Program-made: the position numbers and the translations under genes | In this document: piece by piece, positions 1-64,000 of the stretch | Numbering within the stretch: the first letter of the stretch is position 1 | How the letters are laid out: every line of letters begins with the position of its first letter | The notes under the pieces: generated by a model | Database searches by the model: none | Seen by the model: the letters and a program-made list of their open reading frames with translations, nothing else | Told to the model about the DNA's origin: nothing | Origin: Sphingomonadales bacterium | GTDB lineage: Bacteria > Pseudomonadota > Alphaproteobacteria > Sphingomonadales > Sphingomonadaceae | Length of the DNA: 64,000 bases | Direction of reading: 5' to 3' | Assembly: GCA_006226685.1 (NCBI GenBank) | Contig: SBGG01000029.1 | Span: forward strand, 1-64,000

Positions 1-528
1 CAACCAAACCCAAAAATGTAGTGGTAACACTCGCGCCGGTGCGTGCATGTCATTGAACAAAAATGCCTTTTCCAAAAGCACTGTTCAAGTTGGGTTTGAC
101 AACAAAAAACGTCCATTCTTCAGCGCGCAGATCATCGTTCACCAACCCGAAGATCGGCGCGCCTGATCCTTGCAAATTCCCGGTCACGCAAAGTCCCGAC
201 CGCCAAATCGCAAGAAGTGGCGCGGACCCTCGTTCTATACGCAGCGCCAGCAGGCTTCGTCGTAAGGACTTCAACCTACCCGCCATTACCCGAATAGTCG
301 GGCACTCATCCGAAGGTATATTTCGGATTAACACAGTTGTCGGATCACGACTCGATCATTTTCCGACAATCATATGCTATCGAGTCTAAATGACAGTTTT
401 GTTATAGAGAGATTTTGATTGCGATTTTCGTGAGTATATATTCTGTCCATTATGGTTGGACATTATTGATATAGTAAAATACGCAATCGTGAGGGTGAAA
501 CTATACTGTAGCAATAGGAAGATATAAC
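1..528. other. Region upstream of the T2SS operon
   Basis: No gene is recognised here. Two overlapping short open frames (63-389 plus, 50-334 minus) cover the first 390 bases. The minus-strand frame has a fairly protein-like composition but matches no family I know, and both may be chance. From about 390 to 528 the sequence becomes clearly A+T-rich, as expected for a promoter region in a GC-rich genome, and it leads directly into gspE. Confidence 0.4.
415..462 (+). promoter_or_regulatory. Candidate promoter and operator of the T2SS operon
   Basis: A possible sigma-70-like pair is TTGATT (415-420), 16 bases, TATATT (437-442). Just after it lies an inverted repeat, TGTCCA (444-449) and TGGACA (457-462), close to where transcription would start, so it could be an operator. 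The A+T-rich setting supports a promoter. The exact elements are inferred by eye. Confidence 0.35.
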
Positions 529-2358
529 TTGTATCCAATTAGTTCCTTTGGAACTTTCCCTTACCCTTCACTAGGGGCCGCAACAGGAGGCGTGGGTAGC
601 GATAGCATGATCCGAGCGGCAAATATTGCACGATCCTGGCATAAAGTTCGGGATGCGCAGGAAGTGGGCGAAGCTGGCTCAGCCCCCTTGAATCCTTCTG
701 GATTCGAGGAAATGTTGCGCGCGCGCGCGTTGCTCTCGGACGACGCCCTGCAGCGTGCGCTTCTGGTTCACGCCGAAACTGGAGAGCGGCTGGACGCTGT
801 CGTCACCCGCCTGGGGCTTCTCTCGGAAGACCGAGTCGCAACCGAGATGGGCGCCTATACCGGGCTGCCGGTGGTCGATGGCGCAGCCTTCCCGTCCCAG
901 GCGATCGAAGGACCGGATCTGCCCCCTGATTTCCTGAGGGAGAATCGGGCTGTGCCGATCGCTGCTGATACGACTTTCGTGCGCGTCGCGGTCAGCGATC
1001 CGTTCGATTCCTTCGTCGAGCAAGCCTTCGGCTTCACCTTCGGGTGTCATGTCGAGCGCGTCATCGCCCGCGCGAGCGATCTCGATGCTGCGATAGAACG
1101 CCTCTATCATGGGGCAGCCCCCGTCGCCGAAGACGCTGATGGGGAGATCGACAGCGACGATCTCGAACGGCTCAAGGACCTCGTCAGCGACGCCCCTGTG
1201 ATCCGCGCCGTCAATCGACTGATTGCGCGTGCGTCCGACGAGCGTGCATCCGACATTCATATAGAGCCCAGCGATGACGGCCTGTCAGTCCGGTTCCGTG
1301 TCGATGGCATGTTGCGTGAGGCGGCAAAGCTGCCGCTCGCGATGCGTGCGCCCCTGGTGTCACGTATCAAGGTGATGGCGGGGCTGAACATTGCTGAGCG
1401 GCGCCTGCCCCAGGACGGTCGTCTGCGCATCTCGGTGCGCGGCCATGAAATCGACCTTCGCGTCGCAACCTCGCCCTCCATCCATGGCGAGAGCGTGGTC
1501 ATGCGTATCCTTGACCGGTCACGGCTAGCCCTTGATTTTACCACGCTGGGCTTCGATCCCGAACTGACAAGCCGGATGCGTGAAGCGATCGCACGCCCGC
1601 ACGGCATCGTGTTGGTGACCGGGCCAACCGGCAGCGGCAAGACCACGACCCTTTATGCCGCGCTTTCCGAGCTGAACGCCCCCCACCGCAAACTCCTCAC
1701 TGTCGAAGATCCGATCGAGTATCGTCTCCCGGGCGTAATCCAGACGCAGGTCAATCCCGCGATCAGTTTCACCTTCAGCACCGCGCTGCGCTCGTTCCTG
1801 CGCCAGGATCCGGACGTGATGATGGTGGGCGAGATTCGCGACACCGAGACGGCTCAGATCGCTGTCCAGGCCGCGCTTACCGGCCATATGATTCTTTCCA
1901 CCCTCCACACCAATACGGCCGCGGGCGCTATATCGCGTCTTCTCGATATGGGCGTTGAGCCCTTCCTTCTCGGATCGGTTTTATCCGGTATTCTGGCGCA
2001 ACGCCTCGTGCGGCGCCTCTGTCCTGATTGCCGTCGGCCCTACGATCCGGACGACGACATCCCCGAAATCCTTGTCCCCTTGCTTCATACGGTTGGGCCG
2101 AGGCAGTTCTATCACGCTGAAGGATGCAACCGGTGCGGGGGCAGCGGCTACTCCGGCCGTGTCGCCGTTCTCGAATTTCTGCGCGTCGACGATGCGGTGT
2201 CCAAGCTTATCCTGCGCAGCGCGGATACCCCTGAAATCCAGGCAGCAGGCGAGGCCGGAGGAATGCGCAGCCTTTTTGCCGATGGCGTTGCCAAAGCGGC
2301 TATCGGCCTCACCACGATTGAAGAAGTGCTTCGCGTAAGCAGCGGGGAGGGGGGATGA
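529..2358 (+). CDS. gspE: Type II secretion ATPase GspE
   Basis: Cytoplasmic hexameric ATPase that drives pseudopilus assembly in the type II secretion system. The 609-residue frame has the N-terminal GspE/PilB domain, Walker A GPTGSGKT (365-372), the Walker B region DPDVMMVGEIRD (427-438) and the CPDC (498-501) plus CNRC (533-536) cysteine pairs of the zinc-binding C-terminal domain. The start is uncertain. TTG at 529 follows an AGGAAG-like site; in-frame GTG 592 and ATG 607 lie after a perfect AGGAGG (585-590), so the protein may begin about 25 residues later. It is first in the operon, and its stop overlaps the gspF start (ATGA). Confidence 0.95.
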   Translation: MYPISSFGTFPYPSLGAATGGVGSDSMIRAANIARSWHKVRDAQEVGEAGSAPLNPSGFEEMLRARALLSDDALQRALLVHAETGERLDAVVTRLGLLSEDRVATEMGAYTGLPVVDGAAFPSQAIEGPDLPPDFLRENRAVPIAADTTFVRVAVSDPFDSFVEQAFGFTFGCHVERVIARASDLDAAIERLYHGAAPVAEDADGEIDSDDLERLKDLVSDAPVIRAVNRLIARASDERASDIHIEPSDDGLSVRFRVDGMLREAAKLPLAMRAPLVSRIKVMAGLNIAERRLPQDGRLRISVRGHEIDLRVATSPSIHGESVVMRILDRSRLALDFTTLGFDPELTSRMREAIARPHGIVLVTGPTGSGKTTTLYAALSELNAPHRKLLTVEDPIEYRLPGVIQTQVNPAISFTFSTALRSFLRQDPDVMMVGEIRDTETAQIAVQAALTGHMILSTLHTNTAAGAISRLLDMGVEPFLLGSVLSGILAQRLVRRLCPDCRRPYDPDDDIPEILVPLLHTVGPRQFYHAEGCNRCGGSGYSGRVAVLEFLRVDDAVSKLILRSADTPEIQAAGEAGGMRSLFADGVAKAAIGLTTIEEVLRVSSGEGG

Positions 2359-3566
2359 CCACTTTCCGCTACCGCGCCGTCAAGGATGACGGTTCAAGCC
2401 TCACAGGCGAACTTGAGGCCGGTGATCGCCGCGATGCCGTCGCCGCCCTGCGGCGCAATGGAGCGCGCCCACTCGACTTGGTCGCGATGCCCGCAGAGCG
2501 CGGAAGGAAGAGGTCGAAGGCGGGCGGGAAGGGACGTGAGGCAGCGGCAATCAGCGTCGGTGAGCTTGCGGTTTTGCTGGAAGCGGGGTTGCAGCTCGAT
2601 CGTGCGCTCGCTCTCGCGGTGGAGAATGTCGAGGACAAGGCGGTTGCCGCCCACCTCGCCGATATCCTGCGTGACGTGCGCGAAGGCGCGCCTCTGTCGC
2701 GCGCTATGGCCCTGAAGCCCGACCTGTTCTCTCCCACAGCTGTCGCGATGGCGGAAGCCGGCGAAGCGAACGGCCGTCTCGGCGAAGCCTTGACCCGGCT
2801 TGCCGGCGCACTCGAGCAGGAGGCTGAATTGCGCCGCCTGGTTGTATCGTCGATGATCTATCCGATCGCGCTCATCGTCATTGCCGTCGGCGTCGTTCTG
2901 CTGATGCTCCTCTTCGTCGTGCCGCAATTCGAGCGCATGTTCACCAGCACGGCCCAGAAGCTACCGACCGCGACGCTGGTTGTCATGACAGCCAGCCAGA
3001 TGGTCCGGCAATACGGCCTTGTCATGCTCCTGGCCCTCGGGGGGGCGATCATCGCTGGCGCCTTCGCGCTGCGTCAGCCAGCAATCCGGCTCGCTCGCGA
3101 CCGGATCGCGCTTCGTATGCCGCAACTGGGCGAACTCATCCGCCGTATCGAAACCGCCCGGTTCGCTCGCACGCTCGGTGCGCTCATCGAGGGAGAGGTC
3201 GGACTCCCTGCGGCTCTGGCGCTTTCTCAGCGAACCCTGTCCAATCAGGTGCTGGCCAGCGCGATCGGCAAGGTCGCCGACGGCGTCAAGGAGGGTGGGG
3301 GCCTCACCGCACCATTGGCGGCTTCCGGTGTGCTCCCCAGGCTGGCGATCGGCTTCCTGCGGACCGGTGAAGAAACGTCGCAACTCGGCATGATGCTCAC
3401 GCGCCTCGCCGACGTACTCGATCGCGATGTTCGAACCCGCCTCGAACGCCTGATCGGCATCCTCACCCCCGCCATTACGGTTCTGCTGGGCGTAACCGTC
3501 GCGGCGATCATCGCATCCATCATGTCGGCGATCCTCGGCTTCAACGACCTGGCGCTGTCTTCATGA
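2355..3566 (+). CDS. gspF: Type II secretion inner-membrane platform protein GspF
   Basis: Polytopic inner-membrane protein that couples the GspE ATPase to pseudopilin assembly. At 403 residues it has the normal family length. It contains two T2SSF repeats, each ending in hydrophobic segments. Membrane spans are evident near residues 170-195, 217-240 and 370-395. The start overlaps the gspE stop and the stop overlaps the gspG frame, so translation is probably coupled along the operon. Confidence 0.95.
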   Translation: MTTFRYRAVKDDGSSLTGELEAGDRRDAVAALRRNGARPLDLVAMPAERGRKRSKAGGKGREAAAISVGELAVLLEAGLQLDRALALAVENVEDKAVAAHLADILRDVREGAPLSRAMALKPDLFSPTAVAMAEAGEANGRLGEALTRLAGALEQEAELRRLVVSSMIYPIALIVIAVGVVLLMLLFVVPQFERMFTSTAQKLPTATLVVMTASQMVRQYGLVMLLALGGAIIAGAFALRQPAIRLARDRIALRMPQLGELIRRIETARFARTLGALIEGEVGLPAALALSQRTLSNQVLASAIGKVADGVKEGGGLTAPLAASGVLPRLAIGFLRTGEETSQLGMMLTRLADVLDRDVRTRLERLIGILTPAITVLLGVTVAAIIASIMSAILGFNDLALSS

Positions 3567-3580
3567 AGGGAGAAAGCAGA

Positions 3581-4015
3581 ATGAGAAAGAAACCCGGAAA
3601 AGACACCGGACAGGAAGCCGGCTTTACGCTCCTGGAGCTTCTTGTCGTGCTGGCGATCCTTGGCTTGCTGGCTGCGATCGTCGGCCCGCAGGTGATCAAA
3701 TATCTCGACAGTTCCAAGTCGAAGACAGCCCAGGTCCAGGCGAAGAATGTCGTTGCCGCGCTCAACCTCTTCAAACTCGATGCCTCGCGCTATCCCACGG
3801 AGCAGGAGGGCCTGGAAGCCCTGGTAAAGGCCCCGCAGAACCTGCCGAGCTGGAATGGGCCATATCTTCCCGAACAATCTGCGATCATCGACCCCTGGGG
3901 GCGGCCCTATCTGATGCGGATCCCTGGCGAGCATGGTGAGGTTGACGTCTACAGCCATGGATCGGACGGGAAGGCTGGCGGGACGGGGGAGGCCAGGGAT
4001 GTGGGGAGCTGGTGA
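3581..4015 (+). CDS. gspG: Major pseudopilin GspG
   Basis: Main subunit of the type II secretion pseudopilus. The N-terminal region carries a prepilin peptidase site of the form G/FTLLE followed by a hydrophobic helix. The C-terminal part contains the YPTEQEGLEAL and DPWGRPY features typical of GspG. I prefer ATG 3581, preceded by AAGGGAGA (3566-3573), over the in-frame ATG 3563 that overlaps the gspF stop. That gives 144 residues, a normal length. Processing needs a GspO/PilD peptidase, which is not in this window. Confidence 0.95.
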   Translation: MRKKPGKDTGQEAGFTLLELLVVLAILGLLAAIVGPQVIKYLDSSKSKTAQVQAKNVVAALNLFKLDASRYPTEQEGLEALVKAPQNLPSWNGPYLPEQSAIIDPWGRPYLMRIPGEHGEVDVYSHGSDGKAGGTGEARDVGSW

Positions 4016-4436
4016 GCATTCCTCGATCCATTCCCACGCGGAAGCTGGTTTCACGCTGATCGAGGCGCTGGTCATTTTGGCGGTGCTCGGCCTCGCCGCA
4101 GGAATCTCGTTCCCCACCGTTGGCGCAGCCCTACGCTACCAGGCATTCATGGATGGCGCGACGCGCTTCGAGGCGTCGTTACGCAGCGCCCGGATGCAAG
4201 CATTGCGCCGGGGCATCATTGTTCGATTTGAGGTGTCTTCCGACCAGCGCGGCTTTGGCATCGGCGAGGCGAGGGACCTCCTCCCGGACCGGCTACGCGC
4301 CATTCCGCGTGCCGGGGGGATCACCTTCTATCCCGATGGCACCGCCACGGCCGGCGAAGTGGCGGTCGAAGACGGTGTCAGGACGCGGCGCTGGCGTGTT
4401 CGCCCGACAACCGGCCTGATTGAGCGCATATCATGA
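3999..4436 (+). CDS. gspH: Minor pseudopilin GspH
   Basis: Minor pseudopilin of the type II secretion system. It has a prepilin site G/FTLIEAL, a hydrophobic helix and a GspH-like C-terminal domain (TFYPDGTATAG region). The frame stays open upstream to 3933, but ATG 3999 has a purine-rich ribosome site (GGGGGAGG) just before it and gives 145 residues. It overlaps the gspG end by 17 bases. Its stop overlaps the gspI start. Confidence 0.88.
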   Translation: MWGAGEHSSIHSHAEAGFTLIEALVILAVLGLAAGISFPTVGAALRYQAFMDGATRFEASLRSARMQALRRGIIVRFEVSSDQRGFGIGEARDLLPDRLRAIPRAGGITFYPDGTATAGEVAVEDGVRTRRWRVRPTTGLIERIS

Positions 4437-4807
4437 GCGGCAGGAATGCAGAGGCAGGCTTCAGCCTGATCGAGGTATTGGTGGCACTCGCCGTCATCGC
4501 CGGCATGTCCTCGATGTTGTTCGACTCGATTTCGACTCACGCCCAAGCCGCGAGCCGGACCGCACAAAAGCGCGAGGCGGTTCTGCTCGCGCGTTCGCTG
4601 CTTGCCCAGGCCAGTATCGCACCCGGACCCGGCGAACTGGCAGCTACCGGTCATTGGCGCGATCTCTCATGGCGTTTCACGCGACATGGCGTCGGAGGCG
4701 GCGCCCGCGATACCGCAGTAGCCCTCCAAAGGGTTCGGATCGATGTCCTGGATCGCGGGACAGGGCGCAGACTCGTTCGCGTCGAGACGCTGCGGTTGGA
4801 TCAGTGA
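4433..4807 (+). CDS. gspI: Minor pseudopilin GspI
   Basis: Small minor pseudopilin, 124 residues, with the peptidase site G/FSLIEVLVAL and one N-terminal hydrophobic helix. In studied systems GspI nucleates the pseudopilus tip with GspJ and GspK. Its position between gspH and gspJ and its length support the assignment. It is translationally coupled to gspH through an ATGA overlap. Confidence 0.9.
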   Translation: MSGRNAEAGFSLIEVLVALAVIAGMSSMLFDSISTHAQAASRTAQKREAVLLARSLLAQASIAPGPGELAATGHWRDLSWRFTRHGVGGGARDTAVALQRVRIDVLDRGTGRRLVRVETLRLDQ

Positions 4808-4810
4808 CCG

Positions 4811-5506
4811 ATGGCGGCACGGGACCATATCCGCGCAAACTGCGCCGCAAAGGAAGATGGCTTCACACTTGTCGAACTGCTGGTCAGCCTCGCGCTGATG
4901 GGACTGGCGGCCGTTCTTCTCGCGCAGGGGTTGGCTAGCGCCGGGATCATTGCCCAGCGCAGCCGGGCGGTGAACAACAACTTCGAGGAAATCGTCGCGG
5001 TGCAAAATGTGCTGCGAACCTCGATGGAACGATTGCGCCCGATCACCCGCACAGATTCCGCGATTCCGATCGTGGAAATGCGCGGAACCGCCGGTGTGCT
5101 GACCTTTGTGGGCCCATCTTTCGACCGCGAAGGCGCGGATGCGCTGCAACGCTATCGCCTGACGCGCACCGCAAATGGCGATCTCGTTCTTTATACGGCC
5201 CACAGCCGAAAAATGGGAATTGATCGCAGTGGAACGGAGCTCGTTGGCTGGACTCCCAACAGGCTGCTCTCGGGCGTGCGTGATCTTTCGATCAGCTATT
5301 TTGGCCCGCCCGAGCCTGGCGCGCAGCGGGTCTGGCAGGACAGATGGTGGGACCGTTCGACGACCCCCGAGCTTATCCGCGTCCGGCTTGTTTTCGGAGA
5401 AAGGGACCAACGGGTCTGGCCGGACCTCGTCATACGGCCTCGATCAACCAGCTACGGCCCCTGCCGGATCGATGCCCTTACCGGAAAATGCGGAGAAGAG
5501 CGATGA
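4811..5506 (+). CDS. gspJ: Minor pseudopilin GspJ
   Basis: Minor pseudopilin of the tip complex, 231 residues, with prepilin site G/FTLVELLVSLALMG and a larger C-terminal domain of the GspJ type (the GVRDLSISYFGP stretch). It starts three bases after the gspI stop. The end overlaps the gspL start at ATG 5503. Confidence 0.9.
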   Translation: MAARDHIRANCAAKEDGFTLVELLVSLALMGLAAVLLAQGLASAGIIAQRSRAVNNNFEEIVAVQNVLRTSMERLRPITRTDSAIPIVEMRGTAGVLTFVGPSFDREGADALQRYRLTRTANGDLVLYTAHSRKMGIDRSGTELVGWTPNRLLSGVRDLSISYFGPPEPGAQRVWQDRWWDRSTTPELIRVRLVFGERDQRVWPDLVIRPRSTSYGPCRIDALTGKCGEER

Positions 5507-6528
5507 GCGCGAAGCGCATTCTTGACGCCGATATGACGACGATCGGCAGCTGGCTCTCGCAGGGGCTGCGCTGGTGGGTCAGCGAACTGGAACAGTTGCT
5601 GCCCACGCGCTTGCGTCAACGCCGTGTCGACAGTCTGGCCCGGTTCGCTTTTGCGGAGGGAGGTCTGACACCGTTTCCGAACGGAAAGAAGGTCAATCGG
5701 GAGAGAGAGCCTCAGCCGGGCGAACGGATCGCCGTCGTCGTGCAACCCGACCGATGCCTCACTCGGACGATCGAGCGTCCTGCCTTGAGCGACCGGGATT
5801 TACAGCGAATGGTAGCATTTGAGGGCGAGAGCCTGCTGCCTTTCCCGAACGGTACCATCATGGTCGCCGCACGGAGGCTTGGCCCGGCCGCGGATCCCGC
5901 GCGAGTGCGTGTCGAGGTTGCCGGGCTTCCGGCCGATACGGCCCGCGCGATCGCGGATGCCGTCGCCGAAACAAAGGCGGTCGCCATGCGCGTCCAGCTT
6001 GAGGACAACGGCACTGTGGCGCCGATCGATTTTGCACCCGCCATGCGTGACGCGAACCTGATTGCACGGCCCCGCAGTGCCACGCCGATAGTCTGGGCGG
6101 CGGTCGGCTGTTTTGTCTTGCTCAACATCGCCTTGTTCATCTGGAAGGACGTGCAGGCAGTGGAGCGGCTCGAGCAGATCGTGCAGGAACAGCAGCCGGC
6201 CGTCACCGTCGCACAGACCATCATCAAAAGAACCGAACAGGACCGAACGTTGGTTGCGCGATCCCTCGGGAAGCGCCGGCACCATGATGTGCTCGGCGGG
6301 CTCGCGGCGACCAGCGAGGCTCTGCCGGAAGGAGCCTGGCTTCAACGCTTCGTCTGGGACGGCGCCACGGTGAAGATCACCGGCTACAAGCCGCCCCGCA
6401 CGGATGTCGCGAGCGGTTTGCGCCGGTCCGGCGCCTTTACGGATGTTCGCGCCCTCAACGACGAAATCCAGGCCGAGGTTCCGGCAGGCGAGCCGTTCGA
6501 CATCGGCGCAAGGATCAATCGCCGATGA
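5503..6528 (+). CDS. gspL: Type II secretion protein GspL
   Basis: Inner-membrane assembly protein that links GspE to GspM. The frame is open from 5344, but ATG 5503 overlaps the gspJ stop in the same ATGA way as the other genes here, giving 341 residues. A cytoplasmic actin-like half precedes one membrane span (TPIVWAAVGCFVLLNIALF, about residues 190-210) and a short periplasmic domain. Low overall conservation is normal for GspL. Position before gspM is strong support. Confidence 0.85.
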   Translation: MSAKRILDADMTTIGSWLSQGLRWWVSELEQLLPTRLRQRRVDSLARFAFAEGGLTPFPNGKKVNREREPQPGERIAVVVQPDRCLTRTIERPALSDRDLQRMVAFEGESLLPFPNGTIMVAARRLGPAADPARVRVEVAGLPADTARAIADAVAETKAVAMRVQLEDNGTVAPIDFAPAMRDANLIARPRSATPIVWAAVGCFVLLNIALFIWKDVQAVERLEQIVQEQQPAVTVAQTIIKRTEQDRTLVARSLGKRRHHDVLGGLAATSEALPEGAWLQRFVWDGATVKITGYKPPRTDVASGLRRSGAFTDVRALNDEIQAEVPAGEPFDIGARINRR

Positions 6529-7079
6529 TGCGCCCGGTCTCTCCTCGCGAGCGCCGTCTCGTCGCGTTGCTCATTCTGGTGGGGCTCATCGCGCTTGTCT
6601 GGTTTCTGATCGTGGCGCCCATCGCTGCCGGCTTTTCCGCCCGGGCCGAGAAGCGCAACGAGTTGAACCTTCTCTACCTGCACAATCAGCGCACGATCGC
6701 GGCCGTTCCGCGGTTGCGGCGCCAGGCCGAGGAGGCTCGGCGGCGGATCGATACCTATGTGATTGCCGCGCCCAATATCGAGCAGGGGCGGGAAGCCTTG
6801 AAGCAGCGCCTGCAGCGCGTCGTCGAGCGAAGCGGCGGCGAAGTTCGCGCACTTGGCGATGCCGAGGGCGACGCGGGATGGGCCCGGGCAAGCATCAGTG
6901 CGCGGATGACGCTGCCCCAGCTCGTCGCGACCCTCGACCAGCTGCAGAACACGCCACCGTGGCTCGTTGTCGAAACTCTTTCGGTCGAGGCGAACGACGC
7001 CCTCGTCACCGGCCAATCCTCCATCATGGATGTTCAAATTGAAGCTGCGATTCCCTTCCGCGCTGCCGCCGCTCGATAA
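6525..7079 (+). CDS. gspM: Type II secretion protein GspM
   Basis: Bitopic inner-membrane partner of GspL, 184 residues. It has one N-terminal membrane span (LVALLILVGLIALVWFLIV), a coiled region rich in Arg and Glu, and a small periplasmic ferredoxin-like domain with the LVATLDQLQ helix. It starts in an ATGA overlap with gspL. Its end is overlapped by the next gene by about 50 bases. Confidence 0.85.
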   Translation: MMRPVSPRERRLVALLILVGLIALVWFLIVAPIAAGFSARAEKRNELNLLYLHNQRTIAAVPRLRRQAEEARRRIDTYVIAAPNIEQGREALKQRLQRVVERSGGEVRALGDAEGDAGWARASISARMTLPQLVATLDQLQNTPPWLVVETLSVEANDALVTGQSSIMDVQIEAAIPFRAAAAR

Positions 7080-7545
7080 GACGGCGAGCCTGCCTCTGGT
7101 GCTCTGCGCGCTGCTGGCGGGCGCTGTTGCTATCCAGTTGGCGGGTGGCGGTGACGTAGAGCTGCCGCCCCCCGGTCCAGTCGGCCGTGGGGCGCAATCA
7201 GCCTTACCCGCTGGCGAGCCTGAACGCGCAGAGGGCGGCGCGATCATTCTTGCCCGATCGATGTTCGCTCCCGCGGGCGGTCCCGCCGCAAGCGGGGCAG
7301 GGCAGGTTGGCGATCGCAAGATCGTTGGATCTGTCCGCGTCGGCCGCGCCATTTATGCCGTCGTGCAAGGGGCTGACGGACGCGCTGTCAGCGTGCCCCT
7401 CGGAGGACGCATCGGTGACTGGAGGCTGATGGCGGTTCGTACGAACGAGATTCTCCTCACGCGAGGCGAAGAGAAGATCATTGTCCCATTCGGTGCAGGG
7501 GCCCCCCTTCCTGCAAACGGGGCGACGACGGGGAGTCCAAGATGA
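7030..7545 (+). CDS. gspC: GspC/GspN-like type II secretion protein
   Basis: Short inner-membrane protein of about 171 residues. It has a cytoplasmic start, one membrane span (LPLVLCALLAGAVAIQLA), a linker, then a homology-region-like beta domain (KIVGSVRVGRAIYAVVQG) of the kind that contacts the secretin in GspC/PulP-type proteins. No PDZ domain is present. I chose ATG 7030; the frame stays open to 6967 inside gspM. Annotation pipelines may call this GspN. Its place before the secretin supports a GspC-type role. Confidence 0.7.
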   Translation: MFKLKLRFPSALPPLDKTASLPLVLCALLAGAVAIQLAGGGDVELPPPGPVGRGAQSALPAGEPERAEGGAIILARSMFAPAGGPAASGAGQVGDRKIVGSVRVGRAIYAVVQGADGRAVSVPLGGRIGDWRLMAVRTNEILLTRGEEKIIVPFGAGAPLPANGATTGSPR

Positions 7546-9620
7546 AGATCAAGCCGAATTTGCTGTCAGGTATTGCCCTGATAGCCCTCACTCTGACCGG
7601 ATGTGCAGCCCAGCAACAGGCACTGCCGATCCAGATGCCTCAGCCGCCCGCAATCGTCGCGGAAGCGGAGCGGGCGGAGCCACAAGTGCGTTCGACCCTC
7701 GTTGAAGGGGAAGGGACGATTCCACGTCCCGGCGCCGGGGCACCGCCGCGCCCGGTTCGTGGCGGCAATGTCAGCCTCAATCTCCCTCAGGCGGACGTCC
7801 GCGCCGTGGCATCGTCTGTCCAGCAAGTGACGGGTATTCCGGTCAGCGTCGATCCCGGTGTGAATGCACAGGTCTCGCTCGTGACGCCGGGATCGGTCGC
7901 GCGCTCAGAAATCATCGGTCTATTCGAAACCGCGCTTCGGTCCGCGCAACTCGCGCTTGTTCCCATCGGTAATGGGTTCGCGGTTCGACCGGAGGCAAAT
8001 GCCCGTGTGCCGGTGGCGCCCGACGCCCTGGGATTTGGGACCGAAGTCATCACACTCCAGTTCATCAACGCGGAAGAAGTGCGCAAAGTGCTCGACAGCG
8101 CAATTCCAGGCGTGGTGTCGGATATCGACCCTGCCGGCAATCGGGTCACGATCGCGGGCACGACCGGCCAGCGCAGCAGCGCGCGTGACATGCTCAAGCA
8201 ATTCGATGTGAACTGGCTGCGGAATATGAGCTTCGGACTCTATATTCCGGAACGCACCGACGCCCGACTGATCGTTCCCGAACTCGACAAGCTCATCAAT
8301 GCCGAGAACGCGCCGACACGCGGGCTTGTTCGCCTCATCACCATGGAGCGGTTGAACGGCATCCTCGCGGTCAGTGCGCAAGGCCAATATCTGGAAGACG
8401 TCCGCCGCTGGGTCGAAATCCTGGATCGCGAAGGCGAGAATGCCGAGAAACGCATCTTCGTCTATCATGTCCAGAATGGCCGTGCTCGCGATCTCGCGCG
8501 CACCCTCAACCAGGCCTATGGCAACAGCAGCGGAGATAGCGACGATCTCTCCGAGCCATTTGGTGGAACCGATGACGGACGAGCGCGCTCCTCGGGCAGT
8601 TCGTCCTCGCAGACGCCTCGCCCCGCTGGCACCGAGGGTTCGTCCGGCAATCGGAGCGGATCCCGCGACGGTGTATCGGACGCGGAGCGCCAACAATCTT
8701 CGTCGAACGGCAGCGGCGGGAAAATCACAGCCGACGAGATCAACAATGCAATCGTCGTGCATGGGACGCCGCGCGAATATGCGATAATCGAAGATGCCTT
8801 GCGCAAGCTCGACATCGCGCCGCTGCAGGTCATGATCGAAGCGGCGATCACCGAGGTCTCCTTGACCGACACCTTGCGCTACGGTGTGCAGTGGAACTGG
8901 CTGACCGGCGACAGCAACTTCCGCGTCACCGATGGCGCGGAGATGCCCACCGGTCCCACCCAGTCCGGCTTCAGCTACTATCTTGCCGGAACCAGCATAA
9001 ACGCCGCGCTCAACGCACTCGAGCAACGCACCAATGTTCGGGTCGTGTCAGCGCCCAAGCTTGTCACGCTCAACAACCAGACGGCGGCGCTTCAGGTTGG
9101 CGATCAGGTTCCCGTCTCTTCGGGCAATGCTGTCAGCGTCACCAATCCAGACGCGCCCATCGTCAACGCGATCGAGTACCGCGATACCGGCGTCATCCTG
9201 CGCGTAACGCCTCGGGTCAACGGGAGCGGCACGGTGCTTCTCGACGTCTCGCAGGAGGTGAGCGACGTCAATGTCAGCAGTGCGGTGGCGAGTGCTGGTG
9301 CCGCGATCGCGACGCCGACGATCTCCACTCGGCGGATATCGACCACCGTCGCGGTGCAAGACGGGCAGGTCATCGCACTCGGTGGCCTCTTTCGGGATTC
9401 GCAGACATCGGGCAAAAACGGCATCCCGATCCTTTCGCGGATTCCTGTCATAGGTGGTCTGTTCGGCAGCCATGACAACCGCCAGAACCGGACGGAGCTT
9501 ATCGTGCTGCTGAAGCCCCAGGTCATTCGGACGCCGGACGACGGGCGTGCGGTCACCGAGGAACTGCGCATGAAGCTTCGGACACTGGAACCCTTCCGGA
9601 CTCATGGCACCATCCCGTGA
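7542..9620 (+). CDS. gspD: Type II secretion outer-membrane secretin GspD
   Basis: Forms the outer-membrane channel of the type II system. The 692-residue protein begins with a lipoprotein signal (lipobox LTGC, Cys21), then N0-N3 ring domains and a C-terminal secretin domain with VPVSSG and the QDGQVIALGGL stretch. A low-complexity Ser/Gly-rich insert (about residues 340-390) sits in the N3 region, as in many secretins. The lipobox suggests a self-piloting secretin; no separate pilotin gene is seen here. Confidence 0.95.
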   Translation: MKIKPNLLSGIALIALTLTGCAAQQQALPIQMPQPPAIVAEAERAEPQVRSTLVEGEGTIPRPGAGAPPRPVRGGNVSLNLPQADVRAVASSVQQVTGIPVSVDPGVNAQVSLVTPGSVARSEIIGLFETALRSAQLALVPIGNGFAVRPEANARVPVAPDALGFGTEVITLQFINAEEVRKVLDSAIPGVVSDIDPAGNRVTIAGTTGQRSSARDMLKQFDVNWLRNMSFGLYIPERTDARLIVPELDKLINAENAPTRGLVRLITMERLNGILAVSAQGQYLEDVRRWVEILDREGENAEKRIFVYHVQNGRARDLARTLNQAYGNSSGDSDDLSEPFGGTDDGRARSSGSSSSQTPRPAGTEGSSGNRSGSRDGVSDAERQQSSSNGSGGKITADEINNAIVVHGTPREYAIIEDALRKLDIAPLQVMIEAAITEVSLTDTLRYGVQWNWLTGDSNFRVTDGAEMPTGPTQSGFSYYLAGTSINAALNALEQRTNVRVVSAPKLVTLNNQTAALQVGDQVPVSSGNAVSVTNPDAPIVNAIEYRDTGVILRVTPRVNGSGTVLLDVSQEVSDVNVSSAVASAGAAIATPTISTRRISTTVAVQDGQVIALGGLFRDSQTSGKNGIPILSRIPVIGGLFGSHDNRQNRTELIVLLKPQVIRTPDDGRAVTEELRMKLRTLEPFRTHGTIP

Positions 9621-10462
9621 ACAAGGGGGAGGAAGGCTATGCGCTGGTCGCAGCAGTCGCCAGCATCGCTGTTTTTGCAGCCATGGCGTTGACTGTTCTG
9701 ACGGCGACACGGATGGGGATCGATGAAGTTGCTGCCGAACATGATCAGCTTCAGGCTGGTGCCGCGGCGGACGCCGGCGTGGCGCGCGCGCTCAGCAGTC
9801 TCATGGCCACTGATATTACGCAGCGCTGGCCCATTGACGGTCGTGAGCAACGATTCACCTTCAACGACGCCCGCATTCGGGTAAGAATCGAAGACGAGCG
9901 CGGAAAGGTGCCTATCGGCCAGCTTGACGAGGCGATGGCGACGCGCCTCCTGGAAGAGGTCGGTCTTGAAGGAGACAGGCTGCTGATCGCGCGAGATTCG
10001 CTGCTCGACTGGACCGACGGCGACGATGAGGTTCGCCCGTTCGGCGCGGAGAGCGCCTATTATGAACGGGCGGGAATTCGTCCCGCGAACGGGTTCCTTG
10101 CATCGATCGAAGAGCTCGGCAGCATCCGCGGTTTCGATACCCGGCTCGTGGAACTCATCCGCCCGATAGCGACCGCCTACACCGCGAGGGCGGCGTTCGA
10201 TACAAAATTTGCCGATCCGCGCGCGATCGCCGTCATGGAGGCAGGAGGGCAGGTGGGGAGCCCCGTCGCCATCGATCGTGCCCGCGAGCGCGCCGGGCAG
10301 CGCACCGCTCTGGCGTTTACCGACGCCACCGATGTTATCGGCAGGCCGCTCACGATCATTGTCGAAGCGAGATTGCCAGATGGTGCGCGGGCTGTGCGCA
10401 GGGTCGTCGTGGAGATAACAGACCGACCTGAACGGCCATATTTGATCAGGGCATCGAACTGA
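9617..10462 (+). CDS. gspK: Minor pseudopilin GspK
   Basis: Large minor pseudopilin that caps the pseudopilus, 281 residues. The N-terminus has G/YALVAAVASIAVF, a class III signal without Glu at +5, as known for GspK. The long helical insert with DERGK and the SLLDWTDGDDE region are typical. The start is GTG 9617, overlapping the gspD stop. It is last in this operon, whereas in many systems gspK follows gspJ. Confidence 0.88.
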   Translation: MNKGEEGYALVAAVASIAVFAAMALTVLTATRMGIDEVAAEHDQLQAGAAADAGVARALSSLMATDITQRWPIDGREQRFTFNDARIRVRIEDERGKVPIGQLDEAMATRLLEEVGLEGDRLLIARDSLLDWTDGDDEVRPFGAESAYYERAGIRPANGFLASIEELGSIRGFDTRLVELIRPIATAYTARAAFDTKFADPRAIAVMEAGGQVGSPVAIDRARERAGQRTALAFTDATDVIGRPLTIIVEARLPDGARAVRRVVVEITDRPERPYLIRASN

Positions 10463-10682
10463 ACGAAAGGCACGTAGAGACACCCTCGACACGGTCTGCG
10501 CTGGTTTACGCATTCTCGATAAGGCTAAGTTTGGCTTAGCAAATGTCGGAATAGGTTATACCGACCGCAACAGAAACTCCCAGTTCCAAGACTTTCGTAC
10601 CCGTTTCTACGTCTGCACCGGAGCCCCGCGTCTTGGGAATTCGCTTGCGTTCCCGCTGCGCTAACCCGCAAGCTGGGGCGCT
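10463..10682. other. Intergenic region after the T2SS operon
   Basis: No gene is seen. A small hairpin, GCTAAG-TTTGG-CTTAGC (10524-10540), lies about 60 bases after the gspK stop. It is not followed by a T run, so a factor-independent terminator is not convincing. Confidence 0.3.
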
Positions 10683-10928
10683 ATGAGGTTCCAGTCTTTC
10701 GCCTTGGACGTTTTGCTGTTGCCCACTCCTTTGATAGTCACGATTACAGCGCAGATTGGTGGCCTCGCCCTGGTGATCGACGCAAGGGAAACCGCCGCCG
10801 CCCGCTGGTATGGGCGTTTCGGCGCAATGCCATTGCTGGACGGAACGTCGCTGAAATTCATTCTGCCGTCGCAGACGATCACTAATGCTTTGGAAGCAAT
10901 GAAGGCCGAAGCCATATCGCTGCAATGA
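10683..10928 (+). pseudogene. C-terminal remnant of a GNAT acetyltransferase toxin
   Basis: An 81-codon frame whose second half contains ALVIDARETAAARWYGRFGA followed by a PLLD...ILP strand. This is the C-terminal acetyl-CoA-binding and beta-strand part of TacT-type GNAT toxins. The N-terminal two thirds, including the usual catalytic core, are missing, and no DUF1778 partner precedes it. The ATG at 10683 has no evident role. I read it as a decayed toxin gene next to the intact tacAT-like pair. The family match is by eye. Confidence 0.6.
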
Positions 10929-11026
10929 CAGGAGTTATGCCGATGAACTGCGGCTCATGGGGCTCGGTATAACACTCAAGACTCCCAACAGCTCGGGAAC
11001 CTCCAACACTGACAGCAGGTTCCGAT

Positions 11027-11071
11027 AAGACACCGGTGTGGGTCTTGAATTTGTCGGTATATTGCCGTACA
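11027..11071 (+). promoter_or_regulatory. Candidate autoregulatory operator of the tacAT-like pair
   Basis: Two dyads lie just upstream of the antitoxin gene. One is a perfect ACACCGGTGT (11030-11039) inside a longer imperfect AAGA...TCTT repeat (11027-11046). The other is the imperfect palindrome TGTCGGTATATTGCCGTACA (11052-11071), which contains a TATATT -10-like box. Ribbon-helix-helix antitoxins usually bind such sites to repress their own operon. AAGGAG (11081-11086) is the ribosome site. Confidence 0.4.
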
Positions 11072-11093
11072 TGGGTGGCGAAGGAGTATTGTT

Positions 11094-11384
11094 ATGGTCG
11101 CCGGGGTTCAGGAGCGCCGTTCGGAAAGACTTGAGGTGCGAGTGCCGCCCTCGCTGCACAGCCGGGTAAGCCATGCGGCAGCGTTGCGCGGGCAAACCCT
11201 GGCAGCGTTCGTCACCGCTGCGGTGCAGGATGCCGCGCAGCGTGCGATCGACGACGCCGAGGTGACACGACTCAATCGAGATGATTTCGCGGCGCTGATA
11301 CGCGCGCTCGATACCGAGGCGGAACCCAACCAGGCACTGAAGGCTGCCGCAACGCGGCATCGCGCAATTACAGGTCATGTGTGA
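11094..11384 (+). CDS. DUF1778 (TacA-like) antitoxin
   Basis: Antitoxin of a type II GNAT toxin-antitoxin pair, 96 residues. It has a ribbon-helix-helix start (RLEVRVPPSLHSRVSHAA) and a C-terminal tail with the FAALIRALD motif typical of DUF1778 proteins. Such tails neutralise the acetyltransferase by covering its active site. The stop overlaps the toxin GTG start, so the two are co-translated. Autoregulation through the dyads upstream is likely. Confidence 0.88.
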   Translation: MVAGVQERRSERLEVRVPPSLHSRVSHAAALRGQTLAAFVTAAVQDAAQRAIDDAEVTRLNRDDFAALIRALDTEAEPNQALKAAATRHRAITGHV

Positions 11385-11914
11385 AGGGTGAGATTGAGGT
11401 CCGGTTCGAACGGTTGTCTGCGGCGCATGACCGAAGCGGGTTCGTCTGTGAACAACCATCGCTCACCGACTATCTGTTGAAATTCGCTGGCCAGAACGAG
11501 CGCGGTGACATTGCTGCCTGCTTCGTGGCGGTAGCGCCGGATTCCGCCAAAGTTGTAGGCTATTATACCATCTCGGCACATGCGGTGCTGGAAAACGAAC
11601 TATTGCCTGAACAGAAGAAAGGCTTGCCGGGTTATGATCGGATTCCGGCCTTTCTCATAGGCCGGCTCGCGCGTGACGTCACGATGAAGGGCAAGGGGTT
11701 GGGCGAACTGTTGCTGATCGACGCGCTGACGCGTCTCTGTTCGATTGAGGCAGCTGCGCGCATGATTGTCGTCGACCCGATCGACAAGAATGCCGGGGCC
11801 TTCTACGACCGTTATGGGTTCACGCCGCTTGGGCAAGGAACGACTCGACTCTCCTTGCCGATGAAAGTCGCGCGCAAGGCGGTAGGCGCATTGCGATCAG
11901 GACCCGCCAGCTAG
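11381..11914 (+). CDS. GNAT-family (TacT-like) toxin
   Basis: Acetyltransferase toxin, 177 residues, starting at GTG 11381 that overlaps the antitoxin stop. Known TacT proteins acetylate the amino group of charged tRNAs and block translation. The GNAT fold is visible in YYTIS, the acetyl-CoA-binding stretch RDVTMKGKGLGELLL and the C-terminal NAGAFYDRYGFTPL. The tyrosine in AFYDRYGF corresponds to the usual catalytic Tyr. Length and pairing with a DUF1778 gene make the call strong; tRNA specificity cannot be read from the sequence. Confidence 0.88.
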   Translation: MKGEIEVRFERLSAAHDRSGFVCEQPSLTDYLLKFAGQNERGDIAACFVAVAPDSAKVVGYYTISAHAVLENELLPEQKKGLPGYDRIPAFLIGRLARDVTMKGKGLGELLLIDALTRLCSIEAAARMIVVDPIDKNAGAFYDRYGFTPLGQGTTRLSLPMKVARKAVGALRSGPAS

Positions 11915-12087
11915 CGAGGTTCAGGTTCGGAAATCGCAAATCAGTCCGACATCTGCGGCAGTCGAACTTGCCAACGATGTACATGCCGAGATCGCGGCGC
12001 TCGTGGAATTTTGGTCTCGGTTTGAAACGCGCCGATTATCGAAACTATTCACACCGAGCTTGTCCTGCTTCCTGCCTGATCGCTGAT

Positions 12088-12837
12088 TTACGGCTCCTGG
12101 GCTGCCATTGCATCCAGACCGAGTCCCCACGGAGCGAAATTGGCGGGCGCCGCCTTCAATGTCTGTGTGTTTGTGGACGAACTGCGATAGGAGCTCGCCG
12201 AAATGGGCGTGCCCGCAAAATTGACCGGACCGTAGGGGGCGGGTTTTCCAGGTGTATGGTAGAAGATGTGCGCCCCGATCTGAGTTATGCGGGTGAGGCT
12301 CGGCGCCCAATAGGGACTGACATAGTTCGCATGATAATGTGTCGCGCCTGGAGCGCGCGCGGGAATGCGGTTTGCAAGCGCGTCCTCTGCGACCATTCTG
12401 GCTTCAATCATCACGCGCTCCGGCAGCCTGCGCCTGAGCGAGCCGTCGCATGTAAAGCTGAACTGGCAGCCCGTGCGCCGGGTTGATCCCTCGAAAACCA
12501 CGTCGCAGACGGTGCCCTGGAACGATCCGCTTCTCAGCCGGTTGAGCACAACCTCCGCGACGGCCTGCTTCCCTTCCAGGCTCTCATAGCCGGCTTCATA
12601 GGCAACAGCGAGCGTCAGGCATTCCAATGCCCGCGGATAGTCCTCCATGGCTGGCGGAACGGGAAGCTGGGCATGGGCTGGAATAGTGCTGGCAAGCGCG
12701 ACCCCGGCAGCGAAAGCGCCGATGGTTCTGCTCGACTTTGCGATTGCGCTCGAAACTCGATGCCGACCACCAGCCGCTCGGAAACTGGGAAGGGCGATCC
12801 GGATGGTTTCGCGGGGTACGGCATATCCATCCTGCAT
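12088..12837 (-). CDS. SleB-type cell wall hydrolase
   Basis: Predicted exported peptidoglycan hydrolase of the Hydrolase_2/SleB family, about 249 residues. A long basic N-terminus leads into a signal-like segment (IGAFAAGVALASTIPAHAQ). The catalytic domain shows the conserved EAGYESLEGKQAVAEVVLNR start, then VFEGS, CQFSFTCDG and, near the end, ATHYHANYVSPYW. ATG 12837 is chosen over TTG 12843. The family is common in sphingomonads, where it is thought to act in wall remodelling. No partner gene is adjacent. Confidence 0.85.
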   Translation of the reverse strand: MQDGYAVPRETIRIALPSFRAAGGRHRVSSAIAKSSRTIGAFAAGVALASTIPAHAQLPVPPAMEDYPRALECLTLAVAYEAGYESLEGKQAVAEVVLNRLRSGSFQGTVCDVVFEGSTRRTGCQFSFTCDGSLRRRLPERVMIEARMVAEDALANRIPARAPGATHYHANYVSPYWAPSLTRITQIGAHIFYHTPGKPAPYGPVNFAGTPISASSYRSSSTNTQTLKAAPANFAPWGLGLDAMAAQEP

Positions 12838-13164
12838 AGTCAATCAACCCTAGTGCAACACGCCTCCTCAAAGAAGTCCGCGTCTATTCGAGATTTTGTG
12901 ATTCGATTTTCTGTAGATGTATTTATAATATACATTGCCATTTGCGGCAATTTATATAGTAATAGTTACAAAAAATGCAGTTTATTTTGAATCTGTCATC
13001 TAATTGAAAGAGTGAATTGCGATATGTCTCGACCACTATTTCATGGAATCGTGATGTAATCGACGACAGAATGATGAAATTTGTAGAATCCTGGCATAAA
13101 ATTATCTCCATTATGGCTGCTTGCGGTGGCCCATTCCGTCATGACTGATCCTGGGAGCAGAAAA
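12838..13164. promoter_or_regulatory. A+T-rich divergent promoter region
   Basis: This gap separates the minus-strand hydrolase from the plus-strand hypothetical gene and is strikingly A+T-rich between about 12890 and 13110. It contains an inverted repeat ATTGCC-ATTTGC-GGCAAT (12934-12951) in a run of TATA-like sequence. It probably holds both divergent promoters. No gene is visible. Confidence 0.45.
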
Positions 13165-13773
13165 ATGATCTTCAAGTTGGGCGCGATCGCGGCGGTGTCG
13201 GCTCTCGGGCTGTCCCTATACGCATTTCAGTCGGCACCTGATGCCCGACCCGTTGAAGCGCAGGGCGCTGCATCGGCGGGAACCGCCTCCCAAGGTGCCA
13301 AGATAATCCCGGCGCGTTTGCTCGACTGCACGCTCGGACGGATTTCGAATTTCGACACACAGCGAGAGCAGGATCCATCGGAATATACCTATTCCAGCCG
13401 CCACAAGTTCAGCCTTTTCCTGCCCGAAACGCCGGTTCGCACCACACCGCCGCCTGAGGCGACCGAGCGGCCAGAACCGGTTAATCCTCAGACCAGGATC
13501 GTCGCCGATCCTGACGGAATCGCGCGTGATGCAGAGGCTCACGCCTTTGATCGTGTCGTCGATTTCTGGCCGCAGCGTGTCGAAATGACCAAGCCCATCA
13601 GCAATATCGCGGTGAAGCTGGTCATCATCGATGGCGTCGATCCAAGCCAGTCCTCGGCGACCATGTTTCTGACGAGCGCCAACGACGCGGTCACCTTCGA
13701 TCTCAAGAATCTCTATTATGGTCGTTGCAGCGTCAAACTCGGGAAACAGGCGCTGGTCCCTCAGGCATCATAG
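13165..13773 (+). CDS. Hypothetical exported or membrane-anchored protein
   Basis: I do not recognise this family. The frame opens at 13126, but ATG 13165 follows GGGAG (13153-13157) and gives 202 residues with an N-terminal hydrophobic segment (MIFKLGAIAAVSALGLSLYA). An Ala-rich and then Pro/Glu-rich linker (TTPPPEATERPEP) precedes a C-terminal globular part containing one of two cysteines. It is likely periplasmic. It stands alone, divergent from the SleB-type hydrolase. Confidence 0.6.
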   Translation: MIFKLGAIAAVSALGLSLYAFQSAPDARPVEAQGAASAGTASQGAKIIPARLLDCTLGRISNFDTQREQDPSEYTYSSRHKFSLFLPETPVRTTPPPEATERPEPVNPQTRIVADPDGIARDAEAHAFDRVVDFWPQRVEMTKPISNIAVKLVIIDGVDPSQSSATMFLTSANDAVTFDLKNLYYGRCSVKLGKQALVPQAS

Positions 13774-14227
13774 ATTTGAAGCCCGATCAGCTTTGCTAAC
13801 CATGCATCTGATACACCTTGCTCTAAGCAGGGCGTGTCCGATGCATCGGCGCTCAGTTACATCTGGGCATGCCGGGAGTATCACGGGGGCGAGGCCATGT
13901 CCGCTTTTCAACAATCACTGAGGATTGCGGATTTTTTCATCCCTCATCGTGCACCATTGTCGAAACCGTTGCGCGATTCCCCTAGAAGCGGCGATTCCAG
14001 CGGGTTGGCGGGAGTGCGTCGCAACCTGCTAAAATATCAGGATAATTATAAAATCCGATTCTAAGATTGCCAGTTCGCCGCGCTGAAGTGTCTCTAAATT
14101 AGAAGCATGTGCGGAATGAAGCCTCCAAAGGTCTGCGCCCGCCGGATTTGACGAAGAAGTCGGGTTTGACCGACCGCGCGGGCCTGTACTGGAGAGCGGC
14201 CGCCCATTGCATCTAAAGGAGATGACG
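13774..14227. other. Intergenic region before the AraC pair
   Basis: No convincing gene. The small frames here have no recognisable protein features. A purine-rich ribosome site AAAGGAGA (14215-14222) at the right end serves the next gene. Confidence 0.4.
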
Positions 14228-14683
14228 ATGGACGAGATAGGCATCGACCTCGATGCGCTTTCGGCTTCCAATGTCGCGGCGGCGATCCCCAGCAGCGCCG
14301 CGCGTCTCGCGCCTTGGCAGGTCAAACTTGCCAAGAAGGGCATGGCGCGGCAGCTCGCTACCGGATTGCGCATCGCCGACATTGCGGCGAACCTCGATAT
14401 TTCCGTGACGCATTTTTCCAAGGGCTTCCGGAACTCCGTCGGCATCGCGCCCTATCGTTGGTTCATGAACGCCAGGCTTGCTCATGCCCTCCATCTACTT
14501 GCCGAAACCCGCACCTCTATGGCGGAGATTGCGACCGCGTGCGGCTATTCCTGCCAAAGCCATTTCACCACGTCCTTTTCGAACGCTATGGGGACAACAC
14601 CGACACAGTGGCGCCGCCGGCGTCGCGAAAACGCCACTGGGCCGCTCATCGGCGTGCCGATCCTTACCATCCCGGAGATGTAA
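14228..14683 (+). CDS. Short AraC-family regulator (HTH domain only)
   Basis: Transcription regulator of 151 residues made almost entirely of an AraC-type double helix-turn-helix (about residues 35-135): IADIAANLDISVTHFSKGF for the first HTH and MAEIATACGYSCQSHFTTSF for the second. No ligand-binding domain is present. ATG 14228 follows AAAGGAGA by a normal distance; earlier in-frame ATGs (14207, 14222) are less well placed. It is a tandem paralogue of the interrupted regulator downstream. Targets are unknown. Confidence 0.85.
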   Translation: MDEIGIDLDALSASNVAAAIPSSAARLAPWQVKLAKKGMARQLATGLRIADIAANLDISVTHFSKGFRNSVGIAPYRWFMNARLAHALHLLAETRTSMAEIATACGYSCQSHFTTSFSNAMGTTPTQWRRRRRENATGPLIGVPILTIPEM

Positions 14684-15109
14684 GCAACCTGAGGCCCACT
14701 TCAGTCGAATGGCCCGCCATGGGCGCTATTCCAGATCATACCTGCAAGGTGACAGCGCAAGGTGGTTGGCAATGATCCGGGCGGTGACCTGGGGTGTCCG
14801 CTGCTGCCGCGGCACCCGCAACAGCGGAATGGATAGTGCCAGGCGTCATCAATCAGTCAGTTTACCGACCCTGCGCGCGGCAAATATTCACGCCGTCGGA
14901 TCGTTATGTGCATCGGATCCTTCAGACGATCGCAAAGCCGAAATTCGCTTTGCCAAGTTTGGCCCTTCAACGTGTCTATTGAATAGAGGCCGGCGCACGG
15001 GTTGCGCGGAATCGCCGTGACGGTTGCTGCTGGCAAGGAGGGGATATCGCGCTCCGGGCGCTGATCGAGTTGCCGAATTCCCGTCCATCCTTTTTCACAG
15101 GAGATGCTG
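14684..15109. other. Spacer between the two AraC genes
   Basis: About 425 bases with no convincing gene on either strand. The right end carries AGGAG (15099-15103), the ribosome site of the second AraC gene. Confidence 0.4.
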
Positions 15110-15496
15110 ATGGTCCATGGCGCTTTGCCGACAGGCGATAGAGATTTGACCGACAATGCTGATTGCCAACCAGCGGCTCCGGCATCGAGCCATGCGGTTC
15201 AAAGCCGTCGAAGCCACAAGGGGATGAAGCTAGCTCCCTGGCAGCTGAAACGGGCGCAGGAACTGATGTTTGAACAGGTGGCCAGTGTTCTTGAGGTTGC
15301 GCAAATCGCTCAGGGGTTGGGAATGTCGACAGCGTATTTTACGAAGGCATTCAAGAATACTGTCGGTATTCCTCCCTATGGCTGGCATCTGCGCCAGCGT
15401 ATCACCCGCTCTGCCTCCCTTCTGCATGATCAAAAGCTGACGTTGGCACAGATCGCCACCGAATGCGGCTTCTCCGATCAAAGTCATTACACGAAG

Positions 15497-15504
15497 GCAT
15501 TCCG
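15497..15504 (+). repeat. Left target-site duplication of the IS66 element
   Basis: GCATTCCG directly abuts the element's GTAAGCGA end and is repeated exactly at 18016-18023. Eight bases is the known duplication length of IS66-family elements. Confidence 0.95.
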
Positions 15505-15517
15505 GTAAGCGATGTTC

Positions 15518-17089
15518 TCAGAGCACGGCTGTCCAGGGCATGAGCTCGGATAGGCGGTTAGCCGGGTGACCCTTAGCTAGAGCGACGAGAGTTCGGGTCA
15601 GCCATTCGTGCGGGTTGATGCCGGACAGCTTGCAGTTTTCGATGAGCGTGGCGATTACCGCCCAGTTGTCGCCGCCTTCGTCTGAACCGGCGAAGAGGGC
15701 GTTCTTGCGATTTAGGGCAAGAGGCCTAATCGACCGCTCGACGATGTTCGTGTCGAGATCGACGCGGCCGTCGTCGAGGAAGCGAGAGAGCCCGTCCCAG
15801 CGGCTTAGTGCATAGCGGATCGCATCGGCCAGTTTGCTCTTGGCGCTCACCTGCCGGAGCCGCGCTTCCAGATAGAGCTTCAGATCATCCACCGCCACAC
15901 GGCTATGTTCAGCACGCATGGCGCGGCGCTGCTCGGCCGACGTGCCCCGGACCTCATCCTCGACGGCATAGAGCATGGCGATGCGACGCAGAACTTCGGT
16001 CGCAACCGGCGATTTAGCCGCGAGCTCAAAGAATTTACGCCGGACGTGCGACCAACAGAAAGCGAGGCGGACCTGCTGGCGGCGCTTGGCAAGCGCCGTA
16101 TACCCGCCATAGCCATCCACCTGCAGGATGCCTGCGAAGTCTCCGAGATGGGCGTCGGGCCGTTCGGCCTTGCGGTCAGGGGCGTAGACGTAGGCGACCA
16201 TCGGCGGATCGCTGCCACCCCATGGTCGATCATCGCGGGCATAGGCCCAGATCTGGCCGGTCTTGGTGCGCCCACGTCCGGGTTCTAGCACCGGCGCCGT
16301 CGTCTCGTCGGCAAAGAGGCGCTGCGATCTTCGTAGTTCTTCGAGCGTGCAATCCCGCAGGGGTCTCAGGTACCAGGCTGCTCGGCCGACCCAGTCCGCC
16401 AAGGTGGAACGGTCGAGCTTGATGTCTTGGCGGGCGTAGATCTGCGCCTGCCGGTACAGAGGAACATGGTCGGCGTACTTCGATACCAGAACCTGAGCTA
16501 TCAGCGCCTCAGTCGGAATGCCGCCCTCGACTATCCTGGCCGGTGCCGGCGCCTGGACGACCGCCCCTTCGCAAGAACGGCAGCCGTAGCGTGGACGACG
16601 CGTCACAAGGACGCGGAATGTGGTTGGCACGACGTCGAGGCGTTCGGAGACGTCCTCGCCGATCACATGCAGCGCGCCGCCACAGCAGGGGCAGGCCTTG
16701 TCCTCTACATCGACCACCTGCTCGATCCGCTCGAGGTGGACGGGAAGCGAGCCGCGGTTGGTCTTGCGCGACTCATGGCTTTGAGCGAGCTGCGAGACCG
16801 CATCGCGGATCGCGCGTGCTTGACCTAGCGCCGTCTCGACATCCTCCAGGCCAAGCTGGAGCTGGTCAGGATCGAGCTGCTCGGAACGGGGGCCGAACCG
16901 GTGGCGCATGAAGGCGTCGATAATCGCCTGTAGCCGCTCGATCTCGGCATCGGCCTCACCTTTGGCAAGGGTCAGCTCAGCGACCTGGGCCTCCTTGGCG
17001 ACCTGCACCTCGGCAAGCATCCGGGACTGCTCGAGGACCAACGCACGTAGCGTGGCAACGTCCTCGGGTAGGTCCGCTTCGGTGAGCAT
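15518..17089 (-). CDS. tnpC: IS66-family transposase TnpC
   Basis: The main transposase of the element, 523 residues. It has an N-terminal coiled-coil region (about 20-60), a leucine/arginine-rich linker with FGPRSEQ typical of IS66, a zinc-finger-like CPCCGG...YGCRSCEG region, and the DDE catalytic domain including LFADETTAPVL and VDGYGGY, ending in the NIVERSIRPLALNRKN signature. It ends just inside the left terminus of the IS. Confidence 0.96.
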   Translation of the reverse strand: MLTEADLPEDVATLRALVLEQSRMLAEVQVAKEAQVAELTLAKGEADAEIERLQAIIDAFMRHRFGPRSEQLDPDQLQLGLEDVETALGQARAIRDAVSQLAQSHESRKTNRGSLPVHLERIEQVVDVEDKACPCCGGALHVIGEDVSERLDVVPTTFRVLVTRRPRYGCRSCEGAVVQAPAPARIVEGGIPTEALIAQVLVSKYADHVPLYRQAQIYARQDIKLDRSTLADWVGRAAWYLRPLRDCTLEELRRSQRLFADETTAPVLEPGRGRTKTGQIWAYARDDRPWGGSDPPMVAYVYAPDRKAERPDAHLGDFAGILQVDGYGGYTALAKRRQQVRLAFCWSHVRRKFFELAAKSPVATEVLRRIAMLYAVEDEVRGTSAEQRRAMRAEHSRVAVDDLKLYLEARLRQVSAKSKLADAIRYALSRWDGLSRFLDDGRVDLDTNIVERSIRPLALNRKNALFAGSDEGGDNWAVIATLIENCKLSGINPHEWLTRTLVALAKGHPANRLSELMPWTAVL

Positions 17090-17120
17090 GAAGGCAGTGA
17101 ATCAGTACGCGAGAGCCCCG

Positions 17121-17477
17121 TCAACCGGCAATCTGCGGCGCCTGTGGCCGGCGCCCACCATGTACGCGGCGCCAGTCCAAACCTTCCAGCAAAGCGCCGA
17201 GTTGGGCCGCCGTCACACGCATCACGCCGTCCTGTATCCCAGGCCAACGAAAGCCGCCCTGCTCGAGCTTCTTCGCCATCAGGCACAGACCAGTGCCGTC
17301 CCACCAGATCAGCTTGATCCGGTCGCTTCGCTTCGCCCGGAAGACGTAGATGACCCCGGAAAAGGGATCGCCGCCGTACTCGGCTCCGACGAGTGCAGCC
17401 AGAGCATCCGGCCCTTTGCGAAAATCCACTGGCCGCGTTGCGATCATGACGCGCGCGCCAACACCAGGTCCGATCAT
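17121..17477 (-). CDS. tnpB: IS66 accessory protein TnpB
   Basis: IS66 Orf2 protein of 118 residues, with the family hallmarks RPVDFRKGPDALAALV, YVFRAKRSDRIKLIWWDG and LEQGGFRWP. Its role is needed for transposition in studied IS66 elements but is biochemically unclear. It overlaps the end of tnpA by four bases and lies 31 bases before tnpC. Confidence 0.96.
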   Translation of the reverse strand: MIGPGVGARVMIATRPVDFRKGPDALAALVGAEYGGDPFSGVIYVFRAKRSDRIKLIWWDGTGLCLMAKKLEQGGFRWPGIQDGVMRVTAAQLGALLEGLDWRRVHGGRRPQAPQIAG

Positions 17478-17929
17478 CGCGTAGCCTTGAGCGCTTCGAT
17501 CACTGCGGCGATCAGCCCTTTATCGGTACCGCGGGCAATCCTCACCGCTACACCATCTATCTCCAGCTCCACCGCGCTCGAAGGCGATCGGCGCTGACGC
17601 CGCGGACGCTTGGCAACGGCAGGCACCTCGCTTGGCGGCGACGGTTCTATCACAGCGGGAACGAAGAGAGATGCGGGCGCCGGGGCAACAGGAAGCGCGA
17701 AACCTTGGGCTTCCATCTGCTTGCGCAGTTCGCGGCGCCAGGTGAAAAGCTGCGAGGGGATCATGCCGTGCCGCCGAGCAACGGCGCTGACGGACTCTTG
17801 GCCGGAATAGCTCTCCGCGACGATCGAGACCTTGACCTCGGGTGGCCAGTCCCGACGCTTCCCCGCGCCGGTGAAGACCTCGAACCGCTGAACCTCGCTA
17901 GTGCCAGCATCGTCACATGACATCGTCAT
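17474..17929 (-). CDS. tnpA: IS66 accessory protein TnpA
   Basis: First gene of the element, 151 residues. The N-terminal helix-turn-helix (RRDWPPEVKVSIVAESY through VSAVARRHGMIPSQLFTWRR) is of the transposase_8/IS66 OrfA type. A Pro-rich linker leads to a C-terminal part with LEIDGVAVRIARG. The promoter is probably between here and the right end of the IS. Confidence 0.93.
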   Translation of the reverse strand: MTMSCDDAGTSEVQRFEVFTGAGKRRDWPPEVKVSIVAESYSGQESVSAVARRHGMIPSQLFTWRRELRKQMEAQGFALPVAPAPASLFVPAVIEPSPPSEVPAVAKRPRRQRRSPSSAVELEIDGVAVRIARGTDKGLIAAVIEALKATR

Positions 17930-18015
17930 AGCACTAACGACCTCCGCCTGATCAAAGGCGGTGAAACTCGGCCATGCGCCTCACGCCCGCAAGGTGGGGC
18001 TCAGGCTTCGCTTAC

Positions 18016-18023
18016 GCATTCCG
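18016..18023 (+). repeat. Right target-site duplication of the IS66 element
   Basis: GCATTCCG, identical to 15497-15504, follows the terminal CGCTTAC of the element. The AraC reading frame resumes at 18024. Confidence 0.95.
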
Positions 18024-18120
18024 GCGCCTGATTGGCATTACGCCGGGGAGGTGGCGCAGAAAACTCAGAGCCGGAGCGCTTCGTATCGAGGAAATGATCA
18101 AACTGAACTAGCTGGAAGGT

Positions 18121-18672
18121 TCAATGGGGCTTTTGCCTGCCATGCTCGCCGGAACGCCCTCTCGCCGTAATATCCGGTTGTTGGCCGAGCGTCCGGTCAA
18201 TGGCCAGTTGCAGATGGGCGGTCGCCTCGTCATCATGGACACTGTCGAGCAGGCCGAGAGCCTCGATCATCAAGGCGATGGCCTGCTGGCGGGTTTGGGC
18301 GGACATCTCCGATTGCGGGTCGCGCTGAAGGCGCTGCTTTTTCCGATCGAGATTCTTTATATCCGTGTCGAGTTCGCGCAGGCGGCGCTCCACGATCAGA
18401 TCGATCGCCATCGGCGAAAGACCGGCCCCGACGATGGTGTCTTTTGTTCCCGGCGCTCCTGTCGCTTCCGCGCGATCAACGCAGATATGCCCATCATTGA
18501 CCAGCAAGGTCAGCGCGCGTTCGAGATGGGGCATTGCGATCGACGTTCCCGCGCGCACCTCCCGCAGGAGCAGGATCGCGTCGTTTACGGACTCAGCGGC
18601 AACCGCACAGAGGAATTCGTCGTTTTCCTCATTGTCTTCGGCCGGGGGCCCAGATTCAGGCGACTTCTCCAT
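18121..18672 (-). CDS. Hypothetical helical protein
   Basis: No family recognised. About 183 residues from ATG 18672, which follows AGGA by six bases; TTG 18678 is an alternative. The protein is acidic at the start and rich in Leu, Glu, Arg and Gln in the middle (LIVERRLRELDTDIKNLDRK), suggesting a coiled coil, with a basic tail. No signal peptide or membrane span. It lies tail to tail with the broken AraC gene, 9 bases apart. The opposite strand is also open across this stretch, but that product looks less protein-like. Confidence 0.55.
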   Translation of the reverse strand: MEKSPESGPPAEDNEENDEFLCAVAAESVNDAILLLREVRAGTSIAMPHLERALTLLVNDGHICVDRAEATGAPGTKDTIVGAGLSPMAIDLIVERRLRELDTDIKNLDRKKQRLQRDPQSEMSAQTRQQAIALMIEALGLLDSVHDDEATAHLQLAIDRTLGQQPDITARGRSGEHGRQKPH

Positions 18673-18678
18673 GATCAA

Positions 18679-19440
18679 TCCTGCATGACTTCAAGTAAAC
18701 ACGTTCGTCCGTCTCGATTGGGCAGCCGGAAGCACGTTCCGAAATTGGAAGTGCTATAGCCCCGCGAAACCGGGCATTGGAAACCTGAGACTCAGTTCAG
18801 GCGCGAACGCCTTTAGGCCGGGGCCTTGGACATACGCGTCCGCTGCCCGGTAGCCAAAGCTGGCCGGCTCTGAGTCATGAGGAGGTTTCCACGCCTCCGC
18901 TCGCGTCTCCACGAGCAGCAAGGTCGGTAGGCAAAACCACGAGTGATTGCAAGAAGACGGCGTCTCACAACTGTCTCGCGGGGGTACACCGGAAACCCGA
19001 CCGTGTCGCTGTGGCATCTCGAAGCTCGAGCGCGCTGCTTACATCCCGCACCTCCACCGGTTTACGATGCAAAATCCCCCTAGGAGAATCCCTAGCGGAA
19101 AATCTCTAGTGGGCTGGTGTGTCGCATGGATGACTTGGAGCGATCGCGACCGGCCAAGTGGCCGGGCCATCTCCAATGTAGTCGGATTTCGCCGTCTCGC
19201 GCGCTGCCGAACGGCTCTCCGAGGCTTTGAAGCACCGCCTCATAGAGAAAGGCAGGTCAGTTTTCCCGCCGAATTATTATCGGATTGCGGGAACCCGCAA
19301 ATGGAAAGCTGACAAGAACCTGCTTCAACAGATCCCAGTTAGGCGTGCGTCTGTCGCCGCCGGATCTGGACAGGCGAGCAGGGGGCGTCGTGCGAGATGT
19401 AACGCGACATATGGAACTTTCTTGGCAAAGACGTGCCGCG
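18679..19440. other. Gap between the accessory region and the capsule locus
   Basis: About 760 bases with no gene I can support. Short frames at 18754-19017 (minus) and 19227-19493 (plus) lack recognisable domains or convincing ribosome sites. Near 19080 there is an inverted repeat CTAGG-AGAATC-CCTAG (19080-19095) followed by a related CTCTAG. The stretch may contain decayed sequence at the border of the capsule cluster. Confidence 0.35.
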
Positions 19441-20103
19441 TCAGCGCGTTCTTCGCTGATTCCAGGCGTGGACCGCCAGTGCTTCGTCAATAGTCTCGTA
19501 GAAGGACAGCTTGCTGTCAGCGAGGACAGCACCGCGCTGGCAATATTCGCGCAGCGTTTCGGGCGCGTGGGAGGCCATGATAAGCGTCCCCTCGCGTCCG
19601 CGGCTCGCCAATGCCTCCTGCGATCGCTGGCGGAAACGTTCATCTCCGGCAGCGGTTACCTCGTCGACGAGGTAGCAGTCGAAGCGGATGGCAAGGCTGA
19701 TTGCAAAGGCAAGTCGAGCCTGCATGCCGCTGGAGTAGCTCTTTACTGGCTGATGCAGATAGGCGCCGAGCTGCGCGAATTCCTCCACATCAGCGAGCAG
19801 GGGGGCTGTAGGACGGCGATAGATGCGCGCGATGAACCGCGCATTGTCAGCACCGGTAAGGCTCGACTGGAAGGCGCTGGTGTATCCGATCGGCCAGGAA
19901 ACGCTCATCTGCCTGCGAATCTTGCCTGCGGTCGGATATTCGACGCCCGCAATCAATCTCAGGAGCGTCGACTTGCCGGCGCCATTGGCTCCGCAAATGC
20001 CGATCGATTCGCCGCGTCGGATCGAAAAATTGGCGTCGCGCAGGACCGTTTTTCGCAATTTCCGTGCGTGATAGGTCATGCCGACGTTCGAGAAGCGGAT
20101 CAT
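19441..20103 (-). CDS. kpsT: Capsule export ABC transporter ATPase KpsT
   Basis: ATP-binding subunit of the group 2 capsule exporter, partner of the KpsM permease at 34511-35326. The 220-residue protein has Walker A GANGAGKST (38-46), the unusual KpsT/Wzt signature SSGMQ (124-128), Walker B YLVDEV (144-149) and the H-loop MASHAPE. It lacks the C-terminal carbohydrate-binding extension of Wzt proteins, which fits KpsT. It is transcribed away from the first glycosyltransferase and lies 14 kb from kpsM. Confidence 0.92.
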   Translation of the reverse strand: MIRFSNVGMTYHARKLRKTVLRDANFSIRRGESIGICGANGAGKSTLLRLIAGVEYPTAGKIRRQMSVSWPIGYTSAFQSSLTGADNARFIARIYRRPTAPLLADVEEFAQLGAYLHQPVKSYSSGMQARLAFAISLAIRFDCYLVDEVTAAGDERFRQRSQEALASRGREGTLIMASHAPETLREYCQRGAVLADSKLSFYETIDEALAVHAWNQRRTR

Positions 20104-20219
20104 TGCACCGGCCCCTTGCAGAATAAACTGGGCTCTCTTGCCCGATCCGGGTTGATGCTACAACAAAAAAATTACCGATTTGGATTGTATGGTAAGTATA
20201 AATTCACCGGAGAGGTGAA
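20104..20219. promoter_or_regulatory. Divergent promoter region, kpsT and glycosyltransferase operon
   Basis: A 116-base gap between divergent genes. The right half is A+T-rich with a TATAAA-like -10 candidate at about 20197-20202. GGAGAGG (20209-20215) is the ribosome site for TTG 20220. The -35 element is unclear. Confidence 0.4.
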
Positions 20220-21467
20220 TTGACACAAGATCTCAGCAATATCGAACGACTCTCTCGTCTATATGACCCGACCTATGTTCATCGCGTCGAGACACTCAAC
20301 GGGGGCGCGCCGGTCCAGGTCTGTATCGAGGGCAGAATGCTCAAGGATGGCCAGGGAACAGGTGTCAGCAATTATGCGCGGACTCTTAGCCAGTGCTTGA
20401 GCGAAGCGGGCGCAGAACCCTTGATTCTGGGTGATGGCGACAGCGATCGGCCACGCTCGCGCGCACTTCGCTGGCTCGCGGCAACACGGCGAGCGCCACG
20501 ACTTGCACAAGCGCCCGTCAACGCACCCAATATACCCGCGGTCCCAGACCTCTTTCGGGAAGCGCAGGTCTTCTTCAATCTGCATGGTCGCACGCTGCCG
20601 GTGGCCTTCAAGGAGCCCCCGGTCGTGATGCACTGGACCTATCCGGTGCCACTTCACGTCATGGGGGCGCGAAACCTTTACACAATCCACGATCTTATCC
20701 CGCTCACCCACCCTGATTTGACGCCTATCCCACAGGACCGACACGCACGTATCCTTAAGGCGATCCTTGAGCAGGCGGATCTGCTTGTCACGGTGACGGA
20801 AGCGATGCGGGCGGAGATAATCGACCATCTCGGTGTCTCTTCGGATCGTGTCGTCAGTACCTGGCAAGCGGTCGATACCCCGCTCCAAGCCGATCCACCT
20901 TTGCCCCCAGGTATCCGAAGTGGGCGCTATTTTCTTTTTTGTGGAAGGGTCGAGAGCCGGAAGAATTTGATAGCCCTTGCCGAGGCTCATGCGCTTAGCA
21001 ACGGAACATTGCCTCTGGTCGTGGTCGGGCCTCGCGTTCCCGGCGAGGAGGCGCTTGAGGAGATGCTAGGGACGTATCCCAGGGTTCGCCGGCTCGATTA
21101 TCTGCCACGCCCTGATTTGCTTGGTCTGATCCGCCGGGCCAGAGCATTGCTATTCCCCACACTCGCAGAAGGGTTCGGCCTCCCGATCGCAGAAGCGATG
21201 ACACTGGGTTGTCCGGTTTTGACCAGCGCACGCGGTGCAACGGCCGAAGTCGCTGGCGGTGCCGCCCTGCTCGTAGAACCCGACCGAGTGCCTGCAATTG
21301 CAACGGCTGTCGCCAGGCTCGAGCAGGATGATGCACTATGCGCGCGCCTCCGGACGGAAGGCTTTGCGCGAGCACGCAACTTCACGCCGGAGCGCTATGC
21401 CCGAAGATTGCGTGCCCTTTATGCGCGAGCGCTCACACAAAGCGACGAAAGCACATTGGTGCAATGA
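20220..21467 (+). CDS. Family 4-type glycosyltransferase
   Basis: Predicted GT-B glycosyltransferase, 415 residues, acting on the capsule chain at the inner face of the cytoplasmic membrane. It starts at TTG 20220, five bases after GGAGAGG. The N-terminal domain has GVSNYARTL and the YTIHDLIPL motif. The C-terminal domain has CGRVESRKN and the EX7E nucleotide-sugar site in AEGFGLPIAEAM. It is similar in layout to the next gene and to the glycosyltransferases at 30738 and 35320, suggesting duplication. Donor and acceptor are unknown; mannose is plausible given manC nearby. Confidence 0.88.
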   Translation: MTQDLSNIERLSRLYDPTYVHRVETLNGGAPVQVCIEGRMLKDGQGTGVSNYARTLSQCLSEAGAEPLILGDGDSDRPRSRALRWLAATRRAPRLAQAPVNAPNIPAVPDLFREAQVFFNLHGRTLPVAFKEPPVVMHWTYPVPLHVMGARNLYTIHDLIPLTHPDLTPIPQDRHARILKAILEQADLLVTVTEAMRAEIIDHLGVSSDRVVSTWQAVDTPLQADPPLPPGIRSGRYFLFCGRVESRKNLIALAEAHALSNGTLPLVVVGPRVPGEEALEEMLGTYPRVRRLDYLPRPDLLGLIRRARALLFPTLAEGFGLPIAEAMTLGCPVLTSARGATAEVAGGAALLVEPDRVPAIATAVARLEQDDALCARLRTEGFARARNFTPERYARRLRALYARALTQSDESTLVQ

Positions 21468-22831
21468 CCGTTCCGCCAAACCTTCGCGTCGGAATAGACG
21501 GCTTCAATCTGGCGCTTCCGCATGGCACTGGCGTCGCGACATATGCGCGGACGCTTGCCGAAGCGATGCGCGGGCTCGGACGGCGTATCGATCTGGTTTA
21601 TGGCTTGACCGTCAATCCCAATAGCACGCCGAACCAGCGGGAAACCCTTTTCTACGCCGCACTCGCCGAAGGTCATTCGGGGGGCGAGGCACCCGAACGA
21701 GTCACGCCCTGGGGGCGCTTGCGTCGCAACTTTCTGAACCCGGCGCCACGTGATCTTATCGAGATACCGCTTTCTGGTCGCGTGGTGCGGCGCGGTGTCG
21801 CCACACGAGTGCCGGATTGTGACCGGTTGTTCACGTTCAGCCGCTTGTTCTATGTCGGTCGCCGCTATCTGCAGCGTTATGGACGGCTGATGCCGGTTCG
21901 TATGGCTGAGCCGCCGGCGATCATGCATTGGACTTATCCAGTTCCCGTTCGGCTCCTCGGCGCCCGTAACGTCTACACGATCCATGATCTCGTACCGCTG
22001 CGACTTCCGTATCTGAGCCTTGAGGACAAGAGCTACCACGAACGTCTTCTGCGAGCTTGTATTTCCTCCGGCGATCACGTTCTCACTGTGTCGGAAAGCT
22101 CTCGGTCGGATATATTGACCTATCTGGAAGTGCCGGCCGAAAAGGTCACGACAATCCACCAAGCCGTAACAGGTCTTCCGGGCCTTGCCGCTGTAGAGGA
22201 AGCCGATAGGCGGCGATTGCGCGCGCTGTTTGATCTCGAACCGCAGGGCTATTTTCTTTTCTATGGAGCTACTGAGCCGAAGAAAAATGTTGGACGGCTT
22301 ATCGAAGGCTATTTTGGTGCCTCGATCGACACGCCATTGGTGATTGCCGGGCCGACGGCATGGCTAGCGGAAGGTGAGCTGCGCCTGCTTGGGCGCGGAA
22401 ACGGCACAACCCTTACACGCTCTGAGCGTGTACGCCGGGTCGACTATCTAACTCGAGAGCATCTTGGCATCCTGTTGAGAGGCGCTCGAGGTCTCGTATT
22501 TCCGTCGATCTATGAGGGCTTCGGCCTTCCGCCTGTCGAGGCGATGCAAGCGGGCGTCCCCGTGATCGCCGGCGACGCCGGAGCACTTCCTGAAATTCTT
22601 GGTGACGCCGGGCTGCTCGTCGATCCCTATGATCCAACCGCCATTGGCGAGGCCATGACCCGCATCGACGTCGATCCCGATTTGCGCGCAGAGCTCATAT
22701 CGAAGGGCCGGCGTCGAGCCGCAGCCTTCGCTCTCGAACCATATCAGAAGGCCCTCGCGCGGTTCCATGCCGAACTGATGCAGATGCCCACAAAGAATCG
22801 TTCTTCAGTCTCAACGGGAGCCAGTCAGTGA
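21464..22831 (+). CDS. Family 4-type glycosyltransferase
   Basis: Second GT-B glycosyltransferase of the operon, 455 residues from ATG 21464, which overlaps the previous stop. Features are GTGVATYARTLAEAM near the start, MHWTYPVPVRLLGARNVYTI in the middle, YGATEPKKN, and the donor site YEGFGLPPVEAM with PVIAGDAG. The shared HWTYP...ARN.YTIHDL block shows it is a paralogue of the upstream gene. It probably adds a different sugar of the capsule repeat. Confidence 0.88.
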   Translation: MTVPPNLRVGIDGFNLALPHGTGVATYARTLAEAMRGLGRRIDLVYGLTVNPNSTPNQRETLFYAALAEGHSGGEAPERVTPWGRLRRNFLNPAPRDLIEIPLSGRVVRRGVATRVPDCDRLFTFSRLFYVGRRYLQRYGRLMPVRMAEPPAIMHWTYPVPVRLLGARNVYTIHDLVPLRLPYLSLEDKSYHERLLRACISSGDHVLTVSESSRSDILTYLEVPAEKVTTIHQAVTGLPGLAAVEEADRRRLRALFDLEPQGYFLFYGATEPKKNVGRLIEGYFGASIDTPLVIAGPTAWLAEGELRLLGRGNGTTLTRSERVRRVDYLTREHLGILLRGARGLVFPSIYEGFGLPPVEAMQAGVPVIAGDAGALPEILGDAGLLVDPYDPTAIGEAMTRIDVDPDLRAELISKGRRRAAAFALEPYQKALARFHAELMQMPTKNRSSVSTGASQ

Positions 22832-23970
22832 ATTTACCCGTCAAGCGTATGACAGGCCAACTGGCGATCATTCTCCTTCCTGTGTTGCTGGCAGGCTGCG
22901 CTTCGCTTTCCTCAAGCGGACCAACGGCCCACGAGATTACGAGGGCACAGCGCGACCTTGGACAATTCGAAATTGTCGAACTCGATGAGGCCGTCGTCAC
23001 CGAGTTGGAAGCGTCGCCGTCGAGCGGGAGAGGGCGATTGGCGGTCCTAGCTCAATCCGGCGACGTCGACAGGATCGGTCCCGGTGATATCCTTCAGATA
23101 TCGATTTTTGAGGTCGGCGCCGCATTGTTCGGTGCCCGGAGTGCCACGCTCGACCCTGCGGCCCCGGCAACCGGTTCAGGGGAAACCCTGCCACCCGTAA
23201 TCGTCGGTCGCGACGGGATGATCACGCTTCCATGGGTCGGTCGAATCCAGGCGATGGGATCGACCCCGGACGAACTCGGTATGGTTCTTACCGGGCGCTA
23301 TCGCGCAAACTCGGAAAACCCCCAGGTGATGGTCGCCATCAGAGAGAATGTGAACAACACGGTTGTGGTCCAAGGCGATGTGAAGAAGCCCGGACGTCTT
23401 CCTCTCACACTTGCCCGCGAACGCGTTCTGGACGCGATCGCGATCGCCGGAGGTCTTGCCAATCCCACAGCGGACTCCCTGGTTAACGTCAGCCGTGGCG
23501 ACCGTAGCGCGGAAGGGCCGCTGAGCGCGATTGAACCTGGGTCGGCCGACGACCTCGAACTTCTTCCGCAGGACCGGTTGTCCATCACATTTCGTCCTCG
23601 CACCTACACGCTGCTAGGCGCGGCAGGAAAGCCGGCCGAAGTGCCGTTCCAGAATCTTCGTGTCTCGCTTGCCGAGGCCTTAGGCCGTGGTGCGGGCCCC
23701 AATGACAATCAGGCCGACCCGCGCGCCGTGTTCGTGTTTCGCTATGAACCCGCCAATCTCGACGGCTCTCCCGCCGAAGGAGCCGTGCCAGTCGCCTACC
23801 GGGTAAACATGCGCGATCCCATGGCCTATTTTCTGGCCCAGCGCTTCGAGATGCGCCCGCGCGATGTCGTCTATGTCGGCAATGCTGCAGCCAACATCCC
23901 CACAAAGGCAATGCAGATTCTCAACTTGTTTTTCTCGCCTTTCTATACCGCAAAGGTCGTGACCCAATGA
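22828..23970 (+). CDS. Polysaccharide export outer-membrane lipoprotein (Wza/KpsD-like)
   Basis: Outer-membrane polysaccharide export lipoprotein, 380 residues, starting at GTG 22828 after GGGAG. The signal peptide ends in the lipobox LAGC. A polysaccharide-export domain (IGPGDILQISIFEVG ... VGRDGMITLPWVGRIQ) is followed by SLBB-like repeats (VVVQGDVKKPG and YTLLGAAGKP). In an ABC-type capsule system it would form the outer channel with the KpsE adaptor. It is coupled to the glycosyltransferase upstream by a stop/start overlap. Confidence 0.9.
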   Translation: MNLPVKRMTGQLAIILLPVLLAGCASLSSSGPTAHEITRAQRDLGQFEIVELDEAVVTELEASPSSGRGRLAVLAQSGDVDRIGPGDILQISIFEVGAALFGARSATLDPAAPATGSGETLPPVIVGRDGMITLPWVGRIQAMGSTPDELGMVLTGRYRANSENPQVMVAIRENVNNTVVVQGDVKKPGRLPLTLARERVLDAIAIAGGLANPTADSLVNVSRGDRSAEGPLSAIEPGSADDLELLPQDRLSITFRPRTYTLLGAAGKPAEVPFQNLRVSLAEALGRGAGPNDNQADPRAVFVFRYEPANLDGSPAEGAVPVAYRVNMRDPMAYFLAQRFEMRPRDVVYVGNAAANIPTKAMQILNLFFSPFYTAKVVTQ

Positions 23971-25712
23971 GCCAGGAGCATGGAACGGCCGAAGCTGTCC
24001 AAACGCCGCTTCAGAACCAGCGGCGGCCGACACTCCTTGACGTCGCAAGGGGTTATAGAATGTTCCTTGGGCGCGAACTCGAAGGCACGGCTATTGCGGG
24101 TTTCCATATCTCCAATTCGCCCGACCTTTGGGACCTGATCGAAACGATCTGGCAATGCCAGGAAGCCCAGAACCGCCGCTTGGCGGATGCGATGCAAACG
24201 GCCCGACGTTATCAAGAGGCCGATATCGTCAACCTTGACGTCTCTCCCGAACAACTCGACCGACTTTACCAGATCACGTTTGAAGCGTGGCGTTTACGCG
24301 GGCTTGGATCTTACAGGGACGAGTTCCGGCGCAACACGGCCAGATTTTCGGACAGAAGCGGACGGTGGAACCGCGCTCACATCTTGGAGGCGGGGCGGTC
24401 TGAATTGCAGCAGCTGGCTACGGCTCTCTTCCGCTTTGGCTGGGAAACCGCGCCAGGTTCCGTCATCATGACAATGGGCCCGGAAAGCTTTCGGTTGTTG
24501 TACGGGGCGTCGGATATCGGGGCGAGATTGATCGGCTTCGAAATGCTCGCGAACGACCTGGCAGGTGCAGGTCAAACTCAGCTTGCCGAGGGCCTTTCCT
24601 CACCCAGTTTCCACCCGGTTGCGGACTTTCGCGATCATACGGACACGGCCGATCTGTTCTACTCGGTCGGTGGGCTCCAATATGCACCGCCGCCGATCGC
24701 GATCGATATCCTGCGGAACGGTATCAATCGCCTCAAGTCTGGGGGCATGGCGGTCTTTCAGGTTCCGAGTTTCCTGCATGAGTACAGCTTCAGCGCGGCC
24801 GAGTATCTTGCAGGGAAGGGCCAAGCTCTCAGCGGCGAACTGCACGCCGTACCGCAACATGCAGTTCTGAACCTGCTGGACGACGAGGGAATGCGGCTGC
24901 TCGAGGTGATACCAGATGCCAGCATTGGCATTCATGGTCTCTCCTACCTCTACTACGCGCGGAAGATCATTGGTCATGACGTGCAGCAATCCACGGGATC
25001 GGTGCCCGTGAAACTTCCAATCAAGAAGGACAACGACGTGGAACAGACTTTGACGGACAATGGACTCGAACAAATGGTTCAGTCGCGGCCCTGGTTTCAT
25101 CGCATCGATCTGGGAAACGGCGTGAGCACACCGGGATCCGATGATACGCCCCACAAGCTATCTGCGATCGCCCTGCCAAGTGACCTGTCGGGGAAAACCG
25201 TGCTCGATGTTGGCGCGTGGGACGGCTTCTTTTCCTTCGAATGCGAGAGACGTCGCGCCAGTCGCGTTGTTGCCAGCGATTCCTATTGCTGGGATGGAGA
25301 CGGAATCCAGGATGGCGGCGGTTTCCGCATGGCTCATGCGGCGCTTAATTCGCAAGTCGAGCGTCTGAATGTCAGCGTGGAGCAACTGGATCCAGCCATC
25401 CATGGCACGTTCGATTATGTGTTGTTTCTTGGGGTACTATATCATGCGCGTGATCCCCTCGGTTATCTTGCAAAAATGCGGTCATTGTGCCGCGAGGTGA
25501 CCGTCATCGAAACCTGGGTCGACGGGCTTGAGATCGAACGTCCAGCGATGATCTTCTACCCCGGCGCCACCCTCAACAACGATGCGTCCAACTACTTCGG
25601 GCCGAACGAAGCAGCGGTGATCGCTATGTGCAGGGAAGTGGGCTTTTCCGAAGTCGAGGTTGTCAACCGCCACTATTATCCCAATCGGATGGTTTTTCAC
25701 GCACGCGTCTGA
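23967..25712 (+). CDS. Two-domain methyltransferase-like protein
   Basis: A 581-residue protein starting in an ATGA overlap with the export lipoprotein. Residues 20-70 resemble the short DUF4214-like helical module found in surface-polysaccharide enzymes. Residues about 120-330 look like a methyltransferase fold without a clear SAM loop (SVGGLQYAPPPIAIDILRNG then SGGMAVFQVP). Residues about 400-580 form a CmoB/DUF1698-type class I methyltransferase with SAM motif VLDVGAWDGFFSFE and VLFLGVLYHARDP. It probably modifies the glycan; a role on tRNA is unlikely from context. Confidence 0.7.
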   Translation: MSQEHGTAEAVQTPLQNQRRPTLLDVARGYRMFLGRELEGTAIAGFHISNSPDLWDLIETIWQCQEAQNRRLADAMQTARRYQEADIVNLDVSPEQLDRLYQITFEAWRLRGLGSYRDEFRRNTARFSDRSGRWNRAHILEAGRSELQQLATALFRFGWETAPGSVIMTMGPESFRLLYGASDIGARLIGFEMLANDLAGAGQTQLAEGLSSPSFHPVADFRDHTDTADLFYSVGGLQYAPPPIAIDILRNGINRLKSGGMAVFQVPSFLHEYSFSAAEYLAGKGQALSGELHAVPQHAVLNLLDDEGMRLLEVIPDASIGIHGLSYLYYARKIIGHDVQQSTGSVPVKLPIKKDNDVEQTLTDNGLEQMVQSRPWFHRIDLGNGVSTPGSDDTPHKLSAIALPSDLSGKTVLDVGAWDGFFSFECERRRASRVVASDSYCWDGDGIQDGGGFRMAHAALNSQVERLNVSVEQLDPAIHGTFDYVLFLGVLYHARDPLGYLAKMRSLCREVTVIETWVDGLEIERPAMIFYPGATLNNDASNYFGPNEAAVIAMCREVGFSEVEVVNRHYYPNRMVFHARV

Positions 25713-25734
25713 ATCCCAACATCGCTTCGCGTTG

Positions 25735-25929
25735 ATGCCGGCCGAAGGGCGTATTGACAATCATGCTCCGGAATCCAACCCCAGCAGCCTGCCGCCCCCG
25801 GATGCGGCGGGGCCAACGGAATTCCGGAGCAGGTTGCCTATTCATTACCCGGATTGCGCGGAACTCGCACCAAACCACTACGCAGCCTTGTTGCCGCCCG
25901 TGCCGGTGCGAGAGGCTGTTCCAATATAG
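25735..25929 (+). CDS. Small proline-rich open frame of doubtful status
   Basis: A 64-codon frame from ATG 25735 that follows the methyltransferase by 22 bases. The product is proline-rich (SLPPPDAAGPTEF, LLPPVPVREAVPI) with no signal or known domain and no clear ribosome site. It may be a remnant of a glycan-related gene or chance. The rest of the gap to 26040 shows nothing except a GAGGA ribosome site before the next gene. Confidence 0.25.
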   Translation: MPAEGRIDNHAPESNPSSLPPPDAAGPTEFRSRLPIHYPDCAELAPNHYAALLPPVPVREAVPI

Positions 25930-26039
25930 GTCCGAAGCATTGCGTTTGATGAAGGGATCATAAATCCCAAGTGTCTGACCATGTTCGTCGCTGCCAGTGG
26001 AGGCGCAACGCCTCGGATACGAAAGAGGATATGTGACAC

Positions 26040-26729
26040 ATGATAGCTAGTCTGGGCACGCACTGCTTTACGGCTCACCTGTTCAAGTCGTTGCCGTTCC
26101 AGAGAGTGAAATCGCCGTTTGACTGGTTGTTCTCTTGCCCGGCAATGGTGACTCATGTCTTGAGCGATAATTTCAATCTTTTGATGGATCCGAGCCAGCA
26201 AGTGACGGTACCCATAGAGCGCCGGCCAAATCCGAACTTCGGTCTATCAGATCACCCATTTTATAGACGTATGGGTGTGCCAAGTGCGGTGTTCAATCAC
26301 CATGACGTCGTCGGTGATGCCAGTGATAGAAAATATCTTCGGGACGTTGTCGAACAATTCCGTAGTATGCCGCGAAATGTCAAAAAGTTGTTCGTACTTG
26401 TTACTGTCTGGCCCGCCGATATATCGGTTTATCGATCTATACAGAAGGCACTGGAGCAATATGGGGATCACAGCCTGCTGATTCTGGATGTTCTCGGACC
26501 CGGGGAATCTAACCTTCAGAAGGTTGTAGACGAGGAAGCCTTTGAGCTGTTTCGATACGTGCCACATACCGATCTGATTGGCATCCATTTCGGTGATGAT
26601 CGAGACTTTCAAATGCTTCGTGAGATTGTCATGACTCGCATTCCCGAAGGGACGCCACTTCACGATCCCTCAGTTGAGGATGATACACCCTATTTGCCGG
26701 TCACAGCGTCGCCAGCGCCGAACCAGTAG
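26040..26729 (+). CDS. DUF1796-type putative cysteine-peptidase-like protein
   Basis: A 229-residue protein of the DUF1796 (putative papain-like cysteine peptidase) family. The start carries the family pattern SLGTHCFTAHLFKSL followed by SPFDWLFS; the Cys and the later FNHHD histidines are candidate catalytic residues. Family members often sit in polysaccharide loci and their chemistry is not established. ATG 26040 follows AGAGGA. It is the last plus-strand gene here and faces the opposing operon end at 26838. Confidence 0.65.
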   Translation: MIASLGTHCFTAHLFKSLPFQRVKSPFDWLFSCPAMVTHVLSDNFNLLMDPSQQVTVPIERRPNPNFGLSDHPFYRRMGVPSAVFNHHDVVGDASDRKYLRDVVEQFRSMPRNVKKLFVLVTVWPADISVYRSIQKALEQYGDHSLLILDVLGPGESNLQKVVDEEAFELFRYVPHTDLIGIHFGDDRDFQMLREIVMTRIPEGTPLHDPSVEDDTPYLPVTASPAPNQ

Positions 26730-26837
26730 TCATTTGGGGTGAGTGTCCGCCCAAGGCCATTGGCCATTGGGACGGGTCGTTGAAACGCCGAGGCCACGCG
26801 CCAAACGCTGATAACGAAAAGCTCGGCTGTCAGGTTC

Positions 26838-27725
26838 TCAGTCGGATAGCGAGAACTCATAGACGGTCGCATAGTGCGAATTGGCGCACGGGTGTTTCCT
26901 GAAGCGAAAACCAGCAGCTTCAAACAAGCGCACCAGAAAGTCCTCCTGGAAGCCGAGTTCCATCCAGCCACGGGCATGGGTCACCGCGACATTTTCCCCA
27001 TCGAGGCGGATACCCCACGGATACGGCATGATATCAGGCGCGTTGGTGACGATTGGTTCGCCGGCGAGCAGAACCTTACCGCCAGGCTTTAGAAGTTCCA
27101 CAAGACGATGAACCAACAATTGGAAATCGAGACAATGGTGGAAACTCTCGTAGAAGAAAACGAGATCATAGGCATGCGGTTGACCAGCGGGATTGTAGCC
27201 GAATGCCCCAATATGCGGAGTGAGATCGACCTTATAATGTTCTGATGAGGCCGCCACTGCATTGCAGTAGTTTGCGCTGATATCGACAGTCTCGACGCAA
27301 AAGCCGATTCGAGCGAACGTGAGTGCAATCTGCCCAAAGCCAGCACCATATTCCAGAATACGAGGGCGCTGACGTGCCGTGAGGCCGCTAATCTTGAGAA
27401 TATGCCCCATTGCCATGAGATGGTCACCGGCAACTGCGGCATCATTTGCCGAATAGAGACCCGGACGCCGTAACGGATCGAGCGACGCGATCTCTGGGGT
27501 CTCTTCATCGCGGTCGGGTTGATATTCCGACCGCCCAGTGATCGCTCGCCAAAGGGCAAGCTGCTGATCCCTATATGGTGTATCGAGCGGATCCAGATCG
27601 TCCCTGTACCAGGTCGGAAGTCGAAAGCGTGCTTCCTTGATCTGCTGACTCGATGCGGGGACATTAAGCAGGTGCCACGCTTCGCTGGCTTGCTCGATCT
27701 CAAAGAGATGCGGTTGTGAACTCAT
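26838..27725 (-). CDS. Class I SAM-dependent methyltransferase
   Basis: A 295-residue methyltransferase. The SAM-binding motif I is ILEYGAGFGQIALTFARIG (about 120-140), followed by VETVDIS, and YDLVFFYESFHHCLD serves as the motif IV region. The first 100 residues form a separate helical part. It is the last gene of the kpsC-led minus-strand operon, its start sharing one base with the upstream stop (TAATG). Likely substrate: a sugar of the capsule, or a protein or lipid partner; the sequence does not decide. Confidence 0.78.
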   Translation of the reverse strand: MSSQPHLFEIEQASEAWHLLNVPASSQQIKEARFRLPTWYRDDLDPLDTPYRDQQLALWRAITGRSEYQPDRDEETPEIASLDPLRRPGLYSANDAAVAGDHLMAMGHILKISGLTARQRPRILEYGAGFGQIALTFARIGFCVETVDISANYCNAVAASSEHYKVDLTPHIGAFGYNPAGQPHAYDLVFFYESFHHCLDFQLLVHRLVELLKPGGKVLLAGEPIVTNAPDIMPYPWGIRLDGENVAVTHARGWMELGFQEDFLVRLFEAAGFRFRKHPCANSHYATVYEFSLSD

Positions 27726-28771
27726 TATGCACCCTGATGTTTAAGCGCGTCCGCCGGAACGCCCAGGATAGCGTTCGGAAACTGCTGGTCATCGAACCAG
27801 AAGCGACCTTCGCAAACGAGCGCCACGCGGGCTTCAAAACCGCGGGCAATCGCTTCTCGGGGCAGTTCCAACCGGAAGGGCAGGGTCGCGCCAGCCTCAA
27901 GGGCACCGCTACCGAAATAGAAGCGAGCACTGCCCGGCTGTGTGGGATCGTCACCGGGCGAGATGATCCTTGCGCCGATCCGAATCAAGTCTCGCTCGAA
28001 CTGTCCGATTGAGAATGCTTTCGGCGAGCTATTGCGAAGCGTCCCATGCAACGCAAAACCGCCATCATTGGAAGGTGAGAGCCCCGGCTCGAGAACAATT
28101 TGATGTGCGAATGCTGACTGCCATGACCGCTGCAGATGATGAGGCTTGGGAAGCGAACGACCATGGTCAATCGCCGTGATCATCCTTGAGAGATAATTGG
28201 TCTGCGCCAGTGCTTGCTCCAGTGCAGAGTATGGGACTTCCTCAATCCTCTCCAGCCTGATCCCGACTGCGGGCCGCAAGCTCCGTGCAACTGCGATGTC
28301 GGTATCCACCGTGTCGGAACAGCTCGTGATGTGGACAGCAGGCGCGGAGGGTGAGGGTAAGTGGGGAGAGGGCGGTGGGGAAGCGGTGGTGTCGTATGTT
28401 AATGCAACCGCTTCGGCATCCAGTTTTCCAGCACCAGGTGCCGCCGAGGGCGCCCATGTTATCACACGTTCAGCGCGCAACACGCTGCCGAAAAGCAGCG
28501 CTGCCCTCGCACCTGCACCGATACCGAAGCAGATTATGCGGTGCCGATTGCGGACTCGCTCGATAAGGCGGGCACGCACCGTTGGCAGTTCAGAGGAGAG
28601 CCATTCCTCCGCAATCAGGAGGCGGTCGCCCAGCAATCCATCCAGATTCGAGAAGAGGGCGAGCGATGGGCGGCCCAACGGGTCGCTATCTGGAAAGCCG
28701 ACCCACAATGGTCCCTCTCGGTTTTGCATTGGGACCCGAACCGCTGGCGCTGCTTCACCCATGGCGTTCAT
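27725..28771 (-). CDS. Unknown protein with a degenerate alpha/beta-hydrolase-like core
   Basis: About 348 residues from ATG 28771, which overlaps the upstream stop; the frame continues to 28951 without meaning. No family was recognised with confidence. Residues about 75-120 (IICFGIGAGARAALLFGSV) resemble an alpha/beta-hydrolase nucleophile elbow, but the usual serine is replaced (GIGAG). The C-terminal 110 residues look like a beta-sandwich (FALHGTLRNSSPKAFSIG, GATLPFRLELP), similar in style to glycan-binding domains of Wzt-like proteins. A non-catalytic role on the glycan is possible. Confidence 0.5.
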   Translation of the reverse strand: MNAMGEAAPAVRVPMQNREGPLWVGFPDSDPLGRPSLALFSNLDGLLGDRLLIAEEWLSSELPTVRARLIERVRNRHRIICFGIGAGARAALLFGSVLRAERVITWAPSAAPGAGKLDAEAVALTYDTTASPPPSPHLPSPSAPAVHITSCSDTVDTDIAVARSLRPAVGIRLERIEEVPYSALEQALAQTNYLSRMITAIDHGRSLPKPHHLQRSWQSAFAHQIVLEPGLSPSNDGGFALHGTLRNSSPKAFSIGQFERDLIRIGARIISPGDDPTQPGSARFYFGSGALEAGATLPFRLELPREAIARGFEARVALVCEGRFWFDDQQFPNAILGVPADALKHQGA

Positions 28772-29481
28772 GCTTTTTTGCCGATCAGGATGACGCCGTA
28801 ATGGCCACCATGATTGGTGTGCTGAACCGTCAAACGGTGGATACCAGCCTTGTTCAGAATGACCATGAGCTGACCGAGATCGTAGTCGTACATCGTCATG
28901 CCGCCGGCCGGCGCGTTGAATATGAGGGGGCGGTAGTGCTCCCCATCCCATCGGATTACCTCAGCGCCATCGTCCTGCGGCCGGCAGATGCCCATTTCGC
29001 GGCCAATCGTGACGTGCAAGGTGATGGCGCCACCGCTGCATAGCTTTGCGACGAGATCCGCGATGATCTTCGTGCCCCGGCTTGGATGAATGTGCTGAAA
29101 CACGATTAGTGAGTTGATCCAGTCGACTTCGACGTCCGGCACCTGGTCCGTGTAGATGGTATTCTGGGGAGCGTTCTTCCGTGCGATCTCCAGCATTCCC
29201 GGCGCAACATCGATGCCGTAGACCTTCTCCGCGACCGTCGCCATCATGCGGGTGAGGCGGCCAACTCCGCAGCCGAAATCGATCGCGCTCCTGGGTTTGA
29301 AGGCGCCATATTGCGATTCGAGGATTTCGAGCTGCCATTCAATATCTCGGCGGCCACTTTCCCAGAAGCGTTCCAAGGCTTCGTCATTGATGTTGCCGCG
29401 CAAATAGGCCGGATCGGTGAGCACGCCGAAATAGGGCTCAGTTGCCGCAATTTCTGCCCAATCTGAGTCGGTATCCTTCAT
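28768..29481 (-). CDS. Class I SAM-dependent methyltransferase
   Basis: A 237-residue methyltransferase. SAM motif I is AIDFGCGVGRLTRMMATV, followed by VYGIDVAPGML and the motif IV region VDWINSLIVFQHI. ATG 29481 follows GGAGAGAAAG; the earlier in-frame start at 29514 is less likely. It overlaps the next gene by four bases and lies about 100 bases after the FkbM gene. It probably methylates a capsule component. Confidence 0.8.
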   Translation of the reverse strand: MKDTDSDWAEIAATEPYFGVLTDPAYLRGNINDEALERFWESGRRDIEWQLEILESQYGAFKPRSAIDFGCGVGRLTRMMATVAEKVYGIDVAPGMLEIARKNAPQNTIYTDQVPDVEVDWINSLIVFQHIHPSRGTKIIADLVAKLCSGGAITLHVTIGREMGICRPQDDGAEVIRWDGEHYRPLIFNAPAGGMTMYDYDLGQLMVILNKAGIHRLTVQHTNHGGHYGVILIGKKA

Positions 29482-29583
29482 GTCTTTCTCTCCGGCAGGG
29501 ATATTGTGCTGCATCGAGTTCCAGCCAGTAGAGGAGCTTGAGCGGCACGGTGCGACGGATGGCCAGCACCATCCAAAAATGCT

Positions 29584-30750
29584 TCATTCGGTCCAAGCAT
29601 AGAAATCGACCTTCTCGACCTGAAGCTTGTCCGGCAGGCTTGCGAGCATAGCGATGTCCTGGCCGCACCCTATCGGCGGTTGATGGTCAGGGATCGCAAC
29701 GAAGTTTGAATATCCGAGCTGGCGTAGTCCCCGCAGATAGTCGGGTGCGGCAATGCTCGAATATTTCGTGAGCAGTTTCGGTGCATAGACGGCCAGAAGA
29801 TGTGGTCGCCACCGGGACAGCGTCTTCGACGCACCTTGAAGAGCGCGGTTGTCGAACCCGTCCAAGTCGATCTTGAAAACATCAACACGCTTGTCGATGG
29901 GAATGAGCGAATCGATCGTGCGCGCATATACAACCGTGGCGTCATCGCTGGATGTCAGATCGCTTTGCGCAACATCACGAGCCGTTGCGACGCCATCCTC
30001 GTCGATGAGCGTGATGAACCCATCTCCGTCGGCCGCGCCAAACGGTACCGCATCGACGTTGTTGGGAGCGTGCATCAAAATGTTCGCGAGAAGCGAACGC
30101 AAAGAGCCGGGATGTGGCTCAAGGGCCACGACGCGTCCGGAAGGGCCAACCTTCTGTGCAGCACGAACGGCAAACTGGCCTGCGCCGGCACCAACGTCCA
30201 AAACGTACATTGCTGGCTCCAGGATGCTGGAGATGACGCCAGCCAGATGTGGCTTGTGATAGCCTGTCGCCCGCATGGTGAAATCCGCAATGGTCCGCGG
30301 TGCGGGAAGGTGCAGTTCGATCCCATTGATGGCCATCTGCAGTGGCCCTGGTGGGTCAGGTAGGCGATAAAGGGCCAGAAACTCATGGCCGAGCACGAAA
30401 CGCTCGACAAGTTGATGGATCGAAATGCCATCCCGGATCGCATCGAGATGATGCGGTGTGCCGATTGGATCAGGGACCCTATTCAGGAGAAGCCGATAGC
30501 AGTTCCATATATCAGCGAGCGTCGCAGGCGTCGTCGGGTCAATCTCGCCGGCGCCGTCGGCAGCGGTTTCACGCCATATTTTAACCAGACGAAGCATACG
30601 GTCTTCGTCATCGGTCAGGCTTTTCAATCCGGCCTCATTCAGTGATTCGAGGCTGAGATCAGGCGCGGCTTGGTCCTGTGGAGCGTCGCTATGCTGCCGA
30701 TCTGAACCCTCTCCACTGCCCATCGGCAGTTTGCGGGTCACGCCTCGCAC
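29584..30750 (-). CDS. FkbM-family methyltransferase with an N-terminal helical module
   Basis: Up to 388 residues; GTG 30750 and ATG 30723 are both possible starts. The first 130 residues include a DUF4214-like segment (WNCYRLLLNRVPDP ... LVERFVLGHEFLALY). The second half is an FkbM methyltransferase with SAM motif VLDVGAGAGQFAVRAA, VVALEPHPGS and VDVFKIDLDGFD. FkbM enzymes make O-methyl groups on sugars and other small molecules. It overlaps the end of the large glycosyltransferase gene. Confidence 0.82.
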   Translation of the reverse strand: MRGVTRKLPMGSGEGSDRQHSDAPQDQAAPDLSLESLNEAGLKSLTDDEDRMLRLVKIWRETAADGAGEIDPTTPATLADIWNCYRLLLNRVPDPIGTPHHLDAIRDGISIHQLVERFVLGHEFLALYRLPDPPGPLQMAINGIELHLPAPRTIADFTMRATGYHKPHLAGVISSILEPAMYVLDVGAGAGQFAVRAAQKVGPSGRVVALEPHPGSLRSLLANILMHAPNNVDAVPFGAADGDGFITLIDEDGVATARDVAQSDLTSSDDATVVYARTIDSLIPIDKRVDVFKIDLDGFDNRALQGASKTLSRWRPHLLAVYAPKLLTKYSSIAAPDYLRGLRQLGYSNFVAIPDHQPPIGCGQDIAMLASLPDKLQVEKVDFYAWTE

Positions 30751-33215
30751 GGCGCACCCGCTTCGACAAGCCGCTCACGATTGAAGGCAAGCTCGTCGAG
30801 ATTACCGAGCGCGAGGGCTTCCAGAAATTGTGAACGGGCCTCTGCATCTTCCGCACGGCATAGAAAAAAGCCAGCCACGCCAACCGACACGATCCTTGGA
30901 TCCAGCCCGCCAGTGACCGTTGTGAGATCCAACGTCCCCTCACCTTCAACCATGACATGGAGACAACGATCGAGCGGAGGAGCGTCGATCGTCAACGATA
31001 CCCATTTGAACGAGCCTGGGTCGATGACGCCATGCTCCACTGTCCCGCCCGTCACCGAGGCTTGCCACGCGCAACTGCCAGTGGGTAAGCCGTGTAGTCT
31101 CAGATAGAGGCGGAGAGGGCCGTTGACGTTCTCCGGGACTCCTATGCTCAATGCGCCGCCCTGCGCTTTCGTCCAGCAACCCCAGTTGTCAGGTCCCCAC
31201 CAACCGGAACCCGATCGGAATATCTCGGCAGAGCGCATGCCCGGCCAGATTCTCGTCTCGAAGTTGCGTACCATCGGATGATGAGCGCCGAGTGTTGCGA
31301 TTGGTGCACAATATCCCCCGTTGTCCACTAGGGGCGAGGTAATAGCCCGTTCAGCGGTGGCGCCTGCGATGTCCGCGGCAATGTCCCCCCATTTCCGGGG
31401 CAAGAAGTCCTTGCGGATTGCCGCTTCTTTGTCAGCCCGAAAGCTGCCGTCGAAGATCAGCTGCTCCAGCGCTTTTGTAAGGCGAGGGGTCGACCCTGCC
31501 TCGAAATAGTGGGCGAAGGCCCCACCTGCCTCCGGAAGAGAGGAAGCATCGGAAAGGAGCGGTACCTTTCCGTGGCACAGGGATTCTGTGACCGGCAGGC
31601 CCCAGCCTTCGTAGTTGCTTGGATAAAGGGTGAAGAGGCAAGAACGGTATAGAAGGTCGAGCTCGGCATCCGACAAGCCCGATAACATGACGACTTTATC
31701 ACGCAGCCCTTCGTGTGACGCGAGACGCGCATAGACGGTGTCGTTCAGCCAGCCCTTGTTACCGACACATACGAGCTTGGGAACTGACCGCGGTCTGTGA
31801 TTGCGCAGAAGACTGATCCAGGCATCAAACGCACCGATATGATTTTTTCGGGATTCTATTGTCGATACAAACAGAACGAATTCCGACCGTCCCAATCCCC
31901 ATTTCGACAGGTCGCGCTCAGGCAAGGGTATGGTGGCCGGCTTGCGGAAGTCGGCATCCAGGCGAACGACGATGATAGCTCGTTCATCAACGGCATGTTC
32001 GAGCAGCGCCGCCACGCGCAAAAGGTCGCGTTTCGTCGCTTCGGAGTTCACCAGAAAGAAATCGGCATGGTCGAATGCGCCAAGCGCCCAACTGATGAAA
32101 TCCTGCGTCAACTCGCGTGTGCAATGCTCGCTTGCCATGACCGGGATAAGGTCGTGGACGAAGGGCACATATCGTATGCCATATGCAGCCTTTGCCTGGC
32201 GCACATAGAGGAAATAGTTCTGCAACCACCAGGATGTGCCGAGGTTAACCAGGAAGGCGCCACGGGGAAACGCCATTGCGTCTGAAATGGTCATCGCCAG
32301 GCGCAGCTTCGTAAGGAAGGCAACCCATTCTGGTGCCTTGAGATCGCCGCTCATGAGACTGAGGCGGCATCCCATTTGGAACATGGCAGGTGTGATTTCT
32401 ACCCACTCGTCACGATGTTCGAGAAAGGCGCAAATCTTTACCGTCCGCCTCTCTTGACGGAGCGCGGCCGATATCACCTCGATTTGCACGCGCTGAATGC
32501 CGGTCGGCAATCGGGCGTTATCGAAATAGGAAATGAGATCAGAAACGTCAAAAACGATCGCCGCCGCCGTGTCATTCCCATGCCCGCCTTCGGTCACGAC
32601 ATCGACCTGTGACCGTAAGTTTTCAATCAATTCGCGGGTGTCCTCGAAACGGACAGCGTCCTCCTCGGCCCCGTTTTCGCGCAGCACCGTTGCCAGAGTG
32701 TCGATCGCCGAACGTGCCCGGGCGGCGGCGGGCGCGATTGGATCACCGGTTTCGAAGATTTCGTCCGTCGTGTTGTCGGTGATTGCCATGATGTCCTCTG
32801 GGGTGATTTCGATGCCGCAGGCCATGAGCCGGTGAAGTTCGGCAAGGGCATCGCCATTCGTTGGATCAGCACGAGCTGCGGCAAGGTAGCTCTGTGCCGC
32901 TTTGCTGAACTGACCCCGGACCTTGTAGAGGTGCCCGAGATGCAGATGGGGATCGCTGGTTGAACCCCGTTTGAGCGCTTCCTTGTAGGCGCTTTCAGCC
33001 GTGGCGAATTCGTCGGTTTCGCGCAGCATGTGCCCATATTGTACCCAGACATGCGCCAGGGACGGATCCCGATCGAGCGCTTCACGGAACAATATCGCGG
33101 CTCGGGAAAAATCGCGAGAATCTCTCGCGCTGTTGGCTGCAAGCAGCACTTTATGGACGCGCGGCGTTACCGCGACCCCGGCTGATTTTCGATATTTGAG
33201 GAGATGCGTCAGCAT
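30738..33215 (-). CDS. Large TPR-glycosyltransferase fusion
   Basis: An 825-residue protein in three parts. Residues 30-130 are TPR-like repeats (ALDRDPSLAHVWVQYGHML, DPHLHLGHLYKVRGQF). Residues about 215-640 are a GT-B glycosyltransferase with PTGIQRVQIEV, YVPFVHDLIPV, FVSTIESRKN and the donor site YEGWGLPVTESL. Residues about 660-825 form a beta-rich C-terminal domain (GPLRLYLRLHGLP, SFKWVSLTID) of unknown role. It is 12 bases after kpsE. The TPR part may organise the capsule synthesis complex. Confidence 0.8.
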   Translation of the reverse strand: MLTHLLKYRKSAGVAVTPRVHKVLLAANSARDSRDFSRAAILFREALDRDPSLAHVWVQYGHMLRETDEFATAESAYKEALKRGSTSDPHLHLGHLYKVRGQFSKAAQSYLAAARADPTNGDALAELHRLMACGIEITPEDIMAITDNTTDEIFETGDPIAPAAARARSAIDTLATVLRENGAEEDAVRFEDTRELIENLRSQVDVVTEGGHGNDTAAAIVFDVSDLISYFDNARLPTGIQRVQIEVISAALRQERRTVKICAFLEHRDEWVEITPAMFQMGCRLSLMSGDLKAPEWVAFLTKLRLAMTISDAMAFPRGAFLVNLGTSWWLQNYFLYVRQAKAAYGIRYVPFVHDLIPVMASEHCTRELTQDFISWALGAFDHADFFLVNSEATKRDLLRVAALLEHAVDERAIIVVRLDADFRKPATIPLPERDLSKWGLGRSEFVLFVSTIESRKNHIGAFDAWISLLRNHRPRSVPKLVCVGNKGWLNDTVYARLASHEGLRDKVVMLSGLSDAELDLLYRSCLFTLYPSNYEGWGLPVTESLCHGKVPLLSDASSLPEAGGAFAHYFEAGSTPRLTKALEQLIFDGSFRADKEAAIRKDFLPRKWGDIAADIAGATAERAITSPLVDNGGYCAPIATLGAHHPMVRNFETRIWPGMRSAEIFRSGSGWWGPDNWGCWTKAQGGALSIGVPENVNGPLRLYLRLHGLPTGSCAWQASVTGGTVEHGVIDPGSFKWVSLTIDAPPLDRCLHVMVEGEGTLDLTTVTGGLDPRIVSVGVAGFFLCRAEDAEARSQFLEALALGNLDELAFNRERLVEAGAPCEA

Positions 33216-33227
33216 GAAGGATACTCG

Positions 33228-34511
33228 TTACTCAGCATGTTCGCGGAAACCGGAGAGGATCAGCCATCCAATCGCGTAGGCGAACAGAAGCCCAAAAAAC
33301 GCGGTTGCAATGACCATGAGCCGTTCGGGATAGAGGGACTTGCCCGGCAGATTCGGCTCGACGACTGAAATGATGAAGAGCTGCTGCTTGACCAGCTGCT
33401 CCCGCGCCGATTGAAAGCTCGCTTGCGCCGCCTCAAATCGCTTTGCCGCGAGTTGTTGGCGGACTTGGAGTTGCTCATACTCACCTAGTCCCGCGGCGAC
33501 TGAACCCTCCGAGCCGGCGAGGCGGCCTCTTACCGCTGCAACCTGCCGTTCCAGTGCTGCGACCTTTCGCACCGTTGCGGAATATTGCGGCGCGCTCGGT
33601 GGAAGCACCGCGGCCATCGCGTCGAGCTGCGCCCTGGCTTGGGCTGCACGCTCCTGAAGCGACGTGGCAAGTTGGATTTCGGCACTGCTGGTCCGCTCTG
33701 GGTCGGCATCCCTGCGGGCCTGGCGGAATTGCGTCATCTGACGGTCGGCATTGTCGATCGCCGCTTCGGCTTCTTGGACTTGACGACTTGCCGCCGCTAA
33801 CCCGTCCTCGAACATTCGCTGATTGAGCAGATTGACGCGCTGCTCCCCGAGCTTGAGCAAATCATCCGCAAGCGCCTTTGCATCGCTCCGCTCGAAACCT
33901 CGCACGGAGAGCAGCGTGATACCTGTTTCGGATGATGTCGTGACGTGCACTTTGCTGCGATAGTATTTGAGCAGCGTCTCAGGCTGGGGATCAGCATACC
34001 AGAGCCGTGTGACCGGATCGGCGTTTTCTCGACGGAACATCGAGACCAGTCGTTCATGGCCGAGTGCGCTCACCGCCTCATGCGATAGAAGATAGGCATC
34101 GACGCTATGTACATCCGCTGGTGCGCTCCCCGCGCCGATACCCAGCATCTGTCCGAGACTGTTCACGGAATTATTCTGCTGAGGTGTGCGTACGATGAAC
34201 TGCGCGCTGGATTCATATTGATCTGCTGCGATCAGATACTCGAAGCCCGCAATCAGAAGCGTGGGCAGGACGACGACCAGTATGAAGGGGTGCAAGAACC
34301 ATCGCCAGCCAACCCGCGGTGACGGCTCATTACTCGCGAAGTCATCCTCATCGTCAGCCTCGACGAAACGTTCGCTTCGGTCGTCAACTCCCGGAAAGGG
34401 TGAGAGTAATAGAGGTCTCAAGCTTTGAACACGAGCCTCGGTCGCATCCTCTTGCTCCTGGTTGGGAGATGGCGCGATTGGTTCAGGGGATGATTGGTTT
34501 TTCATAAGCAT
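33228..34511 (-). CDS. kpsE: Capsule export inner-membrane adaptor KpsE
   Basis: Periplasmic adaptor of the PCP-3 type that bridges the KpsMT transporter and the outer-membrane lipoprotein. It has 427 residues from ATG 34511, which overlaps the kpsM stop. An unusually long acidic cytoplasmic lead (DDRSERFVEADDEDDF) precedes the first membrane span (HPFILVVVLPTLLIAGFEYL). A long coiled-coil region and a second C-terminal span (LMVIATAFFGLLFAYAIGWL) follow. The PxxPxxPxY-like LPGKSLYPERL motif lies before the last span, as in the family. Confidence 0.9.
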   Translation of the reverse strand: MLMKNQSSPEPIAPSPNQEQEDATEARVQSLRPLLLSPFPGVDDRSERFVEADDEDDFASNEPSPRVGWRWFLHPFILVVVLPTLLIAGFEYLIAADQYESSAQFIVRTPQQNNSVNSLGQMLGIGAGSAPADVHSVDAYLLSHEAVSALGHERLVSMFRRENADPVTRLWYADPQPETLLKYYRSKVHVTTSSETGITLLSVRGFERSDAKALADDLLKLGEQRVNLLNQRMFEDGLAAASRQVQEAEAAIDNADRQMTQFRQARRDADPERTSSAEIQLATSLQERAAQARAQLDAMAAVLPPSAPQYSATVRKVAALERQVAAVRGRLAGSEGSVAAGLGEYEQLQVRQQLAAKRFEAAQASFQSAREQLVKQQLFIISVVEPNLPGKSLYPERLMVIATAFFGLLFAYAIGWLILSGFREHAE

Positions 34512-35326
34512 CAGCTCAAGTGGAGGTGACGGCGAAGAACGCGCAGAAGAAGGAAGCCGAGCACGGTCAGGACCATGCACCAGCCAATGATGTAAAGCGG
34601 ATCGAAATAGGGGCTGTCGTAGCTCTTGAAGACGCCGCTATGCACCATCTCGAAAATCTGATTGAGCGGTGACCAACTCAACCATGTCCGATACGGTTGA
34701 GGTATCCACTCCAGAAGAAAAAAAGCGCCTGAAAGAGGCATGGCGATATATGTCGCCGGATGGACGAACTTGCTGAACGCTTTGCTGAAATGAACGCCCG
34801 TCGCGATACCCATTGAGAGTGCGAAAGCGAACCAGGCAAGCAGCACAATGGCTGACATCAGTCTGAGCGGACGTCCCGGCGGTTCTGCTAATCCAGTCGC
34901 GACGGCGAGACTGAACAGCAATGCTAGCGCCCCTGCCGTTGCGATCAGTTCAAGCAAGGCACGGGAAAAAAGCAGGTCGAAAATTGTGACCATGTGATGG
35001 AAGAGCAAAGGCCTGTTGGCTTCGAGCGCGGATTCCGCCCGTGTTACGATCGAGCGGAAGATCATGAAAACCGTGTAACCGGTAAGTGCGAAGGGAATGA
35101 TGCGGATGTCCGAGCCAGGATGCCCATTTCCGCCATTTGCATGTAGAAACGCGACTGCTACGGCGAGCAGAAGCGGTTCAAGAAACATCCACATTGAGCC
35201 AATGTTGTCACGTCCATAACGTGTGTGAAGCTCTCGAATGAGTAGCGCCCCGATCACGTGACGCTGCACGTCAAATCCATCCAGCGTGCTGGAGCGAAAG
35301 CGCCGCGTCGGTCTTGTGTTCAGCAT
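34511..35326 (-). CDS. kpsM: Capsule export ABC transporter permease KpsM
   Basis: Membrane subunit of the capsule ABC exporter, 271 residues. It has six hydrophobic segments and the family features LLIRELHTRYGRDNIGSMW near the start and WLSWSPLNQIFEMVHSGVF towards the end. It partners KpsT, which is encoded 14 kb away on the far side of the cluster. It overlaps the upstream glycosyltransferase by seven bases and the kpsE start by its stop. Confidence 0.92.
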   Translation of the reverse strand: MLNTRPTRRFRSSTLDGFDVQRHVIGALLIRELHTRYGRDNIGSMWMFLEPLLLAVAVAFLHANGGNGHPGSDIRIIPFALTGYTVFMIFRSIVTRAESALEANRPLLFHHMVTIFDLLFSRALLELIATAGALALLFSLAVATGLAEPPGRPLRLMSAIVLLAWFAFALSMGIATGVHFSKAFSKFVHPATYIAMPLSGAFFLLEWIPQPYRTWLSWSPLNQIFEMVHSGVFKSYDSPYFDPLYIIGWCMVLTVLGFLLLRVLRRHLHLS

Positions 35327-36591
35327 GCGACCACCTCATCGGCGAGATTCAGGACAGCATCGATGTGGGAGTCCCATGGCGTCGGTGACCAGGCCGCCAT
35401 CCGATCGATCTGCGCACGCCGGCGAGCGTGGCCGGGGTCAGCATAGGCCAACACCGCCTGCTTCCAAGCCGGACCATCGAGGGGATCGATATAGTCCGGA
35501 ACGTCACCGCCAGTCTCGCGATGAACGGCAAGATCGCTTGCGATCACCGGAATGCCGGCAGCTAGCGCCTCTGCGATAGGAAGCCCGAAGCCCTCTGCAA
35601 AGGATGGCATCAGGAGTGCTTGAGCTCCGGCAAGAATTGCTCGCAGTTCCTGGTCGGGAAGACGGTCAAGCTCTCGCACCACACCATGCAGGACCGCACA
35701 GCGATCAAGCATATCGATCACATTCTCGTTTTCCCAGCCGCGACGCCCAATGATCAGAAGCTGCGGGACGCCCGCCGGCCCTAGGCGCTCGCATAAGTCG
35801 CGCCAGATCCAGAGCAGCAGCAGATGGTTCTTTCTTGGTTCGATCGTGCCAAGGATTACGAAATATGGACGCGCAGAGGGCATGGGAGCCGGCACGCGAG
35901 GCACAGGCTCCACGCCGAGCGGCGCGACGCGAACCGGCTTACCTGCAAACGCCATGCCGCTACGTTGCATGAACGCATGAAACGTCGCCTGCGAGTTGAC
36001 CAGAACACCGTCTGCTTGGGCTACAATCGTGTTCAGTCGACGCTGATGACAATCGCCACCACCTGGCCTCGCATATTCGGGATGACTGACGGGTATCACA
36101 TCATGGACGAGGCATATGAAGCGGGACTGCTCACGCCGGATTTTTGCTGCCATCCGGCGTGGGCGATCGAGGTGGTTGGGCGAGGGCTGAATCAGAACTC
36201 GATTTCCAGTTCTGCCTGGAACCGCCCCTGGCCTCAGGTGCCACAGCCACCGCAACGCTTGGTGATAGCACTCGACCGGATTCTCATAGGTGCCATAGCG
36301 TTCCCAACGCTGAACGGTGTGATCGATGAACGCGCGGACCTTTTCGCCGCAAAGCCGGCCATAGACGCCGCTCGGATGAACAGCCGCAAAAGCCGTTCGG
36401 TGGCCGGCCCGGTCGAGCAGTCCGCGCGCATAGGCCATTTCGACTCGATCCACGCCCGTTGGAGCGGGATGCAGAATACGGGATATCAGCCGTGATAGGT
36501 CGAGAACGAGTTCGGGGCGGATTTTCCGCAAACCGATATTTTGGACAAAGCGCCCGCCACCGCCATCCAAGGTTTCGTCGATCATCTTCAT
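35320..36591 (-). CDS. Family 4-type glycosyltransferase
   Basis: About 423 residues from ATG 36591, preceded by AAAAGGTGG and overlapping the kpsS stop; the longer frame to 36783 lies inside kpsS. GT-B features are TGVDRVEMAYARGLL, LVHDVIPVSHPEY, VNSQATFHAFM, ILGTIEPRKNH and the donor site AEGFGLPIAEAL with GIPVIASD. It is a paralogue of the other glycosyltransferases in this cluster. Sugar specificity is not readable from the sequence. Confidence 0.87.
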   Translation of the reverse strand: MKMIDETLDGGGGRFVQNIGLRKIRPELVLDLSRLISRILHPAPTGVDRVEMAYARGLLDRAGHRTAFAAVHPSGVYGRLCGEKVRAFIDHTVQRWERYGTYENPVECYHQALRWLWHLRPGAVPGRTGNRVLIQPSPNHLDRPRRMAAKIRREQSRFICLVHDVIPVSHPEYARPGGGDCHQRRLNTIVAQADGVLVNSQATFHAFMQRSGMAFAGKPVRVAPLGVEPVPRVPAPMPSARPYFVILGTIEPRKNHLLLLWIWRDLCERLGPAGVPQLLIIGRRGWENENVIDMLDRCAVLHGVVRELDRLPDQELRAILAGAQALLMPSFAEGFGLPIAEALAAGIPVIASDLAVHRETGGDVPDYIDPLDGPAWKQAVLAYADPGHARRRAQIDRMAAWSPTPWDSHIDAVLNLADEVVAC

Positions 36592-37826
36592 GCCGCCACC
36601 TTTTTGCAAGGTGTGACGGCCAGATGCGCCTCGTGCTCTCCGCCAAGGCGCGCAATCGCTTCGGGAAGCAGCAGTGAACGTGCTTTTGCGTTGCTGAAAC
36701 CGCCATGAAGTAGGCAGCGCGCGACAATGACACGGCAAAAGGCATCGTAGACGTTCCTGGAGGGGGCTGTTGGTCCCGTCCAAAAGTCATCGAGCGACTG
36801 CTGGTGGGTAACACCGGGCAGATCATAGATGGCCTTGCCCAGCACAATGACCGGTATACCGGAGCTAAGGGCCAGTGTTCCAGTCGTGCTGTTCACGGTC
36901 ACCACACCGGCGGCCTGATCGACAATCGTGTAAAGATCGCCCTCAGCAATAAACAATATCCGATCGGCGACTCCATGTTCCCGTGCCAAGTCCGCCACGA
37001 TCCGACGCCAAGCCTGAAGGCCATTGTCGAGGGGATGCTCTTTCACGAGAAGAATAACGTCCCCAGGTGCGTGCGCTGCGAAGGACTGCAAGATGGACCC
37101 AAGTGCAGCCTTCATCCCAGAAAACGGGGAATGAATGCGGATCTGGTGGTCGGAGTCCAGTTGAAGAGGCACGAGGAAGTAGGGGCGCGATCCGAGGTTG
37201 GCTAAAGCCTTTCTCGACCGCCAACAGGCTACTGGCCGCGCCATCATGCGAGCGATCCAGCCGCGCAGTTCCGAGAGAACCGGGTAAGGCCGGTGCGACC
37301 GATAATTGGGGTAGCGTGGCGCCAACAGCAGGCTGGCGAGGAAATAGGCTACGGCTTCAGTCGCACGTTGCCGAAAATTGGGGGGAACCGGTTTATGACT
37401 GGGAACAGGCGGCAACTGCTTTGCCAGGCCGACATAGGCTTCCGGATCGCGTGGCAGATTTGAATTGCCATTCACACCGTCTCGCTCAAGTGTAACCCAG
37501 TCCGGGCGGATATATCCTTCCTCAAAGACATGAACGAGGATCCCTCGGCGGATTGCACACACCCGTGCGCTGAGATGATAGTGGCGACAGTCGCCAAACA
37601 GGACGATGTCGGTCACCTCATGGTGCGCAATCACCTCGTGAAGGTAACCCGGCCAACTATCGAGCGTGCCACTGAAATTGTCGGATGACCCTCGCCAATC
37701 ATACCAGTCTCCACCGTTCAAATTGATGCGGTGGCAACGATGCCCACGTGCGCGCAGGCCAGTGGCAAGCTGCTTGAAGAAGGGACCAGGCGGACCCTGC
37801 AGGAAGAGAAAGGATCGTGGCATCAT
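36588..37826 (-). CDS. kpsS: Capsule linker Kdo transferase KpsS
   Basis: KpsS-type retaining or beta-Kdo transferase, 412 residues. In E. coli it adds the first Kdo to lysophosphatidylglycerol, and KpsC then extends the poly-Kdo primer. Diagnostic stretches are FLQGPPGPFF near the start, HVFEEGYIRPDW, VPLQLDSDHQI, LVKEHPLDNG and TVNSTTGTLALSSGIPVIVLG. ATG 37826 overlaps the kpsC stop. CMP-Kdo would come from kdsABD at 44669-47340. Confidence 0.9.
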   Translation of the reverse strand: MMPRSFLFLQGPPGPFFKQLATGLRARGHRCHRINLNGGDWYDWRGSSDNFSGTLDSWPGYLHEVIAHHEVTDIVLFGDCRHYHLSARVCAIRRGILVHVFEEGYIRPDWVTLERDGVNGNSNLPRDPEAYVGLAKQLPPVPSHKPVPPNFRQRATEAVAYFLASLLLAPRYPNYRSHRPYPVLSELRGWIARMMARPVACWRSRKALANLGSRPYFLVPLQLDSDHQIRIHSPFSGMKAALGSILQSFAAHAPGDVILLVKEHPLDNGLQAWRRIVADLAREHGVADRILFIAEGDLYTIVDQAAGVVTVNSTTGTLALSSGIPVIVLGKAIYDLPGVTHQQSLDDFWTGPTAPSRNVYDAFCRVIVARCLLHGGFSNAKARSLLLPEAIARLGGEHEAHLAVTPCKKVAA

Positions 37827-39346
37827 AGGGCTTTGGCCCGTTGCCGACGAACGAGGTTGAATTGCCCCTGCATCGAACGAAGCGTCTGAAGGAAGCCGGA
37901 CTTGGGCATCATGCCCACCGAAAGGCGTTGCGTAAGAACTTCGGGCGGGCAGGGGAGCCGAGTCACCGGATCGACGTAGCGTGGGTAGAGTATCAGAGTC
38001 GCGGCAACGAGTTGTTCGAGCGTGAGCAGCCGATTACGACGAGCAATAGGCGCGGCAAGATCGCGTGTCAGGCCCCAGCCGGCGTAAAATGGCTGCCCGT
38101 GGGTGATCACTTCTCGGCCCCGAAGCAGAGCCTCGAACCCTGTCAATGATGTCAGGACATGAACTGCGTCCACATCGTTAAGCAGTGCATCGATGGGCGT
38201 ATCCGGCAGAACCAGATCGACATAGCGCCCGGCCTCGATCATGGGAACGTCCCCAGGTCTCAACCCGGCGACCACATCTGGATGTGGCTTGAAGATGATG
38301 TAGGCATCCGGTTCGATCTCACGAACGCGGCGCAAAAGGTCGAGTGGGTTGGCGACATCCGCATGTCCGAGCCGGACACTCCGGTCATCGGCCACCTGTC
38401 CAGCAACGAGTACCTTGCGCCTGGCACCCATCAAGCCGAGCAAAGTGCCACGCTCACCGCCATATTTTGTAATGCCGTGCCGCGTGACGAAGCGGATCAG
38501 GTTTGCGGCCCGTCGGCATAGATCCGGGCCGAACTCGGCGTCTGCAAGAAGACGTTCAAGATCGCTTGGTTCGCGCGGATCATAGTAGATGCCCGACCAG
38601 TCGACCACGATGGAGCACGGTGGAACCAGTCGCGCTCCAAGTCCGGCCGACCGGATGAAACCGTCTTCGATCTGGACGAGCCGACCATCTTGCACACGGA
38701 CCCGCTTGCGATCCGCTCGTGACACACGAGAAGGCCAGACGGCGACCGCCTTTCCGGATGGGGAGGGGCTTTCAGGAGGTCTTTTTGAGAATTTCGGAGC
38801 CTCACCGCACCAGAGATGCTTCGCGAGAGCAGAGCGCTTCCACGCTGCAATACCACAGACGACCGAGATTTCGCGATTTCGATCGATAGTACGCCGCCAG
38901 TCCGCGAGAATATCAATCCAGTCCGGTATGGATATGGGCTGCCCATTCCACGGATCGAAATAGTCGAACGCGGAAATGTGAGCGCTGAGCCTGCGCAAGA
39001 GATCGGCGCGTGAATATAAATGGTGGTCACCAGAGCGGAGAACCGAACGTCCGGCCGCAGCCGCAAGCAATGCGATCTCATCGTCACAGTGCGCTACAAT
39101 CGACGGATTTGCTTCAATCGTTGGCCAAGGGTCAAACGCGACGGAAGCCTGCGCGGATACAACAAATGGACCCGATCTCATTTGCGGCGTTCGCGGGAGC
39201 TTCCAAAAATGCCCTCCTATGCGCGATCTCGTAATTTGCTCGGCGATTTCTTCGATATCAATCGCCTGCAAATTCGGCGGGATCAAGCCTACAGACTTCC
39301 GCAACAGGGGCTGTCCGATGGGCTTGGAAGCAGGGAAGGGGGGCAT
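37823..39346 (-). CDS. kpsC: Capsule linker Kdo transferase KpsC (shortened N-terminal half)
   Basis: First gene of the minus-strand capsule operon. The start is uncertain: ATG 39346 (507 residues) or GTG 39355; the frame stays open into sapC and beyond, which cannot be coding. The C-terminal Kdo transferase domain is complete, with QIEDGFIRSAGLGA, GIYYDPREPSDLE, FKPHPDV and HGQPFYAGWGLTRD. The N-terminal half is much reduced compared with the two-domain E. coli protein of about 675 residues, keeping mainly the linker-proximal part (FDPWNGQP). Confidence 0.85.
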   Translation of the reverse strand: MPPFPASKPIGQPLLRKSVGLIPPNLQAIDIEEIAEQITRSRIGGHFWKLPRTPQMRSGPFVVSAQASVAFDPWPTIEANPSIVAHCDDEIALLAAAAGRSVLRSGDHHLYSRADLLRRLSAHISAFDYFDPWNGQPISIPDWIDILADWRRTIDRNREISVVCGIAAWKRSALAKHLWCGEAPKFSKRPPESPSPSGKAVAVWPSRVSRADRKRVRVQDGRLVQIEDGFIRSAGLGARLVPPCSIVVDWSGIYYDPREPSDLERLLADAEFGPDLCRRAANLIRFVTRHGITKYGGERGTLLGLMGARRKVLVAGQVADDRSVRLGHADVANPLDLLRRVREIEPDAYIIFKPHPDVVAGLRPGDVPMIEAGRYVDLVLPDTPIDALLNDVDAVHVLTSLTGFEALLRGREVITHGQPFYAGWGLTRDLAAPIARRNRLLTLEQLVAATLILYPRYVDPVTRLPCPPEVLTQRLSVGMMPKSGFLQTLRSMQGQFNLVRRQRAKAL

Positions 39347-39609
39347 GCGCAGCACTGGCCGACAACCCAACCCAGGGCCGCGCCATCTTCGGTATCGTCC
39401 GAAACCCGCAATGCTCTCACTGCCCAGAATTGCTCCGCCCACCCTGTTTGATGCGCACGTCCATATGTGCAGGGCAGAGTGTCGCCAAAATGCGTCGCCG
39501 ATAAAATTGCGGGAATCCGTAATCGTTAGCGATTGATCGAGGCAATAGAAACGGGACCAACGGGCAGTGAATTTTCGCTGCCTGCGCAGAGCGAATCGAG
39601 AGACCAGCC

Positions 39610-40395
39610 ATGGCCGTATCCGAAACGAGTACCCCGCCAACCCTGCCGCTGTTCTACCGGTCTCTGCGGCCGCTTGACGCGGCTCTCCATTCGACGCTGC
39701 GACTCAAAGAATGCGACTATTCCTTCACCGCCGAAACATCGTCGATTCCCATCGTGGTGAGCGAATTTGCTCGAGCCTCGCGGCACTATCCCATAGTTTT
39801 CGCCAGCTCCGATTCTACCCCGCACGCAATCCTGGGCATCGAAGGACGCAATGTATTCCTCGAAGCAGGGGACTGGGCGAAAGGGATTTACATACCGGCC
39901 TACGCCCGGCGATATCCATTCGGGTTCCTTCGTATCGAAGACAGCGATCGCTACATTCTCTGCATCGACTCTGAATGTGACGGCCTCGGCGAAGAAGACG
40001 GTCAGCCTCTATTCGAGCATGGCCGTCCCACGATGGTCACGGAGCGCGCACTGGCCTTCTGCGAGGCTTTTCGCGGTGAAGCCGAAGCCACCATCGCTTT
40101 CATGCGAGCGCTCGAAGGTCGTGATCTGCTCGTCGAGCGGCGTATCGAATACGCTCTGCCCGATGGACGCAATATTGCGCGCGACGGCTTCAAAGTTGTC
40201 GACCCTGAGCGTTTTATGGCCCTCGACGGACCAACAGTGGCGGAGTGGCATCCCCGCGGGTGGCTGGGACTTATCACGCAGCACCTAAACTCGATCGACC
40301 TGTTTCCAGAGCTGTTGTCGCGCAGGTTTACAGAACCAAAAGAGGCGGTTCCGCCGACTGTTGGCGATGAACCTCCATTGCATGAGAAGGACTGA
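39610..40395 (+). CDS. SapC family protein
   Basis: A 261-residue protein of the SapC family, named after a gene in the Campylobacter fetus S-layer region; biochemical role unknown. Conserved features are PIVVSEFARASRHYPIVFA and GLLEF-like YARRYPFGFLRI, with RDLLVER towards the end. There is no signal peptide, so it is probably cytoplasmic. It starts 263 bases from the kpsC start, facing away, and lies two bases before the Skp-like gene, so the two are likely one transcript. Confidence 0.82.
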   Translation: MAVSETSTPPTLPLFYRSLRPLDAALHSTLRLKECDYSFTAETSSIPIVVSEFARASRHYPIVFASSDSTPHAILGIEGRNVFLEAGDWAKGIYIPAYARRYPFGFLRIEDSDRYILCIDSECDGLGEEDGQPLFEHGRPTMVTERALAFCEAFRGEAEATIAFMRALEGRDLLVERRIEYALPDGRNIARDGFKVVDPERFMALDGPTVAEWHPRGWLGLITQHLNSIDLFPELLSRRFTEPKEAVPPTVGDEPPLHEKD

Positions 40396-40397
40396 TA

Positions 40398-40979
40398 ATG
40401 TCACGCTTTTCCATTTTTCTCGCCATTCTTGCTGCTGGTGCGGCTCCCGTATCACTCGCAGCACAGACGGCTTCGCCGGCGCCAGGACTTGGCGGGCCGG
40501 TAATCCCAGGTGTTTGCCTGTTGTCGCGGGAAGCGATTTTTGCGAACGCAGCTGTCGCGAAGGCAGCCACCACACGCCTTGCCGAACTGGCGAGGACAGC
40601 GCAGTCGGAAATCGACCAGCAACGAACGCCTTTGGAAACAGAGGTCAAATCGCTGGAAGGCCAGCCAGACAACGCGCAGACCAAACAGAAGCGCGACGCA
40701 CTTGCCACCCGTTGGACGGCGCTTCAGCGCAAGGCTGCTCACAACAGTCGTGAAATTGAAGCAACCCGTGCCAAGGCCATGGAGCGGATTTTGACTGAGG
40801 TGCAGCCCGTAATCTCCCAGGCGTATACGAACAAGAAATGCGGACTTCTCCTCGACCGGAGCGTGACGCTTGGCGGTAATTTCGCCAACGATTTGACTGC
40901 GGATGTCCTCAAAGGGCTCGACGCCAAGATTCAGACGATCACGTTCGAGCGCGAGCGACTGCCGGAGCAGCAACCATAA
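40398..40979 (+). CDS. OmpH/Skp-like periplasmic chaperone
   Basis: A 193-residue exported protein with a signal peptide (MSRFSIFLAILAAGAAPVSL) and the OmpH layout. A short beta strand (GVCLLSREAIFANAAV) is followed by a long helical hairpin rich in Lys, Glu and Gln, and a final CGLLLDRS strand. Skp proteins hold unfolded outer-membrane proteins in the periplasm. As the main skp gene usually sits next to bamA, this is probably a second, dedicated copy, possibly for capsule or surface proteins. Confidence 0.78.
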   Translation: MSRFSIFLAILAAGAAPVSLAAQTASPAPGLGGPVIPGVCLLSREAIFANAAVAKAATTRLAELARTAQSEIDQQRTPLETEVKSLEGQPDNAQTKQKRDALATRWTALQRKAAHNSREIEATRAKAMERILTEVQPVISQAYTNKKCGLLLDRSVTLGGNFANDLTADVLKGLDAKIQTITFERERLPEQQP

Positions 40980-41044
40980 AATGTGCCCATCCTTGCGTCG
41001 GCACAGCTACTCGGCCGTGACAAAGGGCAGGGGAACGTAAGGCC

Positions 41045-41485
41045 ATGACAAGCCGGAAACGCCATGCGCCCTATGTTGCGGTTGCACAAAAGCGTGCAGC
41101 ATTGCGCGGTTGGTGGGGGATGATCTGCGGGCTTACAATGGGCGCGATAGGATTGGTTCTAGAATTTTACTATCTCGTCGCTTTGCTTAATTGGCATAAT
41201 CAACTCTCCCACCCTGAGGAGGCGCGTATCGTCTTAAGAGGGCCGATCAAAGAATTCTGGGTGCTGCTGGTGTTCCCGAGCATCATTCCTTTCATGGCGA
41301 TGGGCGGAATAATGCTGAACACTGTTATCTGGTTAATCCCCCCGTTGCGTCGAGTGTCGGAAAAACCGGGGAAAATAGATCCCAATCTCCGCTTTGGACC
41401 TATGCAGAAAGGTCTTTTCCAAGGGTTTATCTGGACCTGGTGGACGATCCCTCTAGGAGCTGCGGTCGCATGGCTTGCTCACTAG
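41045..41485 (+). CDS. Hypothetical inner-membrane protein
   Basis: Unrecognised, 146 residues. Three hydrophobic segments are evident: MICGLTMGAIGLVLEFYYLV, LLVFPSIIPFMAMGGIML and FIWTWWTIPLGAAVAWLA. Start ATG 41045 follows AAGG. It lies 65 bases after the Skp-like gene and may belong to the same transcript. No functional motif is visible. Confidence 0.6.
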   Translation: MTSRKRHAPYVAVAQKRAALRGWWGMICGLTMGAIGLVLEFYYLVALLNWHNQLSHPEEARIVLRGPIKEFWVLLVFPSIIPFMAMGGIMLNTVIWLIPPLRRVSEKPGKIDPNLRFGPMQKGLFQGFIWTWWTIPLGAAVAWLAH

Positions 41486-41564
41486 TGGGCCTTTGTAGCC
41501 AGTGGGGATTTTCATCCATTAGATCTGCGCTGGTAATTGCCAGCCCTGAGGGCTTCGCTTACCT

Positions 41565-42422
41565 ATGAGCCAGTGGCTACGCACTTTCAGATCCGCAGTA
41601 GCTGGCATCCAGCGGAGCCGTCGCCGACATTCTGCCTGGTCACAATCAACGGCCTACCTGGGCGACTATATCGCGCTCACGCGTTTGCATACAGGCCATA
41701 AAATATACGTAGATACCCGCGATATAGGCATCGCTTCTCATTTGATGATGGACGGGCGCTGGGAGCCTTGGGTCGAGCGTGTCCTGGTAAAAGCGTTAAA
41801 GCCTGGAATGACATTCTGCGATATAGGCGCGAACTTCGGTTACTATACCTTGATAGGGGCCAGCGCAGTCGGAGCCAGAGGGAGGGTTTTCGCGTTCGAA
41901 TGCAATCCACGCCTTTTTGACCTGCTGAACCGCTCGGTCCTCGTGAACGGACTGCATGAGATCGTGGAACTGTCACCATTGGCCGTATCAGGTGGGATGG
42001 AGCAGGCCACGCTCACATATGACAACAAATTCAGCGGTGGCGGAACGATTCTGGAAGCTGGGCCGGACTCTTCTGAAACCCATAATAAAATCACCGTTGG
42101 ATGTGCTTCGCTGGACAGCCTGCTCTCTTTGCAGACTTCTCCAAATGTGCTGAAGGTTGATGTTGAAGGATCGGAACCCCTCGTATTCGAAGGCGCCCAT
42201 CGCATCCTGTCCGACCGTCGTCTTCAAACGATAATTTTTGAATATTATGCGCCGTCTATCTCGCGCTCAATCTCACCAACCGCACTTCTCAATCAACTCT
42301 CTGGGCACGATTTCCATTTGCAGATGTTGCCCCCGACCGGCCTGTTGCCGCCATGCGGTCCCGAAGAGTTGGTGGAGGCAATCGGAGACAAAATGGTCTA
42401 CGTGTTAGCCACGAGGCCTTAA
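41565..42422 (+). CDS. FkbM-family methyltransferase
   Basis: A 285-residue FkbM methyltransferase. SAM motif FCDIGANFGYYTLIGASAVG is followed by VFAFECNPRLFDLL, then LKVDVEGSEPLVFEGAH, all typical of the family. Likely target is a capsule sugar hydroxyl. The ribosome site is weak. The same reading frame stays open for 64 codons beyond the TAA at 42420-42422, described separately. Confidence 0.85.
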   Translation: MSQWLRTFRSAVAGIQRSRRRHSAWSQSTAYLGDYIALTRLHTGHKIYVDTRDIGIASHLMMDGRWEPWVERVLVKALKPGMTFCDIGANFGYYTLIGASAVGARGRVFAFECNPRLFDLLNRSVLVNGLHEIVELSPLAVSGGMEQATLTYDNKFSGGGTILEAGPDSSETHNKITVGCASLDSLLSLQTSPNVLKVDVEGSEPLVFEGAHRILSDRRLQTIIFEYYAPSISRSISPTALLNQLSGHDFHLQMLPPTGLLPPCGPEELVEAIGDKMVYVLATRP

Positions 42423-42617
42423 GCGAAGCACGTCAGAACTACCGCTAGGTTGAGAGGTGAAGATGTTTTCCCAATTCTAGTTCCAAGAACTAACGCCCTG
42501 TTGAAACTGGATGCTGAAAACGCCGGCCCCGAAGCACTTGCTAAACAGCTAGGGCCACACGGGATAGTGTGCAACGCTCTTTTGCGCGTGTACGAACGCA
42601 ACTATGGGTGGGAATAG
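42423..42617 (+). pseudogene. Possible coding remnant in frame after the FkbM gene
   Basis: Directly after the FkbM stop the same frame remains open for 64 codons to TAG 42615-42617 and reads as a protein-like sequence ending in LAKQLGPHGIVCNALLRVYE. That stretch resembles the conserved helix-strand after the active-site Tyr/Lys in short-chain dehydrogenases. There is no clear start codon with a ribosome site (TTG 42450 at best). It may be a gene fragment or simply chance. Confidence 0.25.
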
Positions 42618-42671
42618 AAGTGATCAGACATTCCCATTTAGGCGCTGAACGTAAGCGTCAATTGCATTAGC

Positions 42672-43490
42672 TCAACCCTTATTTTCGATTGTCACTCTAG
42701 ATTCCACCACAACTAGGTGAGTCCGCTTCTTGGCGCAAAGCGTTATCGGACCATGCGTGCACCAGCATTGATTTGCAGCGAACGATTGGCCGTCAATCTC
42801 CCCTTCGCCGGACAGCACGACCAAACATGCCCGTTCAGGGGCCATAACGATACGGGCATCGCTTTCGATATCGATTTGTGAAACGGTGAACGAGCTATCG
42901 TCGGATGGCAGACACTCGACCGCCCCACCAGTTCTTGCCTCGAACAGACCCTGGTTGAGATGTAGTTCGCGATCACGTCCGTAATCGAACAGGCGATAGG
43001 TAACGTCGCTTGCTTCCTGCACTTCCAAGACGATCAGCCCCGGGCCAAGCGCGTGAATCGTGCCGGCCCGAATAAAATATGAGTCGCCGGGTTTCGGGGC
43101 GATGCGATTGAGCAGCGACGGCAAGCTTCCGTCATGAGCCGCCTCGAAAAGCTTGGAGCGCGTCGCCGGCGCCTTCAGACCAATATCAATATAGGCCCCG
43201 TCCTGAGCCTCGACGACATACCACCACTCGTCCTTGCCATCCTTGCCTTGCGGATGCACCTGCACGGACAGTGGCTCGCTCGTTTGCAGCCATTTGATCG
43301 TGAGGCCGAGATCAGGCGCCTCGTGGACAATTTCTCCCAGAGGCCATGCGTCATCGGACATACCGTGTGAAGAGGTTCTACGTCCCCAGGGTTTGGGAAC
43401 ATAGCGTGGAGTCAGCAATTCGGCCGAGCCGCGCCTCGCGATCGAGGCAGCTCTGATCTCGCCGCTCTCGACACACATTTCCCTCAGCAT
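42672..43490 (-). CDS. manA: Class I mannose-6-phosphate isomerase
   Basis: Zinc enzyme interconverting fructose-6-phosphate and mannose-6-phosphate, 272 residues from ATG 43490 after GGGAG; the frame is open further into manC without meaning. The metal and active-site block SVQVHPQGKDGKDEWWYVV, then SYFIRAGTIHALGPGLIVLEVQ, match the short class I type. With the adjacent manC it leads to GDP-mannose; the phosphomannomutase step is not encoded here. Last gene of the kdsD-led operon. Confidence 0.9.
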   Translation of the reverse strand: MLREMCVESGEIRAASIARRGSAELLTPRYVPKPWGRRTSSHGMSDDAWPLGEIVHEAPDLGLTIKWLQTSEPLSVQVHPQGKDGKDEWWYVVEAQDGAYIDIGLKAPATRSKLFEAAHDGSLPSLLNRIAPKPGDSYFIRAGTIHALGPGLIVLEVQEASDVTYRLFDYGRDRELHLNQGLFEARTGGAVECLPSDDSSFTVSQIDIESDARIVMAPERACLVVLSGEGEIDGQSFAANQCWCTHGPITLCAKKRTHLVVVESRVTIENKG

Positions 43491-43522
43491 CGGTCTTGGC
43501 TCCCACTGATCATGCAACGGGT

Positions 43523-44593
43523 TTACCGGTCGTTCTCGACGGCTTTGGGCGTGGTTCCCGCCTGCTCGGCAAGCCGACGTACGTCCTGCGATTGTCCGCG
43601 AGGAGCGATCAACACCGCATCTGCGGTGACGATGACAATGAGGTCGGACACCCCAATTGTTGCGATACGGGTGCCGGTGGTCCTTAATAGACAATTACGG
43701 CTGTCGATCGCGGTTACATCGCCATCGACCACATTCTCCGCCGCATCGCGTTCACCAACGGCATGAACCATGTCCCAGCTACCGAGATCCGACCAACCCA
43801 TGCTGACTGGGACAACCGCTACCTTGGCGGCTTTTTCCATCACAGCATAGTCGATCGATTTCGCAGGGACGTCGGAAAAGGCGATTGGCTCAGGTTCTAC
43901 TATAAAGCCATGGCGATGTCCCAGGGCGCGCGCCTTCACGGTCGCTTCCAGAATGTCGGACGCATGTGTGCGCATCGCTCCAAGCAGCGCATCAGCCCGA
44001 AACAGAAAAATGCCAGCATTCCAGAAATGCCCCCCTTCGGCGATCATTATCGCGGCATCGACGGCATCCGGCTTTTCGACAAAAGCCTCGACCTCTTGCA
44101 CGCCGGCGGAGATGTCCGCTCCAGCGCGGATGTAGCCATATCCAGTCTCCGGATACTCCGGTCGAACCCCGAATGTGACCAGCCACCCTTTCTCGGCATG
44201 CGGTACGGCTTGTCGTATCGCCTCGCCAAAGGCAGTTGCATCCTTGATGACATGGTCACTTGGCAGCACCAGCAGCAAAGTCTCCGACGTCGGCGCCTCA
44301 AGCGCCGCCAATGCGATAGCTGGGGCCGTGTTGCGCCCTGCCGGCTCGCGTATAAGCCGGAAAGGCGCGCAACCTACTTCCTTCAGCTGATCATCAAGCT
44401 GATCGCCATGGATGACGTTCGTGACCAGGATCGGATCATTGACGATATCTGCGCGACGCATGCGAATTATGGTCTGCTGCAACAAGCTATGCGAACCCAG
44501 CAGGGGAAGGAACTGCTTCGGAGTCTGGCTTGTCGACAGCGGCCAGAGGCGTGTCCCGGCGCCGCCCGATAGAATGACAGGAACTATTTCCAT
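43523..44593 (-). CDS. manC: Mannose-1-phosphate guanylyltransferase
   Basis: Makes GDP-mannose from mannose-1-phosphate and GTP. The 356-residue protein has the nucleotidyltransferase signature ILSGGAGTRLWPLS (about 7-20), PKQFLPL, VLPSDHVI, FVEKPD and SIDYAVMEKA. It corresponds to the single-domain type; the C-terminal isomerase half of bifunctional ManC is absent and supplied by the next gene. It supplies donor sugar for capsule glycosyltransferases. Confidence 0.93.
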   Translation of the reverse strand: MEIVPVILSGGAGTRLWPLSTSQTPKQFLPLLGSHSLLQQTIIRMRRADIVNDPILVTNVIHGDQLDDQLKEVGCAPFRLIREPAGRNTAPAIALAALEAPTSETLLLVLPSDHVIKDATAFGEAIRQAVPHAEKGWLVTFGVRPEYPETGYGYIRAGADISAGVQEVEAFVEKPDAVDAAIMIAEGGHFWNAGIFLFRADALLGAMRTHASDILEATVKARALGHRHGFIVEPEPIAFSDVPAKSIDYAVMEKAAKVAVVPVSMGWSDLGSWDMVHAVGERDAAENVVDGDVTAIDSRNCLLRTTGTRIATIGVSDLIVIVTADAVLIAPRGQSQDVRRLAEQAGTTPKAVENDR

Positions 44594-44668
44594 TATCTGT
44601 CCGCTGCCATGTCGGAGGGATACCGGTTTTCAATCAAATTCTGCCGCAGCATAGAGCATTCCACCCTT

Positions 44669-45523
44669 TCACTGCGCCGACGGATAGGCAGCCAGACTGG
44701 CTTTGATGGAGCGATCGAGCCCAACGAGCTGCTCTATCAACGGATCGAGAAGATCGAGCGGCCATGAGTTGGGACCGTCGGAAAGCGCTCTGGACGGATC
44801 GGGGTGTGTCTCGATGAACAGTCCTGCAATTCCCGCAGCAACTGCTCCACGACACAACAACGGGATATGACGACGATCGCCTCCCGAACAGTTTCCAAGG
44901 CTCCCGGGTTCTTGCACGCTGTGGCTTGCGTCGAAAACAACCGGAGCTCCTGTTTCAGCCATTACTGAAAGGCTACGAAGGTCGGTGACCAGATTATTGT
45001 AGCCAAAGCTCGTCCCCCGTTCGCAAAGGAAGAACGAATTTGGGTCATTGCCGGCCGCTACCGCCGCAGATCGCGCTTTTTCAAGCACCTGCGTCATATC
45101 CCACGGCGCCATGAACTGCCCCTTCTTGATATTGACGGTTCGGCCTGATCGGGCGGCTGCGACGATCAAGTCGCTCTGGCGTGCGAGAAGGGCGGGCGTT
45201 TGTAGGACATCGGCTACCTCGGCAACCGTCATGACCTGATCGGGCTCGTGAACATCCGTCAAAACAGGCAATCCGGTCTTCTCGGAAACTGCACGAAGAA
45301 TTTCCAACCCGTCGTGAAGTCCGGGACCTCGATAGGATGTAAGTGACGTTCGATTGGCTTTGTCGAACGAACCCTTGAAAACAACCAGGATATGATGCCT
45401 GTGCGCGATTTGCGATAAGTAATCCGCGACGCGCAGTGACAGTTCCAGCGACTCCAACACGCAGGGGCCAGCGATCAGAAACAGGGGTTTGTCCTGACCA
45501 ATCGCGGTATCGCGAACGATCAT
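44669..45523 (-). CDS. kdsA: 3-deoxy-8-phosphooctulonate synthase KdsA
   Basis: Condenses phosphoenolpyruvate and arabinose-5-phosphate into Kdo-8-phosphate. It has 284 residues from ATG 45523 after TGGAGG, the same length as the E. coli enzyme. Motifs include LIAGPCVLESLELSLRVA, FKGSFDKANRTS, VLTDVHEPDQ, NIKKGQF and FIETHPDP. It would supply Kdo for the KpsC/KpsS primer and could add to the LPS supply. No kdsC phosphatase is present in the window. Confidence 0.95.
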   Translation of the reverse strand: MIVRDTAIGQDKPLFLIAGPCVLESLELSLRVADYLSQIAHRHHILVVFKGSFDKANRTSLTSYRGPGLHDGLEILRAVSEKTGLPVLTDVHEPDQVMTVAEVADVLQTPALLARQSDLIVAAARSGRTVNIKKGQFMAPWDMTQVLEKARSAAVAAGNDPNSFFLCERGTSFGYNNLVTDLRSLSVMAETGAPVVFDASHSVQEPGSLGNCSGGDRRHIPLLCRGAVAAGIAGLFIETHPDPSRALSDGPNSWPLDLLDPLIEQLVGLDRSIKASLAAYPSAQ

Positions 45524-45545
45524 AGCCGACCTCCACCCAATCCCA

Positions 45546-46334
45546 TCACGCGATACCCCGCAATTCGAGTGCTTGCTCAACAATGGGAATGTCGCCCGGG
45601 TTGTTTACCTCCCAGAGACCACCGGGAGGCTCGCTGATTTCCACCATACGCACCGGAATGCGTTCATCCAGAAAACGCAGTTGCTCCAGTCCCTCGGCGG
45701 CTTCGAGCGGGGCGGGGGGAAGGGCCGCATAGTGCAACAGGGCACGGCGTCGATAAGCGTAAAGGCCTAGATGGAGGAAAATCGGGCAATCCGCGCTGCC
45801 TCCGCCATAAGGCAGTATTCGTTTCGAGAAATATAGGGCATCGCCAGCCCCGTCCGCTACGACAGTGGTGCCCCCAATACGGCCAGCCGCCTCATCCACG
45901 CGCAGCCTCGCAACCGTGTCGGGACCACACCGTGTCATTGCAGTGGCGACCAGTACGGCGGGGTCAGTGCTGATCTCGGAGATCAACGCAGAGATAGCGC
46001 TTGATGGCGTGAGCGGGGCGTCTCCCTGCAAATTGATAATGACGTCCGCATCAACAGCGCCATCTTCAATCGCCGCAGCGCAACGCTCGGTTCCATTCAA
46101 GCACAAGCTCGACGTAATGGTTGAGCGCGCTCCGGCAGCACGCGCGGCGTCGGCAATCCGTGCATCGTCGGTTGCCACCACAACATCGATCGAAGGGCCC
46201 ACAGCCATGGCCGCATCTACGGTACGAGCCAGCAGCGACCTCTCAGACCCGCCGGCTCCCCTGAGCCGAGCGAACGGCTTTCCAGGAAATCGGGTGGATT
46301 CGTATCGCGCCGGAATGACGATCGTAATGCGCAT
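45546..46334 (-). CDS. kdsB: CMP-Kdo synthetase KdsB
   Basis: Activates Kdo with CTP to CMP-Kdo. About 262 residues from ATG 46334, which begins directly after the kdsD stop. Visible features are IPARYESTRFPGKPFARL, DDARIADAA, NGTERCAAA, VIINLQGDAPL and HLGLYAYRR, all typical of the capsule-type KpsU/KdsB cytidylyltransferases. The longer frame to 46382 lies within kdsD. Confidence 0.93.
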   Translation of the reverse strand: MRITIVIPARYESTRFPGKPFARLRGAGGSERSLLARTVDAAMAVGPSIDVVVATDDARIADAARAAGARSTITSSLCLNGTERCAAAIEDGAVDADVIINLQGDAPLTPSSAISALISEISTDPAVLVATAMTRCGPDTVARLRVDEAAGRIGGTTVVADGAGDALYFSKRILPYGGGSADCPIFLHLGLYAYRRRALLHYAALPPAPLEAAEGLEQLRFLDERIPVRMVEISEPPGGLWEVNNPGDIPIVEQALELRGIA

Positions 46335-46335
46335 A

Positions 46336-47340
46336 TCAACCGATCTCGAGACGGAGCAGATCGTGGATGTGAACGAGGCCAACGACCCGGCGATCGTATT
46401 CGCTATTCACCACGAGCAATGACGTGATGCGCGCTCGAGAGAGCATTTCCAGGGCATCGCGAGCGAGCATATCCCCACAAAGAACATGCGGTTTGCGCGT
46501 CATTATTTCACTCGCCAGCCCGTCGCGAAATGAATGCGCGTGCCGCCTGAGGTCGCCATCGGTGATCACGCCCTCAAGCGAGCCTTGGTCATCGACAACC
46601 GCGGCGATGCCAAAGCCACCTTCGCTCATTGTGGCGACGACAGTCTCCATTGAAGCGCCAAGTGGAACGAGTGGCAATTCCTCTCCCCTGTGCATGAAAC
46701 TCTCGATCGTCACGAGATCCAGACCCAGGCGTCCGCCGGGGTGGAAGAAATGCAACGTCTCAGCCGTAATTCCTTTCACTCGCATCAAGGTGATCGCGAG
46801 AGCATCCCCCAAGGCGAGCATCATCGCTGTCGATGTTGACGGAGAACTGTTGTGGGGACATGCCTCGGGACGGTTAGGAAGAAACAGGCAGGTCTCGGCC
46901 GCATCAGCCAGCCGCGAACCTCGCGCCGAGGTGATCGCGACAATCGGAATATTCATATGATCTGCCCGAAGAAGGATCGTGCCCAGTTCGCGGGTGCTGC
47001 CCGAATTGGAAAGGATGAGAAGTGTATCGGATTCGTGCAATGTGCCGATATCGCCATGGACGGCCTCGCTTGCATGAAGAAACAGAGCCGGGGAGCCGGT
47101 GGCGGAAAGCGTCGAGGCGATCTTTCGCGCAATATGCCCGGATTTGCCCAGGCCGCAGACACAGATGCGCCCCTTTGTCTGCTGGAGCGTCGCGATGGCA
47201 TGGCCAAAGGATAGATCGAGCTCGTTTCCCAATGCCCAGAGTGCTTCCGCTTCCGTTGCAATGACGCTTCGTCCCATCGCCACAAGCCTCTCTGGGCCTG
47301 CGGAATAGGCCAAGCTTGGGAAGGGGGGGCAATCGGACAT
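46336..47340 (-). CDS. kdsD: Arabinose-5-phosphate isomerase KdsD/KpsF
   Basis: Converts ribulose-5-phosphate to arabinose-5-phosphate, the first Kdo step. The 334-residue protein has an N-terminal SIS domain (CVCGLGKSGHIARKIASTL, LLILSNSGSTREL, HPGGRLG) and two C-terminal CBS repeats (GIAAVVDDQGSLEGVITDGD, LLVVN). Length and layout match KpsF/GutQ/KdsD proteins. First gene of the sugar supply operon, divergent from luxR. In capsule loci this copy is usually named kpsF. Confidence 0.93.
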   Translation of the reverse strand: MSDCPPFPSLAYSAGPERLVAMGRSVIATEAEALWALGNELDLSFGHAIATLQQTKGRICVCGLGKSGHIARKIASTLSATGSPALFLHASEAVHGDIGTLHESDTLLILSNSGSTRELGTILLRADHMNIPIVAITSARGSRLADAAETCLFLPNRPEACPHNSSPSTSTAMMLALGDALAITLMRVKGITAETLHFFHPGGRLGLDLVTIESFMHRGEELPLVPLGASMETVVATMSEGGFGIAAVVDDQGSLEGVITDGDLRRHAHSFRDGLASEIMTRKPHVLCGDMLARDALEMLSRARITSLLVVNSEYDRRVVGLVHIHDLLRLEIG

Positions 47341-47935
47341 GGATGCTGTTCCTTCGGCAACACTGCCTGAAACGCCTATCCCGCAGACTTGCAGCCAGTA
47401 ATTACGGCTTTCCGCAGTTTTGCGCCGCTGATGATTCTTGAGTGGTGCAGCGCCTCAGGACGTTGCGGCACGATGCATCGACGCTGTCGCTGTCGGCCTG
47501 ATGTTGGAACCTGGATCGGCCTCGAAGCCTAGGTAGTCGCCATCCTGATCGGTATCCGCATCAATGCCGATTTTGGGAACAAAAAGCCCGGCAAGAGCGA
47601 TCGCTCTTCCGTTCAAGCACCGTGATTTTCCGTGAAAGCTGCTGTGACTATCGGGTTCGAGCCGAACGAATCCGCAAGAACGGATGAGATCGTCAGCAAA
47701 AAAATTGCCCGGTCATTGCCAGAATCACCGGCTCAAAGTGTCTAACGATATATGATGACATCGTTTGATTGCAAAAATGTGACTCCCATCCTGCCCGCAG
47801 GCACGCCCATGCCGCTGCGTGCTTCGCGTCCACTCCTAGAACGCACGATGGCGTTGACCGTGAGTGGGCCATGCCGTCGCCAGGTCGACGCTACCGACAG
47901 GATTGCGGAGTCTCGTTCCAGCAAGGAGGAATCCT
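47341..47935. promoter_or_regulatory. Divergent kdsD-luxR control region
   Basis: A 595-base gap without a supported gene. It holds a perfect 16-bp palindrome AAGAGCGATCGCTCTT (47593-47608) and A+T-rich stretches near 47700-47770. AAGGAGGA (47923-47930) is the ribosome site for luxR. Promoters for both operons are expected here. Confidence 0.45.
47593..47608. promoter_or_regulatory. 16-bp perfect palindrome, candidate regulator site
   Basis: AAGAGCGATCGCTCTT is its own reverse complement and lies roughly midway between the divergent kdsD and luxR genes. LuxR-type proteins bind dyads of about this size with GATC-like centres, so it is a candidate site for the adjacent regulator. It is not followed by a T run, so a terminator is less likely. 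Confidence 0.4.
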
Positions 47936-48679
47936 GTGTTTCTTGGACCTCACCTGCGCGACGTTCTCTCTCAGCTTCTGAAAGCGACTTCCTTCGATAC
48001 GCTATGCGAAGGCCTGGCCCACGCTGCTAGAGAAATGGGCTTCGACCACGTCGCCCTGGTCCAGCATGGCAGTTTACCCCGTTTGGCCGAGCACGCGCTG
48101 GTGGTGACGAACTACCCGACAGAATTCATAAAATCCTATATCGAGAATCATCACTATGTGCTCGACCCCGTTTATGAGGTCAGCGAATTGTTGGACCGTC
48201 CCTTTACGTGGGACGAAATACCTGGACTTGTTCCGCTTCGTGAACCCCAGCTGGCGTTGTTCGGCGCAGCGCGTTTACATGGCATTTCGCATGGTGTGAC
48301 GATCCCCTTGCACATTCCGGGAGAACCACGCGCCTCCTGTACCTTTGCGGCTTCGCGGGTTGTCGAGGCGACACCCGACCTATTGGCCGCGTTGCATGTC
48401 ATCGCTTCTTATGGGTTCAATATGGCTCTACGCCTTTATCAACCCAAGCGGCGGGTCGCCGGGCCTAAGCTCACGCGACGAGAGGCTGAATGCACGACAC
48501 TGGTCGCACTCGGCAAAACTGATTGGGAAATCGGAAAGATCCTCGGCCTTGGTGGAGCAACGGTCAAATACTTCATATCGGTCGCTATGCAGCGTTACGG
48601 CGTTTACAAACGTTCGGCTCTCGTCGCCCGAGCCTTATTGGACGGGCAAATATTGAACGAAGTGAACGACGGAGAATGA
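47936..48679 (+). CDS. LuxR-family regulator with autoinducer-binding-type domain
   Basis: A 247-residue regulator from GTG 47936, placed by AAGGAGGA five bases upstream. The N-terminal domain has the acyl-homoserine-lactone-binding layout: YPTEFIKSYIEN, LDPVYEV, PFTWDEI and ISHGVTIPLH. The usual first Trp of the pocket appears to be Phe here, while the Tyr, Asp-Pro and later Trp are kept. The C-terminal HTH is LTRREAECTTLVALGKTDWEI ... ATVKYFISVAMQRYGV. No luxI gene is nearby, so it would be a solo receptor, possibly controlling the divergent kds/man operon. Confidence 0.85.
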   Translation: MFLGPHLRDVLSQLLKATSFDTLCEGLAHAAREMGFDHVALVQHGSLPRLAEHALVVTNYPTEFIKSYIENHHYVLDPVYEVSELLDRPFTWDEIPGLVPLREPQLALFGAARLHGISHGVTIPLHIPGEPRASCTFAASRVVEATPDLLAALHVIASYGFNMALRLYQPKRRVAGPKLTRREAECTTLVALGKTDWEIGKILGLGGATVKYFISVAMQRYGVYKRSALVARALLDGQILNEVNDGE

Positions 48680-48880
48680 TCTCATCGCGATCTGAAACGA
48701 GATGAGAAACGCCACGACCCACGAGACAATAACCGGGTAAATTCAATCATCGAGTGACCGCAGCGCGGAGGGTCGGGGTTGAGCGGCGAGGGTAGTGCGA
48801 GGTAGGAGGGGGAGGGTTAAGCTCGATAGACCTGATAAATTTCCTTGCTCGAAGCCATCTTCCGTGGAGAAAGAGGGCGG
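48656..48880 (+). repeat. Diverged direct repeat, copy A (luxR 3' end and flank)
   Basis: This stretch begins in the last codons of luxR (AACGAAGTGAACGACGG) and runs through a G-rich block (48760-48818). It matches 52323-52550 in order and spacing: both copies have 104 bases from AACGAA to GCAGCGCGG, and 44 bases from TAGTGCGA to AAAT. Identity is partial. It is the only content of the gap between luxR and the next gene. Confidence 0.6.
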
Positions 48881-48892
48881 GGCTAGGTCCTG

Positions 48893-50455
48893 TCAGGCCT
48901 CGATATCATATAGACCTGACAATCGCTCAATGGCTACCTGTTGCGCCCTCAAGCCAATTGTATCGGTCGGCAAGCCAAGAAAATTCAATGGTCCGGCCCG
49001 AACAAGCCAAGAGTGCGTTGCCCGACGCGATGTCAACGCGACAAGTGTATGCACATAGGTCCGTGTGTCGATTGATGGTGAAGGTTCCCCATCCCCAAAG
49101 CTGCGGATGTTGAGCGGCGGATCGAAGTTCGGTCCCTCGAACGTGTCGGTAAGAGCAACCATGCCTTCCGTGTCGTGCAGCAGGGTGTGAATCGGGCTCG
49201 CCACGACAGACGGATAGTGATCCCGAAGGATGCCAAGGTTCACTCCAGCTTTGGCCAGGAAAGCGCGAATGTGGTCTGAGGGTGCCTCCAGGGCATCTTG
49301 CGCGGTTTGGGGGATGGAGCAGAAAGCGCGATCTTTAGCACCATCGCTGATACCCGCACGTTCGACGAGCCGATAGCGTTCTTCCTCCCACCATTTCAGC
49401 GGAGGACGCCCATCGATCTTGCGAACATCAGGCGTGAACCCCTCCAGCGCAGCGACGAGTCGCTCGAAACGGCATACAGGATGGAAATCGTTCCATTCCG
49501 CGCCCAGAGGCGAGCCATCGTCCGGAATTCTCGGATTGAGGGCAATGTCGCATAGCAACAGCAGTAGTTCGAAAAAGCGATGGGGATCGGATAGGGACGC
49601 CTGCTTCGCGTAGAACATCAGTGCTTTGGTGTAGAGAGACTGTCGATCATCAAGGAAGCGCTCGAGTGACCACAGCGAGGTCTGCTCGGCATATTTGGCC
49701 TGCCGCTCATCGCTAAGCATTTCCGCCAGGCTCGCCTTTGTGATGAGTTGCAGCACGAGGGCCGCGGTTTCCTCGATATTGCGGACGGTCAATCCCGAAG
49801 TGGTCCTGAAGGCCGGGCTTGAATCACGCGGGCCAAAGGCTCGGGTCGTCTCCATGAACCCTTCATCCGGGGCATTGAAGACATCGATCGGTCTATTGCC
49901 GGCAACCGCATAACGAAGGCTCAAACCAACCATAAAGCGGGGATCGATAGGACCGAGCAGTTCGGCCCCAGAATCCACCAGATAATGCTCTAGGGCAACA
50001 GTCGACCACCAGTGATCAAACAAGGATTGTAACGTTGGGGAGTACCCCATCTCGTGGGAGAGCCTGCCGGTGCTATCACGCAAGGCAGGTGGGATCGAGC
50101 GCCGCCTTGCGTCGATGAGCATGTCCAGCTCTCGGGGAGTGGCGGTGGTCAATATTGCGTCCGCGAGATCCCCGGTCGTGACACGATTGGTCGCCAGAAA
50201 CCGGCCGAACGTTGTGCCGATTGTTTGCAACCAATGCAGCTGCTCGTGCATCCTGGCCGCCATGGCGACCAGAATACCCAGATCGCAATCGTCCCAAAAT
50301 GTCAGCTCGCGATGATCGTAGCTTTGCACCTCGTCGGGATAGGCTGACAGGTCGACGAACAGAGTATCCGGCCAAAAGCGAGCGCCTTGAACCTCCTCAT
50401 GCCGGGAACCGGGTTCGAAGGGATCAGTCTTCAGAAGGCGGTCTGACAACGACAC
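48893..50455 (-). CDS. Unknown protein with a gluzincin-like HExxH motif
   Basis: No family recognised. About 520 residues if it starts at GTG 50455, behind GGAAAGG; the frame is open to 50548 inside the upstream gene, and TTG 50449 is another option. Residues 70-74 are HEQLH, followed by WLQTIGTTFG, and about 155 residues later NIEETAA offers a glutamate for a third metal ligand, as in gluzincin metallopeptidases. No signal peptide or membrane span. It overlaps the small upstream gene, so the two form an operon. Confidence 0.65.
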   Translation of the reverse strand: MSLSDRLLKTDPFEPGSRHEEVQGARFWPDTLFVDLSAYPDEVQSYDHRELTFWDDCDLGILVAMAARMHEQLHWLQTIGTTFGRFLATNRVTTGDLADAILTTATPRELDMLIDARRRSIPPALRDSTGRLSHEMGYSPTLQSLFDHWWSTVALEHYLVDSGAELLGPIDPRFMVGLSLRYAVAGNRPIDVFNAPDEGFMETTRAFGPRDSSPAFRTTSGLTVRNIEETAALVLQLITKASLAEMLSDERQAKYAEQTSLWSLERFLDDRQSLYTKALMFYAKQASLSDPHRFFELLLLLCDIALNPRIPDDGSPLGAEWNDFHPVCRFERLVAALEGFTPDVRKIDGRPPLKWWEEERYRLVERAGISDGAKDRAFCSIPQTAQDALEAPSDHIRAFLAKAGVNLGILRDHYPSVVASPIHTLLHDTEGMVALTDTFEGPNFDPPLNIRSFGDGEPSPSIDTRTYVHTLVALTSRRATHSWLVRAGPLNFLGLPTDTIGLRAQQVAIERLSGLYDIEA

Positions 50456-50723
50456 GATCCTTTCCGAACCGTTCCACGAGAGCGCTGGATGCCTTGCGCA
50501 TGATGTCGTAGGCCATGCCGCTGGCGGCGGCTTGAGAAAGCCAGACAAGGATCGTCATGAATGAGATCGTTTCGCCGCGCTGATCGGCTTCGAACGGATC
50601 CTGCGGTTGTTCCTGTTCCTTGATGTCGAACATGGACAATTCTTCGGGAGCGAGTACGGATGCAAGCACCTCGCGCACATCTTTTTCGTTAGCATGCACA
50701 GTAATTTGATTGGTCGTCATCAC
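50424..50723 (-). CDS. Small partner protein of the HExxH gene
   Basis: A 99-residue protein of unknown function, with a second ATG at codon 2. An N-terminal acidic alpha/beta half (VHANEKDVREVLASVLAPEE, then FDIKEQEQPQDPF) is followed by a hydrophobic helix (ISFMTILVWLSQAAASGMAY) and a basic tail. The layout recalls small effector-associated proteins in conflict systems, but I cannot assign a family. Its end overlaps the start of the HExxH gene by about 30 bases. Confidence 0.6.
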   Translation of the reverse strand: MMTTNQITVHANEKDVREVLASVLAPEELSMFDIKEQEQPQDPFEADQRGETISFMTILVWLSQAAASGMAYDIMRKASSALVERFGKDRVVVRPPSED

Positions 50724-50778
50724 TCTGCCTCACGTTGAATAGACGCATGCCCAAGCGTTGATAATAGCTGTGCTATCC

Positions 50779-51243
50779 TCAATGGTTCGTGTCGGCGCTG
50801 CTCCCGAATTCCTTGGGGGTCGCGACCGTCAGGTCCGGGAACAGATCGCGCATATGGCCGACGTTCCATGTCACAATGACCGGAATATCATGGACCACCG
50901 CAGCCTCACCGATCAGCAGGTCGTAAAGCCGCGCACCAACTCCGCCACTTTGTGCAAAGCCCCTGATAGCATCGAAGGATTGCGCGGGTGTCAGCCCGAC
51001 CAGATCCGTGACGGCGCGAACGCTTTCGAGCGCCGCCCAGGCTTCCTCCGCGGCGAACCGGAACGGCGACCGCTCGCCCCGGCGCGTCAGCGTGCTGTAG
51101 GCTTCCGCATAGCTATGGGCCGCTACAGCAAATCTGCGGCGCGGTTCTCCCGCGACCAGCGCGAGCGACTGCTTGTGGTGTTCATGGGCTTCGGCCAGCA
51201 TTGCGATGATCACATTGCTGTCGAGCAGCGCCTCGGCCTTCAA
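50779..51243 (-). CDS. PIN-domain toxin (VapC-like)
   Basis: Ribonuclease toxin of a VapBC pair, 154 residues. The PIN domain acidic residues are visible: Asp8 in LLDSNVI, Glu47 in SYAEAYS, Asp108 in RLYDLLIG, plus the TWN (125-127) position. VapC proteins cut tRNA or rRNA. Its start overlaps the antitoxin stop by four bases. It is co-directional with and upstream of the HExxH operon. Confidence 0.88.
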   Translation of the reverse strand: MKAEALLDSNVIIAMLAEAHEHHKQSLALVAGEPRRRFAVAAHSYAEAYSTLTRRGERSPFRFAAEEAWAALESVRAVTDLVGLTPAQSFDAIRGFAQSGGVGARLYDLLIGEAAVVHDIPVIVTWNVGHMRDLFPDLTVATPKEFGSSADTNH

Positions 51244-51503
51244 TCGTCACGCTCCCGGGCGGCCTCAAGCGCGGCATTGGCCTCCTCGAGACTGACCCTG
51301 GCGCCGCCGGACGGGCGCACCAGGATCGGCCCGCGCTTGACGAGCTTTCCGACCTTCGCCGCCGTGCCTGGCGGAACATAACCGCGCAGGGCGTCCTCGA
51401 CCACCTGCGTCGCGGTCATACCGGTCAGGCGCGCTAGTTCCTGCGCGCGGGCGCGCGCGAACGCGGAGCGGACATTGAGCTGGATATGTTCGGTACGGGA
51501 CAT
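51240..51503 (-). CDS. VapB-like antitoxin
   Basis: An 87-residue antitoxin from ATG 51503, preceded by CAGGAGA; the longer frame to 51533 lacks such a site. The N-terminal half (IQLNVRSAFARARAQELARLTG) is a ribbon-helix-helix-like DNA-binding segment, and the C-terminal part (SLEEANAALEAARERDD) would bind the toxin. A TATATT box about 20 bases upstream suggests the promoter. It is directly coupled to the PIN toxin. Confidence 0.8.
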   Translation of the reverse strand: MSRTEHIQLNVRSAFARARAQELARLTGMTATQVVEDALRGYVPPGTAAKVGKLVKRGPILVRPSGGARVSLEEANAALEAARERDD

Positions 51504-51635
51504 GGCGATTCTCCTGCGGGCAATATAGCGCACCGGGGCGCTTGCGGCTAGCCGTATCAGAATTTGGCTAGACAGGCCTGTCCCGGTCTCAACGCTAGGC
51601 TCTACGCACGTCCGTCTTGTCTCAGGCCCGCGCGC

Positions 51636-51821
51636 CTAGCCGCCGCCAAAGTCCGGGAAATTTCCCGGACAGTCGCCCTTGTCGATGCCGAACCACCGCA
51701 GGATCGCACCGAGAGCGATGGCGCTCACGGTCCCCCAGACACAAATCCATCCCTCGGCCTGATACCAAGCGTGCGTTCGCGGCCGAACAGAAAGCAACGG
51801 ACGGATCATAAAATTCCGCAC
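51636..51821 (-). CDS. Possible small membrane protein
   Basis: A 61-codon frame from GTG 51821 (ATG 51809 is an alternative) lying 12 bases after the gene at 51834-52139. One hydrophobic helix (ICVWGTVSAIALGAILRWFG) sits in the middle, and the end is Gly/Pro-rich. The 20-bp palindrome at 51651-51670 lies inside its 3' end. No family or clear ribosome site. Confidence 0.35.
   Translation of the reverse strand: MRNFMIRPLLSVRPRTHAWYQAEGWICVWGTVSAIALGAILRWFGIDKGDCPGNFPDFGGG
51651..51670. promoter_or_regulatory. 20-bp perfect palindrome
   Basis: GTCCGGGAAATTTCCCGGAC equals its own reverse complement. It lies about 150 bases upstream of the vapB-like start and inside a doubtful small frame. It could be an operator or form a strong cruciform or hairpin. 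The rest of 51534-51635 shows no gene. Confidence 0.5.
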
Positions 51822-51833
51822 CAGGATCGTCGT

Positions 51834-52139
51834 TCAGTTCGCCAATTCTGCCGATGTCGTTGTCATGGCGATCCCAAGTAGATGGCACACGAAGCGCAGC
51901 GCCTTTTCCTGGGCGTCCTGCAACCGATCATAGGAGCTCCAAAACCCGGCTTCGTAAGCAACATCGCCGCGATAGAGCGTGTCAGTGCCAAGTGTCTCCC
52001 AAGATCGAGTATGGAGGGTATCGCCGCACCCGATGCCGGTCTCATCGTCCAGCAATTCAACGACTGCAAAGCCGCTATCGTGCTGCACGACCACAAACCC
52101 GTCATGGGGTGTATAAACGACGATACCTAGCTCACTCAT
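51834..52139 (-). CDS. Hypothetical protein
   Basis: A 101-residue protein from ATG 52139; upstream sequence in the same frame reads like non-coding DNA. The product begins SELGIVVYTPHDGFVVVQHD and continues with acidic and aromatic residues and a helical end (RLQDAQEKALRFVCHLLG). No known domain. The ribosome site is weak. It may form a unit with the small membrane frame that follows. Confidence 0.5.
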   Translation of the reverse strand: MSELGIVVYTPHDGFVVVQHDSGFAVVELLDDETGIGCGDTLHTRSWETLGTDTLYRGDVAYEAGFWSSYDRLQDAQEKALRFVCHLLGIAMTTTSAELAN

Positions 52140-52322
52140 AGCCGTAATTTCCCACCCAGGAGGAATGTTTGCAAGGCACAATGCCCCGATACGCAAGGTG
52201 TGCAGTCGAGGCGGAACAGGAAGCAGCGAGCGCGCGACGATAAGACGGCAAGCAGAAAGTTGCCTCAGCCTAGTCGGGGCGGATTTTTCTAGGGAGAGGG
52301 GGGCGACCCCGGAGACGACAAT

Positions 52323-52550
52323 AACGAAATGAACGACGGCGAATAACCTCATCGTGGCGACAAACGAGGTCAGGCAACGGCTAGAACGCGCCAGATTGAG
52401 CAGGTTGCATACCGCACTGAGTGTTCGCAGCGCGGGGGGGGGGTGGGGTTGGGCAGTGAGTGTAGTGCGAGGAGGGAAGGGGAGGCTTGTGGTGGAGAGG
52501 CTCGGAAAATGCCCTTGCGCCAAGGCAGGCTCATAGGCGCAAAGAGGGCC
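52323..52550 (+). repeat. Diverged direct repeat, copy B (luxR 3'-like segment)
   Basis: Matches 48656-48880 in the same order and nearly the same spacing. It begins with a sequence that would encode NEMNDGE and a stop, echoing the luxR C-terminus NEVNDGE, although no luxR gene precedes it. The G-rich block at 52427-52490 aligns with that of copy A. The segment 48881-52322 lies between the copies. Confidence 0.6.
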
Positions 52551-52664
52551 GCCGCTTCAAGTGTCGCAGGAAAGCCAGGAGAGAACCGGACTTGCTGAAC
52601 GTGTTTGCCGGCCAGCCCATCCATATCACTCATCCTTGATGTTGCTGCTAGTATGAGCTATTTA

Positions 52665-52682
52665 TTTGCTCAAAGGAGCAAA
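52665..52682 (+). promoter_or_regulatory. Inverted repeat over the RES-Xre ribosome site
   Basis: TTTGCTC-AAAG-GAGCAAA has perfect seven-base arms, covers the AAAGGAG ribosome site (52672-52678) and touches the first ATG (52682). A further TGAGC lies at about 52654. It may be the antitoxin operator or an RNA hairpin that limits translation. Confidence 0.5.
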
Positions 52683-52684
52683 TG

Positions 52685-53164
52685 ATGACACGCGCTGGAA
52701 CCGCCATCACGACGAAGGTCGAAGCCCCCACTGGGAATCTTGTGCCAATTGACCTCTTCCGTGCCGGAGCGGCCGAAAAAATCGCCTTCATCAAGAAGGG
52801 GGTGCCCGCACGAACGGCCAAATATCTCATCAGGGGATTCAACCTCGACCAGAAGGTTATGCTCGATGCCCTGAGTCTGAAGACGGCGACGATCAATCGG
52901 AAGGCGACGAAAAATCAGGTACTCAGTGCCGATGAAAGTGAACGCGTCATCGGCTTGGCCGAGTTGCTTGGGCAGGTCGAAGCGATGGTCGAGGAGTCCG
53001 GCAATCCCGAAGGTTTCGACGCTCGTACCTGGCTCGCCAATTGGCTGCGACGGCCTGTTCCGGCCTTAGGCGGTGCGAAGCCCCTGGAATATCTCGACAC
53101 CATGAAAGGGCAGATGCTCGTATCAAAGCTCCTTCAGCAGATGCAGACCGGAGCTTTTGCGTGA
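52685..53164 (+). CDS. Xre/MbcA/ParS-type antitoxin
   Basis: Antitoxin of a RES-Xre pair, 159 residues from ATG 52685 (ATG 52682 is too close to the ribosome site). The N-terminal part has a helix-turn-helix-like segment (VPARTAKYLIRGFNLDQKVM). The C-terminal DUF2384 toxin-binding domain shows SADESERVIGLAELLGQVEA and ARTWLANWLRRPVPALGG with PLEYLDT. The stop overlaps the toxin GTG start. Self-repression through the repeat upstream is likely. Confidence 0.9.
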   Translation: MTRAGTAITTKVEAPTGNLVPIDLFRAGAAEKIAFIKKGVPARTAKYLIRGFNLDQKVMLDALSLKTATINRKATKNQVLSADESERVIGLAELLGQVEAMVEESGNPEGFDARTWLANWLRRPVPALGGAKPLEYLDTMKGQMLVSKLLQQMQTGAFA

Positions 53165-53634
53165 GCCAATCCCTTTGGCGGATTGGCACGGATACGCGAA
53201 GCTATTCTGCGAGCGATCTCTCAGGCACTGGGGCAAAACTCAGTGGAGGACGCTGGAACGATGAAGGTGTCGCGGTGGTGTATACCGCCAGCACCCGGTC
53301 GCTGGCTTGCCTTGAAACGGTCGTCCACCTCGCCGCTGACGAACTTCCGCTCAACCGGTATTTGGTGGAGGTGGTTGTCCCCGACGACATCTGGGGTGGG
53401 GCTGAGCGTCTTGATCATCGTACTGCTCCAGTTGGGTGGGACGCCCACCCCGCAGGCATCGAGAGTACGGCTTACGGCACGGAGTGGGTGATCAGTCAGA
53501 GAACAGCGCTTCTCTTTGTCCCGTCAACGATCGTCCCCGAGGAACCGAACGTTCTCATCAACCCAGCCCATCCGGATACCACGCGTATAACCGCCACGAA
53601 GATACGCAAATGGATCTACGACCATAGACTGTAG
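53161..53634 (+). CDS. RES-domain toxin
   Basis: Toxin of the RES-Xre pair, 157 residues from GTG 53161. RES toxins such as MbcT degrade NAD+. Key features are the N-terminal LWRIG, then LSGTGAKLSGGRWNDEG with the conserved Arg/Gly core, VVYTASTRSLACLETVVHL with the conserved Tyr, Ser and Glu, and a C-terminal PSTIVPEEPNVLINPAHPD that matches the family end. Frame and length are normal. Confidence 0.9.
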   Translation: MSQSLWRIGTDTRSYSASDLSGTGAKLSGGRWNDEGVAVVYTASTRSLACLETVVHLAADELPLNRYLVEVVVPDDIWGGAERLDHRTAPVGWDAHPAGIESTAYGTEWVISQRTALLFVPSTIVPEEPNVLINPAHPDTTRITATKIRKWIYDHRL

Positions 53635-53746
53635 TTTGAGTGCGGTATGCACGTTGCACACGTGTGCGATATTTTTGCGGAAATATCGCATTTTCAACTT
53701 CTCTTGTTCAGATAGGCGTGATATCCTCCAACGGAGGATTTCTGTC

Positions 53747-54211
53747 GTGGATAATTACTCTAATCACACTTTCGCAACTCTCGATGCTTTACGAGCATCG
53801 CGCAAGCATGTGTCCGATTGGCTCTGGCGTCCGTGGTACGCCAAGCTCTGGTGGGCGGCAATCCCGGCATGGTGGGCGGGCATGGCTGTATCGACGAAGG
53901 TCACGCTACTGACCGCTTTCTACGACAGCGCATTGGCGGGTTTCCTGAATGTCCTGTTCTCCCCGCTGACCGCGCTGATGGTGTTGGGCGTGGGATATGT
54001 GCGGCATCTGCTAGCTAGACCTTCAGTCGCAGGGGTTAGGGGTTCCCTTTCTGACGATGCTTCATCGAATATCGCCGATTTTTGGGAGGAGCATGACCGG
54101 GCATTTGAGGATCTCAATGCATCGACTGACATTCACGACCCACGATCGGGTGCGCTTTACATCGGCAATCCGATAAGTCCCAACAACGGGGCTCGCATTA
54201 ACGTTTTTTGA
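53747..54211 (+). CDS. Hypothetical membrane protein
   Basis: A 154-residue protein from GTG 53747, nine bases after AGGA in GGAGG; the frame extends to 53636 without a good start. Two hydrophobic segments (LWWAAIPAWWAGMAVSTKV and LNVLFSPLTALMVLGVGYV) precede a hydrophilic C-terminal half. No family recognised. It lies tail to tail with traG and overlaps its end by 14 bases. Confidence 0.55.
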   Translation: MDNYSNHTFATLDALRASRKHVSDWLWRPWYAKLWWAAIPAWWAGMAVSTKVTLLTAFYDSALAGFLNVLFSPLTALMVLGVGYVRHLLARPSVAGVRGSLSDDASSNIADFWEEHDRAFEDLNASTDIHDPRSGALYIGNPISPNNGARINVF

Positions 54212-57200
54212 AGCTGCTATCGCCATCACCGAGGCTCCCATCGACATCAGTCGAAAATCTGCCATTCTTCAAAACGGAGTTTTGTTCGATTGAAGTGAAG
54301 GGGCCGGTGATGTCAAAGGTAGCACGGCCTGCATCCGCATCGTGCAAATAGCGATTGCGCATACCCGTCGGCCCCAGAATCCGTTCCGACAATTCGCGAG
54401 AGAAGGCTTCTTCTGGACGACTGGAGCGAGCAGCGGCGCGCTCAGCTGCGGCTATAGCGTTGCGAACATCGTGATTGACGATATCCAAAGACGATTGCGC
54501 ATTCTCGGTCGAGATTCCGACGTCTCGGCTCGTGAATCCGACATTTGCACCGACACGACCGCTGGTGGTGTGCGCCTGCTGAACTGTCGGTCCCTGGGAT
54601 CCTTTCTGCCCCTTTTGAGGCCCTTTGCCTCTACCGCCAGTCGTTTCCGCTTCGGTTTCCGAATTGGAAATGCCGCCACCCAGTTCAAGCCCGACATTCG
54701 TTCCCATCGTCACCTGATCCTGCGCGGATCGTGTCAGGCCCCGCTGCCAACCGGTTTGCCCAATGATCGACTGCACATCCCGCGTGAGCGTATCGGCCAC
54801 CTGGGGTTTGAGGCGCCAGTTGCCGTGACGATCCATCTCGAACCCACCCTGCAGCCAGTTCTGCATCATCGCCCGGCCTTGCTCGCCGCCACCCAGGAAA
54901 TGTTCGATCGTGTCGGGGCCGGCTTGCTTGCCAGCCTCGAAGCGCGTGCTGGTGTCGTTACGGGCCGACTGCTGAAACCCGACCGAACTCGACACCAGCA
55001 CATCGTTGTCGGCAAAGCTGAACCGGGCGCGTCCACCATTGGCGACCGCGCCGAGCTGACTTTCGTTGATGAGGCCGCCACGCCACATCTGCGCCGCTGT
55101 CTCCGGCGTCAGGTTGAGGCTGAGGTCGCCATTCTGTGCCATGGCGATCTCGCGCTTCGACATATCTACGCCATGATCGCGCAGCAGGTTTTGCATACGC
55201 GTCAGTCGTTCATTGTCCACGATCCGGGTGAGCCGTTCGTTACGTGCGCGGTCGGCGATCCCCGCCGCGCCGCCCTCGGCCATGTCGGTCTGGTTGCCGA
55301 CGCCCTGGCTCAAAGTGCGAATGAAGCTGTCGAGCCGCGCCGCCTGCCGCACCGACATGCCCGCAGCGGCCGCGCCCTCGGCATAGCCAGCATTGTCAGC
55401 TTGCCGCCGCTGCTCGCCGATCCGGGCGGCTGAACGCGTGCCGTCGTGGCCGACCTCTCGTTGTGCATCGAGCTTTCCTGATCGCTCGGCGAAGTCGTAC
55501 CCCGCCGCTTCACGCGTGCGTCCATAGACACTCGTGCCCTCGCGCGCGGCCTCCGCCGTCGCGCCATCGGCGGTGCCCACCTGCACGGCCGCATTATATG
55601 TTTCCAGTGCGCGCAGTACTTGCGCTTCATTTCTGCCAGTTGCGCGGGAGAGTTGGGAAATGGCGGAGGAGCGGGCTTCGCCTGAGAGGGCGTTGATAAA
55701 GGCGATGCGGCGGGAGGTTTCCTGAACGGGGAGACCAAGCATCGATGCAGCGTTGCGCTGCCCCTCATTGCTTCCTGTCCGGTGAGCTTGCTCGGTGGCG
55801 ACGTTCCGCCGCTCGATCGGTGCTACATTGTCGCCTGCGAAGTCCCGCCGCCCTTCCATCGCGCCAACCTGGATTTGTGCCCCTGTGAGGTCGTTGCGCA
55901 GCATCTGTTCCTGCTCATAGGTGTTGGCTATCAGCTTGGCGAAAGTGGGATCGGCTGAAGCCTGGCTGATGACGGTTGAGGCCTTCAGCGCTGCATCCTT
56001 CGCGTCATAACCACCACGCTCGAAATGACGCTGGGCGCCTGAGTGCATCATCTCATAGGCGCGCTGGTCGCCGAAAGCGCGCCACTGGACCATCCTTTGC
56101 GCGAAAGCGGCAAAGGTCCGCTCACCCGATTGTCCCTCACCGAAATAGCCCGTGCCGAGCGCGCGGAGGGCATCTTTTTCAGCGAAATTGTGGATGGCGG
56201 CGGTGGTGGCGTTGTCGCGCACGGCACGAACGGTTGCGGGATCGGAAAGGCTGCGTCCGGTGAGGGCAGGGGAGAGACCGCCCATCTCGCGTGCGGCATC
56301 GAGGCCCCCTAATCCGAATGCCGCCGTTCCGGCCGCACCACCGCCATGTTCACCTATCACCCGACTTGCCGCCCCAAAGGCCCGATTCGCACCGAAATTG
56401 GAGCGTTCCCCAAAATCCCCAAAGCTTGATGTTGCGCTGCGCCGTGCCATCGTACCGGCTGCATTGGCTTGCGCCTCGAGCGCCCCTGCATAACCTTCAC
56501 TCGTCGTGAGTGGCGCGGCGGCCGCGGTGCCCTGGCCCTGGACGCCGAGCGCACCGCTGGTGAACGCGGTGAAGACGTTGCCCGAGAAGCGGAACACCGT
56601 GAACACGAATGCCCCGGCCAACCCTGCGGCGGCCGTACGAAACGATCCGAAGATCGCCAATGCCTTCATCGCCGAGGAGGGGGCCAGCATCCAGGCATTG
56701 GCCGCCACGTTGTTGGCGCGCATCTCGGCCAGCACATCGGTCGCGCGGCCGAGTGTGAGTTGATAGATCCCGGCGTCGATCACGCCCCAGAGCGCTACGA
56801 ACACGAACAGGCCGAGCGCGAAACTGGCGACCCGCAGGTTGATCGGGGTCAGGATGAACAATAGCGCGATTGGCATCATGAACAGCATGATCCCGAACAC
56901 CGTGGCGCGGATCGTCGGCATCCACTCGTTCGCGGTGGACATTGTAGCAAGACCGCTCGACACAACGGCGCGATTGGCCATGACGCGGGCGGCCGTGGCT
57001 GGACTGTCCTCGAACAGAACGTCGCCGATCGTGCCGCCAAGCATCACGTTGGTCAGGAATTGCTGGAGCGAAGCCGGATTGTCCATCATCATCCCACCGA
57101 GCTCGCCAATATTAGCCCGGCATCGCTGAAGCTGAGTAGTGTTGGTGATGTCGTAGCCCGTGCGCGTGCATACCTGCGCGACATAGTTGTCAAAGAGCGC

Positions 57201-57986
57201 TGGCTCCGACAGCCGCGTCGAAATATGGTCCCAGGCCTCATTGCAGCTCACCGTAGTTCCCCCCTTATCGGCGGAGGTGAATACGGTACTGAACGTCGCT
57301 GGACCCGCCATTGCCGCAAAGGCAGAGGGGAGGTCCGTTGTTGTCCTGAAAAGCTGATCGTCGTCGACACCATAGGCGGGCGATACGCGCGCCACCGGAT
57401 AGCATTGCCGCACATAGTCCTTGATCGTTGAATCCAGGAATACATCGGTCATCGGACCACGCGGGCTTGCGGCGTTCAGGAACAGGTCGAAACTATGTCC
57501 GCCCGCACCAAATTCCAGCTTGGCATGGGGATCGGTCGTGTTGTCGTCGATGACCTCGGCCAGCGCGCGTTCCATCATGTTGGTCATGCCAGCGACGAGT
57601 ACAATCAGGTTCGGGACGTCGCCGACAGGTTGGTAGGCATTGCGCACCCGGTCATAGACATGAACCGTGCCCGTGGTGGCGACGAGCCCGACAAAAAGCC
57701 CGACGCCGATCAGCATCTGGAACCCGAAGGCCACGATTCCCATGCCGGAACCTTTGACGCTCGCGAGCAGCGCGCCAAGCGCGATGCCGACCACCGCGAC
57801 GATCAGCACCAGCATCTCATATCTGGGATCGCCGAAGATCATCGAGACAAGACGGAATGCGTCCACTGTCTCGGCAAAGCCATCATAGGTGTGAAAACTC
57901 GTGTCGATCGCCAGCGCGGGTGTCGCCGCGAAAGACATCGTGAACAGGGCGATCAGGACCGATAGGGCGCGGAGAATAGGGTTCAT
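54198..57986 (-). CDS. traG: Conjugal transfer mating-pair stabilisation protein TraG
   Basis: F-type TraG, 1262 residues. In F it acts in pilus assembly and mating-pair stabilisation. A signal-like start (ALSVLIALFTMSFAATPALA) is followed by membrane segments near residues 55-110 and 360-480 (FGIMLFMMPIALLFILTPI, ALGLFVFVALWGVIDAGI) in the TraG-N domain. The long C-terminal part is hydrophilic, Ala/Arg/Gln-rich and helical. It is last in the transfer operon, 14 bases after traH. Confidence 0.9.
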   Translation of the reverse strand: MNPILRALSVLIALFTMSFAATPALAIDTSFHTYDGFAETVDAFRLVSMIFGDPRYEMLVLIVAVVGIALGALLASVKGSGMGIVAFGFQMLIGVGLFVGLVATTGTVHVYDRVRNAYQPVGDVPNLIVLVAGMTNMMERALAEVIDDNTTDPHAKLEFGAGGHSFDLFLNAASPRGPMTDVFLDSTIKDYVRQCYPVARVSPAYGVDDDQLFRTTTDLPSAFAAMAGPATFSTVFTSADKGGTTVSCNEAWDHISTRLSEPALFDNYVAQVCTRTGYDITNTTQLQRCRANIGELGGMMMDNPASLQQFLTNVMLGGTIGDVLFEDSPATAARVMANRAVVSSGLATMSTANEWMPTIRATVFGIMLFMMPIALLFILTPINLRVASFALGLFVFVALWGVIDAGIYQLTLGRATDVLAEMRANNVAANAWMLAPSSAMKALAIFGSFRTAAAGLAGAFVFTVFRFSGNVFTAFTSGALGVQGQGTAAAAPLTTSEGYAGALEAQANAAGTMARRSATSSFGDFGERSNFGANRAFGAASRVIGEHGGGAAGTAAFGLGGLDAAREMGGLSPALTGRSLSDPATVRAVRDNATTAAIHNFAEKDALRALGTGYFGEGQSGERTFAAFAQRMVQWRAFGDQRAYEMMHSGAQRHFERGGYDAKDAALKASTVISQASADPTFAKLIANTYEQEQMLRNDLTGAQIQVGAMEGRRDFAGDNVAPIERRNVATEQAHRTGSNEGQRNAASMLGLPVQETSRRIAFINALSGEARSSAISQLSRATGRNEAQVLRALETYNAAVQVGTADGATAEAAREGTSVYGRTREAAGYDFAERSGKLDAQREVGHDGTRSAARIGEQRRQADNAGYAEGAAAAGMSVRQAARLDSFIRTLSQGVGNQTDMAEGGAAGIADRARNERLTRIVDNERLTRMQNLLRDHGVDMSKREIAMAQNGDLSLNLTPETAAQMWRGGLINESQLGAVANGGRARFSFADNDVLVSSSVGFQQSARNDTSTRFEAGKQAGPDTIEHFLGGGEQGRAMMQNWLQGGFEMDRHGNWRLKPQVADTLTRDVQSIIGQTGWQRGLTRSAQDQVTMGTNVGLELGGGISNSETEAETTGGRGKGPQKGQKGSQGPTVQQAHTTSGRVGANVGFTSRDVGISTENAQSSLDIVNHDVRNAIAAAERAAARSSRPEEAFSRELSERILGPTGMRNRYLHDADAGRATFDITGPFTSIEQNSVLKNGRFSTDVDGSLGDGDSSFKKR

Positions 57987-58000
57987 GGGACAGGTCCCGA

Positions 58001-59425
58001 TCAGCGGTTGCGGTTGGCGGCGGCGCCGGCGGCATCGCGGGCATCGCGGTCGCGCTGGCGAACGACACCGGCATAACTGGCCGAGAGATTGGCCTGGTTG
58101 AGGGCGGCCATGTAGGACTGCCGCATCTGCGCACGTTGGCGCAGCACTTCGTCACGCAGATCGCGCAGTTGCTCGATCCCCTTGGTCAGGATGCGAGTCT
58201 GGCAAACCTTGGCGTTGCCTGCGTCGCTCGCGCCAGCCACACTGACACCGCGTTCGGCGTTCGACACGGCGAAATCGATACTGCGCGTCAAATCGTTGAG
58301 CATCTGATAGGCGAGCGTCAGCGCAACGAGTTCGTCGGTATCGCCGATCACGCTGTCGACGACACCCTGCCGCACGCCCCATTCGAGCAGGCGGTAGATC
58401 GGCAATGTTTTCACGTTGGCGACGAACTGCCGCTCATCGGCCGTAAGCGCGCTGCGGGTGCGGATTTTGGTGGAGATCGAGTCCATCCGTGAGCGGGCGA
58501 GGATCAGCGCGCCTTTGCCGGCCCCATCGACCGAGCAATCGGCGGCCGTGGGCGGGATCGCCAGTGTCCGAGACTGGACCTTACCGGTGAGAAAATCGTC
58601 GACGCTCTCGGTGTCCTGGCGCGGACAGGCGGGGATGGCTGAGAATATGGGCACCTTGTCGGTCGCATCCCAGCGCATATAGACGTCGCCCACACGGGCC
58701 CGCATAACTCCGGCCCAATCGGACGCACCGACGCGCGCCGAAGCATGGGCGAGCAGCGACCCGGTTTTGAAGATCTCGGTGACCTCCGCAGGACAGTTCT
58801 CCAGCGCGTCCTTCAAATCTTCGGTCGGGCTGTTGGCGTTGGCCTGAATCTTCTCGCGGCTGTGCTGATAGCTTTTGGAGAAGCCCTCCTTCACTGACTT
58901 GTAGCCGGTCATTTCCTCAATGATGCCTGACATATTGTCGTCGCCTTTGGCGATCTGCACCATGCGATTGGCGAGGCGGCAATCATTGACCTGAATGCTG
59001 TTCAGGAAATTCGTGGCCGCTTCCATCTTGGAGATGATGTTGCCCATCTTCTCGTCGAGGGTTTCGAGCAGGTACTGGAACGCCACCGCGGGCGCTGCCT
59101 GAAGGATGCTCTCCAGCTTCTGGACGAGGTAATCCGGATCCAGAAACGACATGCCCCCGAGGAACATGTCGATCCCGCCACAACCAGCCTTCACCTTGGG
59201 CAAGGTCACGCTCATCAGATAGTCGTTGTGGACATCGACCCTGCCCGACATGCCGCCCGCCGTCACATAGCCGCGGGTCTGGTCTTCGAAGCTGCCAGGG
59301 CTGGTATAGGTCACATTGTCGAACCAGCTTTCCGCCCAACCTTGGGCATGGGCTGGCGCGGCAAGGCTGCCAAGAGCAACAAATGGCAAGGTGATCAGGC
59401 TCAGACGACGATGCAGGGTGGCCAT
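58001..59425 (-). CDS. traH: Conjugal transfer protein TraH
   Basis: F-type TraH, 474 residues from ATG 59425, eight bases after AAGG. It is exported (LITLPFVALGSLAAPAHAQ) and acts in the periplasm in pilus assembly with TraF, TrbB and TraN-linked factors. Diagnostic stretches are RGYVTAGGMSGRVDVHND, KAGCGGIDMFLGGMSFLDP and CRLANRM. The C-terminal third is helical. Order traF-trbB-traH-traG matches F-like systems. Confidence 0.93.
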   Translation of the reverse strand: MATLHRRLSLITLPFVALGSLAAPAHAQGWAESWFDNVTYTSPGSFEDQTRGYVTAGGMSGRVDVHNDYLMSVTLPKVKAGCGGIDMFLGGMSFLDPDYLVQKLESILQAAPAVAFQYLLETLDEKMGNIISKMEAATNFLNSIQVNDCRLANRMVQIAKGDDNMSGIIEEMTGYKSVKEGFSKSYQHSREKIQANANSPTEDLKDALENCPAEVTEIFKTGSLLAHASARVGASDWAGVMRARVGDVYMRWDATDKVPIFSAIPACPRQDTESVDDFLTGKVQSRTLAIPPTAADCSVDGAGKGALILARSRMDSISTKIRTRSALTADERQFVANVKTLPIYRLLEWGVRQGVVDSVIGDTDELVALTLAYQMLNDLTRSIDFAVSNAERGVSVAGASDAGNAKVCQTRILTKGIEQLRDLRDEVLRQRAQMRQSYMAALNQANLSASYAGVVRQRDRDARDAAGAAANRNR

Positions 59426-59470
59426 GGCGGGCACCTTTCGATGGTTGGAGAAAGGAAGCGGCGCCCCATG

Positions 59471-60055
59471 TCAGTTCCTCTCTCGATTTGAGGATGGGCG
59501 CATGGGCACGCCCACGATCCCGGTGAACTTGGACATGCCGCGCACGCCGACAGCGGGCTTCACGCCCGTCAGCATCTTGGCGGCCAGATAAAGATTGCGC
59601 GCCAGGTTGGGCGCATGGTCGGTGCCGATGGCGATCGGAATGATGCGATTGGGGTCTGCGATTGGCCGTACCCAGGCGACTGGATGGCCGACCCAGGGTA
59701 GGCCGAGCCGACCGGAGCGAACCATCGCCTCTTGCGTTCCAATCGTGCGAACCTGCCAGCGATAGCGATGTCCGAGTGCGCCAAGTCTTGCCCACAGATC
59801 CGCACAGGGAACACAGCCTGGTGCAGTGCTCATTTCTACGACGAAGGCAGGTGCCTGACCTTTGAGTGTTTCGGCAAAATCGGGCGGCCAGTCGCGCGTA
59901 ACCGGAACGCGGGCCAGCCATTCGCGCATCTCGGACTCTGTGGTGACGGGATGGATAGCGGCCCGCATCGCCTGTTCGCGTGTGACCGGTTGCGCTGACG
60001 CCGCCGGGATCAGCACAACCGAGATCAGCAACGCGAAGGTCGCCCGGCCATTCAT
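59471..60055 (-). CDS. Thioredoxin-fold conjugation protein (TrbB-like)
   Basis: A 194-residue exported protein with signal peptide (ATFALLISVVLIPAASAQ). The centre has a thioredoxin-like strand and CxxC motif (FVVEMSTAPGCVPCADLW). In F, TrbB is a periplasmic disulfide isomerase for pilus proteins, and position between traF and traH fits. The C-terminal part with AKMLTGVKPAVGVRGMSKF is unusual for thioredoxins. It begins in an ATGA overlap with traF. Confidence 0.7.
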   Translation of the reverse strand: MNGRATFALLISVVLIPAASAQPVTREQAMRAAIHPVTTESEMREWLARVPVTRDWPPDFAETLKGQAPAFVVEMSTAPGCVPCADLWARLGALGHRYRWQVRTIGTQEAMVRSGRLGLPWVGHPVAWVRPIADPNRIIPIAIGTDHAPNLARNLYLAAKMLTGVKPAVGVRGMSKFTGIVGVPMRPSSNRERN

Positions 60056-60927
60056 CGTTGGGGGTCCATGCTTGCGCCGACCAGATCACCGCCGAGGACG
60101 CGCGGATCGGTCGCGGACACTGGCCCATTGGCAAGCGCGTCGAAGAACCCGTCTTCCTCGCCAGCACCGGTCATGAACTGCTCTGGGCGGATGTCGCCCG
60201 CAAGCAGTCGGACCGCCTGATAGGCCATCTGAATGAGGTTGGGGTACGCCTCAACTCCGCTAGCGATCACCATACGCTGCTGGCTATTTCGCCGAATGAT
60301 CATCGTGGTCGGCGTAACCTCGACACCGAAGCGCTGGGCGAGTTCCGGCTTGCGATCGATGTCCTGCATGGACACCTGCCAGCCCATTTCTTCCTGAAAG
60401 CGCTGAACGATGGGCCACTGGACCCGGCAATAGCCACAGGTCGAGCGTGAGAACATGACCAGCGCGAATTCGTTAGCGCGGGAGCGCAGATATTGACGGC
60501 GCACCTGATCCTTGTGTGCGGAAAGCTGGTCGCGCGCGTCGCCCACCATGGGATTGGCAGACTTGGCGTTGAGTTCCGGGTGCTGGAGCATCGCGATCTG
60601 GGTGACGCCGGCGAAGGCGCGGGCCTTTCGCCTCGCAAAGTCCTGCAAACGCCAGAAATCGGCGACGGCATCGACCGTCAGCACGGTCGCGGCATAGTCC
60701 CGCTGTTGTTCGATCAGCTTGCGAATTTTGGGTGGTGTCCATGTCGCGAGCTCCGCCATTGGCGGGATCGCTGGCTTTACCAGTGCATCGGGATCATCCT
60801 TATCTTCCTCAGGCTTGGCAGGCGCCTGATACCACCAATAGCCGGTGCGTTGATCGGCTGCTGATTGCGCGGTTGCGGGGGTGGTGGACACCAACGCCAT
60901 GGCGAGCAAAAGGCCAGCACGCCTCAC
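60052..60927 (-). CDS. traF: Conjugal pilus assembly protein TraF
   Basis: F-type TraF, 291 residues, exported (GLLLAMALVSTTPATAQ) with a C-terminal thioredoxin fold. The N-terminal half has GYWWYQAP and helical KLIEQQRDYAATVL, typical of TraF. The fold carries a real CGYC motif (FSRSTCGYCRVQWPIVQRF), whereas TraF of the F plasmid itself lacks the cysteines. It probably has redox activity on pilus proteins. Both ends overlap neighbours by four bases. Confidence 0.88.
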   Translation of the reverse strand: MRRAGLLLAMALVSTTPATAQSAADQRTGYWWYQAPAKPEEDKDDPDALVKPAIPPMAELATWTPPKIRKLIEQQRDYAATVLTVDAVADFWRLQDFARRKARAFAGVTQIAMLQHPELNAKSANPMVGDARDQLSAHKDQVRRQYLRSRANEFALVMFSRSTCGYCRVQWPIVQRFQEEMGWQVSMQDIDRKPELAQRFGVEVTPTTMIIRRNSQQRMVIASGVEAYPNLIQMAYQAVRLLAGDIRPEQFMTGAGEEDGFFDALANGPVSATDPRVLGGDLVGASMDPQR

Positions 60928-61520
60928 AGCAACTTCTCCATGCGACGAAGGCGTTCGATCGTGATGGGGCCATAGTAGCGGCTATCGAATCCGCTGGCAT
61001 GAGAGGAACCGACATAGATGGTGCCGGGCAGGACCTCGCCATAGCGGGGCTGCCAATGCTCGAGCGCCTGTCCATTGTGCCCATAAGGCTTGCTCACGCC
61101 CAGCAGGCGTTCGTTGCAATAATACCAGCCATCCCATTTGCCGGGCGACATCGAGGGCTTCTCTATCATCGAGATGCGATCGCCGGGCAGGCACAGGGCA
61201 TATTTGGTGACCGTGACCGGCTTTGGCCCCGCGAGTGGATGGGACAGGGTGAACGATACGAGGTCGCCCCGTGCTATCGGCCCGGGCGCCTTGCGGATCA
61301 GATACGCCGCGACCGAAGGGCTCATAACGATTGTCACTTGGGGCAAGGCCCAAAATGTGATGAGGCCGATCGGCAGGACGATGCCAAAGGCCTTCCAAAG
61401 CTGTTCCGGGCGTGGGGGTTGGCCAAGTCCCGAACTGCCAAGCGCCACCGCTGCCTTGAGCGGCAGTACCTTGAGTTCGGTCCAGCCGGATCTAGCGAGC
61501 CTGAAGGCGAGCCTGAGCAT
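60924..61520 (-). CDS. S26-family peptidase of the transfer system (TraF/TrhF-like)
   Basis: Membrane-bound signal-peptidase-like protein, 198 residues from ATG 61520 after CAGGAGG. One membrane span (FGIVLPIGLITFWALPQ) is followed by the serine box (TIVMSPSVAAYLIRK) and the lysine box (PVTVTKYALCLPGDRISMI), then GEVLPGTIYVGSSHASGFDSRY. Such peptidases mature or cyclise pilins (RP4 TraF, TrhF). It overlaps trbC by 29 bases. Confidence 0.85.
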   Translation of the reverse strand: MLRLAFRLARSGWTELKVLPLKAAVALGSSGLGQPPRPEQLWKAFGIVLPIGLITFWALPQVTIVMSPSVAAYLIRKAPGPIARGDLVSFTLSHPLAGPKPVTVTKYALCLPGDRISMIEKPSMSPGKWDGWYYCNERLLGVSKPYGHNGQALEHWQPRYGEVLPGTIYVGSSHASGFDSRYYGPITIERLRRMEKLL

Positions 61521-62373
61521 CGCTGACCTCCTGCTTGCCGCCAAGGCGGGCATATTCTTCGAGCAAGCCGGAAAGCGCAGCATCGCCATAGATGACGTGC
61601 GTGGCGCGTGGACTGTCATCCTCCCGCTCGCAATAGGGAAGCGCCGGATCGCCGGGCACCATCGCCATTGCCGGGACGCGGCTGACGCCATGCTGGCGGA
61701 AGATCAGTGGATCGACGATCAGTTGCACATCACGCATTGCGCAGGCGGGGCCTTCGCAACCTGGGTCGAGCCGAAGCACCTCGGCCGAGAGCTTCGCCAT
61801 CGGCTCGACTTTGCGCATTCCGCCGGGCATTCCCCGAAAGGCAAGCACACCGCGAGCACGTTCGAGCTGCGCCGCATAGGTCCGCAGCGTTGTGACTGGC
61901 ATCGAGGACGAGACAAACAGCACCGGCACCCAGCCTTTGGCAGTCGGTGGGGCGGCAACATCAGCGACTGCCAACATCTCAGGCGCTTCGAGACCCAGCG
62001 CTTGGCTGAGGCGCTGAGCCATGACCTCGCGCTCGGCTGCCATCGCTTCCTTGCCCTGATCGAGCGCAGCACGGGCGCGGCTATCCATGGCTGGCGAAGA
62101 AACCCGGCCACGAAGTCCGTCGAATGCGCGGCGGCGGGTTTCCGACGACGGCGTGGGGAGGGTGGTCGGCCCGCGCGTTTCGGCTTCTTGTCGACGCTCC
62201 GCAGTTGCTCGTTCCAGGCGATCGAGTGCAGCATCGCCTTCGGCCGCGACGCTGTCCCGCACATTTGCCTGTGGTCGGCTCTCCTGCTCCAGCGCGGCCG
62301 TCGACGTGACCATCAGCGTTGCTAACGCGAGCGAGACGCGCGCGTTACTTGCCGATAACCTGCATATAGGCAT
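61492..62373 (-). CDS. trbC: Conjugal pilus assembly protein TrbC (F-type)
   Basis: F-type TrbC, 293 residues with a signal peptide (RVSLALATLMVTSTAALE). A long Glu/Arg-rich helical linker leads to the TrbC domain: VPVLFVSSSMPVTTLRTYA, GVLAFRGMPGGMRKV, and DVQLIVDPLIFRQHGVSRVPA, the thioredoxin-like pattern typical of the family. It is needed for pilus assembly in F. It overlaps both neighbouring genes by 29 bases. Confidence 0.9.
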   Translation of the reverse strand: MPICRLSASNARVSLALATLMVTSTAALEQESRPQANVRDSVAAEGDAALDRLERATAERRQEAETRGPTTLPTPSSETRRRAFDGLRGRVSSPAMDSRARAALDQGKEAMAAEREVMAQRLSQALGLEAPEMLAVADVAAPPTAKGWVPVLFVSSSMPVTTLRTYAAQLERARGVLAFRGMPGGMRKVEPMAKLSAEVLRLDPGCEGPACAMRDVQLIVDPLIFRQHGVSRVPAMAMVPGDPALPYCEREDDSPRATHVIYGDAALSGLLEEYARLGGKQEVSDAQARLQAR

Positions 62374-63445
62374 CGATCTTGTCCTTCATGTCTACTTGAA
62401 TGTCGGCCTGGGCGCGGGCCTCGATTTCGGAATAATATTCCGAAAGGTCCATTTTGGAGAAATCCAGCGCCTGGAACTCTTCCGGGGTGAAGCCGCGGCA
62501 ATAAGGCTGCTTGGGCGTGCCCCAGCCGAGCCCGTTGAAGCTCTTGAGCTGCGGGCGGCCCTGTTCCTGGATGATGCGGCCGAGCTTGGTGTTGAAGCAG
62601 CAATGGCCGCGGGCCTTCTGGACGCAAATGCCAAGGATCTTCGAGGAGCAATAGCTGCCGACCTCGTGGCACATGCCCGAGCCGCGCAGCATGCCCACTT
62701 CCATGTCCTGCTGGTCACAGCCGCTCAGGAGGAAATCCATCATGAAGTTGATGGCGAGGCTGATCGCGATCGAGGTCGGATCGATGCCGACGATAATCGC
62801 GTTGGCGCCCGCGCTCGCAGCCTGGCCGGCGGTCGCGCCCGCCCGGAATGCGCCGTAGGCGGCCTTCATTCCGGTGAACACGCCCTTGGCGACCGCGATC
62901 TTGGTGCCGATCGACGAGACCGAGCCGCCCATGCCGTCCTTGACGATCTTGCCCTTGTCCTTGCAGCAATTGGAGAAAGTGGTGCGCAGGCCCGCGGGAC
63001 GGCAGCGCGCGGCGCGCCCCGAGAAGATCTCGATATTGCCGAGGCAGGCGCCGTCCGCATCGACCGCGCCGTCTGCCGGAACGCCGGGATCATCGGGGGG
63101 CGGTTCGTCCTCGATCGGCGTGACGGCAAGATCCGTGCAGACGTTGGGCGAGCAAGCCGGACCGCCATCCTGCGGCAGACAGGCGAACTGTGTGCCCAGC
63201 GGGCAGCTAAAGGCGCCGTCCTGTTCCTGGACGCAGGACACTTTCTGCAGCGGGCATTGATACTGGCCGAGCGAAGTGATCTCGCACGCTGCGGTTTCGC
63301 CGGGACCGTCGGCATCACCGTTTCCGTCGAGATCGGCTGCGCAAAGCTGCTGAGCTTGGGCTGGGACAGAGCTGATTGCGGCAAAGGCGAGCAGCGCCAA
63401 TGCGGCGAACAGGAAGTGGGATAGCGAGGATATGAACGGGCGCAT
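62345..63445 (-). CDS. TraN-like cysteine-rich transfer protein
   Basis: A 366-residue exported protein from ATG 63445 with signal peptide (FLFAALALLAFAAISSVPAQA). It is rich in cysteine, with a DLDGNGDAD-like start, CPLGTQFAC repeats, SNCCKDKGKIV, CDQQDMEVGMLRGSGMCHEV and CVQKARGHCCFN. These match the C-terminal part of F-type TraN, the outer-membrane mating-pair adhesin. It overlaps the preceding gene, which also reads like TraN, by a stop/start ATGA. One protein may have been split into two genes. Confidence 0.8.
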   Translation of the reverse strand: MRPFISSLSHFLFAALALLAFAAISSVPAQAQQLCAADLDGNGDADGPGETAACEITSLGQYQCPLQKVSCVQEQDGAFSCPLGTQFACLPQDGGPACSPNVCTDLAVTPIEDEPPPDDPGVPADGAVDADGACLGNIEIFSGRAARCRPAGLRTTFSNCCKDKGKIVKDGMGGSVSSIGTKIAVAKGVFTGMKAAYGAFRAGATAGQAASAGANAIIVGIDPTSIAISLAINFMMDFLLSGCDQQDMEVGMLRGSGMCHEVGSYCSSKILGICVQKARGHCCFNTKLGRIIQEQGRPQLKSFNGLGWGTPKQPYCRGFTPEEFQALDFSKMDLSEYYSEIEARAQADIQVDMKDKIDAYMQVIGK

Positions 63446-64000
63446 CAGCGGGACTCCGATGTGCAGATCATGTCCGCGCCCCCGAGCCGTACGGTCTGCA
63501 TCATCACCACGGCTTCCGGAAAATCGTCGAGGCACCCACAGGCTGAAACAAGCTCTTCACCGTCGCCCAACGGGCAGACGTTACCTCCGGAGCTGTCGGT
63601 TGTGCAGGCGTGATAGAATGTGTCCCAGCCTGTCGGCGCATTTTGCTTTGCGCCAATTAACCCATCCACGGCGGCGGCAGTGTTCGCCTTGGGCGCGCGG
63701 GTCCTGCAGATTGGCTCACAGGTTGGAACCGTCCCCCGGGCGGGCAGATTGAAGGCGCGGGAAGATGTTGAGTAGCTGCCGTCGTCGGCCTTTACCCGGT
63801 CTGCCAACAGCGTCTCGGTCGAATGGTCGATAATATAGGCGCCGCGGCTCAGGTCCGGTTCCGGCAGCGATCCTGTATCGACGATACAGCGATAGCGACG
63901 ATCTCGCTCGAACCACGGCCGCGCCAGGCTGATCTTGCAGGCGCCACTCTCGAACAGGCGGGTTTGCGGCAGCGGGGTTAGCCCGGTGCCGACACCATTG
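63445..64000 (-). CDS. TraN-like protein, 5' part beyond the window
   Basis: The frame is open from the right edge to TGA 63445-63447, at least 184 residues, with no start in view; the TTG at 63807 is internal. It is cysteine-rich (FERDRRYRCIVDTGSLPEP, VPTCEPICRTRAPKA, FYHACTTDSSGGNVCPLGDG, SACGCLDDFPEA), in the style of TraN middle regions. The stop overlaps the next TraN-like gene start. The F-type operon continues off the window. Confidence 0.7.
   Translation of the reverse strand, partial: NGVGTGLTPLPQTRLFESGACKISLARPWFERDRRYRCIVDTGSLPEPDLSRGAYIIDHSTETLLADRVKADDGSYSTSSRAFNLPARGTVPTCEPICRTRAPKANTAAAVDGLIGAKQNAPTGWDTFYHACTTDSSGGNVCPLGDGEELVSACGCLDDFPEAVVMMQTVRLGGADMICTSESR

Follow-up and report, generated by a model that had tools for sequence, protein, structure and literature searches.

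An IS66-family element has transposed into codon 134 of an AraC-type regulator gene, here called AraC-2, duplicating 8 bp of target, and the interrupted gene can make a protein of at most 134 residues with no foreign tail. The whole account, namely the IS66 insertion, a clean stop, a probable loss of the second HTH, a probably recent event and a likely loss or weakening of the regulator, has in our estimate a probability of about 0.93. It concerns a window of 64,000 nucleotides (the whole stretch of DNA analyzed), located in contig C323 of a 2.14-Mb assembly that is 68% complete in 330 contigs; the orthologues and the IS matches suggest that its source is a sphingomonad. Disruption of AraC-2 is an ordinary kind of IS insertion, and it offers a clean, checkable case of a regulator broken beside capsule genes, with intact relatives that can be named. 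The contig as a whole may be of greater importance than the insertion itself.

The IS66 element and its target duplication

The element occupies 15505..18015 on the reverse strand (2,511 bp), with ends GTAAGCG...CGCTTAC, and was assigned to IS66 from its Pfam families and its target duplication. It is flanked by two identical copies of the 8-bp duplication GCATTCCG, the left at 15497..15504 and the right at 18016..18023; the preliminary description had given the element and its identical flanks exactly to the base. Identical 8-bp flanks arose in only 6 of 200,000 random 2,511-bp intervals drawn in the window. The element termini are inverted copies of GTAAGCGA, identical at 8/8 positions and imperfect beyond.

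Three genes lie on the reverse strand within the element: tnpC (15518..17089, 523 aa; PF03050, 6.5e-102), encoding a DDE transposase of IS66 type, tnpB (17121..17477, 118 aa; PF05717, 2.2e-35) and tnpA (17474..17929, 151 aa; PF01527, 5.5e-16). TnpC combines the Pfam families DDE_Tnp_IS66, zf-IS66, LZ_Tnp_IS66 and the IS66 C-terminal element, and its candidate DDE motifs lie at 259, 323 and 448. TnpB belongs to TnpB_IS66 and TnpA to the transposase HTH family HTH_Tnp_1. All three genes are open and full length, as had been claimed, and the best alignments of their products to 11 related elements are free of stops, with TnpA aligned over residues 1-151 in nine elements and partially in two, TnpB over its full length or one residue less in all 11, and TnpC nearly end to end in nine and partially in two.

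Excerpts of PMC3281130 and PMC11946415 give 8-bp target duplications and inverted repeats of 20-30 bp for the IS66 family. The window element has the duplication and, by Pfam, TnpC with the accessory TnpA and TnpB. Its terminal repeats agree in part with the family definition of 20-30 bp repeats starting GTAAGCG (PMC11946415, excerpt): GTAAGCG is present at both ends, and the match is exact over 8 bp only, a difference from known IS66 elements. It resembles ISPpa5a and ISPpa7 of Paracoccus and the IS66 copies mobilised in Frankia casuarinae in its IS66 transposase and accessory genes, its 8-bp duplication and its ends starting GTAAGCG. Six of the 11 related elements have GTAAGCG/CGCTTAC ends with a perfect 8-bp duplication and one has 7 of the 8 bp; an exact end-motif search missed the ends of four. 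The element has a single match in its own assembly, a count that must be read knowing that assembly can collapse repeats, and some match in 123 of 397 family genomes. It is probably an unnamed element, because the near-full-length matches among those listed are 71-77% identical in DNA. Nine records of the plasmid collection match it, none with one place covering at least 80% of it.

The AraC-2 5' part (15104..15508, forward strand) comprises 134 codons, or 132 from a second ATG at 15110, and matches the HTH_18 profile over positions 1-67 of 80. Because the IS end contributes an in-frame TAA, AraC-2 stops after those 134 codons; the GTAAGCG end places the TAA directly in frame, so that no foreign residue is added. 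The severed 3' part (18022..18111, forward strand) is still open in the right frame to its own stop and aligns codon by codon with positions 4400-4489 of a Hephaestia caeni locus (L033). A scripted join of the flanks, representing the empty site, gives a single open frame ending at 18111, in agreement with the earlier proposal that removing the element restores the regulator. Judged by title and abstract opening, the papers found on IS66 with AraC do not treat this case.

Uninterrupted relatives and the age of the insertion

A search of relatives for the uninterrupted gene, suggested in the preliminary description, found AraC-2 intact at four related loci, one in Sphingobium arseniciresistens (L032, 81% identical over the AraC-2 5' part), two in H. 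caeni (L033, 81%; L035, 70%) and one in Sphingobium sp. AS12 (L034, 68%). All four orthologues read through the insertion site into residues resembling those encoded after 18023. The contrary result, that the sequence beyond 18023 never belonged to an AraC gene and is open only by chance, was sought and not found; the similar residues carried through the site at the four loci refute it, and we give it practically no weight.

These four were accepted from 26 AraC-type loci compared; the other 22 encode AraC-type proteins 26-43% identical and were set aside as non-orthologues. Wider searches with AraC-2 returned only more distant proteins. Among 114 same-genus genomes 58 had a match (the window's own included), the best outside the own genome being other AraC proteins at 44% identity; at E 1e-25, 10 of 397 family genomes had one (own included), and everything besides AraC-2 itself was at most 45% identical. 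In the plasmid collection, an AraC-2 orthologue used as query matched 392 records, all at less than 60% identity. We found no empty site in another genome of this species, and the ancestral state is therefore read from relatives with at most 81% protein identity.

The H. caeni and Sphingobium clusters have the same near-neighbor order as the window (hydrolase, 215-aa protein, AraC-1, AraC-2, convergent gene) and, where the stretch covers it, an ABC transporter and glycosyltransferases further along, as in the window. Unlike the window, they have no IS66 element at the site, and TnpA, TnpB and TnpC found no match in the three stretches of relatives that span it. The conserved 215-aa protein upstream of the AraC pair (13126-13773) is present at the four related loci and belongs to no Pfam family. 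The same is true of the family assignment of the convergent gene (18121..18672, reverse strand, 183 aa), which is conserved in the same place in L032 and around L033, L034 and L035. Among 114 genomes of the window's genus it occurs only in the window's own, and it has no match in the plasmid collection. With the IS in place, this gene points into the element's right end and shares its orientation with the tnp genes; a layout of this kind would not be expected to have polar effects on the capsule genes.

Between AraC-1 and AraC-2, two of the related loci carry a RES toxin/Xre-type antitoxin pair (L035:2739-3640, L034:2582-3537), which is absent from the open reading frames listed there in the window, L032 and L033. 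It seems that the regulator pair is a spot where insertions occur.

The preliminary description had called the insertion a recent event. That fits the data, and the insertion is probably recent, because the 3' part beyond the IS remains open, with neither decay nor window-specific residue changes: none is specific to the window and five are specific to L033, with four assigned to neither. By codon position, its differences from L033 number 5/3/14. In the 5' part, five residue changes are window-specific and three L033-specific, with 18 assigned to neither, numbers too small to reveal maintained or relaxed constraint, and the differences by codon position are 18/12/45. Between the window and L033, dN/dS is 0.146 for the AraC-2 5' part (dS 0.76) and 0.361 for AraC-1 (dS 0.49). 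The event is nonetheless undated, as about 30 codons cannot date it, and the nearest uninterrupted relatives (L032 and L033) lie at dS about 0.73-0.76 and so bound its age only loosely.

A population of cells with and without the insertion, of which the assembly shows one state only, would suit a genome 68% complete in 330 contigs that appears to resemble a metagenome bin. We consider such a mixture unlikely, since the assembly holds no second, uninterrupted copy; the AraC-2 query has four matches in its own genome, one of them AraC-2 itself.

Predicted consequences for the regulator pair

The L033 orthologue of AraC-2 has 162 aa, and the cut removes its last 28 residues. Its predicted model (mean pLDDT 77.8, 10 sequences) has helices at 45-57, 65-71, 76-87, 91-106, 114-120, 126-137, 141-150 and 155-158, with pLDDT below 50 over residues 1-37. 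Ending at residue 134, the window protein would on this model lack three residues of helix 126-137 and all of helix 141-150, together with the near-invariant G138, P141, W144 and R145.

The orthologues have the two complete HTH motifs in about 100 residues that mark the AraC/XylS family, whereas the window protein is cut within the second. They resemble the DNA-binding-domain-only form of the family, and their two C-terminal HTH motifs agree with solved domains of the AraC type such as 2k9s. Pfam gave only HTH families in the window AraC proteins, with no N-terminal sensing domain, and the 162-aa orthologue, with its low-confidence N-terminus, differs from other AraC/XylS regulators in having no visible one. 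Such a domain is common in AraC/XylS regulators and not required, being absent from MarA and SoxS.

The shortened protein would end three residues before the second recognition helix does and would also lack the helix that follows, and its second HTH has, on the model, probably lost stable DNA binding. One could instead suppose that the 134-residue protein is functional or a dominant variant, the insertion being neutral or altering regulation rather than abolishing it. The stop falls exactly at the junction with zero added residues, and HTH1 and 9 of the 12 residues of the HTH2 recognition helix are kept. We find it improbable nevertheless, since the four near-invariant residues are lost, the missing helix sits in a block of the L033 model with mean pLDDT 89, and the HTH_18 match breaks off at position 67 of 80. 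For AraC-2 we infer loss of function. Judging by position, one of two regulators beside a capsule/type II secretion gene region would likely be lost or weakened as the net effect. That the insertion acts as an adaptive or reversible switch, by which the clean in-frame stop from the IS66 end turns a regulator of a capsule and secretion region, on a probable conjugative element, into a short form of altered activity, with both states coexisting in the population, seems to us very improbable.

The other regulator, AraC-1 (14222..14683, forward strand, 153 aa), is an intact tandem AraC-type paralogue with orthologues in L032-L035. It begins at an ATG at 14222 or, in the same frame, at 14228, and covers HTH_18 positions 1-80 of 80 when scanned from a TTG at 14207. 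The pair had been put forward as a natural comparison of a lost regulator with an intact one. The paralogue is indeed intact, but the comparison is weaker than claimed: AraC-1 is only 42% identical to the window AraC-2 5' part, the figure against the L033 AraC-2 orthologue is likewise 42%, over 108 residues, and both recognition helices differ. It is for these reasons a weak control for the loss of AraC-2, and not a like-for-like one.

Conjugation, secretion and capsule genes on the contig

F-type conjugation genes (window 54198-60927 and L082, C323:1-14485) lie on the same contig as type II secretion and capsule genes (window 529-47340). The conjugation genes are TraK, TrbI-type, TraV, TraC, TraU, TraG, TraH and TraF, and the secretion genes GspD, GspK and GspE. 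The capsule-type genes encode an ABC ATPase, glycosyltransferases, an export protein, two Capsule_synth proteins, a SIS-CBS protein and a nucleotidyltransferase.

To compare synteny we used 30 window proteins under labels assigned in this analysis. The 80 kb of H. caeni around L033 contain 26 of them, 25 collinear over about 74 kb; identity to the window is 97% for TraH and 96% for TraC, and an FkbM match there is only 28% identical and out of place. The four absent from these 80 kb are TnpA, TnpB, TnpC and one 229-aa protein. The stretches at L035 and L034 each contain 21 of the 30, with the secretion, regulator and most capsule genes in common, and those conjugation proteins that are present reach only 23-32% identity. 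TraG, TraF, TraK and a ManC-like protein were not found in either stretch, FkbM is also missing at L035, and GspE was not found at L034, where it may lie beyond the stretch compared.

The regulator pair thus recurs with type II secretion and capsule genes at two H. caeni loci, in Sphingobium sp. AS12 and partly in S. arseniciresistens, and closely related F-type conjugation genes stand alongside at one H. caeni locus, as in the window. This recurrence suggests a travelling surface-polysaccharide island, and gene content and order point to a conjugative island probably common to sphingomonads. It is possible that the contig is mis-binned rather than a mobile island. Our literature search found nothing on the conjugative region, and titles and abstract openings on Hephaestia with AraC have nothing on this one.

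In S. arseniciresistens the AraC site is on a different contig from the other shared genes, and a search for an overlap of 21-60 bp joining the two contig ends was negative. On the other contig, 16 of the 30 proteins lie within the initial 60 kb, spanning the ABC gene to TraC, with FkbM at 28% identity.
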